Shown in pieces: positions 1-45,016 of a DNA stretch of 45,016 nt. The position numbers and the translations under genes were made by a program. Below the pieces are notes generated by a model. The model was not told the DNA's origin. It worked only from the letters and a program-made list of their open reading frames with translations, and did no database searches. Source of the DNA: Porticoccaceae bacterium (GTDB lineage Bacteria; Pseudomonadota; Gammaproteobacteria; Pseudomonadales; Porticoccaceae). The stretch spans positions 1 through 45,016 of the forward strand of contig JAQWYJ010000077.1 of the NCBI GenBank assembly GCA_029254005.1. The letters run 5' to 3'. The number at the start of each line of letters is the position of its first letter. The first letter of the stretch is position 1.

Positions 1-746
1 GTTACGGCTATCCCTTTGTTTATTCTCTCGGTGAAAATGTTATCCCTGGGGATGCCCTATACCGCAAGTATATGGGTGATAATCTTGGATGGCAGGATTT
101 TGTTGAAGATTCCGCCAATGAGGTACGATCCGCTTTTGCTGAGCAGGGTGCTTGTCCCGCAGCATCGGCACATAACTACAATGCAGGGCTTGTAGCGGGG
201 CACAACTGTGTATTTTTGTCGATCGAAGATGGCGGACCCAATGATGCTGACGGCCAAGCTAACGGCACACTAGTAGATCACAGTGGAATAGCGGCCAAAT
301 ATGTAGGTACTCCCAGTTTGAATAGCTTAGTAATATTGAATGATGATAATTTGATGGCTGATGGTACTGACACCACAACCATAACGGTAATTGTTTATGA
401 TGATCAGCTGGTACCATTACAACATATGAATATTACAGGTCTATCTGATTTCCGTGGTATTGTCATTAGCGACTTTGTGGAACAAGACAGAGGGCGCTAT
501 ACCGCAAAATTGACGGTGGGCGGTGTAGCGGGAAGAGGTCCAATTAAAGTAGTTATAGATAATGGTGAGGTAGCCATAACACTAATATCTGAAAAATTAT
601 TACTTTATGCAGTGCCTGTAGCCAAGGTGTCTTCTGGTGGCGGATGCACTGTAGCCACCAAGTCAAATGGTGACGCTTCGTTATCACTGTGCCTAATAAT
701 GGTTTTTTTGTTGCGAATACGCAGACGATATCAGTTAGCCAAATAG
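1..746 (+). CDS. C-terminal part of a secreted choice-of-anchor U / Ig-like protein with a GGGC sorting tag (5' truncated by window)
   Basis: The reading frame is open from base 3 and runs off the left edge, so only the last ~248 residues are seen. The visible N-terminal part contains an acidic Asp/Gly-rich stretch (IEDGGPNDADGQANG) followed by LVDHSG. This resembles the end of the choice-of-anchor U domain found in surface proteins. A bacterial Ig/invasin-like beta-sandwich follows (around LVILNDDNLMADGTDTTTIT). The end is a tripartite sorting signal: SSGGGC, a short hydrophobic segment (LSLCLIMVFLL) and a basic tail (RIRRRYQ). Such tails direct proteins to an intramembrane protease or sortase and to the cell surface. 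Which sortase is involved cannot be told from this window. The gene is convergent with the TPR gene downstream. The ATG at 72 is internal and is not the true start. Function beyond a surface or secreted role is unknown. Confidence 0.75.
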   Translation, partial: YGYPFVYSLGENVIPGDALYRKYMGDNLGWQDFVEDSANEVRSAFAEQGACPAASAHNYNAGLVAGHNCVFLSIEDGGPNDADGQANGTLVDHSGIAAKYVGTPSLNSLVILNDDNLMADGTDTTTITVIVYDDQLVPLQHMNITGLSDFRGIVISDFVEQDRGRYTAKLTVGGVAGRGPIKVVIDNGEVAITLISEKLLLYAVPVAKVSSGGGCTVATKSNGDASLSLCLIMVFLLRIRRRYQLAK

Positions 747-867
747 TCTGCTTGTTGTTGGGCTTTTACAACCTATTTTTACGATATCGATGTTGATGTC
801 GAACTCTTACAGCAAGCTACAGATTTTGTGTAGATCACCCTTCGACAAAATTTATAACTGGATAAAT

Positions 868-2565
868 TTATATACGAGAGCGCAATAATTTGGTGTCGGC
901 ATTGCGCCAAGCGTACTTAAAGTCGTTGCCTACTTGTTCAGCTTCTTTTAGTTTGCCTTGGGAGCTAAGACTCTGCCATAAACCAAATAGCGCCCAACCA
1001 TTGTTTTTATGCCAGTCTAAGTCTTGCCTATATATAACTTCTGCTTCTGCAGCTCGGCCGGCCTCCAATAGAGCATCCCCGAGGTAGTGTCTTATAGGTT
1101 GAGGCCAGTCAGGTGGTTCGATATAGGCATTCTTATCTTCAATAAGGATGGCTGCTTGATAGTCTTTTATAGCGCCATTAAGGTCTCCACTAGCCTGCTT
1201 GATTTCACCCGAAAGAGCCGCTGCTGCCAATTTTAGAATAGACGAAACTGGAGTGGGGCCAACTCGATTCTGGTCAATATCCTTGAGGATTGTTATATTT
1301 AATATCGACTCTAGTTCAAAACGGGCTGCATTTAGATCGCCACTTGCGATCAGTGCTCCTCCACGACAGTAATGCCAGATACCGTCAAGATAGGGCGTTC
1401 CAGAGGCTAGCGGTTGGCTTTTTAGTATTGATTCCCAGCGACCAAACATTTTATTCACTAAACAGACACTAGATAGGCGCTTTTGGTTTCTTCCCAATTT
1501 ATAGTCGTTTGGATTAATCTTGGATACTAACGTATTTGCTGCTTCAATTGCTGTTAAATAATTTCCTTGAAAGGACGCTGCATATTTTATGAAATCAACG
1601 GCATGGGGTGCATGAATCTTCGCTGATAATGGGTAGGTACCCAAGTTGGGTAAAGGTCTATCACCCCACATTTCTAGGAATTCATTATCAACTTCTTGAG
1701 AGCGAATATTGCTCGCTATAGCTTTATCAAATTGACCAACTCGCACATAGATATGCGAAGGCATGTGCACCATGTGTCCTGCCATAGGCATTGTGGCGGC
1801 TAATCGATCAGCTGATGCAAGTGCACGCTCAGGTTCTCTTGAGGCTTCCATTAAATGAATATAAAGATGGTTGGCACCGGGGTGATCAGGTTGAGAGGCC
1901 ATTGTATTCTCCAGTACCGTCGCCACTTTCCCGGTATCACCTACTGGAGACCCATCATGGTTCCAATAATTCCAGCGACCGATGTTCATAAAAGATGTGG
2001 CATAAAGAGATGCTATGTCAGGGTCATTTGGGTATTTTCTTTGTAGTTTTTCAGTGGCTTTTAGATAAGCAAGGTCGCGCTCATGACTGTCAGAAATAGA
2101 GTTTTGATCATACAACACATATAGCGCGTTTATCATGTCGCGTTCAGTGGGCGTGGCATTGTCAACTAAACGTAGGGCTTTGTTGATGGCTTTTAGTCCT
2201 TCGCCCTTTGGGTCATCTGGCATTCTGCTATAGCGGCTGTTCGGATTTGGCCCCATTGCGTGTGCTAGACCCCAATAGATCATTGGATGCGTTGGATCAT
2301 GCAGCGCTGCTTGTTGGTATGAGGCGATTGATTCAGGAAAGTAAAAGCCCCAAGCGTAACGTAAGCCTTGGTCAAAAAACTGTTGAGCCAGCGTATTTGA
2401 GGTAGAAATAGTGCGGTAATACACCCCAGAGCCTTCGATTAAGATTGCTTTATGGGTGTTGTTTCTTGTCGATTGTGCTGAGTTGGCCGTTGCTACTGAC
2501 GGAAAAACACTAGCGATTAATGCTGCGAACACACAAGGTTTTATATAACGGGCCAATATATTCAT
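868..2565 (-). CDS. Exported tetratricopeptide-repeat protein
   Basis: The 565-residue protein starts with a Sec signal peptide (basic MNILARYIK, hydrophobic core, Ala-rich cleavage region near residue 27), so it should be periplasmic. There is no lipobox. TPR-like helical pairs are visible near the N-terminus (AQQFFDQGLRYAWGFYFPES, then PMIYWGLAHAMGPNPNSRY) and again in the C-terminal third (ASGDLNGAIKDYQAAI, YLGDALLEAGRAAEAEVIY, ALFGLWQSLSSQGKLKEAEQ). Proteins with this layout are common in marine Gammaproteobacteria and Bacteroidetes but have no assigned function. TPR domains usually scaffold protein-protein contacts. The gene lies just downstream of liuE on the same strand with a 72-base gap that holds its own candidate promoter. 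It is therefore probably not a required part of the liu operon. No catalytic motif is visible. Confidence 0.8.
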   Translation of the reverse strand: MNILARYIKPCVFAALIASVFPSVATANSAQSTRNNTHKAILIEGSGVYYRTISTSNTLAQQFFDQGLRYAWGFYFPESIASYQQAALHDPTHPMIYWGLAHAMGPNPNSRYSRMPDDPKGEGLKAINKALRLVDNATPTERDMINALYVLYDQNSISDSHERDLAYLKATEKLQRKYPNDPDIASLYATSFMNIGRWNYWNHDGSPVGDTGKVATVLENTMASQPDHPGANHLYIHLMEASREPERALASADRLAATMPMAGHMVHMPSHIYVRVGQFDKAIASNIRSQEVDNEFLEMWGDRPLPNLGTYPLSAKIHAPHAVDFIKYAASFQGNYLTAIEAANTLVSKINPNDYKLGRNQKRLSSVCLVNKMFGRWESILKSQPLASGTPYLDGIWHYCRGGALIASGDLNAARFELESILNITILKDIDQNRVGPTPVSSILKLAAAALSGEIKQASGDLNGAIKDYQAAILIEDKNAYIEPPDWPQPIRHYLGDALLEAGRAAEAEVIYRQDLDWHKNNGWALFGLWQSLSSQGKLKEAEQVGNDFKYAWRNADTKLLRSRI

Positions 2566-2598
2566 AGGAAAACCTGTAAAAGGATTAAGTCAACAATG

Positions 2599-2627
2599 AG
2601 TATAATCGGTCAATATAGATTTGGTAA
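2599..2627 (-). promoter_or_regulatory. Candidate sigma70 promoter for the TPR gene
   Basis: Read on the minus strand, TTACCA (2627-2622) is followed after 17 bases by TATACT (2604-2599). It lies in the 72-base gap between the liuE stop and the TPR start. The fit is moderate and the call rests on pattern matching only. Confidence 0.4.
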
Positions 2628-2637
2628 ATCGTTAGTT

Positions 2638-3555
2638 CTACCCAGCGGACAACAGAGCATTGGCAACTTTGGAGCCATTAGTTCGATTTAGTGCAGTGGA
2701 TATTGTGTTTCCAGCAATTAATAATTTATCCAGATCTACACCATGCTCAATACCCATTCCATTGAGCATATATATCAGATCTTCACTAGCGACGTTACCT
2801 GATGCGCCCTTAGCATAGGGGCAGCCACCCAAACCAGCTACTGCGCTATCAATCACGGAAATACCCATTTGTAGCGAAATCAAGATGTTCGCTAGCGCTT
2901 GACCATAGGTGTCATGCATATGCATGGCCAGTTTGTCGGCTGAAATTCTGCTCAACAATTCACTCAATAGTGCAGCGGTCGTTGCAGGAGTGCCGACACC
3001 AATAGTGTCACCTAAGGACACTTCATAGCAGCCCATATCTAACAATTGATGTGTAACCTCTGCTACATGCACAGGATCAATGTTGCCTTCGTAGGGACAG
3101 CCAAGGACACAGGATACATAGCCGCGTACGCGAATATTGTTTCTTCGAGCTTTGGCCATGACTGGATTAAACCGTTCTAGGCTCTCTTTGATTGAGCAGT
3201 TGATATTTTTTTGACTAAAGCTTTCTGACGCAGCTGCAAACACGGCAACTTCTTTGATGCCATACTCTAAAGCTCTATTCATACCAATTTTATTAGGTGT
3301 TAGAGCGCTAAAGATGATCTCTGGATAAGTTGGTTGTAGGTTACTACTGATAATATTAAACACCTCATCACTACCGGCCATTTGTGGAACCCACTTTGGA
3401 CTAACAAAACTTCCCGCTTCAATATTGGTTAATCCTGCACTGGCAAGCTGACTAATCAGCTGAACTTTTGTACTTGTTCCTACAGTTTGTTTTTCATTTT
3501 GTAGCCCATCGCGAGGGCCGACTTCAACGATACGCACACGCTTTGGAATGGTCAT
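2638..3555 (-). CDS. liuE: Hydroxymethylglutaryl-CoA lyase
   Basis: This enzyme cleaves 3-hydroxy-3-methylglutaryl-CoA to acetyl-CoA and acetoacetate, the last step of leucine/isovalerate catabolism. At 305 residues it has the usual bacterial length. The N-terminal [11 protein letters not shown] (11-21) is the DRE-TIM-type metal and substrate loop. HMHD (212-215) supplies metal-binding His residues, and [11 protein letters not shown] (240-250) carries the signature catalytic Cys245. The start overlaps the liuD stop by four bases, which implies translational coupling. The gene is last in the liuABCDE order. Homocitrate/isopropylmalate synthases share the fold, but the GLGGCPYA signature and the operon context favour HMG-CoA lyase strongly. 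Confidence 0.96.
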
Positions 3556-5456
3556 AGGTCGAACGCCTCAAATGATAATAACTCGGCATCAGCTTCAACC
3601 AGAGAGCCGGCTTGAAAGTAAAATTCAGTAACCACGCCATCGCTCGGTGCTATGACGGTATGCTCCATTTTCATGGCTTCCATGATCACCAGGGTGTCAC
3701 CTTTTTTGACAGTAGCGCCAGCAGTAACCATTAGCGCAATCAAAGTTCCATGCATAGGTGCCTTGAGGTTGTCGCGATCAACATCTTCGTTATTCACTCC
3801 CAAGTCTGGGTATAGTTGACGGCAGTGAAAGAAACCCTCAGGGGTGAATAAATCAAAGCCGTCGTTTTTAGACGCAATGGTTGAATGGCTCAGGTCAGCA
3901 TAGCTCTCCGCTGATAACACACATTCGTTCTGCTGTATTTCCATTCTAATAACAGACATTGGCCGCCCCCAGTTGTTATTTAAATGCCACGGTGAGTTAG
4001 CCTCATTGGATTGTTTCGCGATTTTAGTAGCATCGTCGTGGCGAAGATTGAAAATAGCAGATGCCGCTAGTGGTGCAGCGTAGTCAAGGTCTTGTTGACG
4101 TTGACGGAATATTTCATCGTGATGATGTTGTATAAATCCAGTGTCTACATCGCCATCTCGAAAGGCTTGACTAGTGGCTAGATTGTAAAGAAACCCAATA
4201 TTGGTTGTTACACCTGCAATGCGGTATTTACTCAGAGCTTCGGTTAGGCGAGTAAGCGCTTTTGCTCGAGTGGTGCCCCAGACAATGAGTTTGGCAATCA
4301 TGGGGTCATAATAGATACTAACCTCATCACCTTGCACAACACCTGTATCGACTCGAATATAGCTACCTTCTGAGGGCGGCTTTAATAGACTTAGCCGTCC
4401 GGTCGCTGGTAGGAAATCATTGTCAGGATCTTCTGCATAAATGCGCGCTTCAAAAGCATGGCCATTGATCTTTAATTGCTCTTGTGAGCAGGGCAGCGAC
4501 TGGCCAGCCGCCACAATAAGTTGCCAAGCGACTAGATCTTGCCCACTGATCATTTCAGTGACAGGATGCTCAACCTGAAGTCGAGTGTTCATTTCCATAA
4601 AAAAGAAATCACCACGGCTGTCTAAGAGAAACTCGACCGTTCCTGCGCCCTCATAATTGATTGCACGGGCTGCTTTTATTGCTGCGGCACCCATTTTTTG
4701 ACGTAATTCAAGGGTCATACCAGGTGCGGGCGCTTCTTCGATCACTTTTTGATGTCGACGCTGTACCGAGCAGTCACGCTCAAATAGATAAACTGCATTT
4801 TGATGGCTATCACAAAAGACTTGAATTTCCACATGTCGTGGCTTGAGAAGATACTTTTCGACCAACATTAAGTCATCATTGAAGCTGCTTAATGCCTCAC
4901 GCTTAGCTGCAATTAATGCTTGATCGAACTCCTCTGCGCAATGAACTGCCCGCATCCCTTTGCCACCGCCACCCGCTGCTGCTTTGAGTAGCACCGGGTA
5001 GCCCATTTTTTCAGCTTCGCTTTTCAGTAAGGCAGAGTTTTGATCATCACCATGATAGCCAGGCACTAAGGGGACATCGGCATTAGCCATAATAGTTTTA
5101 GCTGCAGACTTAGAGCCCATGGCCAAAATAGCATCAATCGGCGGGCCAATAAATGTGATGTTATGCACGGCGCACTGACGACAAAACTCAGCATTTTCAG
5201 ACAGAAATCCATACCCCGGATGCACTGCTTGAGCGCCTGTTTCTGTAGCTGCTTGTATAATTTTATTAACCACTAAATAGGATTCTTTAGAGGGCGCGGC
5301 TCCAATGTAAACGGCTTCATCAGCCATTTTGACATGAAGAGCACTGCTATCGGCATCGCTAAAGACGGCGACAGTTGCAATACCCATTTCACGGGCTGTT
5401 TTAATAATTCGGCAAGCAATTTCGCCCCGATTGGCAATTAGTATTTTAGTAAACAT
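3552..5456 (-). CDS. liuD: Methylcrotonyl-CoA carboxylase alpha (biotin-carrying) subunit
   Basis: The protein carries out the ATP-dependent carboxylation of biotin that is then used to make 3-methylglutaconyl-CoA from 3-methylcrotonyl-CoA. Its 634 residues hold a biotin carboxylase module from the N-terminus ([13 protein letters not shown]; Gly-rich [16 protein letters not shown]-grasp loop; [31 protein letters not shown]). A linker domain follows, then a C-terminal biotinyl domain with EAMKMEH, the modified Lys being about residue 596. The length fits MCC alpha better than acetyl-CoA carboxylase AccC (~450). The neighbouring carboxyltransferase LiuB completes the complex. The start is nine bases after the liuC stop. 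Propionyl-CoA carboxylase alpha is the main alternative, and operon context argues against it. Confidence 0.95.
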
Positions 5457-5464
5457 GGTAGGTG

Positions 5465-6250
5465 TTAGTCCTTTGGCCAGTTGGGCTTTCGTTTGTCTAA
5501 AAAGGCGCTTATACCTTCCTGTCCCTGAGCGCTTACCCGAGTGCTGGCAATCATCTCACAGGTGTGTTCAATCAGCGTTGAGTCAATGGATTTACCACTC
5601 ACAGCAAAGACTAGCTGTTTAGCAGAGGCAACAGCTTCAGGGCCATTGCAGAGTATTGCCATGATTAGTTTTTCTACTTTGTCATCCAGTAGCTGTTTAT
5701 CAACTGCTTCGTGAATTAGGTCTATTTGTACTGCAGTATTGGCATCAAAGCGTTCTGCCGTCATAAAGTATCGCCTTGCATGGCGCTCTCCAATGGCGGC
5801 AATCACGTAGGGACTAATAGTTGAGGGAACTAAACCAATTTTAACTTCACTGAGAGCAAAGCTAGCATTAAATGACGATACGGCTATATCGCAACAGCTG
5901 ATAAGTCCAACGGCACCGCCAAAGGCCGCTCCCTGCACTTTAGCAATGGTAGGCATAGGCATTTGATGAAGAGCTTTAAGCATTGCAGCTAATGCATGTG
6001 CATCGTTTAGATTTTGTTGATATGAATAACTGGCCATGCGCTTCATCCAATTAAGATCGGCCCCCGCCGAGAAGCTTTTGCCCTCTGATTTTAGCAACAT
6101 GATGCGCACCTTTGCATTGACTGCGAGAGCATTAAATGCATCGGTAAGTTCAATAATCATCTGATCATCAAACGCATTGTGCTTGTCAGGATTGTTAAGG
6201 GTCACCTGAGCAATGCCGCGGCTATCAATTTGAGTGATGACTTTATTCAT
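5465..6250 (-). CDS. liuC: Methylglutaconyl-CoA hydratase (crotonase family)
   Basis: This hydrates 3-methylglutaconyl-CoA to HMG-CoA, linking the carboxylase LiuBD to the lyase LiuE. The 261-residue protein has the crotonase fold: a SFSAGADLNWMKRM oxyanion-hole strand, a second oxyanion-hole segment AAFGGAVGLISCCD, and LSEVKIGLVPSTISPYV. The last resembles the segment around the catalytic Glu of methylglutaconyl-CoA hydratases. The position between liuB and liuD is the standard one in proteobacterial liu clusters. From sequence alone crotonases are easily confused, so the substrate is assigned from context. Confidence 0.92.
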   Translation of the reverse strand: MNKVITQIDSRGIAQVTLNNPDKHNAFDDQMIIELTDAFNALAVNAKVRIMLLKSEGKSFSAGADLNWMKRMASYSYQQNLNDAHALAAMLKALHQMPMPTIAKVQGAAFGGAVGLISCCDIAVSSFNASFALSEVKIGLVPSTISPYVIAAIGERHARRYFMTAERFDANTAVQIDLIHEAVDKQLLDDKVEKLIMAILCNGPEAVASAKQLVFAVSGKSIDSTLIEHTCEMIASTRVSAQGQEGISAFLDKRKPNWPKD

Positions 6251-6281
6251 GACTATTTTTTAATCTCAGTATAGGTTGCAC

Positions 6282-7889
6282 TTACATTCTAAAGACACCA
6301 AATTTGGTATCCTCAATGACTCGGTTATGACTGGCAGAAATTGACAGGCCTAACACCATGCGAGTATCTGCAGGGTCAATTACACCGTCATCCCAAAGCC
6401 GCGCAGAGGCATAGTAGGGATGTCCTTGATGCTCATAATTCTCAATAATCGGCTGTTTGAAGCTTGCTTCATCCTCAGGGCTCCAATCAGTACCATCGCG
6501 TTCATATTTGTCTCTGGTGACCTGAGCCAGCACACCGGCTGCCTGCTCGCCACCCATAACAGAAATACGCGCATTGGGCCACATAAACATAAATCGTGGA
6601 TCATAGGCGCGACCGCACATGCCGTAATTACCAGCGCCAAAAGAGCCGCCAATCAATATGGTAAATTTAGGCACATTTGCGGTGGCAACGGCGGTTACCA
6701 TTTTGGCGCCATGCTTGGCGATACCATCGTTTTCAGATTGCTTACCAACCATAAATCCGGTGATATTTTGTAAAAAAACCAATGGAATTTTACGCTGGGC
6801 ACACAATTCAATAAAGTGCGCGCCTTTTTGAGCAGATTCACCAAAGAGAATCCCATTGTTGGCGACAATTCCCACCGGATAACCAAAGATATGCGCAAAT
6901 CCGCACACCAGTGTGGTTCCGTACAGCGCCTTAAACTCATCGAAATCTGAGCCGTCGACGGTCCGTGCAATGATCTCGCGGACATCATAAGATTTACGCG
7001 AATCTGCAGGCACAATGCCGTAGATTTCCTGGGAAGCATAGACTGGGTCAATAGCTTTTTTTAGATCACCATTGATGGGTTTGACTCGATTAAGCCTTGA
7101 TATTGCTTTACGTACCAGATCTAGCGCATGATGATCATTGTTAGCCAAATGGTCGGCAACGCCAGAAATGCGTGCATGCACCTCGCCACCACCAAGGTCT
7201 TCAGCAGTGACCACTTCACCCGTGGCCGCTTTGACTAAGGGCGGTCCAGCCAGAAAAATAGTACCCTGTTCTCTAACAATAATGGACTCATCAGCCATAG
7301 CAGGAACATAGGCGCCACCGGCAGTACAGGAGCCCATAACCGCGGCAATTTGCGGAATATTTTGCGCTGACATGTTAGCCTGGTTAAAAAAGATTCGCCC
7401 AAAATGCTCTCTATCGGGGAATACGTCGTCTTGCCTAGGAAGATTAGCACCACCAGAGTCGACCAAGTAAATGCAGGGTAAGTTGTTCTCTGCGGCAATA
7501 GCTTGGGCGCGCAGGTGTTTTTTTACAGTAAGGGGATAGTAGCTTCCGCCTTTTACGGTAGCATCGTTGGCAACGATGACGCATTCTTGGCCACTGACAC
7601 GACCAATGCCAGTAATAATGCCAGCAGCAGGCACTTCCTCAGGATAAACATCATGTGCCGCTAATGCTGACAATTCTAGAAACGGTGATCCAGCATCCAA
7701 TAACCCGTCAACACGCTCTCGAGGAAGTAACTTACCACGGCTAACATGGCGTTCACAGGATTGGATGCCACCGCCCTTAGAAATATGGGCTAGCTTAGTT
7801 TTTAGATCGTCGACCTTGACTTGCATGGCGTTTGTATTAGTTACAAATTCTTTACTGTTCGTGTTGAGTTTACTGTTGATTACCGACAT
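6282..7889 (-). CDS. liuB: Methylcrotonyl-CoA carboxylase beta (carboxyltransferase) subunit
   Basis: The beta subunit transfers CO2 from biotin on LiuD to 3-methylcrotonyl-CoA. It has 535 residues, typical of MCC beta. Both halves of the carboxyltransferase fold are present. The N-half has [36 protein letters not shown] and [15 protein letters not shown]; this stretch, with PRQDDVFPD, is characteristic of MCC rather than propionyl-CoA carboxylase. The C-half has [22 protein letters not shown] and [20 protein letters not shown], with the oxyanion-type glycines of the second crotonase fold. It follows liuA by nine bases and precedes liuC by 31. Several long ORFs in other frames within it are shadows. 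Confidence 0.96.
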
Positions 7890-7898
7890 AGAAACTCC

Positions 7899-9068
7899 TC
7901 AAACGGTTTCAGCAAAAAGTTCGCGGCCAATCAACATGCGTCGTACTTCAGAGGTGCCGGCGCCAATTTCATAGAGTTTAGCGTCACGCAATAACCGAGC
8001 AGCTGGATAGTCATTGGTATAGCCATTACCGCCAAGTGCCTGAATGGCCTGCAGGGCCATCTGTGTGGCTTTCTCAGCAGTAAATAAGATGACTGCAGCG
8101 GCATCTTTGCGTGAGTCTTGGCCAAGATCACAGGCTCTGGCAACCGCATATAGATAAGCCCGCGAGGCATTTAAATCTGCGTACATATCGGCAATCTTGC
8201 CTTGCATAAGCTGAAATTGGCCAACCGGTTGGTCGAATTGCTTGCGTTCATGAATGTAGGGCATTACTACATCTAGACAGGCCTGCATTATGCCTACTGG
8301 TCCGCCAGATAATACAGTACGCTCATAATCAAGACCTGACATAAGAACTGCGACGCCACGACCTTCTCCGCCAAGAATGTTTTCAGCAGGAACCTCACAG
8401 TTTTCGAACACAAGTTCGCAGGTATTTGACCCCCGCATGCCCAATTTATCGAGTTTTTGTTGGCGAGAGAAGCCAGGATAGTTGCGTTCCACAATGAAAG
8501 CAGTAATGCCTTTAGAACCTAAGGTAGTGTCAGTTTTTGCATAAATGATGTAAGTGTCTGCGTCTGGTCCATTGGTAATCCACATTTTGCTCCCATTGAG
8601 CACGTAGTAATTGCCATGCTTTTCAGCTTTGAGCTTCATACTTACTACATCTGAGCCTGCATTGGGTTCACTCATGGCCAGTGCTCCAATATGCTCACCG
8701 GAACAGAGCTTAGGTAGATATTTGTGCTTTTGCTCTTCGGTACCGTTTTTGTGAAGCTGATTTACACACAGGTTTGAGTGCGCACCATAGGACAAGCCAA
8801 CTGAAGCGGATGCTCTGGAGATTTCCTCCATGGCAATACAATGGGCTAAATAACCCATATTGGTTCCGCCGTATTGCTCTGCTACGGTAATTCCAAGCAA
8901 TCCCATATCGCCAAGTTTTAACCATAGGTCCATCGGAAACTCGTTGCCGCTATCAATGCTAGCAGCTCGCGGGGCGATTTCTTTGCGACAAAATTGAAAA
9001 ACGCTGTTTCGGAGCATATCGTTATCTTCACCAAGATTAAAATTTAATGTGGGATAGCTGGTATTCAT
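7899..9068 (-). CDS. liuA: Isovaleryl-CoA dehydrogenase
   Basis: A flavoprotein that oxidises isovaleryl-CoA to 3-methylcrotonyl-CoA and passes electrons to ETF. The 389-residue acyl-CoA dehydrogenase shows the N-terminal helical domain, the FAD/substrate segment [17 protein letters not shown] (129-145), and [17 protein letters not shown]. The helix [19 protein letters not shown] places the candidate catalytic Glu at 249; isovaleryl-CoA dehydrogenases carry their base in this helix instead of near the C-terminus as in medium- and short-chain enzymes. The C-terminal [19 protein letters not shown] is also typical. The start overlaps the liuR stop by four bases, so regulator and first enzyme are coupled. 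Confidence 0.96.
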
Positions 9069-9472
9069 GAGGTATTCCTAGATATGTTAGTAAGTGACTG
9101 AAAACAATCAGTTTCAGCTTTTTTTAGATCTTCAAGAAGATTCTTAATGTCATCTAATTTCTGATGGAGTTTTTCCCGCTGTTGATTAATAGCCTCGATT
9201 AGACTGTTAAGTTGTTCTGTATTACTTTTGCCAGGCTCATACATGTCAATGATTTGTCGAGAATCTTCGAGAGATAGTCCTAGTCGCTTGCCTCTCAGTA
9301 TCAGTCGAAGTCTAGTACGATCTGCGGCACTATAGACTCTCGTTTGGCCACGTCTAGATGGGCTGAGCAGGCCGATATCCTCGTAATAGCGAGCGGTACG
9401 AGGAGTAACCTCAAATTCTTTACACAGATCAGAAATGCTGTATTCCGAAGAGTGGGTGACAATCTTTGTCAT
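9065..9472 (-). CDS. liuR: MerR-family regulator of the liu operon
   Basis: The 135-residue protein has the MerR winged helix at its N-terminus ([20 protein letters not shown], then [17 protein letters not shown]), a second helix-turn-helix part ([19 protein letters not shown]), and a long dimerisation coiled coil (residues ~80-128). No effector-binding Cys cluster of the metal-sensing MerR members is seen. LiuR proteins sense a pathway intermediate and control leucine/isovalerate genes in many Proteobacteria. Being the first gene of the operon, with its promoter/operator just upstream, it is likely autoregulated. No strong Shine-Dalgarno sequence precedes its ATG. Confidence 0.92.
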
Positions 9473-9505
9473 AGGTATTACTCGCTGGATTTGGGGCTTA
9501 ACTAC

Positions 9506-9540
9506 AGTTTAGGCCTATATTACGTTAACGTCAACGTCAA
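9506..9540 (-). promoter_or_regulatory. liu operon promoter with LiuR-type operator (tandem TTGACG hexamers)
   Basis: On the minus strand three hexamers stand head to tail: TTGACG (9540-9535), TTGACG (9534-9529) and TTAACG (9528-9523), followed by TAA. The core ACGTTAACGT (9522-9531) is a perfect palindrome and resembles the ACGTTnACGT-type sites I associate with LiuR. The inner TTGACG is 17 bases from TAAACT (9511-9506), giving a plausible sigma70 promoter whose -35 lies inside the operator. Transcription would begin near 9499, about 27 bases before liuR. Confidence 0.65.
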
Positions 9541-9657
9541 TTATTCTTGGTCACTACCGTATCTAGGGCTGTTAAAACTGTTGGAGTATGTCATCGTTCT
9601 ATTAAAAAAGTGCGCAATGGCATTATTTTTTTGATAATTTAAACTGGTGACAGACTA

Positions 9658-9686
9658 TTGTACTTGCCTATATATTGCTTGATACT
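9658..9686 (+). promoter_or_regulatory. Candidate promoter for the Lrp-type regulator
   Basis: TTGTAC (9658-9663), a 17-base spacer and GATACT (9681-9686). The predicted start of transcription (~9693) coincides with the ATG at 9692, which argues that translation begins at the GTG at 9722 instead. Confidence 0.4.
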
Positions 9687-9721
9687 CACAAATGGTTTCG
9701 GTTTTTAGGTGGTTCATCGTC

Positions 9722-10162
9722 GTGCGACTAGAATTAGATGATTTTGATAATAAGATTATTCAGGCATTAACAAGTAATGCACGACTATCGGTGAGTGATA
9801 TATCTCGTCATGTGAATCTATCTCGTAATGCGGTGACTCATCGCATGAACAAGTTAGAAAAATCTGGCGTTATTAAAGGTTATAAAGTGATCTTAGGCGA
9901 TGGCCTGCCGGTTAATGAAACAGTAGTTGCCATTATGATGGTTTATCGCAAAGACCGTATGCGGGATACCGAGGTAATTAAGTATGCAGCTAAGGTACCC
10001 GAAATAGTGTCTTGTTACATCATGAGCGGGGATTATGATGTGATACTTAACGTTCAAGCGCGCTCCCACGATCGTGTTCACGAAATATGGAAATCGGTGA
10101 GCGGCTTAGATAGCGTTGATGATACCCATACGACTTTTGCATTATCTACTGTTAAAATGTAG
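9722..10162 (+). CDS. Lrp/AsnC-family transcriptional regulator, likely controlling the downstream dehydrogenase pair
   Basis: The protein has an N-terminal helix-turn-helix (LDDFDNKIIQALTSNARLSV, then VNLSRNAVTHRMNKLEKSGVIKGYKV) and a C-terminal RAM effector domain (VPEIVSCYIMSGDYDVILNV). I choose the GTG at 9722 as start (146 residues). An AGGTGG Shine-Dalgarno lies nine bases before it, Lrp proteins usually begin with a short LDxxDxxI segment, and the ATG at 9692 adds ten unrelated residues (MVSVFRWFIV) and falls at the predicted transcription start. It stands 244 bases upstream of, and in the same direction as, the homoserine dehydrogenase and aldehyde dehydrogenase. Lrp members of this kind normally sense an amino acid and control adjacent catabolic genes. 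The effector is unknown. Confidence 0.88.
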   Translation: MRLELDDFDNKIIQALTSNARLSVSDISRHVNLSRNAVTHRMNKLEKSGVIKGYKVILGDGLPVNETVVAIMMVYRKDRMRDTEVIKYAAKVPEIVSCYIMSGDYDVILNVQARSHDRVHEIWKSVSGLDSVDDTHTTFALSTVKM

Positions 10163-10406
10163 CAACTGTTTGTGTTTCATTTATTTCTTGTGTGTTTCTA
10201 GTTTTTCACTCAAATGCTTTTGATTACTGGCATTTTTACGATTCGTTTTTAAAACATTTAATTAATCTCTTCATTGCTTATTTTGCATATGCATATTACC
10301 CATCAGTATCGTCATTTTGACCATAGCTTTGGTTATTTCGGGCATGTTATCTGATATTTTAATTTGTAATAGTACTGCCCAAAATTAATTTACCTAGGAT
10401 GGCACT

Positions 10407-11444
10407 ATGTATTACAACATTGCACTTATTGGTTTTGGTGGCGTAAACAGAGCTCTGGCTCATATTATTTCGACGGATCCAGAAAAATTTTATTGTGAAA
10501 TGGGTTTTAATTTGCGCATTGTCGCTGTTTCGGATGTGTTTTTGGGGTCAGTCTATACACCAGAAGGTATTGACTTGGCTTTGCTAGCTGCATTGCCGTT
10601 GGCTCAAGGCGCTTGCGCTACGTTACCTAATGGTAAAACAACAGCAGAGAATGAAGATATTATAAAAAATAGCAATGCGGATATTGTTGTTGAGGCGACC
10701 GTAACTGATTCGATTACGGGCCAGCCGGCAATATCCCATTGTCGTTGGGCGCTGTCTACTGGCAAACATGTATCTACAACCAATAAAGGCCCTCTTGCTT
10801 TTGCCGAGCAGGAGCTGATGGCTTTGTCACTAAAAAATAATGTCGGTTTTGAATACGAAGGTGTAGTTATGAGTGGCACGCCAGTGCTTCGCTTCGCAGA
10901 TAAGCTGTTGAAAGGTAGTGGCATTAATAAATTCACTGGTATTGTTAATGGTACGGCAAATTATGTTTTAGGTTTAGTCGAGCAAGGCTACAGCTTTGTC
11001 GATGCTATTACCGCTGCACAGCGACAAGGCTATGCCGAGGCGGATCCTAGTGCTGATATTGAAGGTAAAGATGTAATGCTCAAGGTCATTGTGCTAGCAA
11101 ATCGACTATGGAATACCAATTTGACTCAAAAAACTGTTCAGTGTCAGGGAATTTCCGATTTGACTGAAACCATGGTAAGACAAGCCGTGACAGAAGGCTG
11201 TCATTGGAAGCTGCTAGGCAAGGCGAGTAAGCAAGATGACGGTTCTATTGTTGCTAGTGTGTCACCAGAGAAATTATCGGTAGAACATCCCTTAGCAGCT
11301 ATTAGTGGTGCGGTTAATGCGATTACTTTTACCTCAGATATGTTAGGTGATGTCACAGTGTCCGGCCCTGGTGCAGGGCGTATTGAAACGGCATACGCTA
11401 TTCTGTCAGACATTATTGCCATTCATCAGCGAAGGGAGAGCTAA
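10407..11444 (+). CDS. Homoserine dehydrogenase (ACT-less), possibly catabolic
   Basis: The enzyme interconverts L-homoserine and L-aspartate 4-semialdehyde with NAD(P). Its 345 residues hold an N-terminal Rossmann loop ([12 protein letters not shown]), [10 protein letters not shown] with Lys127, [13 protein letters not shown] (substrate loop), and [15 protein letters not shown] followed by Lys226 in [10 protein letters not shown]. The last is the usual position of the catalytic Lys. There is no C-terminal ACT regulatory domain and no fused aspartokinase, so feedback control by threonine is not expected. No thrB or thrC is adjacent. Instead an aldehyde dehydrogenase begins one base after its stop, and an Lrp regulator lies upstream. 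The context suggests running in the oxidative direction; that is inference. A Shine-Dalgarno AGGAT precedes the ATG. Confidence 0.85.
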
Positions 11445-11445
11445 T

Positions 11446-12867
11446 ATGGAGTCTTTTACCGCTACATCATCCAAGCAAACTGATCAGCACCAACAAAGGA
11501 TTGACGTGGTCAATCCTTTTACGCAGGGCGTTGTAAGTACTATACCTGCAGCAATTTTGACCGATGTTGAAGCTGCATTAATTAGCGCTAAACAGGGTTT
11601 TGAAATCTCTCGTAAGTTAGCGCGTTATCAGCGCGCTAGTATTTTAGCGGCAACTGCAGCGATTGTTCGCCAGGAGCTAGAAGCCTTTGCTGTTTTGATT
11701 GTGACTGAGGCCGGAAAAACCATTGTACAGGCGCGAAAAGAAGTGTTGCGTTGCATTAATACGCTGGAGTTGTGTGCGGAAGAAGCTAAGCGATTAAGCG
11801 GTGACGTAATTCCCTTTGATTCCTACGAGGGGGCTATGGGAAGGCAAGGTTACACGCATTGTGACCCCCTTGGCATTGTGTTGGCGATCACCCCATTTAA
11901 CGATCCTTTAAATTTAGTTGCGCACAAGTTAGGACCCGTGGTTGCATCGGGCAATTCCGTTATTCTAAAACCGTCAGAGCTTGCACCATTGTCGGCCCTT
12001 AAGTTAGTTGACGCGTTTGTGGACGCGGGATTAGATCCGCAGATTATCTCTGTGGTGATTGGTGATGCAAATATAGGTAGTGCTTTAGTGTGTGCTGATG
12101 ATATTCGTATGGTGTCTTTTACAGGTGGGATGGAAACAGGTGAGGCGATTACCCGCATTGCTGGTTTGAAAAAAATGACAATGGATTTAGGCGGTAATGC
12201 ACCAGTCATCGTGATGGCTGACAGCGACCTGGACAAAGCAGTAGCGGCAACGGTATCAGGTGCTTTTTGGGCGTCGGGGCAAAACTGTATTGGGACGCAA
12301 CGCATTTTTATTGAACGCTGCGTATTCGATCAATTTTCTGCGAATTTCGTTACTCAAACACAAGCACTGGTTGTGGGAGATCCGCTGAATGAATCGACAG
12401 ACATAGGGCCGATGATTACGCCAGAGCAGTCTATACGAATCCAATCTTGGGTGGCAGATGCAATTAACCAAGGTGCAATATTACTAACTGGGCATCAACG
12501 TCACGATAATATATACACTCCAACAGTGCTTACTAAGGTACCCACCACGACAAAATTATGCATGCAGGAAGTCTTTGCGCCAGTTGTTATTTTGGAGCCG
12601 TTTGATAGTTTCAATGAGGTGATCGCTTGGGCCAATTATGTAGATTACAGTTTGCATGCCGGTATTTTTACGTCTGACTTAGAAACTGCTTTAAAAGCAG
12701 CAGATAATTTAGAAGCAAGTGGTGTGATGATTAATGATTCTTCCGACTTTCGGTTTGATGCCATGCCTTTTGGCGGCTATAAGCGCGGCAGTTTGGGGCG
12801 TGAAGGCGTGCGCTATGCAATGCAAGAAATGATGCAATCAAAGGTAGTCTGCTTTAATAGAAGCTGA
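11446..12867 (+). CDS. Aldehyde dehydrogenase, candidate semialdehyde dehydrogenase partner of the homoserine dehydrogenase
   Basis: A 473-residue NAD(P)-dependent aldehyde dehydrogenase. The start is set at 11446, one base after the upstream stop and behind GAAGGGAGAG; the longer frame from 11347 lies inside the previous gene. Visible motifs are [14 protein letters not shown] (cofactor/active-site Asn), [14 protein letters not shown] (NAD-binding Lys), [14 protein letters not shown] (Rossmann loop) and GQNCIGTQ with nucleophile Cys281. The position of the general base, normally Glu in ELGG, is Asp247 (MDLGGNAP). The 34-residue distance from 247 to 281 equals that between Glu268 and Cys302 in the reference numbering. 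Coupled to homoserine dehydrogenase, a reasonable substrate is aspartate semialdehyde (giving aspartate). Succinate, malonate or lactaldehyde-type substrates cannot be ruled out. Confidence 0.85.
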
Positions 12868-12901
12868 TAGTTTGGACCAGGCGCTTAGATGATCGCGCAA
12901 T

Positions 12902-13405
12902 TCACAAGCTTTTGTAGTTGCCGCGGTAAAAAATTAGCGGAAGTGATCCATTGTCAGTGAATTTCATGACTCTGCCGACTAAAATTACATGATCACCACC
13001 ATCGTACTGCTGCTCAGTTGTACACTCGAAGCAAGCGCTGTATTTTGGAAGAATTGGCACCCCTGATAAACCTGATGTACAGGATAAATTAGCAAATTTA
13101 TCTGCACCGCTACTGGCAAACGTATTTGAAATTTTTTGCTGATCCTGACTAAGCACGTGCACAGCATAAGCATCAGCTTGTATGAAATCGTTAAAGCAAT
13201 TTGAGTTTCTATCGATACTCCACAGGACCAAGGGCGGACTTAAAGATACAGAATTGAAGCTATTCACCGTCATTCCGACTGATTGCCCATCAGTACCAAC
13301 CGTCGTAACAACTGTTATGCCTGTTGCAAAACTTCCAAGCGCATTGCGAAGCGCGGTGGTATCTATATTCGATGAGTTGTTCTGTGTATCGTGGTCTGCG
13401 CTCAT
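12902..13405 (-). CDS. Flavin reductase-like FMN-binding split-barrel protein
   Basis: The 167-residue protein matches the flavin reductase domain: ALRNALGSFATGITVVTT at the N-terminus, GMTVNSFNSVSLSPPLVLWS (flavin-binding strand), YAVHVLSQDQQ, and the C-terminal GDHVILVGRV. Such proteins reduce free FMN/FAD with NAD(P)H and supply a two-component monooxygenase, or act as flavin-binding oxidoreductases. No monooxygenase is in the window, so its partner is unknown. It is convergent with the aldehyde dehydrogenase, only 34 bases apart, and 173 bases separate it from the next minus-strand gene upstream. It may or may not share a transcript with the dienoyl-CoA isomerase. Confidence 0.88.
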   Translation of the reverse strand: MSADHDTQNNSSNIDTTALRNALGSFATGITVVTTVGTDGQSVGMTVNSFNSVSLSPPLVLWSIDRNSNCFNDFIQADAYAVHVLSQDQQKISNTFASSGADKFANLSCTSGLSGVPILPKYSACFECTTEQQYDGGDHVILVGRVMKFTDNGSLPLIFYRGNYKSL

Positions 13406-13578
13406 ATTGAATTTACATCAGCTAGTTTAAGTTTGGAGAGCAATGATGATTTTAATAAGTCTTCGTTGCAAGGAGTTTATGTCTATTATGGTGGATTTGA
13501 CAAAAGTTTAAAGCGCATCACTGCTATTTTGAGCTACGGTGAGACCATACTGACTTGCCGTTAAGTTGGCTGCATCGG

Positions 13579-14439
13579 CTAGTCACTGTCAGCTGAAAAT
13601 AATGGTGTCAAATTATCAAACGTAGCCTGACGCTTTTCTTTACTAGCAAGCATAGCCTCCTGCGTGTCAGCGGTCTGCAACATCCCAGCTTGCCAGGTTG
13701 CCATATAATCAAGGCTATCAGAAATGCTATGATCACGACTGTAGTTGAGCATTTGTTTAACACCGTTGATCGCCATTGGGCTGTGTTTTGCTATATTCCT
13801 AGCCAAAGCGTATGCAGCGTCAAGCAGCGCTTGTTGGGACTCATAAATGTTGTTAACAAAACCGCATTGCAGTGCCTGGGATGCACTTAGATTGCGGCTA
13901 GTATAGGCTAATTCCCGGGCTAGTCCTGATGGCATTACATGCAGGATTCTCTGCAACGTGCCCACATCAGCGGTAATACCTAACTCGGTTTCTTTGATGT
14001 TAAAAAAAGCGTTTTCGGTACAAAGCCGGATGTCAGTCGCACAGATCATGTCAACTCCGCCGCCAATGCAGGCACCATGAATCGCTGAAATAGTAGGTAC
14101 TCTTGCTCGCTCAAAAGCGTTAAAAGTGTCCTGTAAGCTCAGAATCCACCGACGCTGCTGTTCTGCTGCTCGGGCAGTCTCTAGCTGAGTGTCATTACCC
14201 ATATTCGTGAAGACATCAAGATCCATGCCAGCGGTAAAATGTTTTCCTTCTGCGCACAGGATAATAACTCTCACGTCGCCTTTTCGGTCCAATTCCTCAA
14301 TAACAGCGGGTAGCTCGCGCCAAAAATCGTTATTCATAGCATTGAAAGAAAGAGGTCTGTTGAGTTTTATTTCGGCAATTTGATTTGAATCAACAGTAAC
14401 TATTAACGTTTTTAGTTTGGAAAAATTATTGCTATGCAT
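13579..14439 (-). CDS. Delta(3,5)-delta(2,4)-dienoyl-CoA isomerase-like crotonase
   Basis: A 286-residue crotonase-fold protein. The oxyanion-hole segments are KHFTAGMDLDVF (66-77) and HGACIGGGVDMICATD (121-136). Three acidic residues, Asp130 (GGGVD), Glu150 and Asp158 (ITADVGTLQR), have the same spacing (20 and 28) as Asp176, Glu196 and Asp204 of the mammalian peroxisomal/mitochondrial dienoyl-CoA isomerase ECH1. The ADVGTLQR motif is typical of that family. The enzyme shifts conjugated 3,5-dienoyl-CoA to 2,4-dienoyl-CoA during oxidation of unsaturated fatty acids with odd-numbered double bonds. A plain enoyl-CoA hydratase would lack this Asp triad. The gene stands alone on the minus strand, upstream of a tRNA on the other strand. 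Confidence 0.85.
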   Translation of the reverse strand: MHSNNFSKLKTLIVTVDSNQIAEIKLNRPLSFNAMNNDFWRELPAVIEELDRKGDVRVIILCAEGKHFTAGMDLDVFTNMGNDTQLETARAAEQQRRWILSLQDTFNAFERARVPTISAIHGACIGGGVDMICATDIRLCTENAFFNIKETELGITADVGTLQRILHVMPSGLARELAYTSRNLSASQALQCGFVNNIYESQQALLDAAYALARNIAKHSPMAINGVKQMLNYSRDHSISDSLDYMATWQAGMLQTADTQEAMLASKEKRQATFDNLTPLFSADSD

Positions 14440-14749
14440 TCTAAAGGTCTCGGTAAGAACAATATTTACTTCTTGAAAAAAAGCAGTCTACATCGAGTTA
14501 TGACACCTTAAAAGTGTTTATTTAATTGGGTAAGTGAAGCTGTATGTCTAACCCAATAGTCTAATTAAGCGCTGTGTTTCTGGTTATAAGTGGCCAAACA
14601 ACAAAATATTCTCATTTAAAACGATTATTTACGTCACAACTAGTTGCTGATTAATGGGTGCTGTGGCAAAATCCTCGCCCTCTTAACGGGAGCGGGTTTA
14701 CCATCCGCTATTGGCGAAGTAAAAAGCAGCCTTTTGAGAGTATCTCTAT
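14440..14749. other. Divergent intergenic region between the dienoyl-CoA isomerase and tRNA-Leu(UAG)
   Basis: These 310 bases contain no convincing ORF. Near the isomerase side is an imperfect palindrome, ACACCTTAAAAGTGT (14503-14517, six of seven arm positions pairing), which could be an operator for a fatty-acid or other regulator. Near the tRNA side is a candidate promoter, listed separately. Confidence 0.4.
14644..14672 (+). promoter_or_regulatory. Candidate promoter of tRNA-Leu(UAG) and perhaps tig, with GC-rich discriminator
   Basis: TTGCTG (14644-14649), a 17-base spacer and CAAAAT (14667-14672), followed by CCTCGCCC. A GC-rich discriminator after the -10 is typical of stable-RNA promoters under stringent control. 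Transcription would start near 14679, about 70 bases before the mature tRNA. Confidence 0.45.
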
Positions 14750-14834
<85 letters not shown>

Positions 14835-14864
14835 AATTTAAACGTTTTGCCACGAGGAAATCCC

Positions 14865-16184
14865 ATGCACGTGTCCATCGAGTCGAGCACAGGCCTAGAG
14901 CGTCAGCTTAAAGTTAGTTTACCTGCGGAAAGAATTGATCAGGAAGTTACCAACCGACTCCAAAAAGCGACCAAAACTGTTTCGATAAAAGGGTTTCGCA
15001 AAGGTAAAGTACCCCTCAAGGTTGTTAAGCAACATTATGGTAAAGGCGTTAGACAAGAAGTTGTTGGTGAAATTGTTAACTCAAGCTTTTATGAAGCCAT
15101 ACAACAGGAAGATCTAAAACCTGTGGGTCAGCCTCAGATTAACGAGCTAGTAGATAAAGAAGGCCAAGATGTGTCCTTTTTGGCAGTATTTGAGGTATTT
15201 CCTGAGGTGGCATTGCAGCCACTATCAGAAGTAAAAATTGATCGACCTGCAGCTGATGTCACCGAAAGTGATGTTAAGACAATGATTGCCAATTTGCGCG
15301 AACAGCAAGCTAGCTTCAAGGTATCAAAGAAAAAATCCAAGAAAGGTGATCAGGTCAATATTGACTATGTCGGAACAAAAGATGGCGAAGAATTTGATGG
15401 AGGAAAGGCTGATGCTCAAGATCTAGTACTTGGCTCAAATTCGATGATTCCCGGTTTTGAAAAGGGTTTGGAAGGATTGTCTGCTGGTGAAGATACTGTT
15501 TTGAATCTAACTTTCCCTGATGATTATCAAGCAGAGGAACTCAAGGGTGCTGCTGTAGAGTTTGCTGTAACTATTAATTCTGTTGCAGGTAAAAAACTAC
15601 CTAAAATGGACGATGAGTTCTTTAAATTATTTGGCGTCGAGGAAGGCGGAGAAGCGAAATTTAGAGAAGAAGTTACTGCAAATATGGAGCGAGAGCTCCG
15701 CAATGCATTGCGAACAAAAGTAAAAAACCGTGTTATGAATCAATTGTTTGATTTAAATACCGTAGAGTTACCGTCTGCTCTGGTTGCTAACGAAGTTACT
15801 CAGCTGAAACAGCAGATGATCCAGCAGTTCGGTGGCGGACAGCAAATAGATCTCAGCATGCTGCCTGATGAGATGTTTAAAGAAAAAGCTGAGCGGCGTG
15901 CCGCTTTGGGCGTGATTGTATCCGAAATCGTAAAAGTGGAATCCCTTGTTCCAGATGAAGATCAAGTCAGAGCTAGAGTTGATGAGTTAGCTGCCACCTA
16001 TGAGCAGCCACAAGAAGTTATAGACTATTATTATAGCAAACCTGAGCTGTTGAGTTCTGTTGAAGCCGTTGTATTGGAAGACCAAGTTACCGAGCTAGTG
16101 TTATCTAAGGCAAAAGTAAAAGAACAGAGCCTTTCATATGAGGATGCTATCAAACCTGATGCGGAACCAGGTTCGGAAGCTTAA
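14865..16184 (+). CDS. tig: Trigger factor, ribosome-associated chaperone and peptidyl-prolyl isomerase
   Basis: The protein binds nascent chains at the ribosomal exit tunnel. The start at 14865 (439 residues) follows GAGGA with a six-base spacer; the longer frame from 14793 runs into the tRNA. The ribosome-binding loop is GFRKGKVPLKVV near residues 44-55, the FKBP-type PPIase domain spans about 150-245 (DQVNIDYVGTKDGEEFDGG; MIPGFEKGLEGLSAGE), and the rest is the helical C-terminal substrate cradle. The length and domain order are normal. It heads the tig-clpP-clpX-lon order common in Gammaproteobacteria. Confidence 0.97.
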   Translation: MHVSIESSTGLERQLKVSLPAERIDQEVTNRLQKATKTVSIKGFRKGKVPLKVVKQHYGKGVRQEVVGEIVNSSFYEAIQQEDLKPVGQPQINELVDKEGQDVSFLAVFEVFPEVALQPLSEVKIDRPAADVTESDVKTMIANLREQQASFKVSKKKSKKGDQVNIDYVGTKDGEEFDGGKADAQDLVLGSNSMIPGFEKGLEGLSAGEDTVLNLTFPDDYQAEELKGAAVEFAVTINSVAGKKLPKMDDEFFKLFGVEEGGEAKFREEVTANMERELRNALRTKVKNRVMNQLFDLNTVELPSALVANEVTQLKQQMIQQFGGGQQIDLSMLPDEMFKEKAERRAALGVIVSEIVKVESLVPDEDQVRARVDELAATYEQPQEVIDYYYSKPELLSSVEAVVLEDQVTELVLSKAKVKEQSLSYEDAIKPDAEPGSEA

Positions 16185-16295
16185 TAGATACCTTAACCGC
16201 TCAGGAGTATTTGTCTGGGCGCCGAGATCCAGCTTGCCAAAAGCCAGCGTATACTTTTTGGTGAGTTATACTTCATTGAAACGAGCGAGGCAAAA

Positions 16296-16925
16296 ATGAA
16301 CAATCAGCAAGCAAATCAGGGTGCGTTAGATATCGAGGCAATTGGCCTCATTCCGATGGTTGTGGAGCAGACCTCAAGAGGCGAGCGCTCCTACGACATC
16401 TATTCTCGCTTACTCAAAGAGCGAGTCATTTTTATGGTTGGACAAGTCGAAGACCATATGGCCAATCTGATTGTAGCTCAAATGCTGTTTTTAGAATCCG
16501 AAAACCCTGACAAAGACATACATCTCTATATCAACTCTCCGGGCGGTTCAGTGACCGCAGGTTTATCTATCTACGACACCATGCAATTTATAAAGCCTGA
16601 TGTTAGTACAATGTGCATCGGTCAAGCAGCGTCAATGGGGGCATTTTTGTTGGCTGCTGGAGCCGAGGGTAAACGCTTCTGTCTGCCGAACGCTAGGACC
16701 ATGATTCATCAGCCAAGTGGCGGTGCTCAGGGTCAGGCTACAGACATCCATATCCAGTCCCAAGAAATTCTCAAAATTAAAAAGCGTTTAAATACTATTA
16801 TGGCTCATCATACTGGCCAAGATGTCGATAAGGTTACTGAAGATACTGAGCGCGATAATTTCATGAGTGCTGAGGAATCCAAAGATTACGGTCTCATAGA
16901 CGAGGTTATAGATAAAAGATCTTAG
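16296..16925 (+). CDS. clpP: ATP-dependent Clp protease proteolytic subunit
   Basis: Serine peptidase that forms the tetradecameric barrel used by ClpX. The 209-residue protein has the catalytic triad Ser113 (GQAASMGAF), His138 ([10 protein letters not shown]) and Asp187 (TERDNFMS). These are shifted by two from the E. coli precursor numbering. The N-terminal residues to about 14-16 are probably a propeptide removed by self-processing. The [19 protein letters not shown] strand is typical. The 111-base gap after tig could hold a promoter; a TATACT box is present at 16250-16255 but without a convincing -35. Confidence 0.98.
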
Positions 16926-16993
16926 AGTGGTTAGATTTTTTCTGAATTTGGGTTATGATCGCGCAATAGAAAGATCATTATAAGGAGTATGTA

Positions 16994-18286
16994 ATGAGCG
17001 ATAGTAGTAATTTAGGGGACGGAGGTAAGCTTTTATTCTGTTCTTTTTGTGGCAAAAATCAAAATGAAGTGCGTCGACTTATTGCTGGCCCCTCGGTCTA
17101 TATTTGTGATGAATGTGTCGATTTGTGTAATGACATTATCTCAGAAGAAACCCAAGCTACTGAAACTGAGTCAAGTTCTGAAAAGCTACCTGTACCGACG
17201 GAAATAAAAACTATCCTTGATCAGTATGTTGTCGGTCAGGAGCGAGCAAAGCGTATCCTCTCGGTTGCTGTTTACAACCACTACAAGCGCTTGCAGGTCA
17301 GCGAGCAGTCTGGTGCCAATAAGGTTGATGTGGAATTGGGTAAAAGCAACATTTTGCTTATTGGCCCAACTGGCAGCGGCAAGACCTTGCTTGCTGAAAC
17401 TCTCGCAAGGTTGCTGGATGTACCCTTTACTATTGCCGATGCTACAACCCTTACTGAAGCTGGCTATGTAGGTGAAGATGTAGAGAATATTATTCAGAAG
17501 CTTCTACAAAAATGTGATTATGACGTTGATAAGGCGCAGAGAGGTATTGTCTATATTGATGAGATCGACAAAATTTCTAGGAAGTCCGATAATCCGTCCA
17601 TCACCCGAGATGTATCTGGAGAAGGTGTGCAACAGGCATTGCTGAAGCTAATAGAAGGGACAGTAGCATCTGTGCCACCTCAGGGTGGGCGCAAGCATCC
17701 TCAGCAAGAGTTTCTTCAGGTTGATACCTCTAACATCCTATTTGTCTGTGGGGGTGCATTTTCTGGGCTTGAGAAAGTTATACGCGATCGATCTGAAAAG
17801 GGCGGTATAGGCTTCGGAGCACAGGTGTCTAGTAAAGATTCTCAGAAATCCATTGGCGAAACTTTATTGGATGTAGAGCCAAGTGACTTGATTGGGTATG
17901 GACTTATCCCCGAGTTTATCGGTCGTCTGCCTGTTGTAGCTACCCTTCAAGAGTTGGACAGAGAGGCTTTGGTCAATATTTTGGTTGAGCCGAAAAATGC
18001 TCTGGTTAAACAGTACCAGGCGCTATTTGAAATGGAGAATGTCGAGCTGGATATTCGTAGTGACGCATTGGACGCTATTGCTGAAAAGGCGGTAGAACGA
18101 AAAACCGGTGCTCGCGGTTTACGCTCGATTGTTGAGACAATGCTACTAGATACCATGTATAAAATACCATCAGAATCTAATGTGATTAAGGTTGTGGTGG
18201 ACCGAGCGGTTATTAGTGGTGAGAATGAGCCTTTGCTTGTCTACGAGCAATCTGACCAAAAGAAGCTGGCCTCTGACGAGGGTTGA
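16994..18286 (+). CDS. clpX: ClpX, AAA+ unfoldase of the ClpXP protease
   Basis: The 430-residue protein unfolds tagged substrates and feeds ClpP. It starts with the four-Cys zinc-binding domain (Cys16, Cys19, Cys38, Cys41), followed by the AAA+ core: Walker [16 protein letters not shown], Walker [12 protein letters not shown], the RKHPQQEF loop region, and an arginine-finger/sensor segment near [11 protein letters not shown]. The ClpP-binding IGF loop is present (GGIGFGAQV). Shine-Dalgarno AAGGAG stands upstream. A TATGAT box at 16954-16959 suggests a second promoter after clpP, with weak -35. A rho-independent terminator follows directly. Confidence 0.98.
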
Positions 18287-18287
18287 T

Positions 18288-18315
18288 AAAAGGGCGGCGT
18301 AAGCCGCCTTTTTTT
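18288..18315 (+). terminator. Rho-independent terminator of clpX
   Basis: GGCGGC (18293-18298), loop GTAA, GCCGCC (18303-18308), extended by A-T pairs and followed by a run of seven T. It is strong and separates clpPX from lon. Confidence 0.9.
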
Positions 18316-18362
18316 GTTGTCTAGTTAATTGCACCACTTTTCATAGTGTTGGCTTAAAGGTG

Positions 18363-18392
18363 TTGATATTTTCGTTTTAGTCCCAATATACT
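18363..18392 (+). promoter_or_regulatory. lon promoter: overlapping sigma70 and sigma32-like elements
   Basis: TTGATA (18363-18368) is 18 bases from TATACT (18387-18392), a fair sigma70 promoter. The same TTGATA is 13 bases from CCCAATAT (18382-18389), close to the heat-shock -10 consensus CCCCATnT. lon is a classic heat-shock gene, so a dual promoter would make sense. Pattern match only. Confidence 0.5.
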
Positions 18393-18446
18393 TACTACGA
18401 CGGTTCTAATTGCAGGACCGCTTCCAACAATTGACAGAGGTCATAC

Positions 18447-20861
18447 ATGGTTTCGAAAAGCGCTGATAATACTACCTCAAATTACCCCCTGTTACCTTTG
18501 CGTGATGTAGTTGTTTATCCCCATATGGTGGTGCCGTTGTTTGTTGGCCGTGAGAAATCAATTTTGGCCCTTGAGTATGCGATGGAGAACGACAAGCAGA
18601 TTATTTTGGTGGCCCAAAAGGATCCTTCTGAAGATGATCCGTTATTGGATGATGTATATAAAGTAGGCACATTTGCCACTATTTTACAGATGCTTAAGTT
18701 GCCAGATGGTACTTTAAAAGTACTGGTAGAAGGGCTTAACAGAGTCCAGTTATTGGATGGATTTGAAGATCAGTCATTTATGCGAGCATCGCTTAAAGTG
18801 TTAGAGAGTAAAGACCCACAAGAGGATGAGTCTGATGCATTAATGCGCTCGACAATTAGTTTATTTGAACAGTATGTTAATTTGAGTAAGAAAATCCCGT
18901 CTGAAGTAATAGCAACAGTAAGTGGTATTGAGGACGGTAATAGATTAGCTGATACTATAGCTAGTCATATGACCCTTTCTCTGGAGCAGAAACAAGATGT
19001 TCTAGAAATAGCTGATTTAACTGCTCGTTTCGAACATTTGATGACAGCTATGGAGTCAGAAATTGATTTGTTTCAGGTTGAGCAGCGAATCCGTGGTCGA
19101 GTCAAAAAACAAATGGAAAAGAGTCAGCGGGAGTATTATCTCAATGAACAGATGAAGGCCATCCAAAAAGAATTGGGTGATATGGATGAGGGTGTCTCTG
19201 AACTTGATCAACTTGAAAAGAAAATCCAACTAGCCGGCATGCCCAAAGCTGCGTTAGAGAAGGCTACGGCAGAACTTAATAAGTTGAAAATGATGTCTTC
19301 TATGTCAGCAGAAGCGTCTGTACTGAGAAATTATATCGATTGGATGATCAGTGTTCCTTGGAAGAAGCGCACTAGGGTAAAGCATAATCTTGCCCTTGCG
19401 GAGGAGACCCTGAATCAGGACCATCATGGATTGGAAGAGGTAAAAGAGCGGATTTTAGAATTTTTAGCGGTGCAAAAGCGAGTTAAAAATTTGAAGGGAC
19501 CAGTTTTATGTCTTGTTGGCCCGCCTGGGGTAGGTAAAACGTCTCTTGGAGAGTCGATAGCCCGTTCTACGGGAAGAAAATTTGTAAGGATGAGTTTGGG
19601 AGGGGTGCGTGATGAAGCTGAGATAAGAGGCCATCGCAGAACCTATATTGGATCCTTGCCTGGAAAACTTATTCAAAAGCTGTCTAAAGTCGGTGTCAAA
19701 AACCCGTTGTTTTTGCTGGATGAGATAGACAAGATGGGAATGGATCAACGCGGTGATCCAGCATCTGCGTTGCTAGAGGTATTAGACCCCGAGCAAAATC
19801 ATACGTTTAATGATCATTATCTGGAAGTAGACTACGATCTTTCTGATGTTATGTTTATTTGCACCGCAAATTCTATGAATATTCCAGGCCCTCTCTTGGA
19901 TCGAATGGAAGTTATTAGAATTCCCGGATACACCGAAGATGAAAAAGTTAAGATCGCTCAAAAATATCTGGTTCCGAAACAATTAAAAGCAAATGGTTTG
20001 AAAAGCACAGAACTCGAAATTGGTGAGGATGCGCTAAAAGACACCATTCGGTACTATACAAAAGAGGCTGGGGTTAGGGGATTAGAGCGTGATGTGGCGA
20101 AGATATGTCGAAAGACGGTAACTAAGCATGTCCGAGCAGGCAAGTCTGTTGCAGAGCGTGTTGGGTCCCAGGAGTTGGAGGAAATGCTAGGAGTACGGCG
20201 GTTTGACTATGGCCGAGCTGAGGCTGAAAGCCAGATAGGGCAGGTTACTGGTCTAGCATGGACTCAAGTTGGAGGTGAATTATTAACCATTGAAACCTCC
20301 GCTATACCAGGGACAGGTAAGGTTATAAAAACTGGTTCTCTGGGTGATGTTATGCAAGAGTCTATCCAGGCTGCGCTTACAGTCGTACGAAGTGGCGCCA
20401 AAACATTAGGTATTCGGCGTGATTTCTATCAGCAGAATGATCTTCACATTCATGTTCCTGAGGGCGCGACGCCCAAGGACGGACCCTCTGCAGGGGTCGG
20501 AATGTGCACTGCACTAGTCTCTGTGTTGTCTGGTATTGCGGTAAAAGCAGATGTTGCCATGACCGGAGAGATAACTCTTCGAGGTCAGGTATTAAAAATT
20601 GGCGGTTTGAAAGAAAAATTATTAGCAGCACATCGTGGCGGCATTACCACCGTAATTATACCCAATGACAATGCGAGTGACCTGAAAGAGATTCCGGATA
20701 ACATTAAAGCAGATCTCAATATATGTCCTGTAAAGTGGATTGATGAGGTATTAGATATTGCTCTTGAGACGAAACCTGAGGCACTGAGTGAATCTGAGTT
20801 TTTAAAAAGTAGCGCGCCAAAAAGTGCTGCTGAACTCAATGAGAGGCCAAGTACCCACTAG
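18447..20861 (+). CDS. lon: Lon ATP-dependent protease
   Basis: The 804-residue protein is a class A Lon that degrades misfolded and regulatory proteins. The N-terminal substrate-binding domain ([20 protein letters not shown]) is followed by a coiled-coil region (residues ~185-280, [17 protein letters not shown]). The AAA+ module comes next ([25 protein letters not shown]), then the protease domain with the Ser-Lys dyad Ser681 (DGPSAGVGM) and Lys722 ([10 protein letters not shown]). The length is slightly above that of E. coli Lon (784). The C-terminal ~25 residues ([17 protein letters not shown]) are a poorly conserved tail. Confidence 0.98.
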
Positions 20862-20896
20862 GTTTGAACTATTTGGCTATATTTTGCCGAAGCTAC

Positions 20897-20926
20897 TTGA
20901 CCGAACGCGCTTGCTATTGGTATAAA
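20897..20926 (+). promoter_or_regulatory. Promoter of the HU gene
   Basis: TTGACC (20897-20902), 18-base spacer, TATAAA (20921-20926). It is one of the best promoter matches in the window. The ~95-base leader that follows contains two small inverted repeats, TCCCA-A-TGGGA near 20966-20976 and GTAAC-AAAT-GTTAC (20990-21003), and an AAGGGGA Shine-Dalgarno at 21014-21020. Confidence 0.65.
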
Positions 20927-21025
20927 GAGAGTGGCAGTTGAACTATTAAAATCGCTGATGCTACTTCCCAATGGGAGTACGTCTTTTTTGTAACAAATGT
21001 TACTTCCAATAATAAGGGGAATACC

Positions 21026-21298
21026 GTGAATAAATCTGAATTAATTGATTCTATCGCTGCTGGTGCAGACATTTCTAAGGCGTCTGCCGGACGAGCATTA
21101 GATTCAGCAATTGACGCAATTACTGGTGCTTTAAAAAATGGAGATCAAGTTTCGTTGGTAGGATTTGGCACTTATTCTGTTAAACACAGAGCTGCTCGTG
21201 CAGGTAGAAATCCACAGACTGGTGCGGAGATTCAAATTGCTGCTGCGAACGTGCCAAGCTTCAAGGCTGGAAAAGCATTGAAAGACGCGGTAAATTAA
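21026..21298 (+). CDS. hupB: Nucleoid protein HU
   Basis: A 90-residue DNA-bending protein of the HU/IHF family. It begins with GTG at 21026 behind a strong Shine-Dalgarno. The core [21 protein letters not shown] contains the beta-arm signature with the intercalating Pro in RNPQTG, and the C-terminus [13 protein letters not shown] is typical. The place between lon and ppiD is where hupB sits in Gammaproteobacteria, which favours HU beta over HU alpha or IHF. It has its own promoter and terminator. Confidence 0.96.
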
Positions 21299-21335
21299 TA
21301 TTTGCTTGGTGATTTTTCGAGACATTCAGGCTTCT

Positions 21336-21362
21336 AAGGCGCATCATTGATGCGCCTTTTTT
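21336..21362 (+). terminator. Rho-independent terminator of hupB
   Basis: Perfect 10-bp stem AAGGCGCATC / GATGCGCCTT (21336-21345, 21349-21358) with a three-base loop and a T run. It ends only ~19 bases before the ppiD start, so ppiD expression depends on read-through or on a promoter overlapping this hairpin. Confidence 0.88.
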
Positions 21363-21380
21363 AATATCAGGATATACAGT

Positions 21381-23234
21381 ATGTTAGATAGTTTTAGAAC
21401 AAATATGCGCAATTTAGCTTTGGGGATTGTGGTTGTAATTGGCTTTATTTTTGCGTTTTCAGGTACAGGTACTCTTTTCCTAACCGGTAATTTGACTGAT
21501 ACGGCCGCGGTTGTTGGGGAGGTGGAAATTCCCGAAATAGATGTAATTAGAGCGATCAATAATCAACGCAGTCGAATTATCAGTGAAAACGAAGGGTTAG
21601 ATGCTACCCTAATCACTGATGAGATGATTAGGCCAAGTGCTATTGAGCAACTGATAAGTCGTCAAATTTTGGTTCAGTCCTCCGATTCTCAAAAGTTAGC
21701 TATACCGCAAACTTCAGTTACTCAAGAGATTCTTAATATAGAAGGGTTTCAGGTAGATGGGCGCTTTGATCAAGACAGCTATCGGTTTATGTTACAGCAG
21801 CAGGGTTATACTAGTGCCGGTTTTAAGTCCACAGTTGCAAATGAATTGCTTGTTCAACAACTTGTTGCGGGTATTACAGATACCGCTTTTGTTACGGAAC
21901 TTGAGCTAAATGCAATGGTTGAAATTACTGGAGAGCAACGAGATTACTACTATTTCACTCTGCCGATAGGACCTATAACTGAAGAGACTGTGGTATCTGA
22001 TGAGCAGACTCAAAATTATTATTCTGAAAATATTACAGCGTATCGAAGCGAAGCTCAGGTGATTATTGACTATATCGAGCTAAATCCAGATGAGCTTGTG
22101 AATCCTGATCTTGTAAATAGTGAACTCGTCAAGGCGCGCTTTGACGAGGAGCGAGACACCTTGGACCTTTCTGAGTCACGTCAGGCTGCCCACATCCTTC
22201 TTGAAGATCCAAGCGATGAGCTTATTCGGGAGATCCAAGGAAAAATAACGTCAGGAGAAGCCTTTGCCGATCTGGCAAGTCAGTATTCAACAGATTTTGG
22301 TTCTGCTGATTTAGGCGGGGACTTGGGATTCACGTCCGGCACTACCTTTCCTGAAGCATTTGAATTGGCGTTGAAGCAGCTTTCGCTCAACGAAGTCTCA
22401 CAGCCAGTGACCACCGATGCAGGTGTCCATTTTATAAAACTATTGGACATACAGCAGCAGGATTTCATTCTAGCAGATGAAACAGCAAGAATTGAGCGCG
22501 AGCTTATGGCAGAAGCAACGACTGATCAGTTGGTAGCCAAACTTGAACTTCTCAAAGAGCTTAGTTTTAATGCCGATTCACTCGCCAATGTGGCTGAGGA
22601 TGTGGGTCTTACTCTCAAGACTTCCCCTGCATTTTCTCGGTCTGGCGGGTCTGGTATTACTGCTGACACTAAAGTAAATTCGGCCGCCTTTAGCAGTGAA
22701 GTTTTAACTGACGGCTATGCCAGCGAGGTACTTGATTTAGGGAATGATAGATACGTAGTGGTGAAACTTAACGAGTATATTGAAGACCGACAAAAAGAAT
22801 TAATGGAAGTGCGTGAATCGGTTGTTGACAGTTTGACACGAGAGTTGGCTCAAGACGAACTTCAGCGCCGAGGATCTGAGTTACGTGCCCTTGTGCAGAG
22901 CGGTACACCGGTTGAGGAAGTTGCTAAGAGTAATAATCTACAGTGGCAGGTAGCTAAAAATGTTGATCGTCGGGATACTAGTGTTAACACAGACATAAGA
23001 GATCGACTATTTGCTATGGCTTCACCCAAAGCTAATCCAGTGGTGGAAGGTTTTTATACTAATAGCGGTGACTATGTCGTTGCTGCCTTAACTGCGGTAA
23101 TTCCTGGAGATATAAATGATATAGGTGACCTTGAGAGAGCGAGTATTGCTGACGCACTGCTCTCAAGGAATGGTGGCAGAGATTTGGAGAGCTATGAGAA
23201 ACTGGTAAGGAGTGATACAAAAATCATCCAGTAG
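21381..23234 (+). CDS. ppiD: PpiD, membrane-anchored periplasmic folding factor
   Basis: The 617-residue protein has one N-terminal transmembrane helix (NLALGIVVVIGFIFAFSGTG) and faces the periplasm. It works at the SecYEG exit on newly exported proteins. The SurA-like N-terminal chaperone region follows, then one parvulin domain at about residues 265-355 (RQAAHILLEDPSDELIREI, DLGGDLGFTSG, AGVHFIKLLDI), then a second, degenerate C-terminal region. It lies in the usual lon-hupB-ppiD order. The parvulin domain of PpiD is often inactive in E. coli, and activity here cannot be judged from sequence. Confidence 0.94.
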   Translation: MLDSFRTNMRNLALGIVVVIGFIFAFSGTGTLFLTGNLTDTAAVVGEVEIPEIDVIRAINNQRSRIISENEGLDATLITDEMIRPSAIEQLISRQILVQSSDSQKLAIPQTSVTQEILNIEGFQVDGRFDQDSYRFMLQQQGYTSAGFKSTVANELLVQQLVAGITDTAFVTELELNAMVEITGEQRDYYYFTLPIGPITEETVVSDEQTQNYYSENITAYRSEAQVIIDYIELNPDELVNPDLVNSELVKARFDEERDTLDLSESRQAAHILLEDPSDELIREIQGKITSGEAFADLASQYSTDFGSADLGGDLGFTSGTTFPEAFELALKQLSLNEVSQPVTTDAGVHFIKLLDIQQQDFILADETARIERELMAEATTDQLVAKLELLKELSFNADSLANVAEDVGLTLKTSPAFSRSGGSGITADTKVNSAAFSSEVLTDGYASEVLDLGNDRYVVVKLNEYIEDRQKELMEVRESVVDSLTRELAQDELQRRGSELRALVQSGTPVEEVAKSNNLQWQVAKNVDRRDTSVNTDIRDRLFAMASPKANPVVEGFYTNSGDYVVAALTAVIPGDINDIGDLERASIADALLSRNGGRDLESYEKLVRSDTKIIQ

Positions 23235-23251
23235 CTGCTTTCTTCGGCAAT

Positions 23252-23279
23252 AAAAAAGGGCAGTTTACTGCCCTTTTTT
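23252..23279. terminator. Bidirectional terminator between ppiD and mltD
   Basis: Perfect inverted repeat: an A-run plus GGGCAG (23252-23263), loop TTTA, CTGCCC plus a T-run (23268-23279). A-tract and T-tract flank both sides, so it can stop transcription from ppiD (plus) and from mltD (minus). Confidence 0.9.
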
Positions 23280-23294
23280 ATTGTCAAATGGGAA

Positions 23295-24875
23295 CTAGAT
23301 GATCTTTCGATCAATAAATAACGTCAGTTTTTGTCCTGGTTGTAAATATTTTTTACTGTTTAGATTATTCCACTTGGTGATGTCACCAATGGATAGGGAA
23401 AAACGTTTGGCAATAACGTACAAGGAATCCCCACGCCTAACTTTGTAGGAGAATTTTCTCAGCCCAATCACCGAGGATGCTTTAGCTGTAGTTTGTATTT
23501 CTAGGACAGCACCAATTTTCACTAAATCGCCCTTAATACTGTTTTGTCGTCGAAGATTTTTAATCGAAGTACCATAGTGCTCGGCAATCTCAGAAAGCGT
23601 GTCTCCGGGGCGCACAGTGTGCTTCAATGTATGGTAGCGAGTAAGTTGAGAAGAACCCACTAAGATGTCGTTATTATCCTGGGAGATCAGCAGCGTCTGT
23701 CCGATTTTGAGTCGATCACTGGTGAGTCCGTTAGCTTTTTTTATTATTCGAGCTTGAGTCTCGAATAGCAATGCTATTTCCGACAGCGTGTCGCCAGTTT
23801 TTACAGTGTATTCTGTATATGGCGTCCAATATTTGTGGTCTGTAGAGGCTAAATAATCCCTAAGAGAAGTCGATTTTTCAGTAGGAATTAGCAGTGAGTA
23901 CGTACCTTCAGGTGGCGTTATTGACCGGCGATATGCTGCATTAAGTTGGCTGAATGTCCATTCATCAGTGCCTGTTATATCCATCACGGTAGTCAATGAA
24001 ATCTGATTACTCACCTTGATGATATCAAAAATAGGCTTGTCTTCCATAACCGGTAAAGTGATAGAAAACTTACTTGGTTCTTTAATAATGGAGGCTAATG
24101 CTATTAATTGTGGTACATAATTACGTGTTTCTTTTGGAAGTTTTAGTGCCCAAAATTCAGTAGATCTCCCATTTTTTTTATTGTTGCGAATAGCTTTGCC
24201 TACAGATCCTTCACCAGAATTATAAGCAGCTAGTGCATGCCACCAATTACCTTTAAACCGCCGATTTAAATAAGTGAGAAAATCAATGGCTGCTCGCGTT
24301 GATGACACAAGATCACGACGACCATCATACCAACGATTGCGCTCTAAACCATACTGATGAGCGGTAGGGGGTATAAACTGCCAAAGTCCTGCAGCATGAC
24401 TGGCGCTGTAAGCGAATGGGTCATAGGTACTCTCAACAATTGGCAGTAGAGCTAGTTCTAGTGGCAGTCCTGCATGCTCTAAGCGTTCTGTCACATAATA
24501 AATAAAAGGTCTTGCTCGGTTTAGCACAATTTCCAAATGCTGCGGGTGATCAATATACCACTGGCGCTGTTTTATAACGGATGTAGGGAGATTTTTAAGA
24601 TCTAATTGGTACCCGGCTCGGATTCTATCCCAAAGATCGGAGGGTGTTGCTTCTGATTCAGAAACGGTTGCTTCTAGTGGCTCTGAACTATTACTAGTTG
24701 ATACGGTTGTTTGATCATTTTCTAGTGGTAAAACGTTGGATATTTCCTCAACATAGCTAGGAGATTTGTTTAAGATTTTCTCGCTAGGTGAATTTTGAGC
24801 CAGTTGGCATGAGGAAGTACTTAACAAAAAAATTAGAGAAGCGCTTATTGGGGTAATGTGGGCAATTTTTAACAC
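23295..24875 (-). CDS. mltD: Membrane-bound lytic murein transglycosylase D with three LysM domains
   Basis: The 526-residue enzyme cleaves peptidoglycan glycan strands to 1,6-anhydromuropeptides. The N-terminus is a lipoprotein signal peptide ending LSTSSC, with the lipidated Cys at residue 23. The SLT domain (about 130-245) has the catalytic Glu148 in LLPIVESTYDP, then ASHAAGLWQFIPPTA and WWHALAAYNSGEG. Three LysM repeats follow: YTVKTGDTLSEIALLF, HTVRPGDTLSEIAEHYG and YKVRRGDSLYVIAKRF. E. coli MltD has two, so the number is within the family range. It is convergent with ppiD. Confidence 0.95.
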   Translation of the reverse strand: MLKIAHITPISASLIFLLSTSSCQLAQNSPSEKILNKSPSYVEEISNVLPLENDQTTVSTSNSSEPLEATVSESEATPSDLWDRIRAGYQLDLKNLPTSVIKQRQWYIDHPQHLEIVLNRARPFIYYVTERLEHAGLPLELALLPIVESTYDPFAYSASHAAGLWQFIPPTAHQYGLERNRWYDGRRDLVSSTRAAIDFLTYLNRRFKGNWWHALAAYNSGEGSVGKAIRNNKKNGRSTEFWALKLPKETRNYVPQLIALASIIKEPSKFSITLPVMEDKPIFDIIKVSNQISLTTVMDITGTDEWTFSQLNAAYRRSITPPEGTYSLLIPTEKSTSLRDYLASTDHKYWTPYTEYTVKTGDTLSEIALLFETQARIIKKANGLTSDRLKIGQTLLISQDNNDILVGSSQLTRYHTLKHTVRPGDTLSEIAEHYGTSIKNLRRQNSIKGDLVKIGAVLEIQTTAKASSVIGLRKFSYKVRRGDSLYVIAKRFSLSIGDITKWNNLNSKKYLQPGQKLTLFIDRKII

Positions 24876-25129
24876 GAGAATACCGATATTTTTGACCCTT
24901 TATTGTAACTAAATTTATATTAGAGTGTTACCGTTAAAGCCATGTTTTTTTGTATTCGACGCGTGCAAAAAAGCGTTTATTACAATCGATGTTACTTGAG
25001 CTTTTAGCCTCTGGATAAAGTGTACGTTAAGGTTTACTGGCAGTGGTGTTTTTGCCACGTAACCGCCATAATGTTTTTATAAATTAAACAGCAATTGCCA
25101 TTACTTTTAGGCCCACGAGATTTTAATAA

Positions 25130-25984
25130 GTGCCCAATAAATTTTTAATCAAAAATTTAAGTGAAACTGCTCAGAGGTTAGCGCACTGGTCTAAGTCCGA
25201 TTTCGCTGAATATTTAATCACTAAAGAAAATGCAATTATTGATAGCCATTATACTAACCTTCCTGGTTATCGTTTTATGCACGCAGGAATTACAAATGGT
25301 CAGTTATCGCTCTCAAATTTCTCGCAAATTCACGGATTTACAGTGCAGAGTTATTATGCAGAGGGCTGTTCTAATTCTTCATTTGTCGCTGATCTATCTG
25401 ACTTGCCATTACCTTCTGAGGTAGTTGATATTGCTTTGCTTCAGCATGTTCTGGAATTTTCACGTTCTCCTCAGGCCGTGCTTGCTGATATCTGTCGAGT
25501 GATATCTCCGGGCGGGCATTTGATTATTTGTGTATTAAATCCATTTGGTCCGATGGGATTATCCAAATGGCCGTTACAGTTGTTGACTGATCGTGTTCAA
25601 TACCGATTTCATTCATTGCGCCGAGGTCGTTTGATTGACTGGCTTGCATTGCTTAATTTTGAGGTCGATAGCGTTCATCATGGTGCTTATCGTTTGCCAG
25701 CTGGTTACTCAAGAGAACAAGAGCCACCAATAGTGCCGCATAGATTTAGTCGATTGATGAAAGGTTTTGATAAAGGTTGTCAGCGAGTTGGCATTCCTTG
25801 TGGTAATTTTTATATGATACATGCCGTTAAAAGAGTACGTCAGGGCGTCAATAAATCCTCCCGTAAATGGACATCTGTTTCACGTCCACGAATGGCTTCA
25901 TCGGTAAAAAAGACTGCAAAACCATTGCCAAAAATAGGCACCAGCGTTGCAGTTAGTACTACCAATAACAGAGTTATAACATGA
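25130..25984 (+). CDS. YafS-like SAM-dependent methyltransferase
   Basis: A 284-residue class I methyltransferase-like protein starting with GTG at 25130. The methyltransferase type-11 core is visible ([19 protein letters not shown], then [20 protein letters not shown]), and WKRG-type YafS relatives share the [10 protein letters not shown] / [14 protein letters not shown] segments. The glycine-rich SAM loop is weakly conserved. The C-terminal ~45 residues are Lys/Arg/Ser-rich and probably disordered. It overlaps rnhA by four bases, and this methyltransferase-rnhA-dnaQ order is conserved in Pseudomonas-like bacteria. Its substrate is not known. No other gene lies in the 254-base region upstream. 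Confidence 0.8.
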
Positions 25985-26412
25985 GTGATATAGAAATTTT
26001 TACCGATGGTGCTTGTCGAGGAAATCCTGGCCCAGGCGGTTGGGGGGCCTTATTGCGTTTTGGTAAAGAAGAAAAAAGGCTTTTTGGAGGTGAGCCTGAG
26101 ACGACTAATAATCGTATGGAGCTTACTGCTGTTATTGAAGCGTTGGCCGCGTTAAAGCGGCCTTGCAACGTAAAGCTAACATCTGATTCAACCTACGTGC
26201 TCAAGGGTATCCAAGAGTGGATGCCTAGTTGGAAGAAGCGGGGCTGGAAGACTGCAGCCAAAAAGCCAGTGAAAAATGTCGATCTTTGGCAAAAGCTTGA
26301 TGGGTTGATTCACCAGCATAATATAGACTGGCGCTGGGTAAAGGGACATAGTGGGCACCGAGAGAACGAGATAGCTGATGATCTTGCTAATCAGGGTATT
26401 GACGAATTATAG
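25981..26412 (+). CDS. rnhA: Ribonuclease HI
   Basis: Degrades RNA in RNA-DNA hybrids. The 143-residue protein has the four acidic metal ligands in their usual motifs: Asp in [17 protein letters not shown], Glu in [13 protein letters not shown], Asp in [12 protein letters not shown] and Asp in [10 protein letters not shown]. The catalytic His is in [10 protein letters not shown]. The basic protrusion ([16 protein letters not shown]) used for substrate binding is present. The start overlaps the methyltransferase stop in ATGA, so translation is coupled. Confidence 0.97.
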
Positions 26413-26455
26413 CTAATCGTTATATTTGAGTTTTAATCACGCAGACGCGAACAAT

Positions 26456-27175
26456 ATGAGACAGATCGTTTTAGACACAGAGACTACTGGTTTAGAGACC
26501 TCTCAAGATCATCGAATCATTGAGATAGGCTGCGTTGAGATGGTGAACAGGAAGTTGACAGGACGCCACTACCATCAATACATAAACCCAGAAAGAAAAG
26601 TCGACGAGGGTGCCATGGAGGTTCATGGTATCAATGATCAGTTTCTTGAAGATAAGCCAGTGTTTTCGGCGATATGTTCTGATTTTTTGTCATTTTTGGC
26701 GGGCGCGGAGTTAGTTATTCACAATGCACCCTTTGATGTTGGTTTCATTAACCATGAGTTAAGAAAGCTAAATGATAATCAACCTGCATTAGAATCAGAA
26801 TGTCGAGTTATAGATACTCTGGCGGTTGCGAGACAAAAACATCCTGGGCAAAAAAATAATTTAGATGCCTTATGTAAGCGTTATGGTGTTGATAATTCTC
26901 AGCGAGATCTCCATGGTGCTCTACTTGATGCTGAAATACTTGCTGATGTCTATTTGTTAATGACCGGTGGCCAGGTTAATTTGAGTATTAATCAGCAGTC
27001 AGAGTCAGATAGTGGAGAAATCAGTCAAGCTAGAAAAATTCGGAGATTATCAGCCGCTCGAAAACCTCTCAGAGTCATCAGAGCCAGTGATAGCGAAATT
27101 GTTAATCATGAAAAAAAATTGACTGACATTAAATCTGCTAGCGGTTTTTGCATTTGGCAGGAGGTTAGCGAGTAA
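26456..27175 (+). CDS. dnaQ: DNA polymerase III epsilon subunit (proofreading exonuclease)
   Basis: The 3'-5' exonuclease of the replicative polymerase. I place the start at the ATG at 26456 (239 residues, MRQIVLDTETTGLE). An upstream TTG at 26426 would add ten residues that do not resemble the family. The Exo motifs are Exo I IVLDTETTG, Exo II HNAPFDVGFI and Exo III HGALLDAEILADVYL. The C-terminal ~50 residues form the usual flexible segment that binds the alpha subunit. No clear Shine-Dalgarno precedes either start. rnhA lies 43 bases upstream, and hrpA starts eight bases after the stop. Confidence 0.95.
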   Translation: MRQIVLDTETTGLETSQDHRIIEIGCVEMVNRKLTGRHYHQYINPERKVDEGAMEVHGINDQFLEDKPVFSAICSDFLSFLAGAELVIHNAPFDVGFINHELRKLNDNQPALESECRVIDTLAVARQKHPGQKNNLDALCKRYGVDNSQRDLHGALLDAEILADVYLLMTGGQVNLSINQQSESDSGEISQARKIRRLSAARKPLRVIRASDSEIVNHEKKLTDIKSASGFCIWQEVSE

Positions 27176-27183
27176 GCTCTTGT

Positions 27184-30100
27184 ATGCAGTCGTCTGATAG
27201 TATCGTACTTCCAAAAAAATTTCCTGAGCGTTCAGACCAGATTGACCTGTTGAAGTCGAATCTTGCTGCAATGGTATCGAGCGTAGATTTATTCAACTTA
27301 TCTAAACCCCTGACTATTAAAAAGATAGCGAATTTAGACACCAAGGCTAAAGCTATAGCCTGGGAAAAATGGTGTCAAAGGGTATGCGTCTCAGCAGAGG
27401 TGGTCAGATCTAGGCGTAAAAATTTACCAAAAATCACTTATCCTGATCTGCCGGTTTGTGAACGTGTTGATGAGATTAAAGCGTTAATAGAGCAACATCA
27501 GGTAGTTATTATTGCCGGAGAGACCGGGTCAGGAAAGACCACGCAAATCCCTAAAATTTGTCTTCAGGCTGGACGAGGTGTTTGTGGTTTGATTGGACAT
27601 ACCCAACCCCGCAGAATTGCAGCTCGCACAGTTGCTGAGAGGATTGCTCAAGAGTTGAATTCAACCTTAGGTGATGCCGTGGGTTATCAGGTGCGGTTTT
27701 CTGACCAAACCTCACCACAAAGTTTTGTCAAATTAATGACTGATGGCATCTTGCTTGCTGAAATTCAACAAGATCGATATTTAAGTAAGTACGATACTAT
27801 TATTGTCGATGAGGCACACGAACGCAGTCTAAATATCGACTTCTTGCTGGGGTATCTTAAAAAACTTCTGGTGATTCGTCCTGATTTAAAGCTTATCATT
27901 ACCTCTGCAACCATTGATATAACTAAGTTTTCATCTCATTTTGATAATGCACCTGTGGTGGAGGTATCAGGAAGAACCTATCCGGTAGATATTATTTATA
28001 GCGGCCCTGAGATACTAGAACAGGATCGTAATCAGAGTATCGTGGATTGTTTGGTGGATATTCACCATAATCAACAGCAGGGGGACGTCCTAGTATTTTT
28101 AAGTGGTGAGCGAGAGATTCGTGAGGCCAACGTAGCGTTGCGAAAAGCACAATTACCCAATACTGAAATAGTTCCTTTATATGCAAGACTCAGTTTAGCT
28201 GAGCAACGTAAAATTTTTTCACCACATAGAGGTCGGCGGGTAATCCTTAGTACTAATGTTGCAGAGACCTCTCTGACGGTTCCGGGTATACGTTACGTGA
28301 TTGATACCGGTCGTGCACGAGTTTCTCGGTATAGCTACCGAACCAAAGTTCAACGACTGCCCATAGAAGCAATTTCTCAAGCGAGCGCCAATCAGAGAGC
28401 CGGACGTTGTGGTCGGGTCAGTGATGGTGTTTGCTATCGTCTGTATGAGTCTTCAGATTATCAAGCGCGAGCGGAATTTACTGATCCAGAAATTGTTCGG
28501 ACTAATTTAGCGTCTGTTATTCTTCAAATGTTGCATTTGCGCATAGGCGATATTCGCCAATTTCCATTTATAGACCCACCAGACAGTCGTTTGATCAATG
28601 ATGGATATGCTTTGTTAGAAGAACTACAAGCGGTTGATAAAAGTGGTCAATTGACAAATTTAGGAAAAAAGCTAGTTACCTTACCGGTTGATCCTAGACT
28701 GGGTCGAATGATCATTGAGGCAGCTAAAAATGGTTGTCTTGATGAATTAATCATTATCGCTAGTGGGCTAAGTATTCAAGACCCTAGAGAGCGTCCTGGT
28801 GATAAACAACAGGCGGCGGATCTAGCGCATAAACAATGGCAAGATCCCGATTCAGATTTTTCATCTTTACTTAATCTGTGGTTTTACTTTGAGAGTAAGC
28901 GTAAGGACCTGTCTACTAACCAATTTAGTAAATTTTGCCGATCTCAGTTTGTGTCTTTCTTGCGCATGCGCGAATGGCGAGATTTACACCAACAACTACA
29001 GAATGCCTGCAGAATACTTAAATTATCTGGTAATGAAGCTCCCGCTGACTATGCTTCAGTGCATCGTTCTTTGCTATCAGGATTATTGGGGCAAGTAGGT
29101 GTCAGGGAGGATAAATGGGAGTTTTTGGGTACACGGAATCGAAAGTTTTTCGTTTTTCCTGGCTCTGGCTTAAGTAAAAAGCCACCCAAGTGGCTTATGT
29201 CTGGGTCCTTAATGGAAACCAACAAGCAGTATGCACTGAATGCTGCGAAAATTGATTCGGCTTGGCTAGAGCCCCTTGCCGCACACTTGGTAAAAAAGAG
29301 CCATAGCGAACCTTATTATCATAAAAAGTCTGGGCAGGTGATGGCAAAGGAGCGTCAGACGCTGTTTGGGCTTACTATTGTAGAGGGAAAGCGAGTCGTA
29401 TACGGAAAGATAGCACCAGTTGAGGCGAGAAAAATATTTATACAGCAGGCCCTGGTGGATGATTGTTACACGGGCAAAGGGCTTTTTTATGCGCACAACA
29501 AAAGTTTGGTTGCTGAGCTACAAGCACTTGAAGATCGTTTTCGGCGAAGAGATCTTTTAGCCGAGCAGGCGGTCATTTTTGATTTTTATGCACAGCAACT
29601 ACCATCGTCTGTATGCAATTTGCCAGCATTTGAGAAGTGGCGTAAGGCAGTAGAAAAGGAGCACCCAAATTGTTTACGTATGAACAAAGAAACTTTACTA
29701 CTCCGTGTTCTTACTGATACAGAGCAAGCTCAGTTCCCAGCACACTTGATTGTTGATGACGTCCAATATGCCCTGCGCTATCATTTTGAACCTGGACATC
29801 CAGAGGATGGACTCAGTGTAATTATGCCTTTGGCACTATTGCATCAGTCACCTCGTTATTTTTTCGACTGGCTCGTGCCGGGTATGCTGCGAGATAAATG
29901 CATAGCCCTTGTAAAAGGATTGCCTAAAAATCTTCGGCGAGCTTTTGTGCCTGTGCCCGATTATGTTGATAAGCTCTTAATTCACGTCTGTGCGCAGGAC
30001 CGGCCACTTGTAGAGGTTCTCTCTGAGCAGCTGAAAAGATTGAGTGGAAATGATGTTCCCATAAACAGTTGGAATCTAGACAACCTTGATCCTTGGTACA

Positions 30101-31125
30101 AAATAAACATTATTTTACAAGATGATAAGAGTCAAAATATCGCCATGGCAAGAAGTTTGAGCCAATTACAGCGCGAGTTTAAACAGCAAATTAATAGCAG
30201 CCTAGCAAGTTCAGCAAAACATACTTTGGCAACTGATAATATTACCCAGTGGAATTTTGGTGAACTTCCCAAAGAGGTGGTGTTGCTCCGCGGAGATATG
30301 AAAATCAAAGCTTGGCCTACGCTGCGAGATCATTGGCAATCGGTCTCCATTGAGGTACTAGATGATCCCTTAGTTGCGGAATCTGTGGCATTGGGAGGTC
30401 AATTGCGATTAGCTGTTTTGAAAGGGCAGGAACAGTCTAAATATTTGACCAAACATCTGTTACGAGGAAAAGATTTACAAATAAAAGCATCAGGGCTGAG
30501 TTCTCGGAGTGTTGTTGTAGACGCTTTGGTGATGGCTAGTTTCAAGCAGGCCATATTTCCTGATAATCTTGTGGTGCGAGATCAGGTGCAATTTGAAACA
30601 CAGTATTCTGCAGGTATCAGTCAGGTTGTTGACTTTGCTCAACAACATGCACGGGCGATTGAATCGCTTTTGGGACCTTTGCATCTTCAGCAGCAACGGA
30701 TTAGGCAGATACCTATACTGGCTGAGCATGCCCGCATCGATATAGTTGCACAGATAACTCAATTATTTTCACCGACCACCTTATCATCCGCAGTGGTGGA
30801 GGATACAAAGCAATATGCACGTTATATAAAAGCTATAGACTTTAGGTTGGACAAATTACTCATTCAGGTGTCTAAAGATCAAGAGCAATCTCTCCAAGTC
30901 AATGCTTTTTTGAAACCTATGGCTGAAATAGTTAAGAAAAGTGATGCGCTGTCGATTGGCAATAATAAGGCGTTGCTAGAATTTCGTTGGTTGATCGAAG
31001 AATTTAGGGTTTCACTTTTTGCGCAGCAACTTAAAACACGGCAGCCGGTGTCTACTAAACGATTACACAAACGCTGGGTTGAAATTGACGATAAAATTCG
31101 ACGACAGATACCAGATTTGTTGTAA
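27184..31125 (+). CDS. hrpA: ATP-dependent RNA helicase HrpA (DEAH-box)
   Basis: A 1313-residue DEAH helicase, about the same length as E. coli HrpA, which is implicated in rescue of stalled ribosomes and mRNA processing. Motif I is GETGSGKTTQIPK (near 113-125), Ia TQPRRIAART, II VDEAHERSLN, III TSATIDITKF, and motif VI ASANQRAGRCGRV. After the helicase core come the winged-helix/ratchet, OB-fold and the long C-terminal domain of unknown role seen only in HrpA. Spacing of eight bases from dnaQ suggests cotranscription. ORFs inside it in other frames are shadows. Confidence 0.97.
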   Translation: MQSSDSIVLPKKFPERSDQIDLLKSNLAAMVSSVDLFNLSKPLTIKKIANLDTKAKAIAWEKWCQRVCVSAEVVRSRRKNLPKITYPDLPVCERVDEIKALIEQHQVVIIAGETGSGKTTQIPKICLQAGRGVCGLIGHTQPRRIAARTVAERIAQELNSTLGDAVGYQVRFSDQTSPQSFVKLMTDGILLAEIQQDRYLSKYDTIIVDEAHERSLNIDFLLGYLKKLLVIRPDLKLIITSATIDITKFSSHFDNAPVVEVSGRTYPVDIIYSGPEILEQDRNQSIVDCLVDIHHNQQQGDVLVFLSGEREIREANVALRKAQLPNTEIVPLYARLSLAEQRKIFSPHRGRRVILSTNVAETSLTVPGIRYVIDTGRARVSRYSYRTKVQRLPIEAISQASANQRAGRCGRVSDGVCYRLYESSDYQARAEFTDPEIVRTNLASVILQMLHLRIGDIRQFPFIDPPDSRLINDGYALLEELQAVDKSGQLTNLGKKLVTLPVDPRLGRMIIEAAKNGCLDELIIIASGLSIQDPRERPGDKQQAADLAHKQWQDPDSDFSSLLNLWFYFESKRKDLSTNQFSKFCRSQFVSFLRMREWRDLHQQLQNACRILKLSGNEAPADYASVHRSLLSGLLGQVGVREDKWEFLGTRNRKFFVFPGSGLSKKPPKWLMSGSLMETNKQYALNAAKIDSAWLEPLAAHLVKKSHSEPYYHKKSGQVMAKERQTLFGLTIVEGKRVVYGKIAPVEARKIFIQQALVDDCYTGKGLFYAHNKSLVAELQALEDRFRRRDLLAEQAVIFDFYAQQLPSSVCNLPAFEKWRKAVEKEHPNCLRMNKETLLLRVLTDTEQAQFPAHLIVDDVQYALRYHFEPGHPEDGLSVIMPLALLHQSPRYFFDWLVPGMLRDKCIALVKGLPKNLRRAFVPVPDYVDKLLIHVCAQDRPLVEVLSEQLKRLSGNDVPINSWNLDNLDPWYKINIILQDDKSQNIAMARSLSQLQREFKQQINSSLASSAKHTLATDNITQWNFGELPKEVVLLRGDMKIKAWPTLRDHWQSVSIEVLDDPLVAESVALGGQLRLAVLKGQEQSKYLTKHLLRGKDLQIKASGLSSRSVVVDALVMASFKQAIFPDNLVVRDQVQFETQYSAGISQVVDFAQQHARAIESLLGPLHLQQQRIRQIPILAEHARIDIVAQITQLFSPTTLSSAVVEDTKQYARYIKAIDFRLDKLLIQVSKDQEQSLQVNAFLKPMAEIVKKSDALSIGNNKALLEFRWLIEEFRVSLFAQQLKTRQPVSTKRLHKRWVEIDDKIRRQIPDLL

Positions 31126-31129
31126 GGTT

Positions 31130-31147
31130 CGCAATGATTGCGTTTTT
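31130..31147 (+). terminator. Weak terminator after hrpA
   Basis: CGCAA (31130-31134), loop TGA, TTGCG (31138-31142), then five T. The stem is only five base pairs, so the effect is uncertain. Confidence 0.5.
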
Positions 31148-31194
31148 GATAAGCATCTTGTGTTGAAAAAAAGGCTATTTCATAGAGTGTAAAG

Positions 31195-31200
31195 TATAAT
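31195..31200 (+). promoter_or_regulatory. -10 element of the mlaA promoter
   Basis: A perfect TATAAT stands 39 bases before the mlaA start. No good -35 lies at 16-18 bases; TTGAAA is 26 bases away. The promoter may need an activator or alternative contacts. Confidence 0.45.
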
Positions 31201-31238
31201 GCTTTTATTCTTAATCTAAACAGGATGTTGATTCATTG

Positions 31239-31940
31239 ATGGCACGTTATATTATTTTTGCGTTATTGCTGGGTGTTGCAACGATGAGTTTTAGCAACGA
31301 AGGAGACAGTAATGATCCTTTTGAACGTTTTAACAGAGTATTCTATGAGTTGAATTTCAATATTTTAGATCCTCTACTTATAAAGCCAATTGCTGTGGTT
31401 TACGATGGCATTACACCAAAACCACTGCGAGCTGGGCTACGAAATTTTTTCTCAAATTTGGATGAAATTCCAAACCTAGCGAATAATATTCTTCAAGGAA
31501 AGTTTTTGGCCGCCGGACAAAATGGCGGGCGATTTATAATAAACTCTACTGTTGGCGTTGCGGGTTTTCTAGATGTTGCAAAGTCAGCTGGCTTATACCG
31601 TGCAGAAAAGGAAGATTTTGGTCAGACGCTTGCTGTTTGGGGTGTGCCAGAGGGCCCTTATTTAATGTTACCTTTCTTTGGCCCATCAACTTTACGTGAT
31701 GCACCTTCAAATTATGTGGATAGTCTTTTAGATCCGTTTAATTATAATGATAGCCTGTCTGTCCGGGTAGCGGTGAAGGGAGTCGACTTGATTTCTTTAA
31801 GAGCTGACCTGCTGGGTATTGACGATGTGATGAGCGGAGATGAATATTTGTTTGTACGAGATGTGTACTTACAAAATAGGGAGTATGTAATTAGTGACGG
31901 GGCAATTGAAGACAACTTTGATGATCTTGAAGATTACTAA
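31239..31940 (+). CDS. mlaA: MlaA/VacJ family outer-membrane lipid-asymmetry protein, without lipobox
   Basis: MlaA extracts misplaced phospholipids from the outer leaflet and hands them to MlaC. The 233-residue protein has the family core: DPFERFNRVFYELN, PLRAGLRNFFSNLDEIPN, NSTVGVAGFLDVA, FGQTLAVWGVPEGPYLMLPFFGPSTLRD, and YVDSLLDP. It has an N-terminal hydrophobic signal (YIIFALLLGVATMSFS) but no Cys at the expected lipobox or anywhere in the protein, so it is probably not a lipoprotein. I use the ATG at 31239; an overlapping TTG at 31236 is possible. The rest of the mla pathway is not in the window. Its position next to the rssB-type gene matches Pseudomonas. Confidence 0.92.
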   Translation: MARYIIFALLLGVATMSFSNEGDSNDPFERFNRVFYELNFNILDPLLIKPIAVVYDGITPKPLRAGLRNFFSNLDEIPNLANNILQGKFLAAGQNGGRFIINSTVGVAGFLDVAKSAGLYRAEKEDFGQTLAVWGVPEGPYLMLPFFGPSTLRDAPSNYVDSLLDPFNYNDSLSVRVAVKGVDLISLRADLLGIDDVMSGDEYLFVRDVYLQNREYVISDGAIEDNFDDLEDY

Positions 31941-32033
31941 GACCCCAATGGTTGTCTGTGAATTGGGTGTTGCCGTCAAAGAATAATAATATAAGTACGT
32001 CCGGCGTACAAAAGATATGAAGTCAGGCTTTTC

Positions 32034-33218
32034 ATGAATGACAACCAAGGCTCAGTATTTGTCGTAGGAGAAAGAGACGCTAGTGTTGAGCGTCTCATGG
32101 AAATGCTCGAGCATGTCGGGTATCGGGCAACGGCGTGCAAAAATCTAGAGCAGATTCAGTTTCATGCACAAAAAAATCCTTTGCCAATAGTGGTGATCTC
32201 CCCGTCCTGGGCTCTTTCGCTTCCCCTTGTTGAAGACGCTACGTTAACTTCATGTATAGAGAAGTCGTTGGTTGTCGTTGTGCTCAATGACACTGATTTA
32301 CCTATTGCGATCGATCTATTTCGTGCTGGAGTTGCAGACGTTTGGCTTCAGGGTATTCAAGAGAATGAGTTGCAGGAGTCCTTTGTAAGATTAGAGCAGA
32401 CCCGTAAGTTACGTGTTCAAACTAATGATTATGGTGAAAAATTAGAAACTACCAATGCTGAACTTGAGAAAAGCCTACGTATGCTCAAACAAGATCAATT
32501 GGCAGGCGTTGAGGTGCAAAAGAGTTTAATGCCAGAGAGCCCACTGATATTTAGTGACTATGAGATATCTCATTCAGTTAAGCCTTCCCTGTATTTAAGT
32601 GGTGACTTTGTCGGTTATAATTTCGTCCTTGGGCGCTATTTGTTATTTTATTTTGCAGACGTTTCTGGGCATGGCGCATCTTCGGCTTTTGTGACAGTTC
32701 TATTGCGTTTTATGATTGGTCGCGTGATTCGTCGCCACACTACTGAAAATGATCATGTAGCGCTTCAAGAGGCCCCTTTGGGGCTTCTTGAGCATATTAA
32801 TAATCAGATCCTTGCCACAGATTTAGGTAAGCATTTAACTATCGTTGCTGGTTGCTTGGATACCCATACGAGTATGTTGCGCTATGTGGTTGGCGCGCAG
32901 CTGCCAAGACCAATATTAATTACTGAGGGTAGGGCGGAGTATTTACCCGGGAAGGGTAAACCAGTAGGAATTTTTGAAGATGCCGTTTGGGATGTGCAGC
33001 AGATTCTATTGCCTGATAGATGTGCGCTAGTACTTTTATCTGATGGCGTTCTTGATCTGGTGCCAGATAAAAGTTTGGATGATAAAGAGCAAACACTATT
33101 GCGCTATTTAGCCGATAGTTCTGAAAATGCTGATTCTCTCAAGAATGCCTTATCTGTGGATATTTTAGAAACCCCTCAAGACGATATCTCCATGTGTTTA
33201 CTAGTCAGAGGAATGTAG
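32034..33218 (+). CDS. rssB: RssB-type regulator: degenerate receiver fused to a PP2C/SpoIIE phosphatase
   Basis: The 394-residue protein has an N-terminal receiver-like fold (1-120), a coiled-coil linker (about 125-165, KLETTNAELEKSLRMLKQDQ) and a C-terminal PP2C-type Ser/Thr phosphatase. The phosphatase keeps its metal-binding Asp motifs: SGDFVGYN, FADVSGHGASSAF, LLSDGVLDL and PQDDISM. The receiver does not: the acidic pair is Gly-Glu (12-13), the phospho-acceptor position is Ser56 (VVISPSW), and the usual Lys is missing. In Pseudomonas the equivalent gene (called RssB, same length) stands between vacJ and a STAS gene, as here. It probably dephosphorylates the STAS protein encoded immediately downstream. 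The symbol follows Pseudomonas; it is not the E. coli RssB architecture. Confidence 0.85.
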   Translation: MNDNQGSVFVVGERDASVERLMEMLEHVGYRATACKNLEQIQFHAQKNPLPIVVISPSWALSLPLVEDATLTSCIEKSLVVVVLNDTDLPIAIDLFRAGVADVWLQGIQENELQESFVRLEQTRKLRVQTNDYGEKLETTNAELEKSLRMLKQDQLAGVEVQKSLMPESPLIFSDYEISHSVKPSLYLSGDFVGYNFVLGRYLLFYFADVSGHGASSAFVTVLLRFMIGRVIRRHTTENDHVALQEAPLGLLEHINNQILATDLGKHLTIVAGCLDTHTSMLRYVVGAQLPRPILITEGRAEYLPGKGKPVGIFEDAVWDVQQILLPDRCALVLLSDGVLDLVPDKSLDDKEQTLLRYLADSSENADSLKNALSVDILETPQDDISMCLLVRGM

Positions 33219-33219
33219 T

Positions 33220-33711
33220 GTGAGGCCTGGAAAGATTCTTGTATCTAATAAAAAAGGGATCTATCTACTCAAATTCAGTGGTGATGTGCGAATGACACTC
33301 TGTGGAACTCTAAACCGTCATATTGAGACTATTTTTGGTCGTGAGGATGTCCAGCGTGTAGCAGTTGATATGTTTGATGCTGAGGGTCTTGATAGTACCA
33401 CTCTGGGTTTGGTGGCAAAGTTAGGTCTTTATTGTCGAAAACACTACGGTTTTGATATGGAGGTTTTTTGCAATGACGCCAGTATATTGAGGACTCTAGA
33501 AAGTATGAGTTTTCATGAGATTTTTGACATTTTTAGTCAGCTTCCGCAAATAAATACTGACACCGAATTGTCTGAGATAGGCGTTGAGGCACAATCAGAA
33601 GAAGCTGCTCGAAAGCAGGTCATTGAAGCTCACCGTATATTAATGGCCCTGAGTGCCCGTAATCAGAACGAATTTCAAGACTTAATTGAAGTATTGGAAT
33701 CCACCAGCTAA
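33220..33711 (+). CDS. STAS-domain anti-anti-sigma factor, partner of the PP2C regulator
   Basis: A 163-residue protein that starts with GTG one base after the previous stop, so the two are coupled. Residues ~10-105 form a STAS domain with the conserved phosphorylatable Ser in AEGLDSTTLGLVAK. The C-terminal ~55 residues are an extra helical tail (EAARKQVIEAHRILMALS). In partner-switching systems the unphosphorylated STAS protein binds an anti-sigma kinase and frees its target. No kinase gene is present here, so it must be elsewhere or replaced by another partner. The stop codon overlaps the stop of the opposing terB-like gene by three bases. Confidence 0.86.
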   Translation: MRPGKILVSNKKGIYLLKFSGDVRMTLCGTLNRHIETIFGREDVQRVAVDMFDAEGLDSTTLGLVAKLGLYCRKHYGFDMEVFCNDASILRTLESMSFHEIFDIFSQLPQINTDTELSEIGVEAQSEEAARKQVIEAHRILMALSARNQNEFQDLIEVLESTS

Positions 33712-34154
33712 CTAGTTTTTTTAGCCTTTAACTTGCATTGAATGTATTCGCTGTGCCTGATATGCAATAGGTCTGCGACCCTTCGAATAATGCTTTCTTC
33801 ATGCTTATCAAGGTAACCATCGGCATAAGCTACTTGCCACATTGCGGTCATGAGAGATAATTTTTTAGTTTGGTTAAAATGTTCATTAATCTCTTTGGTA
33901 AACTGGTACAAAGATGTTGCTTCGGTCACTTCTTGCCTGGATAAATTAATTAGCTCCTCTACCTGCGCAAGCGTTAGATCTAGCATCTTAATTAACGTGT
34001 TACTGATAGACTGAAGCTCATCATCATTAAGGGCACCATCAATAACCATGACTTCAATTAACAGTGCGGCAGTAGCTAGTTGTTCGGTGCTTACTAAGTC
34101 TGACTCAGCTTCTAATTCTTTTTTTGAAAAAAAATTCTTAATTTTATCAATCAT
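33708..34154 (-). CDS. TerB-like helical protein
   Basis: A 148-residue protein with the TerB-like fold: [22 protein letters not shown] (first acidic helix-loop) and [30 protein letters not shown] (second). The paired D-G-x-L-x-x-x-E segments are the putative metal-binding sites. The N-terminus ([13 protein letters not shown]) is short and charged, without a signal peptide. It overlaps the tal stop by four bases and closes a dusA-tal-terB operon. Family members are linked to tellurite resistance or membrane stress, but function here is unknown. The stop overlaps that of the opposing STAS gene. Confidence 0.78.
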
Positions 34155-35110
34155 TTATTTACCTTTTGTAACCAAGATTCTAGTTTAATCTGATCTGCGA
34201 CGAAACTTCTGATGCCTTGGGACAACTTTTCAGTGGCCATTGGATCATCGTTTAGCTCGTATCGAAATACCGGCTCATTACCCAGAGAGTAGTCTATTTT
34301 ACTTCCCGTGCTACTTGCATCTAACTTGCGTTCAAGGGGATTAAAATCATCGTCCAATGCTTGAAGAAGGTTCGGGCTAATGGTTAGCCGATCACAGCCT
34401 GCAAGTTCAGTAATTTCACCTATATTCCGAAAGCTTGCACCCATTACTACGGTGTTATATCCACACTGTTTGTAGTAGTTGTAGATACGCGTCACAGACT
34501 GCACGCCAGGATCTTCAGCAGGACTATAGTCCTGCTTGTCCGTGTTGGCTTTGTACCAGTCCAAGATACGGCCAACAAATGGTGATATTAGGTATGCACC
34601 TGCGTCGGCTGCCGCTGCAGCTTGAGTGAAATTAAACAATAGAGTGAGGTTGCAGTTAATACCCTCTTTCTCCAGTTGCTCTGCTGCACGTATACCCTCA
34701 AATGTTGATGCCATTTTAATTAAAACTCTATCCTTTCCTATTCCCGCTTGCTGGTAGAGATCAATTAATTGACGTGCTTTGATGATTGAGCGCTCTGTAT
34801 CAAAGGACAAACGCGCATCTACTTCAGTTGATACGCGGCCAGGCACTACTTGAATAATCTTCTGACCAATGCCAACTGCTAGTTTATCCATACACAAAGA
34901 CAGTTGTTCAGTGCTAGAGATGTTTTGCAAAGATACACCAGAAACAACGTCATCGACCAAGGATTTGTATGCAGGCATCTGAGCTGCTTTCAATATTAGT
35001 GATGGATTGGTAGTTGCATCCTCAGGTGAATACTGGCTTATAGCCTCAAAATCTCCTGTATCTGCGACCACGGTGGTCATCTCTTTTAGCTGTGCTAGTT
35101 TACTTTTCAT
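34151..35110 (-). CDS. tal: Transaldolase
   Basis: Transfers a dihydroxyacetone unit between sedoheptulose-7-P and glyceraldehyde-3-P in the non-oxidative pentose phosphate pathway. The 319-residue protein is a TalB-type enzyme: the N-terminal [10 protein letters not shown] and [13 protein letters not shown] (31-43), and Schiff-base Lys132 in [13 protein letters not shown], at the same number as in E. coli TalB. It also has [13 protein letters not shown] and [12 protein letters not shown]. It overlaps both dusA and the terB-like gene by four bases. Confidence 0.97.
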
Positions 35111-36096
35111 ACTTGTTCTCTAGTTGAGGGTGAAGTAGCGGTCAACGCTGTTGTTAAAACATCAATGGTGGCGCCTGGCTTATGTGCATTCTCACTAATA
35201 TGCCGTCTAAACAGACGGGCGCCAGGCTGACCATGGAACAGACCTAAAATATGTCTGGTCATAGCATGTAAATTCGTCCCTTTGCTTAGCTCATTATCCA
35301 CATATTGGATGAATTGTTCAGCGATATTTTCGCGAGTTTTGACACTTTTTGTTGACCCATAGATAAATTGATCGACGTTGGATAACAAAAACGGGTTGGT
35401 ATAAGCTTCTCTACCAATCATTACACCATCAATTTTTGTTAGATGTGTAACAGTCTGATCTAGACTGCTAATGCCGCCATTGATGATAATTTCAGTGTCA
35501 GGAAAATCCTTTTTAAGTTGATAAACTCGGTCATAGTCTAGCTTTGGAATCTCTCTATTTTGTTTTGGGCTCAGTCCTTTTAACCAGGCTTTGCGAGCAT
35601 GAACTACAAAAGTATTACAACCTGCCTCAGCAATAGTGCCAATAAAATTGCACAGAAATTCATAGGAATCATAGTCATCTACACCGATTCTATGCTTAAC
35701 AGTAATCGGAAGGTTGGTGGTGTCAAGCATGGCTTTAATGCAGTTTGCCGTCACTTCAGCATTTTTCATCATTACTGCCCCAAACATTCCATTTTGCACA
35801 CGATCACTAGGACAACCGCAATTTAGATTGATTTCGGCATAGGGATATTTCTCAGCAATTTTACAGACAGCAGCTAAATCAGAGGGATTACTTCCACCTA
35901 ATTGGAGAGCCACTGGATGCTCTTCAGCGCTCATTGCAAGGTGGCGATCTTTGTCTCCATGCAATATGGCGCCAGTTGTGATCATTTCTGTATAAAGCAC
36001 CGCATGTTGACTGATAAGACGCATAAAAAACCGGCAATGTCGATCTGTCCAATCCAGCATGGGTGCTACACAAAATTTTCTATTTATTTTTGCCAA
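35107..36096 (-). CDS. dusA: tRNA-dihydrouridine synthase A
   Basis: Flavoenzyme that reduces specific D-loop uridines of tRNA (positions 20/20a in DusA). The 329-residue protein has the Dus signature: [17 protein letters not shown] at the N-terminus, [20 protein letters not shown] with the catalytic Cys, [34 protein letters not shown] and IINGGISS. The length and the [14 protein letters not shown] segment point to DusA instead of DusB or DusC. It is the first gene of a dusA-tal-terB unit with four-base overlaps. Confidence 0.96.
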
Positions 36097-36407
36097 GGCT
36101 TTTCCAATAACTGTGAGCTATACTAAGTTTGGTTTCGAGCGTGGAGTATAGCAAGTTACGGTGAATTTTCATTTTTTCGAAGACCAACGGTAGAGAAAAT
36201 TCACAAACTTATTTTTAGTCTGCTCGATCGAGTTTTTGAGTTAGATTAATATCACTTAAGGACTTGTCGAGAGAAATTTTAGTACAGGTGAGAAAAAGTC
36301 TAGCCAAATGACGGTTGATAGATAATATTTGAGTTGCGTTTTATCAAATAGATTATTGGTTTTGCGGTCTTGTTTGAAGTCGTTTATGGATATCCCAAGG
36401 GTAGTTT
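36097..36407. other. Divergent intergenic region upstream of the surface-protein gene
   Basis: These 311 bases contain no believable ORF. They include a perfect 10-bp inverted repeat (36161-36204, listed separately) and the palindrome CTCGATCGAG (36223-36232). Promoters of dusA (minus) and of the 908-residue protein (plus) must lie here, but no strong -35/-10 pair stands out. Confidence 0.5.
36161..36204. repeat. Perfect 10-bp inverted repeat with 24-base loop
   Basis: GTGAATTTTC (36161-36170) and GAAAATTCAC (36195-36204). The arms pair without mismatch. They are not followed by a T run, so a terminator role is unlikely; a regulator site or leader structure is possible. Confidence 0.6.
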
Positions 36408-39134
36408 ATGCAAATCGTGGTGAGAAACAGTCGGTTATTGAAAATTTTTGCTTTGTTAGTCATTGCGCTACTATGTTTTAAAAGTGTAAGTGCTGTAGCG
36501 CATGCAGAGCATGATAAAGCACGCTATGTGTCTACAACTGGCGTTGATAGCGGTAAATGTGACAACCCATCAGAGCCTTGTAGGTCAATTTCTTATGCGG
36601 GGTTACAATCAAATAAGGGTGACCGTATTCGTATGGCAGCGGGAACCTATAAGATTGACGATGTAGATACGTTATTTTATCTGCTAAGTGATCTTGTTCC
36701 TGTCAATGGTCTTTATAGCCAAGCAACTAGTTTTAAGCAACCTGATACTAAAAATATTACTCGTTTGTCAGGCGTGCCGTTGGAGTTTGCTGACAAATTG
36801 GCACAAAAAGGCTTTACTGTTATTGTTGATTCTAAAGGTATGGATGCTCAAAAAACGCTTCAAATTCGCGAAAAGATGCAAGTTTATGCGCGGCTCTCAG
36901 AGGCTAAGATTTCCGCGCCCTGTATAGATGGATTTGCTGGAGACTATCCCTGTCAGAATCTTGATTTATTATCTCATTTACCCCTGTCAGAATTTTCTAT
37001 TAATCCGTCTGCGGCCAATGATGTCTGGGGATTTTATGATTTAAACGACGGCAAAGAATACGCCATTATTGGATTGTACAATGGTGTGAGTGTGGTAGAG
37101 GTTACTGATCCAGAAGCGCCAAGAATCGTGGCGAGCCTTGAGAGTCAGTCAACCTCATGGAGAGACATTAAAGTTTACCAACATTTTAATTCTACTACAG
37201 CGCAATGGGATAGTTATGCCTATGTCACCGCCGACAGTGCATCAGTTGGAACAATGATAGTTGATTTGCGGTCTTTACCTGAGGCTGTTTCGATCTTGGG
37301 CTCTGAGGGGAGCGATATTAGCGCTCATAATGTCTACCTAAGTAATGTGGACTACTCTTTGGGAATTGCCTTAAATGACGTCCAGCCATACCTTCATATA
37401 GCAGGATCAAACCGGCAGGGTGGTGCTTTTAGTACCTACCGCTTGGATAATCCACAAAGCCCTGTTGCGATCTATCGCAATGCATCTAGTTCACGCTCTA
37501 ACTACAGTCATGACGTTAGTTCAATGATAATCAACGATCAGCGCAAAAATACTCAATGTCTGACACCTGGACCTCTCTGCGAAATATTTTTTGATTTTAA
37601 TGAAGACAATTTTCAAATTTGGGACAAAACCAACAATAGTAATCCTGGTCGATTGAGTACAACGGCCTACGAAAATGTGTCCTATGTGCATTCAGGCTGG
37701 TACACCGAGGATAAACAGGTAGTGGTGATTCATGACGAATTAGATGAAATGGATTATGGTTTAAATACTGCGGTGCGTTTTTTTGAGCTTTCTGATTTGC
37801 GTGGACCGACTCTGCTCTCTACCTGGTTTGGCCCCACCGGAGCCATTGACCACAATGGCTTTGTTCGAGGTAATCGATATTATATGTCTAATTATACTAG
37901 AGGCATGACGGTGTTGGATATTTCTGATGCGTCTAATCCATATCAAGTGGGTTTTTTTGACACCTTTCCTGTGTCTGACAATACCTCGTTTAACGGTGCT
38001 TGGGGAGTTTATCCCTATTTACCAAGCGGTGTTGTGTTAATAAGCGATATTAGTAGTGGTCTTTACATTGTTCGTGATGACACTGTGTCTCCTCCCCAAG
38101 GAGGGGTCCGTTTTACAGAGCAAAACTATAGTGTGGAGGAGGGGAGTTCTGTTACTCTCAATGTGGAACGGTACGGTGGCAGCCAAGACTCTGTAAGTGT
38201 TAAATGGGAAATGCTGTATGGTTCCACTGATTCTGCTGACATAACTGTGGCTGCCGGAGAGCTGGCATGGGCCGAGGGTGATAGCCAAGTGCAGACCGTG
38301 AGGATTGAAATTCAAGCAGATGAATCGCCTGAACCCAAGGAGATGTTTTTTGTTCGTTTATATGATCCTAAGGGTGGCTTATCAGTGGCGTCACCGAGCT
38401 TGGCTATGTTGGAAATCGCATCAAGTACCGGTGTGGAGCAAGTTGAGATCGACTTAGGTGAAGACCTTAGCGTATCTGCTGGCCAAACGGTAAGAATCAA
38501 AGCTGTTGTCTCTGGCTTTGATGAAAGTTCTGCAGTCTATAATTGGGAGCAAATAGCTGGTGAAACTGTTACCCCGGCGGGGCAAAATAGTAACGTTTTT
38601 GAATTTACTGCCCCGATAATTGAAAATCAGCTAGTGTTTTCTCTCAGTGTTAGTGATGATCAAGGCGCCTCTGCAAGTAGTTCGATAACTGTCTCGGTGA
38701 ATGCTAATCAAAATCCTGTAGTTGATGCGGGAAATAATCTTAGCGTCCAGGCAAATGCTGATGTCAGTCTTCGGGGGTCAGCAACAGATGTTGAGAGTGA
38801 GGATTTAACCTTTTTATGGGAGCAGACAGCAGGTCCAAGTGTATCGTTAAATCAAGCTAATCAGGCTACAGCACAGTTTAGTGCTCCCTCAACATCTTCT
38901 CAGTTGACTTTTGCACTAACTGTCACCGACGCCATGGGGGGCGTTGGTGTGGATTCAGTGTCTGTTTCTGTTGTGTCACCGCAACCTATTGTTGCGCCAC
39001 AGAATAGCGGCGGAGGTGGATGCGCCGTTGTGATGACAGGTTCGAAAGATTCTTCGTTGCCGCTGCTGCTGCTTGGAGCAAGCGTATTGATGTTCAGACG
39101 TCGCTATCAAAAGGGACTTCATCTAGAGTGTTGA
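36408..39134 (+). CDS. Choice-of-anchor B surface protein with Calx-beta and PKD-like domains and a GGGGC sorting tag
   Basis: A 908-residue exported protein. It has a signal peptide (hydrophobic IFALLVIALLCF, cleavage near residue 30-33), a short parallel-beta DUF1565-like piece (YVSTTGVDSGKCDNPSEPCR), and an LVIVD-type beta-propeller of the choice-of-anchor B kind at about 185-560 (DVWGFYDLNDGKEYAIIGLY, GVSVVEVTDPEAPRIVASL, MTVLDISDASNPYQVGFFDT). A Calx-beta domain (about 565-675) and two PKD/Ig-like domains (about 680-855, each with a YNWEQ or FLWEQ motif) follow. The last 41 residues are GGGGC, a hydrophobic run (LPLLLLGASVLMF) and RRRYQ. It is probably anchored at or released from the cell surface. 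The ligand is unknown. Confidence 0.88.
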   Translation: MQIVVRNSRLLKIFALLVIALLCFKSVSAVAHAEHDKARYVSTTGVDSGKCDNPSEPCRSISYAGLQSNKGDRIRMAAGTYKIDDVDTLFYLLSDLVPVNGLYSQATSFKQPDTKNITRLSGVPLEFADKLAQKGFTVIVDSKGMDAQKTLQIREKMQVYARLSEAKISAPCIDGFAGDYPCQNLDLLSHLPLSEFSINPSAANDVWGFYDLNDGKEYAIIGLYNGVSVVEVTDPEAPRIVASLESQSTSWRDIKVYQHFNSTTAQWDSYAYVTADSASVGTMIVDLRSLPEAVSILGSEGSDISAHNVYLSNVDYSLGIALNDVQPYLHIAGSNRQGGAFSTYRLDNPQSPVAIYRNASSSRSNYSHDVSSMIINDQRKNTQCLTPGPLCEIFFDFNEDNFQIWDKTNNSNPGRLSTTAYENVSYVHSGWYTEDKQVVVIHDELDEMDYGLNTAVRFFELSDLRGPTLLSTWFGPTGAIDHNGFVRGNRYYMSNYTRGMTVLDISDASNPYQVGFFDTFPVSDNTSFNGAWGVYPYLPSGVVLISDISSGLYIVRDDTVSPPQGGVRFTEQNYSVEEGSSVTLNVERYGGSQDSVSVKWEMLYGSTDSADITVAAGELAWAEGDSQVQTVRIEIQADESPEPKEMFFVRLYDPKGGLSVASPSLAMLEIASSTGVEQVEIDLGEDLSVSAGQTVRIKAVVSGFDESSAVYNWEQIAGETVTPAGQNSNVFEFTAPIIENQLVFSLSVSDDQGASASSSITVSVNANQNPVVDAGNNLSVQANADVSLRGSATDVESEDLTFLWEQTAGPSVSLNQANQATAQFSAPSTSSQLTFALTVTDAMGGVGVDSVSVSVVSPQPIVAPQNSGGGGCAVVMTGSKDSSLPLLLLGASVLMFRRRYQKGLHLEC

Positions 39135-39147
39135 TGAGTATTCTTGC

Positions 39148-39627
39148 TTAGCGGCAAGCCTTGGCGTTAAGCGGGACATCTCGTTTAATTAGTTGATTAA
39201 GAATGATTGTTGATTCAATACCCTCTACCATAGGTACGTTCGCTAGTTTTTCTTTGAGAAATAGCTCAAAAGACTGAAGCGTATCTGTAGTTACTCGCAA
39301 TACATAGTCATGGGACCCCGCTAAAACACAGCACTCAGTGACTTCATACAGGTCAGCAACTGCTGATTCAAAATCAGACGCGTTTGCTGACGTATTTTTG
39401 TTGACCTTTACAAATACGAAGGCCGATACGATTGCACCAATCATTTGATGATTCAGGCGAATAGTATAGCGTTCAATTAAGCCGCTTTCTTCAAGATTGC
39501 GAAGCCTCCGCAAACAGGGTGTCTGAGAGAGATTAACCTTGGCAGATAGCTCAGCATTGCTTATGCGTGAATTGTTTTGCAGTACATTTAAAATGCTAAT
39601 ATCAATATTGTCTAATTTTTTATTCAT
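39148..39627 (-). CDS. Lrp/AsnC-family regulator, divergent from the PrnB-like/kynureninase-like genes
   Basis: A 159-residue protein with an N-terminal helix-turn-helix (LDNIDISILNVLQNNSRISN, then KVNLSQTPCLRRLRNLEESGLI) and a RAM effector domain (VTECCVLAGSHDYVLRVTT). It resembles Lrp/BkdR-type local regulators. It is divergent from the PrnB-like gene across 141 bases that contain a repeated 10-bp element, the classic layout for an amino-acid-responsive regulator of an adjacent catabolic operon. Tryptophan, kynurenine or a related compound is the obvious candidate effector, which is inference. It is distinct in sequence from the Lrp at 9722. Confidence 0.9.
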   Translation of the reverse strand: MNKKLDNIDISILNVLQNNSRISNAELSAKVNLSQTPCLRRLRNLEESGLIERYTIRLNHQMIGAIVSAFVFVKVNKNTSANASDFESAVADLYEVTECCVLAGSHDYVLRVTTDTLQSFELFLKEKLANVPMVEGIESTIILNQLIKRDVPLNAKACR

Positions 39628-39768
39628 TTGTAGGGTTATATGCTAAGTTATTTGAATTATTAGTTAATATAGCACTATTTTTTGAATTTAAGGCTTTTTA
39701 ATTGACTGAAAATGCCACTGCAGTTTTGTTAATATAGTGGTTTTAGAATACCTATTAGGACAATTTAC
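39628..39768. promoter_or_regulatory. Shared control region with repeated GTTAATATAG element
   Basis: GTTAATATAG occurs twice in the same direction, at 39663-39672 and 39728-39737, 65 bases apart (about six helical turns). TTGACT (39702-39707) lies between them as a possible -35 for the plus-strand genes, but no standard -10 sits at 17 bases. AGGA at 39757-39760 is the Shine-Dalgarno of the PrnB-like gene. Lrp octamers often bind such phased AT-rich sites. Confidence 0.5.
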
Positions 39769-40938
39769 ATGACCCAAAAAGCGCGCGCACTAGATTGCTG
39801 GATTCGTAATGATTTCAGAGCGATGAATACAGAACTAGAAGAATTATATTTTAAAAATTGCGATTCGACTGAATCTGTGGGTAATGATACTAAAAACCAA
39901 CTGGTGAATGAGGGTAGATCGCTGATAAAAGATCTGCTTGATGAAGGCAATACTGATGAAGGTTTTGATAGCGGATTTGAATTACTCGGCGATGTAGGTT
40001 TTTATATGGCTGCTTGTCGTCGACATGATATAACCGAACCTTCCCGTGAAACAAGATCACCTTTGCAAGAAGCCTCAGCTCTGGCTATGCAGCTAGGTGC
40101 CTCCCTAGGGGTGATTCCGCGTTTTGCATCTTGTCATTTAGAAACTCACAACAGGGCTGTAAATGGTCAATATAAAACCTTCACTTCTCTACCTGATGAA
40201 AAACTTTTTATTGATTACAATACCCGCGGAGTATTTTCTTTTATCCGAGCATCCGAAGCTTTGCGAAATTGTTTGCCCTTAGGTGTTTCACACCCTATTA
40301 CTTATGATTTGTTGGTTACAGCTAAGGTGGCATTGGAGGAGGTCTATGTCTCTAATGCAAGCCTCTTTGATCAGTTGGATACTAACCGATTTTTTTACTG
40401 TGTAAGGCCATACTACCGACCTCATCGTGTTGGTTTACATGAATACAGAGGTGCTAATGCAGGAGATTTTGCCGGAATTAATGTCATAGATTTGTTACTT
40501 GGTGTCTGTAAAGGCGATGACCCTTACTACTCACAATTGCTGGTAGATAAATTCTTGTTCATGCGTCCTGAAGATCAACTGGTGCTGCGAGACTGTATGC
40601 GGCGTAAAAGTTTGCTAGACAGTTTTTTAGACTGTAAAGAGGAGCATCGCTATGATGATTGGTTCCAGTCTAATATGGCTATGTTCATACAGGTGTGTGA
40701 GGTTCATGGCAAGGTGGCTACCCAGCATCATGAGCGGTTGGTACACAAATTTATAGAGGGTCCTGCTGAGGCGGGAGCGCATATTGATCAGACGGATCTC
40801 ACTGCGAGCGGCCCACCGTTGCCAGTGCTTTTGAAAGGGCTACGTAAACTATGTGATATGCGCTGTGCGGCACCGGCCACAGAGGGCTTTAATACTCGAT
40901 TTAAGGATATGCAAAGTCTGAGGGACTGCTTGTTATGA
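39769..40938 (+). CDS. PrnB-like haem-dependent dioxygenase-superfamily protein
   Basis: A 389-residue protein that I recognise as a member of the PrnB (DUF1864) family, related to tryptophan and indoleamine 2,3-dioxygenases. PrnB of pyrrolnitrin producers rearranges 7-chlorotryptophan to an aminophenylpyrrole. Landmarks are SFIRASEALRNCLPLGVSHP, FYCVRPYYRPHRVGLHEYRG (a conserved Arg/Tyr-rich substrate loop) and FIQVCEVHGKVATQHHERLV, with His313. That is the number I recall for the proximal haem ligand in PrnB; His320, His321 and His326 are nearby alternatives. It overlaps the kynureninase-like gene by four bases. PrnA, PrnC and PrnD are absent, so pyrrolnitrin synthesis is unlikely. A tryptophan-cleaving or modifying role is inferred. 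Confidence 0.78.
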   Translation: MTQKARALDCWIRNDFRAMNTELEELYFKNCDSTESVGNDTKNQLVNEGRSLIKDLLDEGNTDEGFDSGFELLGDVGFYMAACRRHDITEPSRETRSPLQEASALAMQLGASLGVIPRFASCHLETHNRAVNGQYKTFTSLPDEKLFIDYNTRGVFSFIRASEALRNCLPLGVSHPITYDLLVTAKVALEEVYVSNASLFDQLDTNRFFYCVRPYYRPHRVGLHEYRGANAGDFAGINVIDLLLGVCKGDDPYYSQLLVDKFLFMRPEDQLVLRDCMRRKSLLDSFLDCKEEHRYDDWFQSNMAMFIQVCEVHGKVATQHHERLVHKFIEGPAEAGAHIDQTDLTASGPPLPVLLKGLRKLCDMRCAAPATEGFNTRFKDMQSLRDCLL

Positions 40939-42047
40939 TTGCTAATAGATTTGTTGATCAGCAGGGTATTTATCTGCTTAGTCACTCTGTAGGTCTACCA
41001 TTAAAATCATCCTTGGCAGGCGCACGTGATGCATTTTGGCAGCCATGGTTAGGCGCTGATGAGCATATCTGGAGTCAGTGGTTAGGACAAATTGAACATT
41101 TTCGTGACCAGCTTGGACTTTTACTAAATAGCGATTCATGCAACTTTTGTCCGCAGACAACTATTTCTAGCGCTGTGAATAAAATTATATTTTCTCTGTC
41201 CGCGCGGTCTGATAAAAATATTATTCTGATGAGCGAAGAAGACTTTCCTTCAGTAGCCTATGCACTGCAGCAAGCCTGTGGTTTGGATTATCAGGTGCGC
41301 TACATTCCGGCAGGTGTTGATCTAAACGATATGTCGATATGGGATGAATATCTTACTGATGATGTGGCACTAGTTCTAATTACTCAGGTGCAATCAAACA
41401 ACGGAGTTCAATTACCTGTAGACGCTATTACAGCAATAGCAGCGCATAGGTCGATCCGTTCGATAGTCGACATCGCTCAAGCTATTGGTATTCTCCCTAT
41501 TGATATACAAACCGGATCTGCAGATTTCATCGTTGGATCCTGTGTTAAATGGCTAAGCGGCGGCCCAGGTGCTGCATTTTTATGGGTTAGTCCAGACATA
41601 ATAGAGCAGTGTCATCCGCAAAATGTTGGCTGGTTTTCTCATGAAGATCCTTTCGAATTTGATATACACAATTTTCGCTATGCTAAGGATGCATTGCGAT
41701 TTTGGGGAGGTACTCCGTCAGTCTATCCCTTTTGTGTGGCATCATCGAATCTTGAATTTGTCAATAGTTTCGGAGTGGCTGTACTTCGAGAGCACAACGT
41801 ACAGTTATGCCAACAAATCATTGATAGTTTAGATCAGGATGAGTTAATGTCTCCCGCTATAGCTAACCAACGTAGCGGTACCTTAATTGTCCACTTCGGC
41901 AAAAGACATCAGCAGATAACCAATAGCTTACGCCGTGAGGGTATTAAATTTGATAGCAGATCAAAGGGTATACGACTGTCTCCACATATCTACAATACCG
42001 AAGATCAAATAAGTACCTTGGTTCAGCATATAGAGGATAGCCGTTAA
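40935..42047 (+). CDS. Kynureninase-like PLP-dependent enzyme (aminotransferase class V fold)
   Basis: The 370-residue protein has the fold-type I PLP core. Asp179 is in SIVDIAQAIGILPIDIQTG (ring-nitrogen contact), and Lys205 in GSCVKWLSGGPGAAFLWVSP is the Schiff-base Lys. The GGPGAAFLWV segment closely resembles the kynureninase motif (YKYLNxGPG...FLWV). It differs from standard kynureninases in being shorter (370 against about 410-420) and in having AQAIG where they have a HSxG-type sequence. The neighbour is a tryptophan-dioxygenase-superfamily protein, with a four-base overlap. Hydrolysis of a kynurenine-type side chain is therefore the leading idea. A cysteine desulfurase-like or other lyase activity is possible. 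Confidence 0.8.
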   Translation: MIANRFVDQQGIYLLSHSVGLPLKSSLAGARDAFWQPWLGADEHIWSQWLGQIEHFRDQLGLLLNSDSCNFCPQTTISSAVNKIIFSLSARSDKNIILMSEEDFPSVAYALQQACGLDYQVRYIPAGVDLNDMSIWDEYLTDDVALVLITQVQSNNGVQLPVDAITAIAAHRSIRSIVDIAQAIGILPIDIQTGSADFIVGSCVKWLSGGPGAAFLWVSPDIIEQCHPQNVGWFSHEDPFEFDIHNFRYAKDALRFWGGTPSVYPFCVASSNLEFVNSFGVAVLREHNVQLCQQIIDSLDQDELMSPAIANQRSGTLIVHFGKRHQQITNSLRREGIKFDSRSKGIRLSPHIYNTEDQISTLVQHIEDSR

Positions 42048-42116
42048 CCGAGTTTTACAACTTCTAGATACTGCAAAGGTGATCCTTTTGATGGTAAAAA
42101 CCGTTACACTGCTGTT

Positions 42117-43943
42117 ATGGCTTTTGATCACCAGACATTTCTAAAATCATTGACTCAGCGTCCAGGCATTTATCAGATGCTTGATGCTGACGATCAAGTG
42201 CTTTACGTGGGAAAAGCGAAGAACCTGAAAAATAGAGTATCTAGTTATTTTCGTAAGACCGGGCTTACGGCAAAAACTGCCGCACTGGTAAAACGTATTG
42301 TGCAGATTGATGTAACTGTTACAGAAACGGAAACAGAGGCATTGATACTTGAACATAACTTAATCAAACAATACCGTCCGCCCTTTAATATTTTAATGAG
42401 GGATGATAAAAGTTATCCCTATATTTTTCTGTCCGATAAAGATGACTGGCCACGGTTAGCCTTTCATAGAGGCCCTAAAAAAGCCAAAGGAACTTATTTT
42501 GGGCCTTTTCCTAGCGTTCACGCAGTGCGAGAGAGTATGGGATTTTTACAAAAAGTTTTTAAGGTCCGACAATGTGAGGACATTTTCTTTAAAAATCGTT
42601 CTCGCCCCTGTTTGCAGTACCAAATTAAGCGTTGCAGTGCACCCTGTGTTAAGTTTGTTACTGCGGATGACTACGCCGCTGACGTCAATCTAACTCGGCT
42701 TTATCTCGATGGGAAGGCGGACAAAATCCTGCAACAATTAGAGCGTGAGATGGACGCTGCGTCTACCGATTTAAATTTTGAAAAAGCGGCCGAATATCGA
42801 GATCAAATTGCCACTTTGCGGCAGGTTCAAGCCCAACAAATGATTGAGAAAGGTAGTGGTACCATAGATATAGTTGCCGGTGCGGTGAGCAATGGTCAGG
42901 CTTGTGTGCATATGTTGTATGTTCGTCAGGGCCGAATATTGGGTAGCCGAAGCTATTATCCCAAAACACCTCTGGCTGAGAGTGTTGGTGACTTACTTGA
43001 AGAATTTGTGCCGCAACTTTACCTATATGGTGGGGGAAGACCAGATCTTCCCAAAGAAATTTTAGTCAATGCCGCTTTTGATGGTTCTCAAGTATTAACT
43101 GATGCTTTGGCCGAGCATGTTGGCAGAAATATACAGGTTAAAGACAATGTACGAGGATTTCGAGCGAAATGGCTTGAATTGGCGCAGCGAACCGCCGAGC
43201 AAAATTTAACCAGTAAGCTGGCGTCTAAGCAAACATTACAGCAGCGTTTCGAATCGCTGCGTGACACCTTAGGTCTTGATTCCACGCCAGAACGGGTAGA
43301 GTGTTTTGATATCAGTCATAGTAGTGGTGAGGCAGTTGTGGCCTCCTGTGTGGTTTTTGACAACAGCAGTGGCGCGCTAAAAAGCGATTATCGGCGTTTT
43401 AATATTGAAAATATTACCGGGGGTGACGATTATGCTGCTATGGAGCAAGCAATTCGTCGACGTTATACGCGTCTGATGAAAGGTGAAGGAAAATTGCCTG
43501 ATATTTTACTAATTGATGGTGGTAAGGGCCAGATTGGTATTGCAAAGTCAGTATTATCTGACCTTGGCGTGGTGGGGGTGATGACAATTGGTGTTGCTAA
43601 GGGCACTACTCGTAAGCCCGGAATGGAAACTTTGATCCTTGCTGATGAGAATAACAAGGTAGTGGCCAGACCGCAGCAAGCAGCACTGCATCTTATCCAG
43701 CAAATAAGAGACGAGGCGCATCGCTTTGCTATCACCGGGCACAAGGCTCGAAGAGATAAAAAGCGGCGTACCTCGCCTCTTGAGGGCATTCCCGGTGTTG
43801 GACCTACTCGTAGGCGTGACCTTTTAAAACACTTTGGTGGAGTAGTGGAGGTTAAAAAAGCCAGTGTTGCCGACTTAATGAAAGTGACTAATATAAATAA
43901 AAAGGTTGCTGAAGCGATATACAGTGCACTGTATAATGATTGA
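42117..43943 (+). CDS. uvrC: UvrC, excinuclease ABC subunit C
   Basis: Makes both incisions around lesions in nucleotide excision repair with UvrAB. The 608-residue protein has the GIY-YIG nuclease at the N-terminus (PGIYQMLDADDQVLYVGKAK, 3' incision), a Cys-rich segment (RPCLQYQIKRCSAPC), and the UvrB-binding UVR motif (NFEKAAEYRDQIATL). The RNase H-like endonuclease domain follows (ECFDISHSSGEAVVASCVVF; LLIDGGKGQIGIAKSVL, 5' incision), then tandem helix-hairpin-helix motifs (IPGVGPTRRRDLLKHFGG). pgsA follows, as in most Gammaproteobacteria. No obvious Shine-Dalgarno precedes the ATG. Confidence 0.98.
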   Translation: MAFDHQTFLKSLTQRPGIYQMLDADDQVLYVGKAKNLKNRVSSYFRKTGLTAKTAALVKRIVQIDVTVTETETEALILEHNLIKQYRPPFNILMRDDKSYPYIFLSDKDDWPRLAFHRGPKKAKGTYFGPFPSVHAVRESMGFLQKVFKVRQCEDIFFKNRSRPCLQYQIKRCSAPCVKFVTADDYAADVNLTRLYLDGKADKILQQLEREMDAASTDLNFEKAAEYRDQIATLRQVQAQQMIEKGSGTIDIVAGAVSNGQACVHMLYVRQGRILGSRSYYPKTPLAESVGDLLEEFVPQLYLYGGGRPDLPKEILVNAAFDGSQVLTDALAEHVGRNIQVKDNVRGFRAKWLELAQRTAEQNLTSKLASKQTLQQRFESLRDTLGLDSTPERVECFDISHSSGEAVVASCVVFDNSSGALKSDYRRFNIENITGGDDYAAMEQAIRRRYTRLMKGEGKLPDILLIDGGKGQIGIAKSVLSDLGVVGVMTIGVAKGTTRKPGMETLILADENNKVVARPQQAALHLIQQIRDEAHRFAITGHKARRDKKRRTSPLEGIPGVGPTRRRDLLKHFGGVVEVKKASVADLMKVTNINKKVAEAIYSALYND

Positions 43944-44044
43944 ATCGATTATAATGGGTCTCGCTACTATAGAAATTTTGTTACGGCGATCTTGATCCTC
44001 AAGTTAAAATACAAGTTAAATCGTCTTTAAGGACCCAATGATTT

Positions 44045-44605
44045 ATGTGGAATCTTCCCAATATACTGACAATGCTGCGTATTGCAATGATTCCAGTGTT
44101 CATTGTTGTCTATTATCTACCTTGGGAATGGCACCATTTTGCATCAGCGGCCATTTTTGGCCTTGCCGCACTTACTGATTGGATTGATGGTTACTATGCT
44201 CGTAAGTTAAATATGGTGACCCCCTTTGGGGCCTTTTTAGATCCAGTGGCTGACAAACTTATTGTGACAGCCGCATTGGTTTTATTATTAGAGGTTCATT
44301 CAACGCCCTGGTTTGCGCTACCGACGATAGTGATCATCGGCCGAGAAATAGTTATCTCGGCGTTACGCGAATGGATGTCTGAGCTTGGTTCCTCTAAAAG
44401 TGTCGCTGTGTCTACCTTAGGTAAAGTTAAGACCTGGGTGCAAATGGTCGCTATTGCCTTACTACTGTTAGCCAAACCTGATCAACAATGGTTAATGGGA
44501 CTCGGTTTTGTGGCTGTCTATATAGCTGCAGGCCTAACCTTGTGGTCTATGTTTTACTATATTAAGCAAGCGTGGCCGCAATTGAGTGCAAAGGTTCAGA
44601 AGTAG
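44045..44605 (+). CDS. pgsA: CDP-diacylglycerol-glycerol-3-phosphate 3-phosphatidyltransferase
   Basis: Integral inner-membrane enzyme for the committed step of phosphatidylglycerol synthesis. The 186-residue protein begins MWNLPNILTMLRI, has about five to six hydrophobic segments, and contains the CDP-alcohol phosphotransferase motif D-G-x2-A-R-x8-G-x3-D-x3-D (from DGYYARK to FLDPVADK). GREIVISALREWM is a further family motif. An AAGGA Shine-Dalgarno is 11 bases before the ATG; another ATG at 44038 is out of frame. The tRNA-Cys promoter starts directly after the stop codon. Confidence 0.97.
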   Translation: MWNLPNILTMLRIAMIPVFIVVYYLPWEWHHFASAAIFGLAALTDWIDGYYARKLNMVTPFGAFLDPVADKLIVTAALVLLLEVHSTPWFALPTIVIIGREIVISALREWMSELGSSKSVAVSTLGKVKTWVQMVAIALLLLAKPDQQWLMGLGFVAVYIAAGLTLWSMFYYIKQAWPQLSAKVQK

Positions 44606-44633
44606 TTGATTTATTGCTAATAATGCCTAGAAT
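44606..44633 (+). promoter_or_regulatory. tRNA-Cys promoter
   Basis: TTGATT (44606-44611), 16-base spacer and TAGAAT (44628-44633), beginning at the base after the pgsA stop, followed by a GC-containing discriminator (AGCGACC). Predicted start near 44640, about 33 bases before the tRNA. Confidence 0.55.
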
Positions 44634-44672
44634 AGCGACCTCACCAGTTGACTTGGGTGAAGCTACGAAAAA

Positions 44673-44747
<75 letters not shown>

Positions 44748-44751
44748 GTAG

Positions 44752-44770
44752 GCTCATAAGATGAGCTTTT
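44752..44770 (+). terminator. Terminator after tRNA-Cys
   Basis: GCTCAT (44752-44757), loop AAG, ATGAGC (44761-44766), four T. A perfect but short stem. It implies that the following tRNA-Leu is transcribed from its own promoter. Confidence 0.6.
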
Positions 44771-44805
44771 ATAGGTATTCGTAGCATTTTGTGTTTTTGG
44801 TCATG

Positions 44806-44846
44806 TATAATAACCAAGACATAGTATTAAGAAGTTATCTTCTTAA
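44806..44846 (+). promoter_or_regulatory. tRNA-Leu(UAA) -10 box and leader hairpin
   Basis: A perfect TATAAT (44806-44811) without an obvious -35, followed by a perfect 8-bp inverted repeat TTAAGAAG / CTTCTTAA (44827-44834, 44839-44846) with a four-base loop. The hairpin would lie in the 5' leader of the tRNA precursor, 14 bases before the mature end. Confidence 0.5.
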
Positions 44847-44860
44847 AGTCCCCCTCATAT

Positions 44861-44947
44861 GCCCGGGTGGCGAAATTGGTAGACGCAACGGACTTAAAAT
44901 CCGTCGGTGGAAACACTGTGCCGGTTCAAGTCCGGCCCCGGGCACCA
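44861..44947 (+). tRNA. tRNA-Leu (anticodon UAA)
   Basis: An 87-base class II tRNA. The acceptor GCCCGGG pairs with CCCGGGC, followed by ACCA. The anticodon stem ACGGA/TCCGT encloses CTTAAAA, giving anticodon UAA. It has a long variable arm and T-loop GGTTCAAGTCC. It is the second leucine tRNA in the window and occupies the leuZ position of the pgsA-linked tRNA cluster. A 14-bp palindrome AACCTT-TT-AAGGTT (44993-45006) lies downstream but lacks a T tract. Confidence 0.96.
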
Positions 44948-45016
44948 TTACACTGTTTCATCCTGTGTTATAAAACCTCAATTTGTCTCTGAAACCTTTT
45001 AAGGTTATGGCTTACA

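What the first reader, a model, noticed from the sequence alone, without database searches (positions are those of the whole stretch)
39148..42047. Compact Lrp / PrnB-like dioxygenase / kynureninase-like module: possible new tryptophan-type degradation pathway
A PrnB-family protein (tryptophan-dioxygenase superfamily, candidate haem ligand His313) overlaps by four bases a kynureninase-like PLP enzyme (Lys205, GGPGAAFLWV), and a local Lrp regulator diverges from them. Pyrrolnitrin partners (halogenase, PrnC, PrnD) are absent, as are canonical TDO and kynurenine formamidase. The arrangement suggests ring-opening of an indole amino acid followed by side-chain cleavage, with the kynureninase-like enzyme perhaps acting on a formylated or otherwise unusual product. 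The functional reading is inference; family assignments are from motif recognition.
Basis: partly seen in the sequence, partly recalled or inferred. Interest (0 to 1): 0.8.

Follow-up and report, generated by a model that had tools for sequence, protein, structure and literature searches.

The report
Alternative two-enzyme tryptophan-opening operon
A marine-type bacterium carries a compact two-gene unit in which an uncharacterised haem enzyme appears to stand in for tryptophan dioxygenase and feeds an unusual kynureninase-like enzyme, pointing to a little-known bacterial way of breaking down tryptophan that can be tested directly.

Summary
In detail: a divergent Lrp gene, a PrnB-family haem protein and a kynureninase-like PLP enzyme overlapping it by ATGA. 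The haem protein is 56% identical to Shewanella SO4414, solved with haem (2NWB). In 65 of 80 named loci the PLP gene lies directly downstream.

Key evidence is partner exchange. A profile of the PLP family finds 22 of 293 genomes of the order (at least 437 bits; next 215): 16 beside the PrnB-like gene, 6 beside a divergent tryptophan 2,3-dioxygenase (TDO). Four of those six group inside the PrnB-partnered ones (support 86); two sit at the family's unresolved base. TDO occurs in 0 of 18 PrnB genomes of that sample and in 1 of 48 reached through named loci. A Trp/Tyr permease follows the pair in four loci.

Best reading: the PrnB-like enzyme replaces TDO, opening tryptophan to N-formylkynurenine; the PLP enzyme cleaves the side chain. 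It keeps the kynureninase pocket but lacks Tyr226, Asp132 and His204, so it is no canonical kynureninase. Corrections: His320/His321 is a likelier haem ligand than His313, and lack of formamidase is not special to this module. Function is inferred; nothing was assayed.

The parts
39148..39627 (-). Lrp/AsnC-family regulator, divergent from the pair
   Evidence: Lrp equivalog model 110 bits against a cut-off of 233; divergent Lrp in 40 of 80 named loci
39628..39768 (.). intergenic region between lrp and the PrnB-like gene, presumed promoter/operator
   Evidence: short conserved blocks in 13 aligned SAR92-type regions (window included); no operator shown
39769..40938 (+). PrnB-family (SO4414-type) haem protein, predicted TDO-equivalent
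   Evidence: PF08933 567 bits; 56% identity and TM 0.94 to 2NWB, titled putative 2,3-dioxygenase in complex with ferric heme
40726..40731 (+). His320-His321, best candidates for the proximal haem ligand
   Evidence: His320 in 93 of 93, His321 in 91 of 93; opposite the IDO1 haem-ligand helix in a weak profile alignment
40935..42047 (+). kynureninase-like PLP enzyme, overlapping by ATGA; PLP lysine Lys205
   Evidence: best fold match 1QZ9 kynureninase, TM 0.90

Best explanation
The pair is a two-enzyme tryptophan (or close indole amino acid) degradation unit. The SO4414/PrnB-type protein binds haem through a histidine and does the job of tryptophan 2,3-dioxygenase, opening the pyrrole ring to N-formyl-L-kynurenine. 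The PLP enzyme then removes the side chain as alanine, acting on N-formylkynurenine directly or on kynurenine after deformylation, and leaves N-formylanthranilate or anthranilate. The divergent Lrp probably senses the amino acid or kynurenine, as KynR does in Pseudomonas. Shown here: families, a haem-bound close homologue, operon conservation, exchange of the PrnB-like gene for a TDO, residue pattern. Inferred: substrates, products, order of steps and regulation.
For: Partner exchange: 22 of 293 genomes carry the PLP family; by coordinates 16 lie beside the PrnB-like gene and 6 beside a TDO, none without such a partner (gene order). Those TDOs exceed the Pfam cut-off (6 of 6); the 4 of 6 that were aligned keep Phe51, His55, Tyr113, Arg117, Ser124 and a C-terminal His shared with two other TDOs (roles recalled). 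TDO in 0 of 18 PrnB genomes of the order sample and 1 of 48 reached through named loci. Kynureninase pocket residues Ser36, Trp64, Phe129, Asp201, Lys227, Trp256, Gly281, Thr282 and a C-terminal Arg are kept in at least 73 of 75 PrnB-partnered and 6 of 6 TDO-partnered proteins (roles recalled). A full-length Trp_Tyr_perm gene (420-458 bits) directly follows the PLP gene in L065, L068, L069 and L078, and a 92-aa piece of one in L073. Haem- and PLP-protein distances correlate (r 0.85, 0 of 2000 permutations as high, 68 loci; shared species history could give this too). Fold: haem-bound SO4414, PrnB, then IDO; kynureninase first for the PLP enzyme.
Against: PrnB of pyrrolnitrin, a distant relative, rearranges its substrate and was inactive in vitro with O2 or H2O2 (PMC11791213, abstract and passages). 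The PLP family lacks the kynureninase Tyr226, Asp132 and His204 and scores far below the kynureninase cut-off; one of three members scanned prefers SufS. 8 of 80 PrnB-like genes have no such PLP gene next to them, nor do 2 of 18 in the order sample (G427, G586) and 2 of 5 others in the phylum sample (L004, L007). 19 of 48 PrnB genomes also hold a canonical kynureninase. Zero overlap of PrnB and TDO in 293 genomes is by itself not significant (P 0.12). The Lrp is missing in 37 of 80 loci. The partner TDOs are themselves divergent (L134: 131 bits against an NCBIfam cut-off of 390.7). The tree does not say which partner came first.
Confidence: 0.6

Rival explanations
1. The haem enzyme mono-oxygenates tryptophan or a derivative (to an oxindole, hydroxylated or cyclised product, as MarE, PrnB or IDO side reactions do), and the PLP enzyme cleaves or deaminates that product; the pathway is not a kynurenine pathway.
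For: The structural relative PrnB does a ring rearrangement (PMC11791213, abstract); mono-oxygenation is reported for IDO and MarE (PMC12921851, passages). The PLP family has replaced Tyr226, Asp132 and His204 of kynureninase.
Against: A TDO takes the place of the PrnB-like gene beside the same PLP family. The substrate-pocket residues of kynureninase are kept.
Confidence: 0.22
2. The module makes a secondary metabolite or signal (as pyrrolnitrin does, or anthranilate feeding a quinolone) rather than serving catabolism.
For: Name and chemistry of the PrnB family; the module sits in many different genomic contexts.
Against: Among the 40 largest neighbour clusters of 80 loci, looked at by eye, I saw no recurrent biosynthetic gene; recurrent ones were Lrp, MarR, a Trp/Tyr permease and lineage-specific synteny. 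Not searched with biosynthesis models.
Confidence: 0.1
3. The PLP protein is a cysteine desulfurase or related C-S lyase and its link to the haem gene is incidental.
For: Same fold type; SufS 77.6 bits for the window protein and 93.6 (above kynureninase 80.5) for L134.
Against: 22 of 22 carriers in the order sample lie beside a haem tryptophan-oxygenase gene; best sequence and fold match of the window protein is kynureninase; kynureninase pocket residues kept.
Confidence: 0.04

Closest known systems
Aerobic kynurenine/anthranilate pathway (KynA TDO, KynB, KynU, with Lrp-type KynR in Pseudomonas)
   Same: haem tryptophan oxygenase followed by a kynureninase-type PLP enzyme, Lrp-family regulator nearby; a TDO takes the place of the PrnB-like gene in 6 genomes
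   Different: haem enzyme from the SO4414/PrnB branch instead of TDO; PLP enzyme from a separate clade lacking Tyr226, Asp132 and His204; no KynB found in the genome
SO4414 of Shewanella oneidensis (PDB 1ZEE, 2NWB)
   Same: 56% identity and TM 0.94, haem-bound in 2NWB; two Shewanella loci, L085 and L088, carry the Lrp-PrnB-PLP arrangement
   Different: function not established in what I saw; only labelled putative 2,3-dioxygenase in the PDB title
PrnB of pyrrolnitrin biosynthesis
   Same: Pfam family and fold (TM 0.64-0.72)
   Different: 15-17% identity; PrnB rearranges 7-chlorotryptophan and is not described with a PLP partner
Canonical kynureninase (P. fluorescens 1QZ9, human KYNU)
   Same: fold TM 0.90; PLP lysine and substrate-pocket residues
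   Different: about 21% identity; Tyr226 to Val/Ile/Leu, His204 to Gln, Asp132 mostly to hydrophobic, Cys224 to Ser/Thr

Membership tests
Pfam PF08933 (PrnB / SO4414 family) | score above the curated cut-off over the full length | tested here: met
   567 bits, cut-off 27, positions 1-386 of 387
Histidine-ligated haem-dependent aromatic oxygenases (IDO/TDO/PrnB) | superfamily fold | tested here: met
   AF2 model (pLDDT 86.9) matches 2NWB, then PrnB, then IDO structures
Histidine-ligated haem-dependent aromatic oxygenases (IDO/TDO/PrnB) | haem bound through a histidine | tested here: inconclusive
   the 56% identical homologue was solved with ferric haem (title); invariant His320, near-invariant His321 and His313; ligand not seen directly
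Pyrrolnitrin PrnB orthologue | close sequence relation to characterised PrnB | tested here: not met
   15-17% identity to PrnB structures
Pyrrolnitrin PrnB orthologue | prnA, prnC and prnD in the genome | not tested
   not searched with models; none seen by eye in the adjacent genes
Tryptophan dioxygenase activity | makes N-formylkynurenine | not testable with these tools
   inferred from partner exchange
Kynureninase (NCBIfam TIGR01814 equivalog) | score above the curated cut-off | tested here: not met
   95.7 against 246.4 bits
Kynureninase | substrate-pocket residues and PLP lysine | tested here: met
   residue roles recalled
Kynureninase | Tyr next to the PLP lysine (Tyr226), Asp132, His204 | tested here: not met
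   Val/Ile/Leu in 75 of 75 and Val in 6 of 6 at Tyr226; Gln in 81 of 81 at His204; at Asp132 hydrophobic in 72, Thr in 2, unread in 1 of 75, and Met in 6 of 6
Cysteine desulfurase SufS (TIGR01979) | score above the curated cut-off | tested here: not met
   77.6 against 475.1 bits
KynR (Lrp-type kynurenine regulator) | orthology and control of the operon | not tested
   only divergent position and Lrp family shown

The most novel reading that the evidence does not exclude
A formamidase-free tryptophan pathway: the SO4414-type haem enzyme makes N-formylkynurenine, and a new class of PLP hydrolase, built on the kynureninase pocket but without its Tyr226, Asp132 and His204, cleaves N-formylkynurenine directly to N-formylanthranilate and alanine; two distant haem oxygenase families (PrnB-type and TDO-type) are interchangeable in front of it.
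Probability: 0.33. Interest if true: 0.72.

Novelty: new variant of a known kind. Interest (0 to 1): 0.6.

Why it matters
The SO4414 branch of the PrnB family has had solved structures since 2005-2006 (release dates), and I found no function for it in the papers I could search (listings only). The partner exchange gives a concrete, testable function and substrate. The family is widespread (373 genome stretches confirmed by tblastn), and TDO was found in only 1 of 48 carriers searched, so an annotation that looks for TDO would miss the step in them. It also offers a natural comparison of what makes a histidine-ligated haem enzyme dioxygenate, mono-oxygenate or rearrange tryptophan, and exposes a kynureninase-like enzyme that does without the usual tyrosine next to the PLP lysine.

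Tried and rejected
His313 as haem ligand: set aside as best candidate because it is Phe in L160 and L180. Lack of formamidase as a distinguishing feature: rejected, KynB above cut-off in only 2 of 78 genomes (20 more have matches below it) and missing in 12 of 14 genomes with TDO and canonical kynureninase. IDO as the hidden replacement for TDO: IDO above cut-off in 1 of 78 genomes (G687). Mutual exclusion of PrnB-like and TDO as proof: 0 of 18 is not significant alone. Cysteine desulfurase: judged unlikely for the window protein. A PLP gene near the PrnB-like gene in L079 and L086 is a different, 27%-identical type on the opposite strand; I counted those two loci as having no PLP partner. Conserved intergenic blocks were not resolved into an operator. 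Papers: searches for SO4414 or the PrnB-kynureninase pair gave no paper that I judged relevant from the listings; one search listed 40 of 169 papers, of which I opened two. The structure paper of SO4414/TDO, the KynR paper and the superfamily review are not held, so prior description there cannot be excluded.

Rows dropped or thinned: the tree used 72 of 129 proteins (every second PrnB-partnered and canonical row) by the quick method, and the tool warned that long branches meet, so joins between the PLP clade, the canonical kynureninases and the odd rows may be false. The distance test excluded L017, L138, L150, L153, L156, L157 and L158 by name (apparent copies of other loci, or without a full-length pair) and loci lacking full-length members; 68 remained. 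Of 50 loci sent, L061 and L083 were not held and not searched; 30 of the 80 loci were not sent. Some of the 48 genomes appear to be the same as genomes of the order sample. TIGR01814 missed seven genomes whose loci hold the PLP gene by BLAST, so it undercounts this family. One search listed matches at E 1e-40 or better and scored at most 6 first-look candidates a genome. The 75 rows called PrnB-partnered are 72 downstream, 2 on the opposite strand and 1 (L015) not adjacent; only identical rows were removed.
Full report
What is there. The genome (G000, 2.55 Mb, 147 contigs, 94% complete) has one PrnB-like match, no TDO, no IDO and no KynB match, and one match to the kynureninase model, the window's own gene. 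The nearest named relatives are SAR92-clade/Porticoccaceae genomes.

The haem protein. It matches PF08933 over its whole length at 567 bits. The closest solved structures are SO4414 of Shewanella oneidensis, 1ZEE and 2NWB, at 505 bits. The AF2 model (pLDDT 86.9) fits 2NWB with TM 0.94 at 56% identity, and that entry is titled a putative 2,3-dioxygenase in complex with ferric heme. PrnB proper follows at TM 0.64-0.72 and 15-17% identity, then IDO structures. So this is the SO4414 branch and not a close relative of the pyrrolnitrin enzyme. In 93 aligned members His320 is invariant, His321 is kept in 91 and His313 in 91; the two that lack His313 keep His320 and His321, the two that lack His321 keep His320 and His313. 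A weak profile alignment (E 0.096) puts the IDO1 haem-ligand helix opposite His320/321 (that His346 is the ligand is recalled). His320 or His321 is therefore the better candidate, not proved.

The PLP protein. Best family models are kynureninase (95.7 bits) and SufS (77.6), both far under their cut-offs; best solved relative by sequence is P. fluorescens kynureninase; best fold match of the AF2 model (pLDDT 93.0) is the same protein, 1QZ9, TM 0.90, with SufS structures close behind at 0.84-0.87. Of two further members scanned, L153 prefers kynureninase (88.1 against 84.7) and L134 prefers SufS (93.6 against 80.5), so sequence scores alone do not settle the family. In an alignment of 75 PrnB-partnered, 6 TDO-partnered and 44 canonical proteins, Ser36, Trp64, Phe129, Asp201, Lys227, Trp256, Gly281 and Thr282 (P. 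fluorescens numbering) and a C-terminal Arg (taken to be Arg375 from recall) are kept in at least 73 of 75 and in 6 of 6. Asp132, His204, Cys224 and Tyr226 are invariant in the 44 canonical rows; in the 81 others His204 is Gln throughout, Tyr226 is Val, Ile or Leu throughout, Cys224 is Ser or Thr throughout, and Asp132 is hydrophobic in 78, Thr in 2 and unread in 1. Roles of these residues are recalled from the kynureninase literature. In a quick tree the family forms one side of a branch with support 100, apart from the canonical kynureninases; the tool warns that long branches meet there.

Conservation. A scan of GTDB genomes confirmed 373 stretches related to the haem protein; the best 80 were kept. 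Of these 80 loci, 65 have the PLP gene directly downstream on the same strand, 2 next to it on the other strand, 1 nearby but broken, 4 end at the contig, and 8 have none. In the 65, the projected gap is an overlap in 22, 0-30 bases in 33 and 31-150 in 10. A divergent Lrp is present in 40, absent in 37, contig too short in 3. Surroundings differ widely. Recurrent extra genes are a MarR-type regulator (5 loci, 4 of them scanned and all 4 over the Pfam cut-off), a Trp/Tyr permease right after the PLP gene (L065, L068, L069, L078 full length at 420-458 bits, a piece in L073), and HPPD near L018 and L056. In a phylum-wide sample the haem family is rare: 6 of 398 genomes over the cut-off, the window's included; of the other five, three have the PLP gene next to it and two (L004, L007) do not. 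Haem-protein and PLP-protein distances correlate (r 0.85, 0 of 2000 permutations as high, 68 loci), which joint inheritance with the species would also give.

Partner exchange. In an order-level sample of 293 genomes, the haem family is in 18 and TDO in 32, with no genome in both. A profile of the PLP family finds 22 genomes at 437 bits or more; the next score is 215. By coordinates, 16 of the 22 lie beside the PrnB-like gene and 6 (G512, G447, G403, G557, G539, G521) beside a TDO; none lacks a haem partner (gene order). The two PrnB genomes without it are G427 and G586. The chance that all 22 fall in the 50 genomes with either oxygenase, ignoring phylogeny, is 1e-19. The TDO partners are open frames of 253-319 aa, score 87-97 bits to PF03301 (cut-off 34.9, 6 of 6); four of the six were aligned and keep columns that match TDO active-site residues (roles recalled). 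They are divergent: L134 has 131 bits against 390.7 for the NCBIfam TDO model. Their PLP partners are 38-47% identical to the window's. In the tree four of these six lie within a 30-row group of mostly PrnB-partnered rows (support 86) and the other two at the unresolved base of the family, so the partner has changed at least once; which came first is not shown. Among 48 PrnB-bearing genomes reached through named loci, TDO occurs in 1 and a canonical kynureninase above cut-off in 19.

Interpretation. The same PLP enzyme family works downstream of a TDO in some genomes and of the SO4414-type haem protein in others. The simplest explanation is that both haem enzymes deliver the same or an equivalent product, N-formylkynurenine from tryptophan, and that the PLP enzyme cleaves its side chain. 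The permease and the kept kynureninase pocket agree. Whether the substrate of the PLP enzyme is N-formylkynurenine or kynurenine is open. Lack of KynB fits direct use of the formyl compound but does not prove it, because 12 of 14 tested genomes with TDO and canonical kynureninase also lack KynB above cut-off. The loss of Tyr226, Asp132 and His204 suggests that the chemistry is not handled as in known kynureninases.

Against. PrnB proper, the distant relative, ligates the substrate amine to haem and showed no activity with O2 or H2O2 in vitro (PMC11791213, abstract and passages). Mono-oxygenation by members of this superfamily is reported (PMC12921851, passages). Stand-alone copies of the haem gene exist (8 of 80; also L154, L159, L160 and L180), so it may have other partners or uses.

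Literature. KynR, an Lrp-type regulator, controls the kyn genes in P. aeruginosa (PMC12451312, passages). Searches for SO4414, PrnB with kynureninase or Shewanella, DUF1864/PF08933 and a combined kynurenine query listed no paper that I judged to describe this module, but the papers most likely to mention SO4414 are not held. The Shewanella regulon paper (PMC3223726, passages) had no word beginning with kyn. A coral genome paper lists DUF1864 in a table (PMC6214176, passage).

Verdict. Real, conserved, and by genomic evidence a new variant of the kynurenine/anthranilate pathway; biochemical function unproven.

Noticed in passing
window 36408-39134 (+): Choice-of-anchor B family protein (TIGR04312, 449 bits) with PKD and Calx-beta domains and a JDVT-CTERM-like tail just under its cut-off (26.2 against 27); a related gene was found in 5 of 80 loci, all close relatives.
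   Followed up: partly
window 868-9068 (-): Run of genes that looks like a leucine/isovalerate degradation (liu-type) cluster: HMG-CoA lyase and biotin carboxylase over their cut-offs, with hydratase, carboxyltransferase and acyl-CoA dehydrogenase relatives below theirs (cluster name recalled).
   Followed up: no
   Followed up: yes
L079:2587-4870, L086:1852-4120: PrnB-like gene convergent with a CDGSH-looking gene (by eye) and a different PLP enzyme (27% identical to the window's); possibly another partner type.
   Followed up: partly
L160, L180: Stand-alone PrnB-like genes with Phe at the His313 position; L180 lies on a Novosphingobium plasmid with an Lrp-looking gene (by eye) just upstream.
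   Followed up: partly
genomes G667, G672, G679, G686, G698, G700 and others: 19 of 48 PrnB-bearing genomes also carry a canonical kynureninase although TDO was not found in 47 of the 48; what supplies it with kynurenine is unexplained, and the PrnB-like enzyme is one candidate.
   Followed up: no
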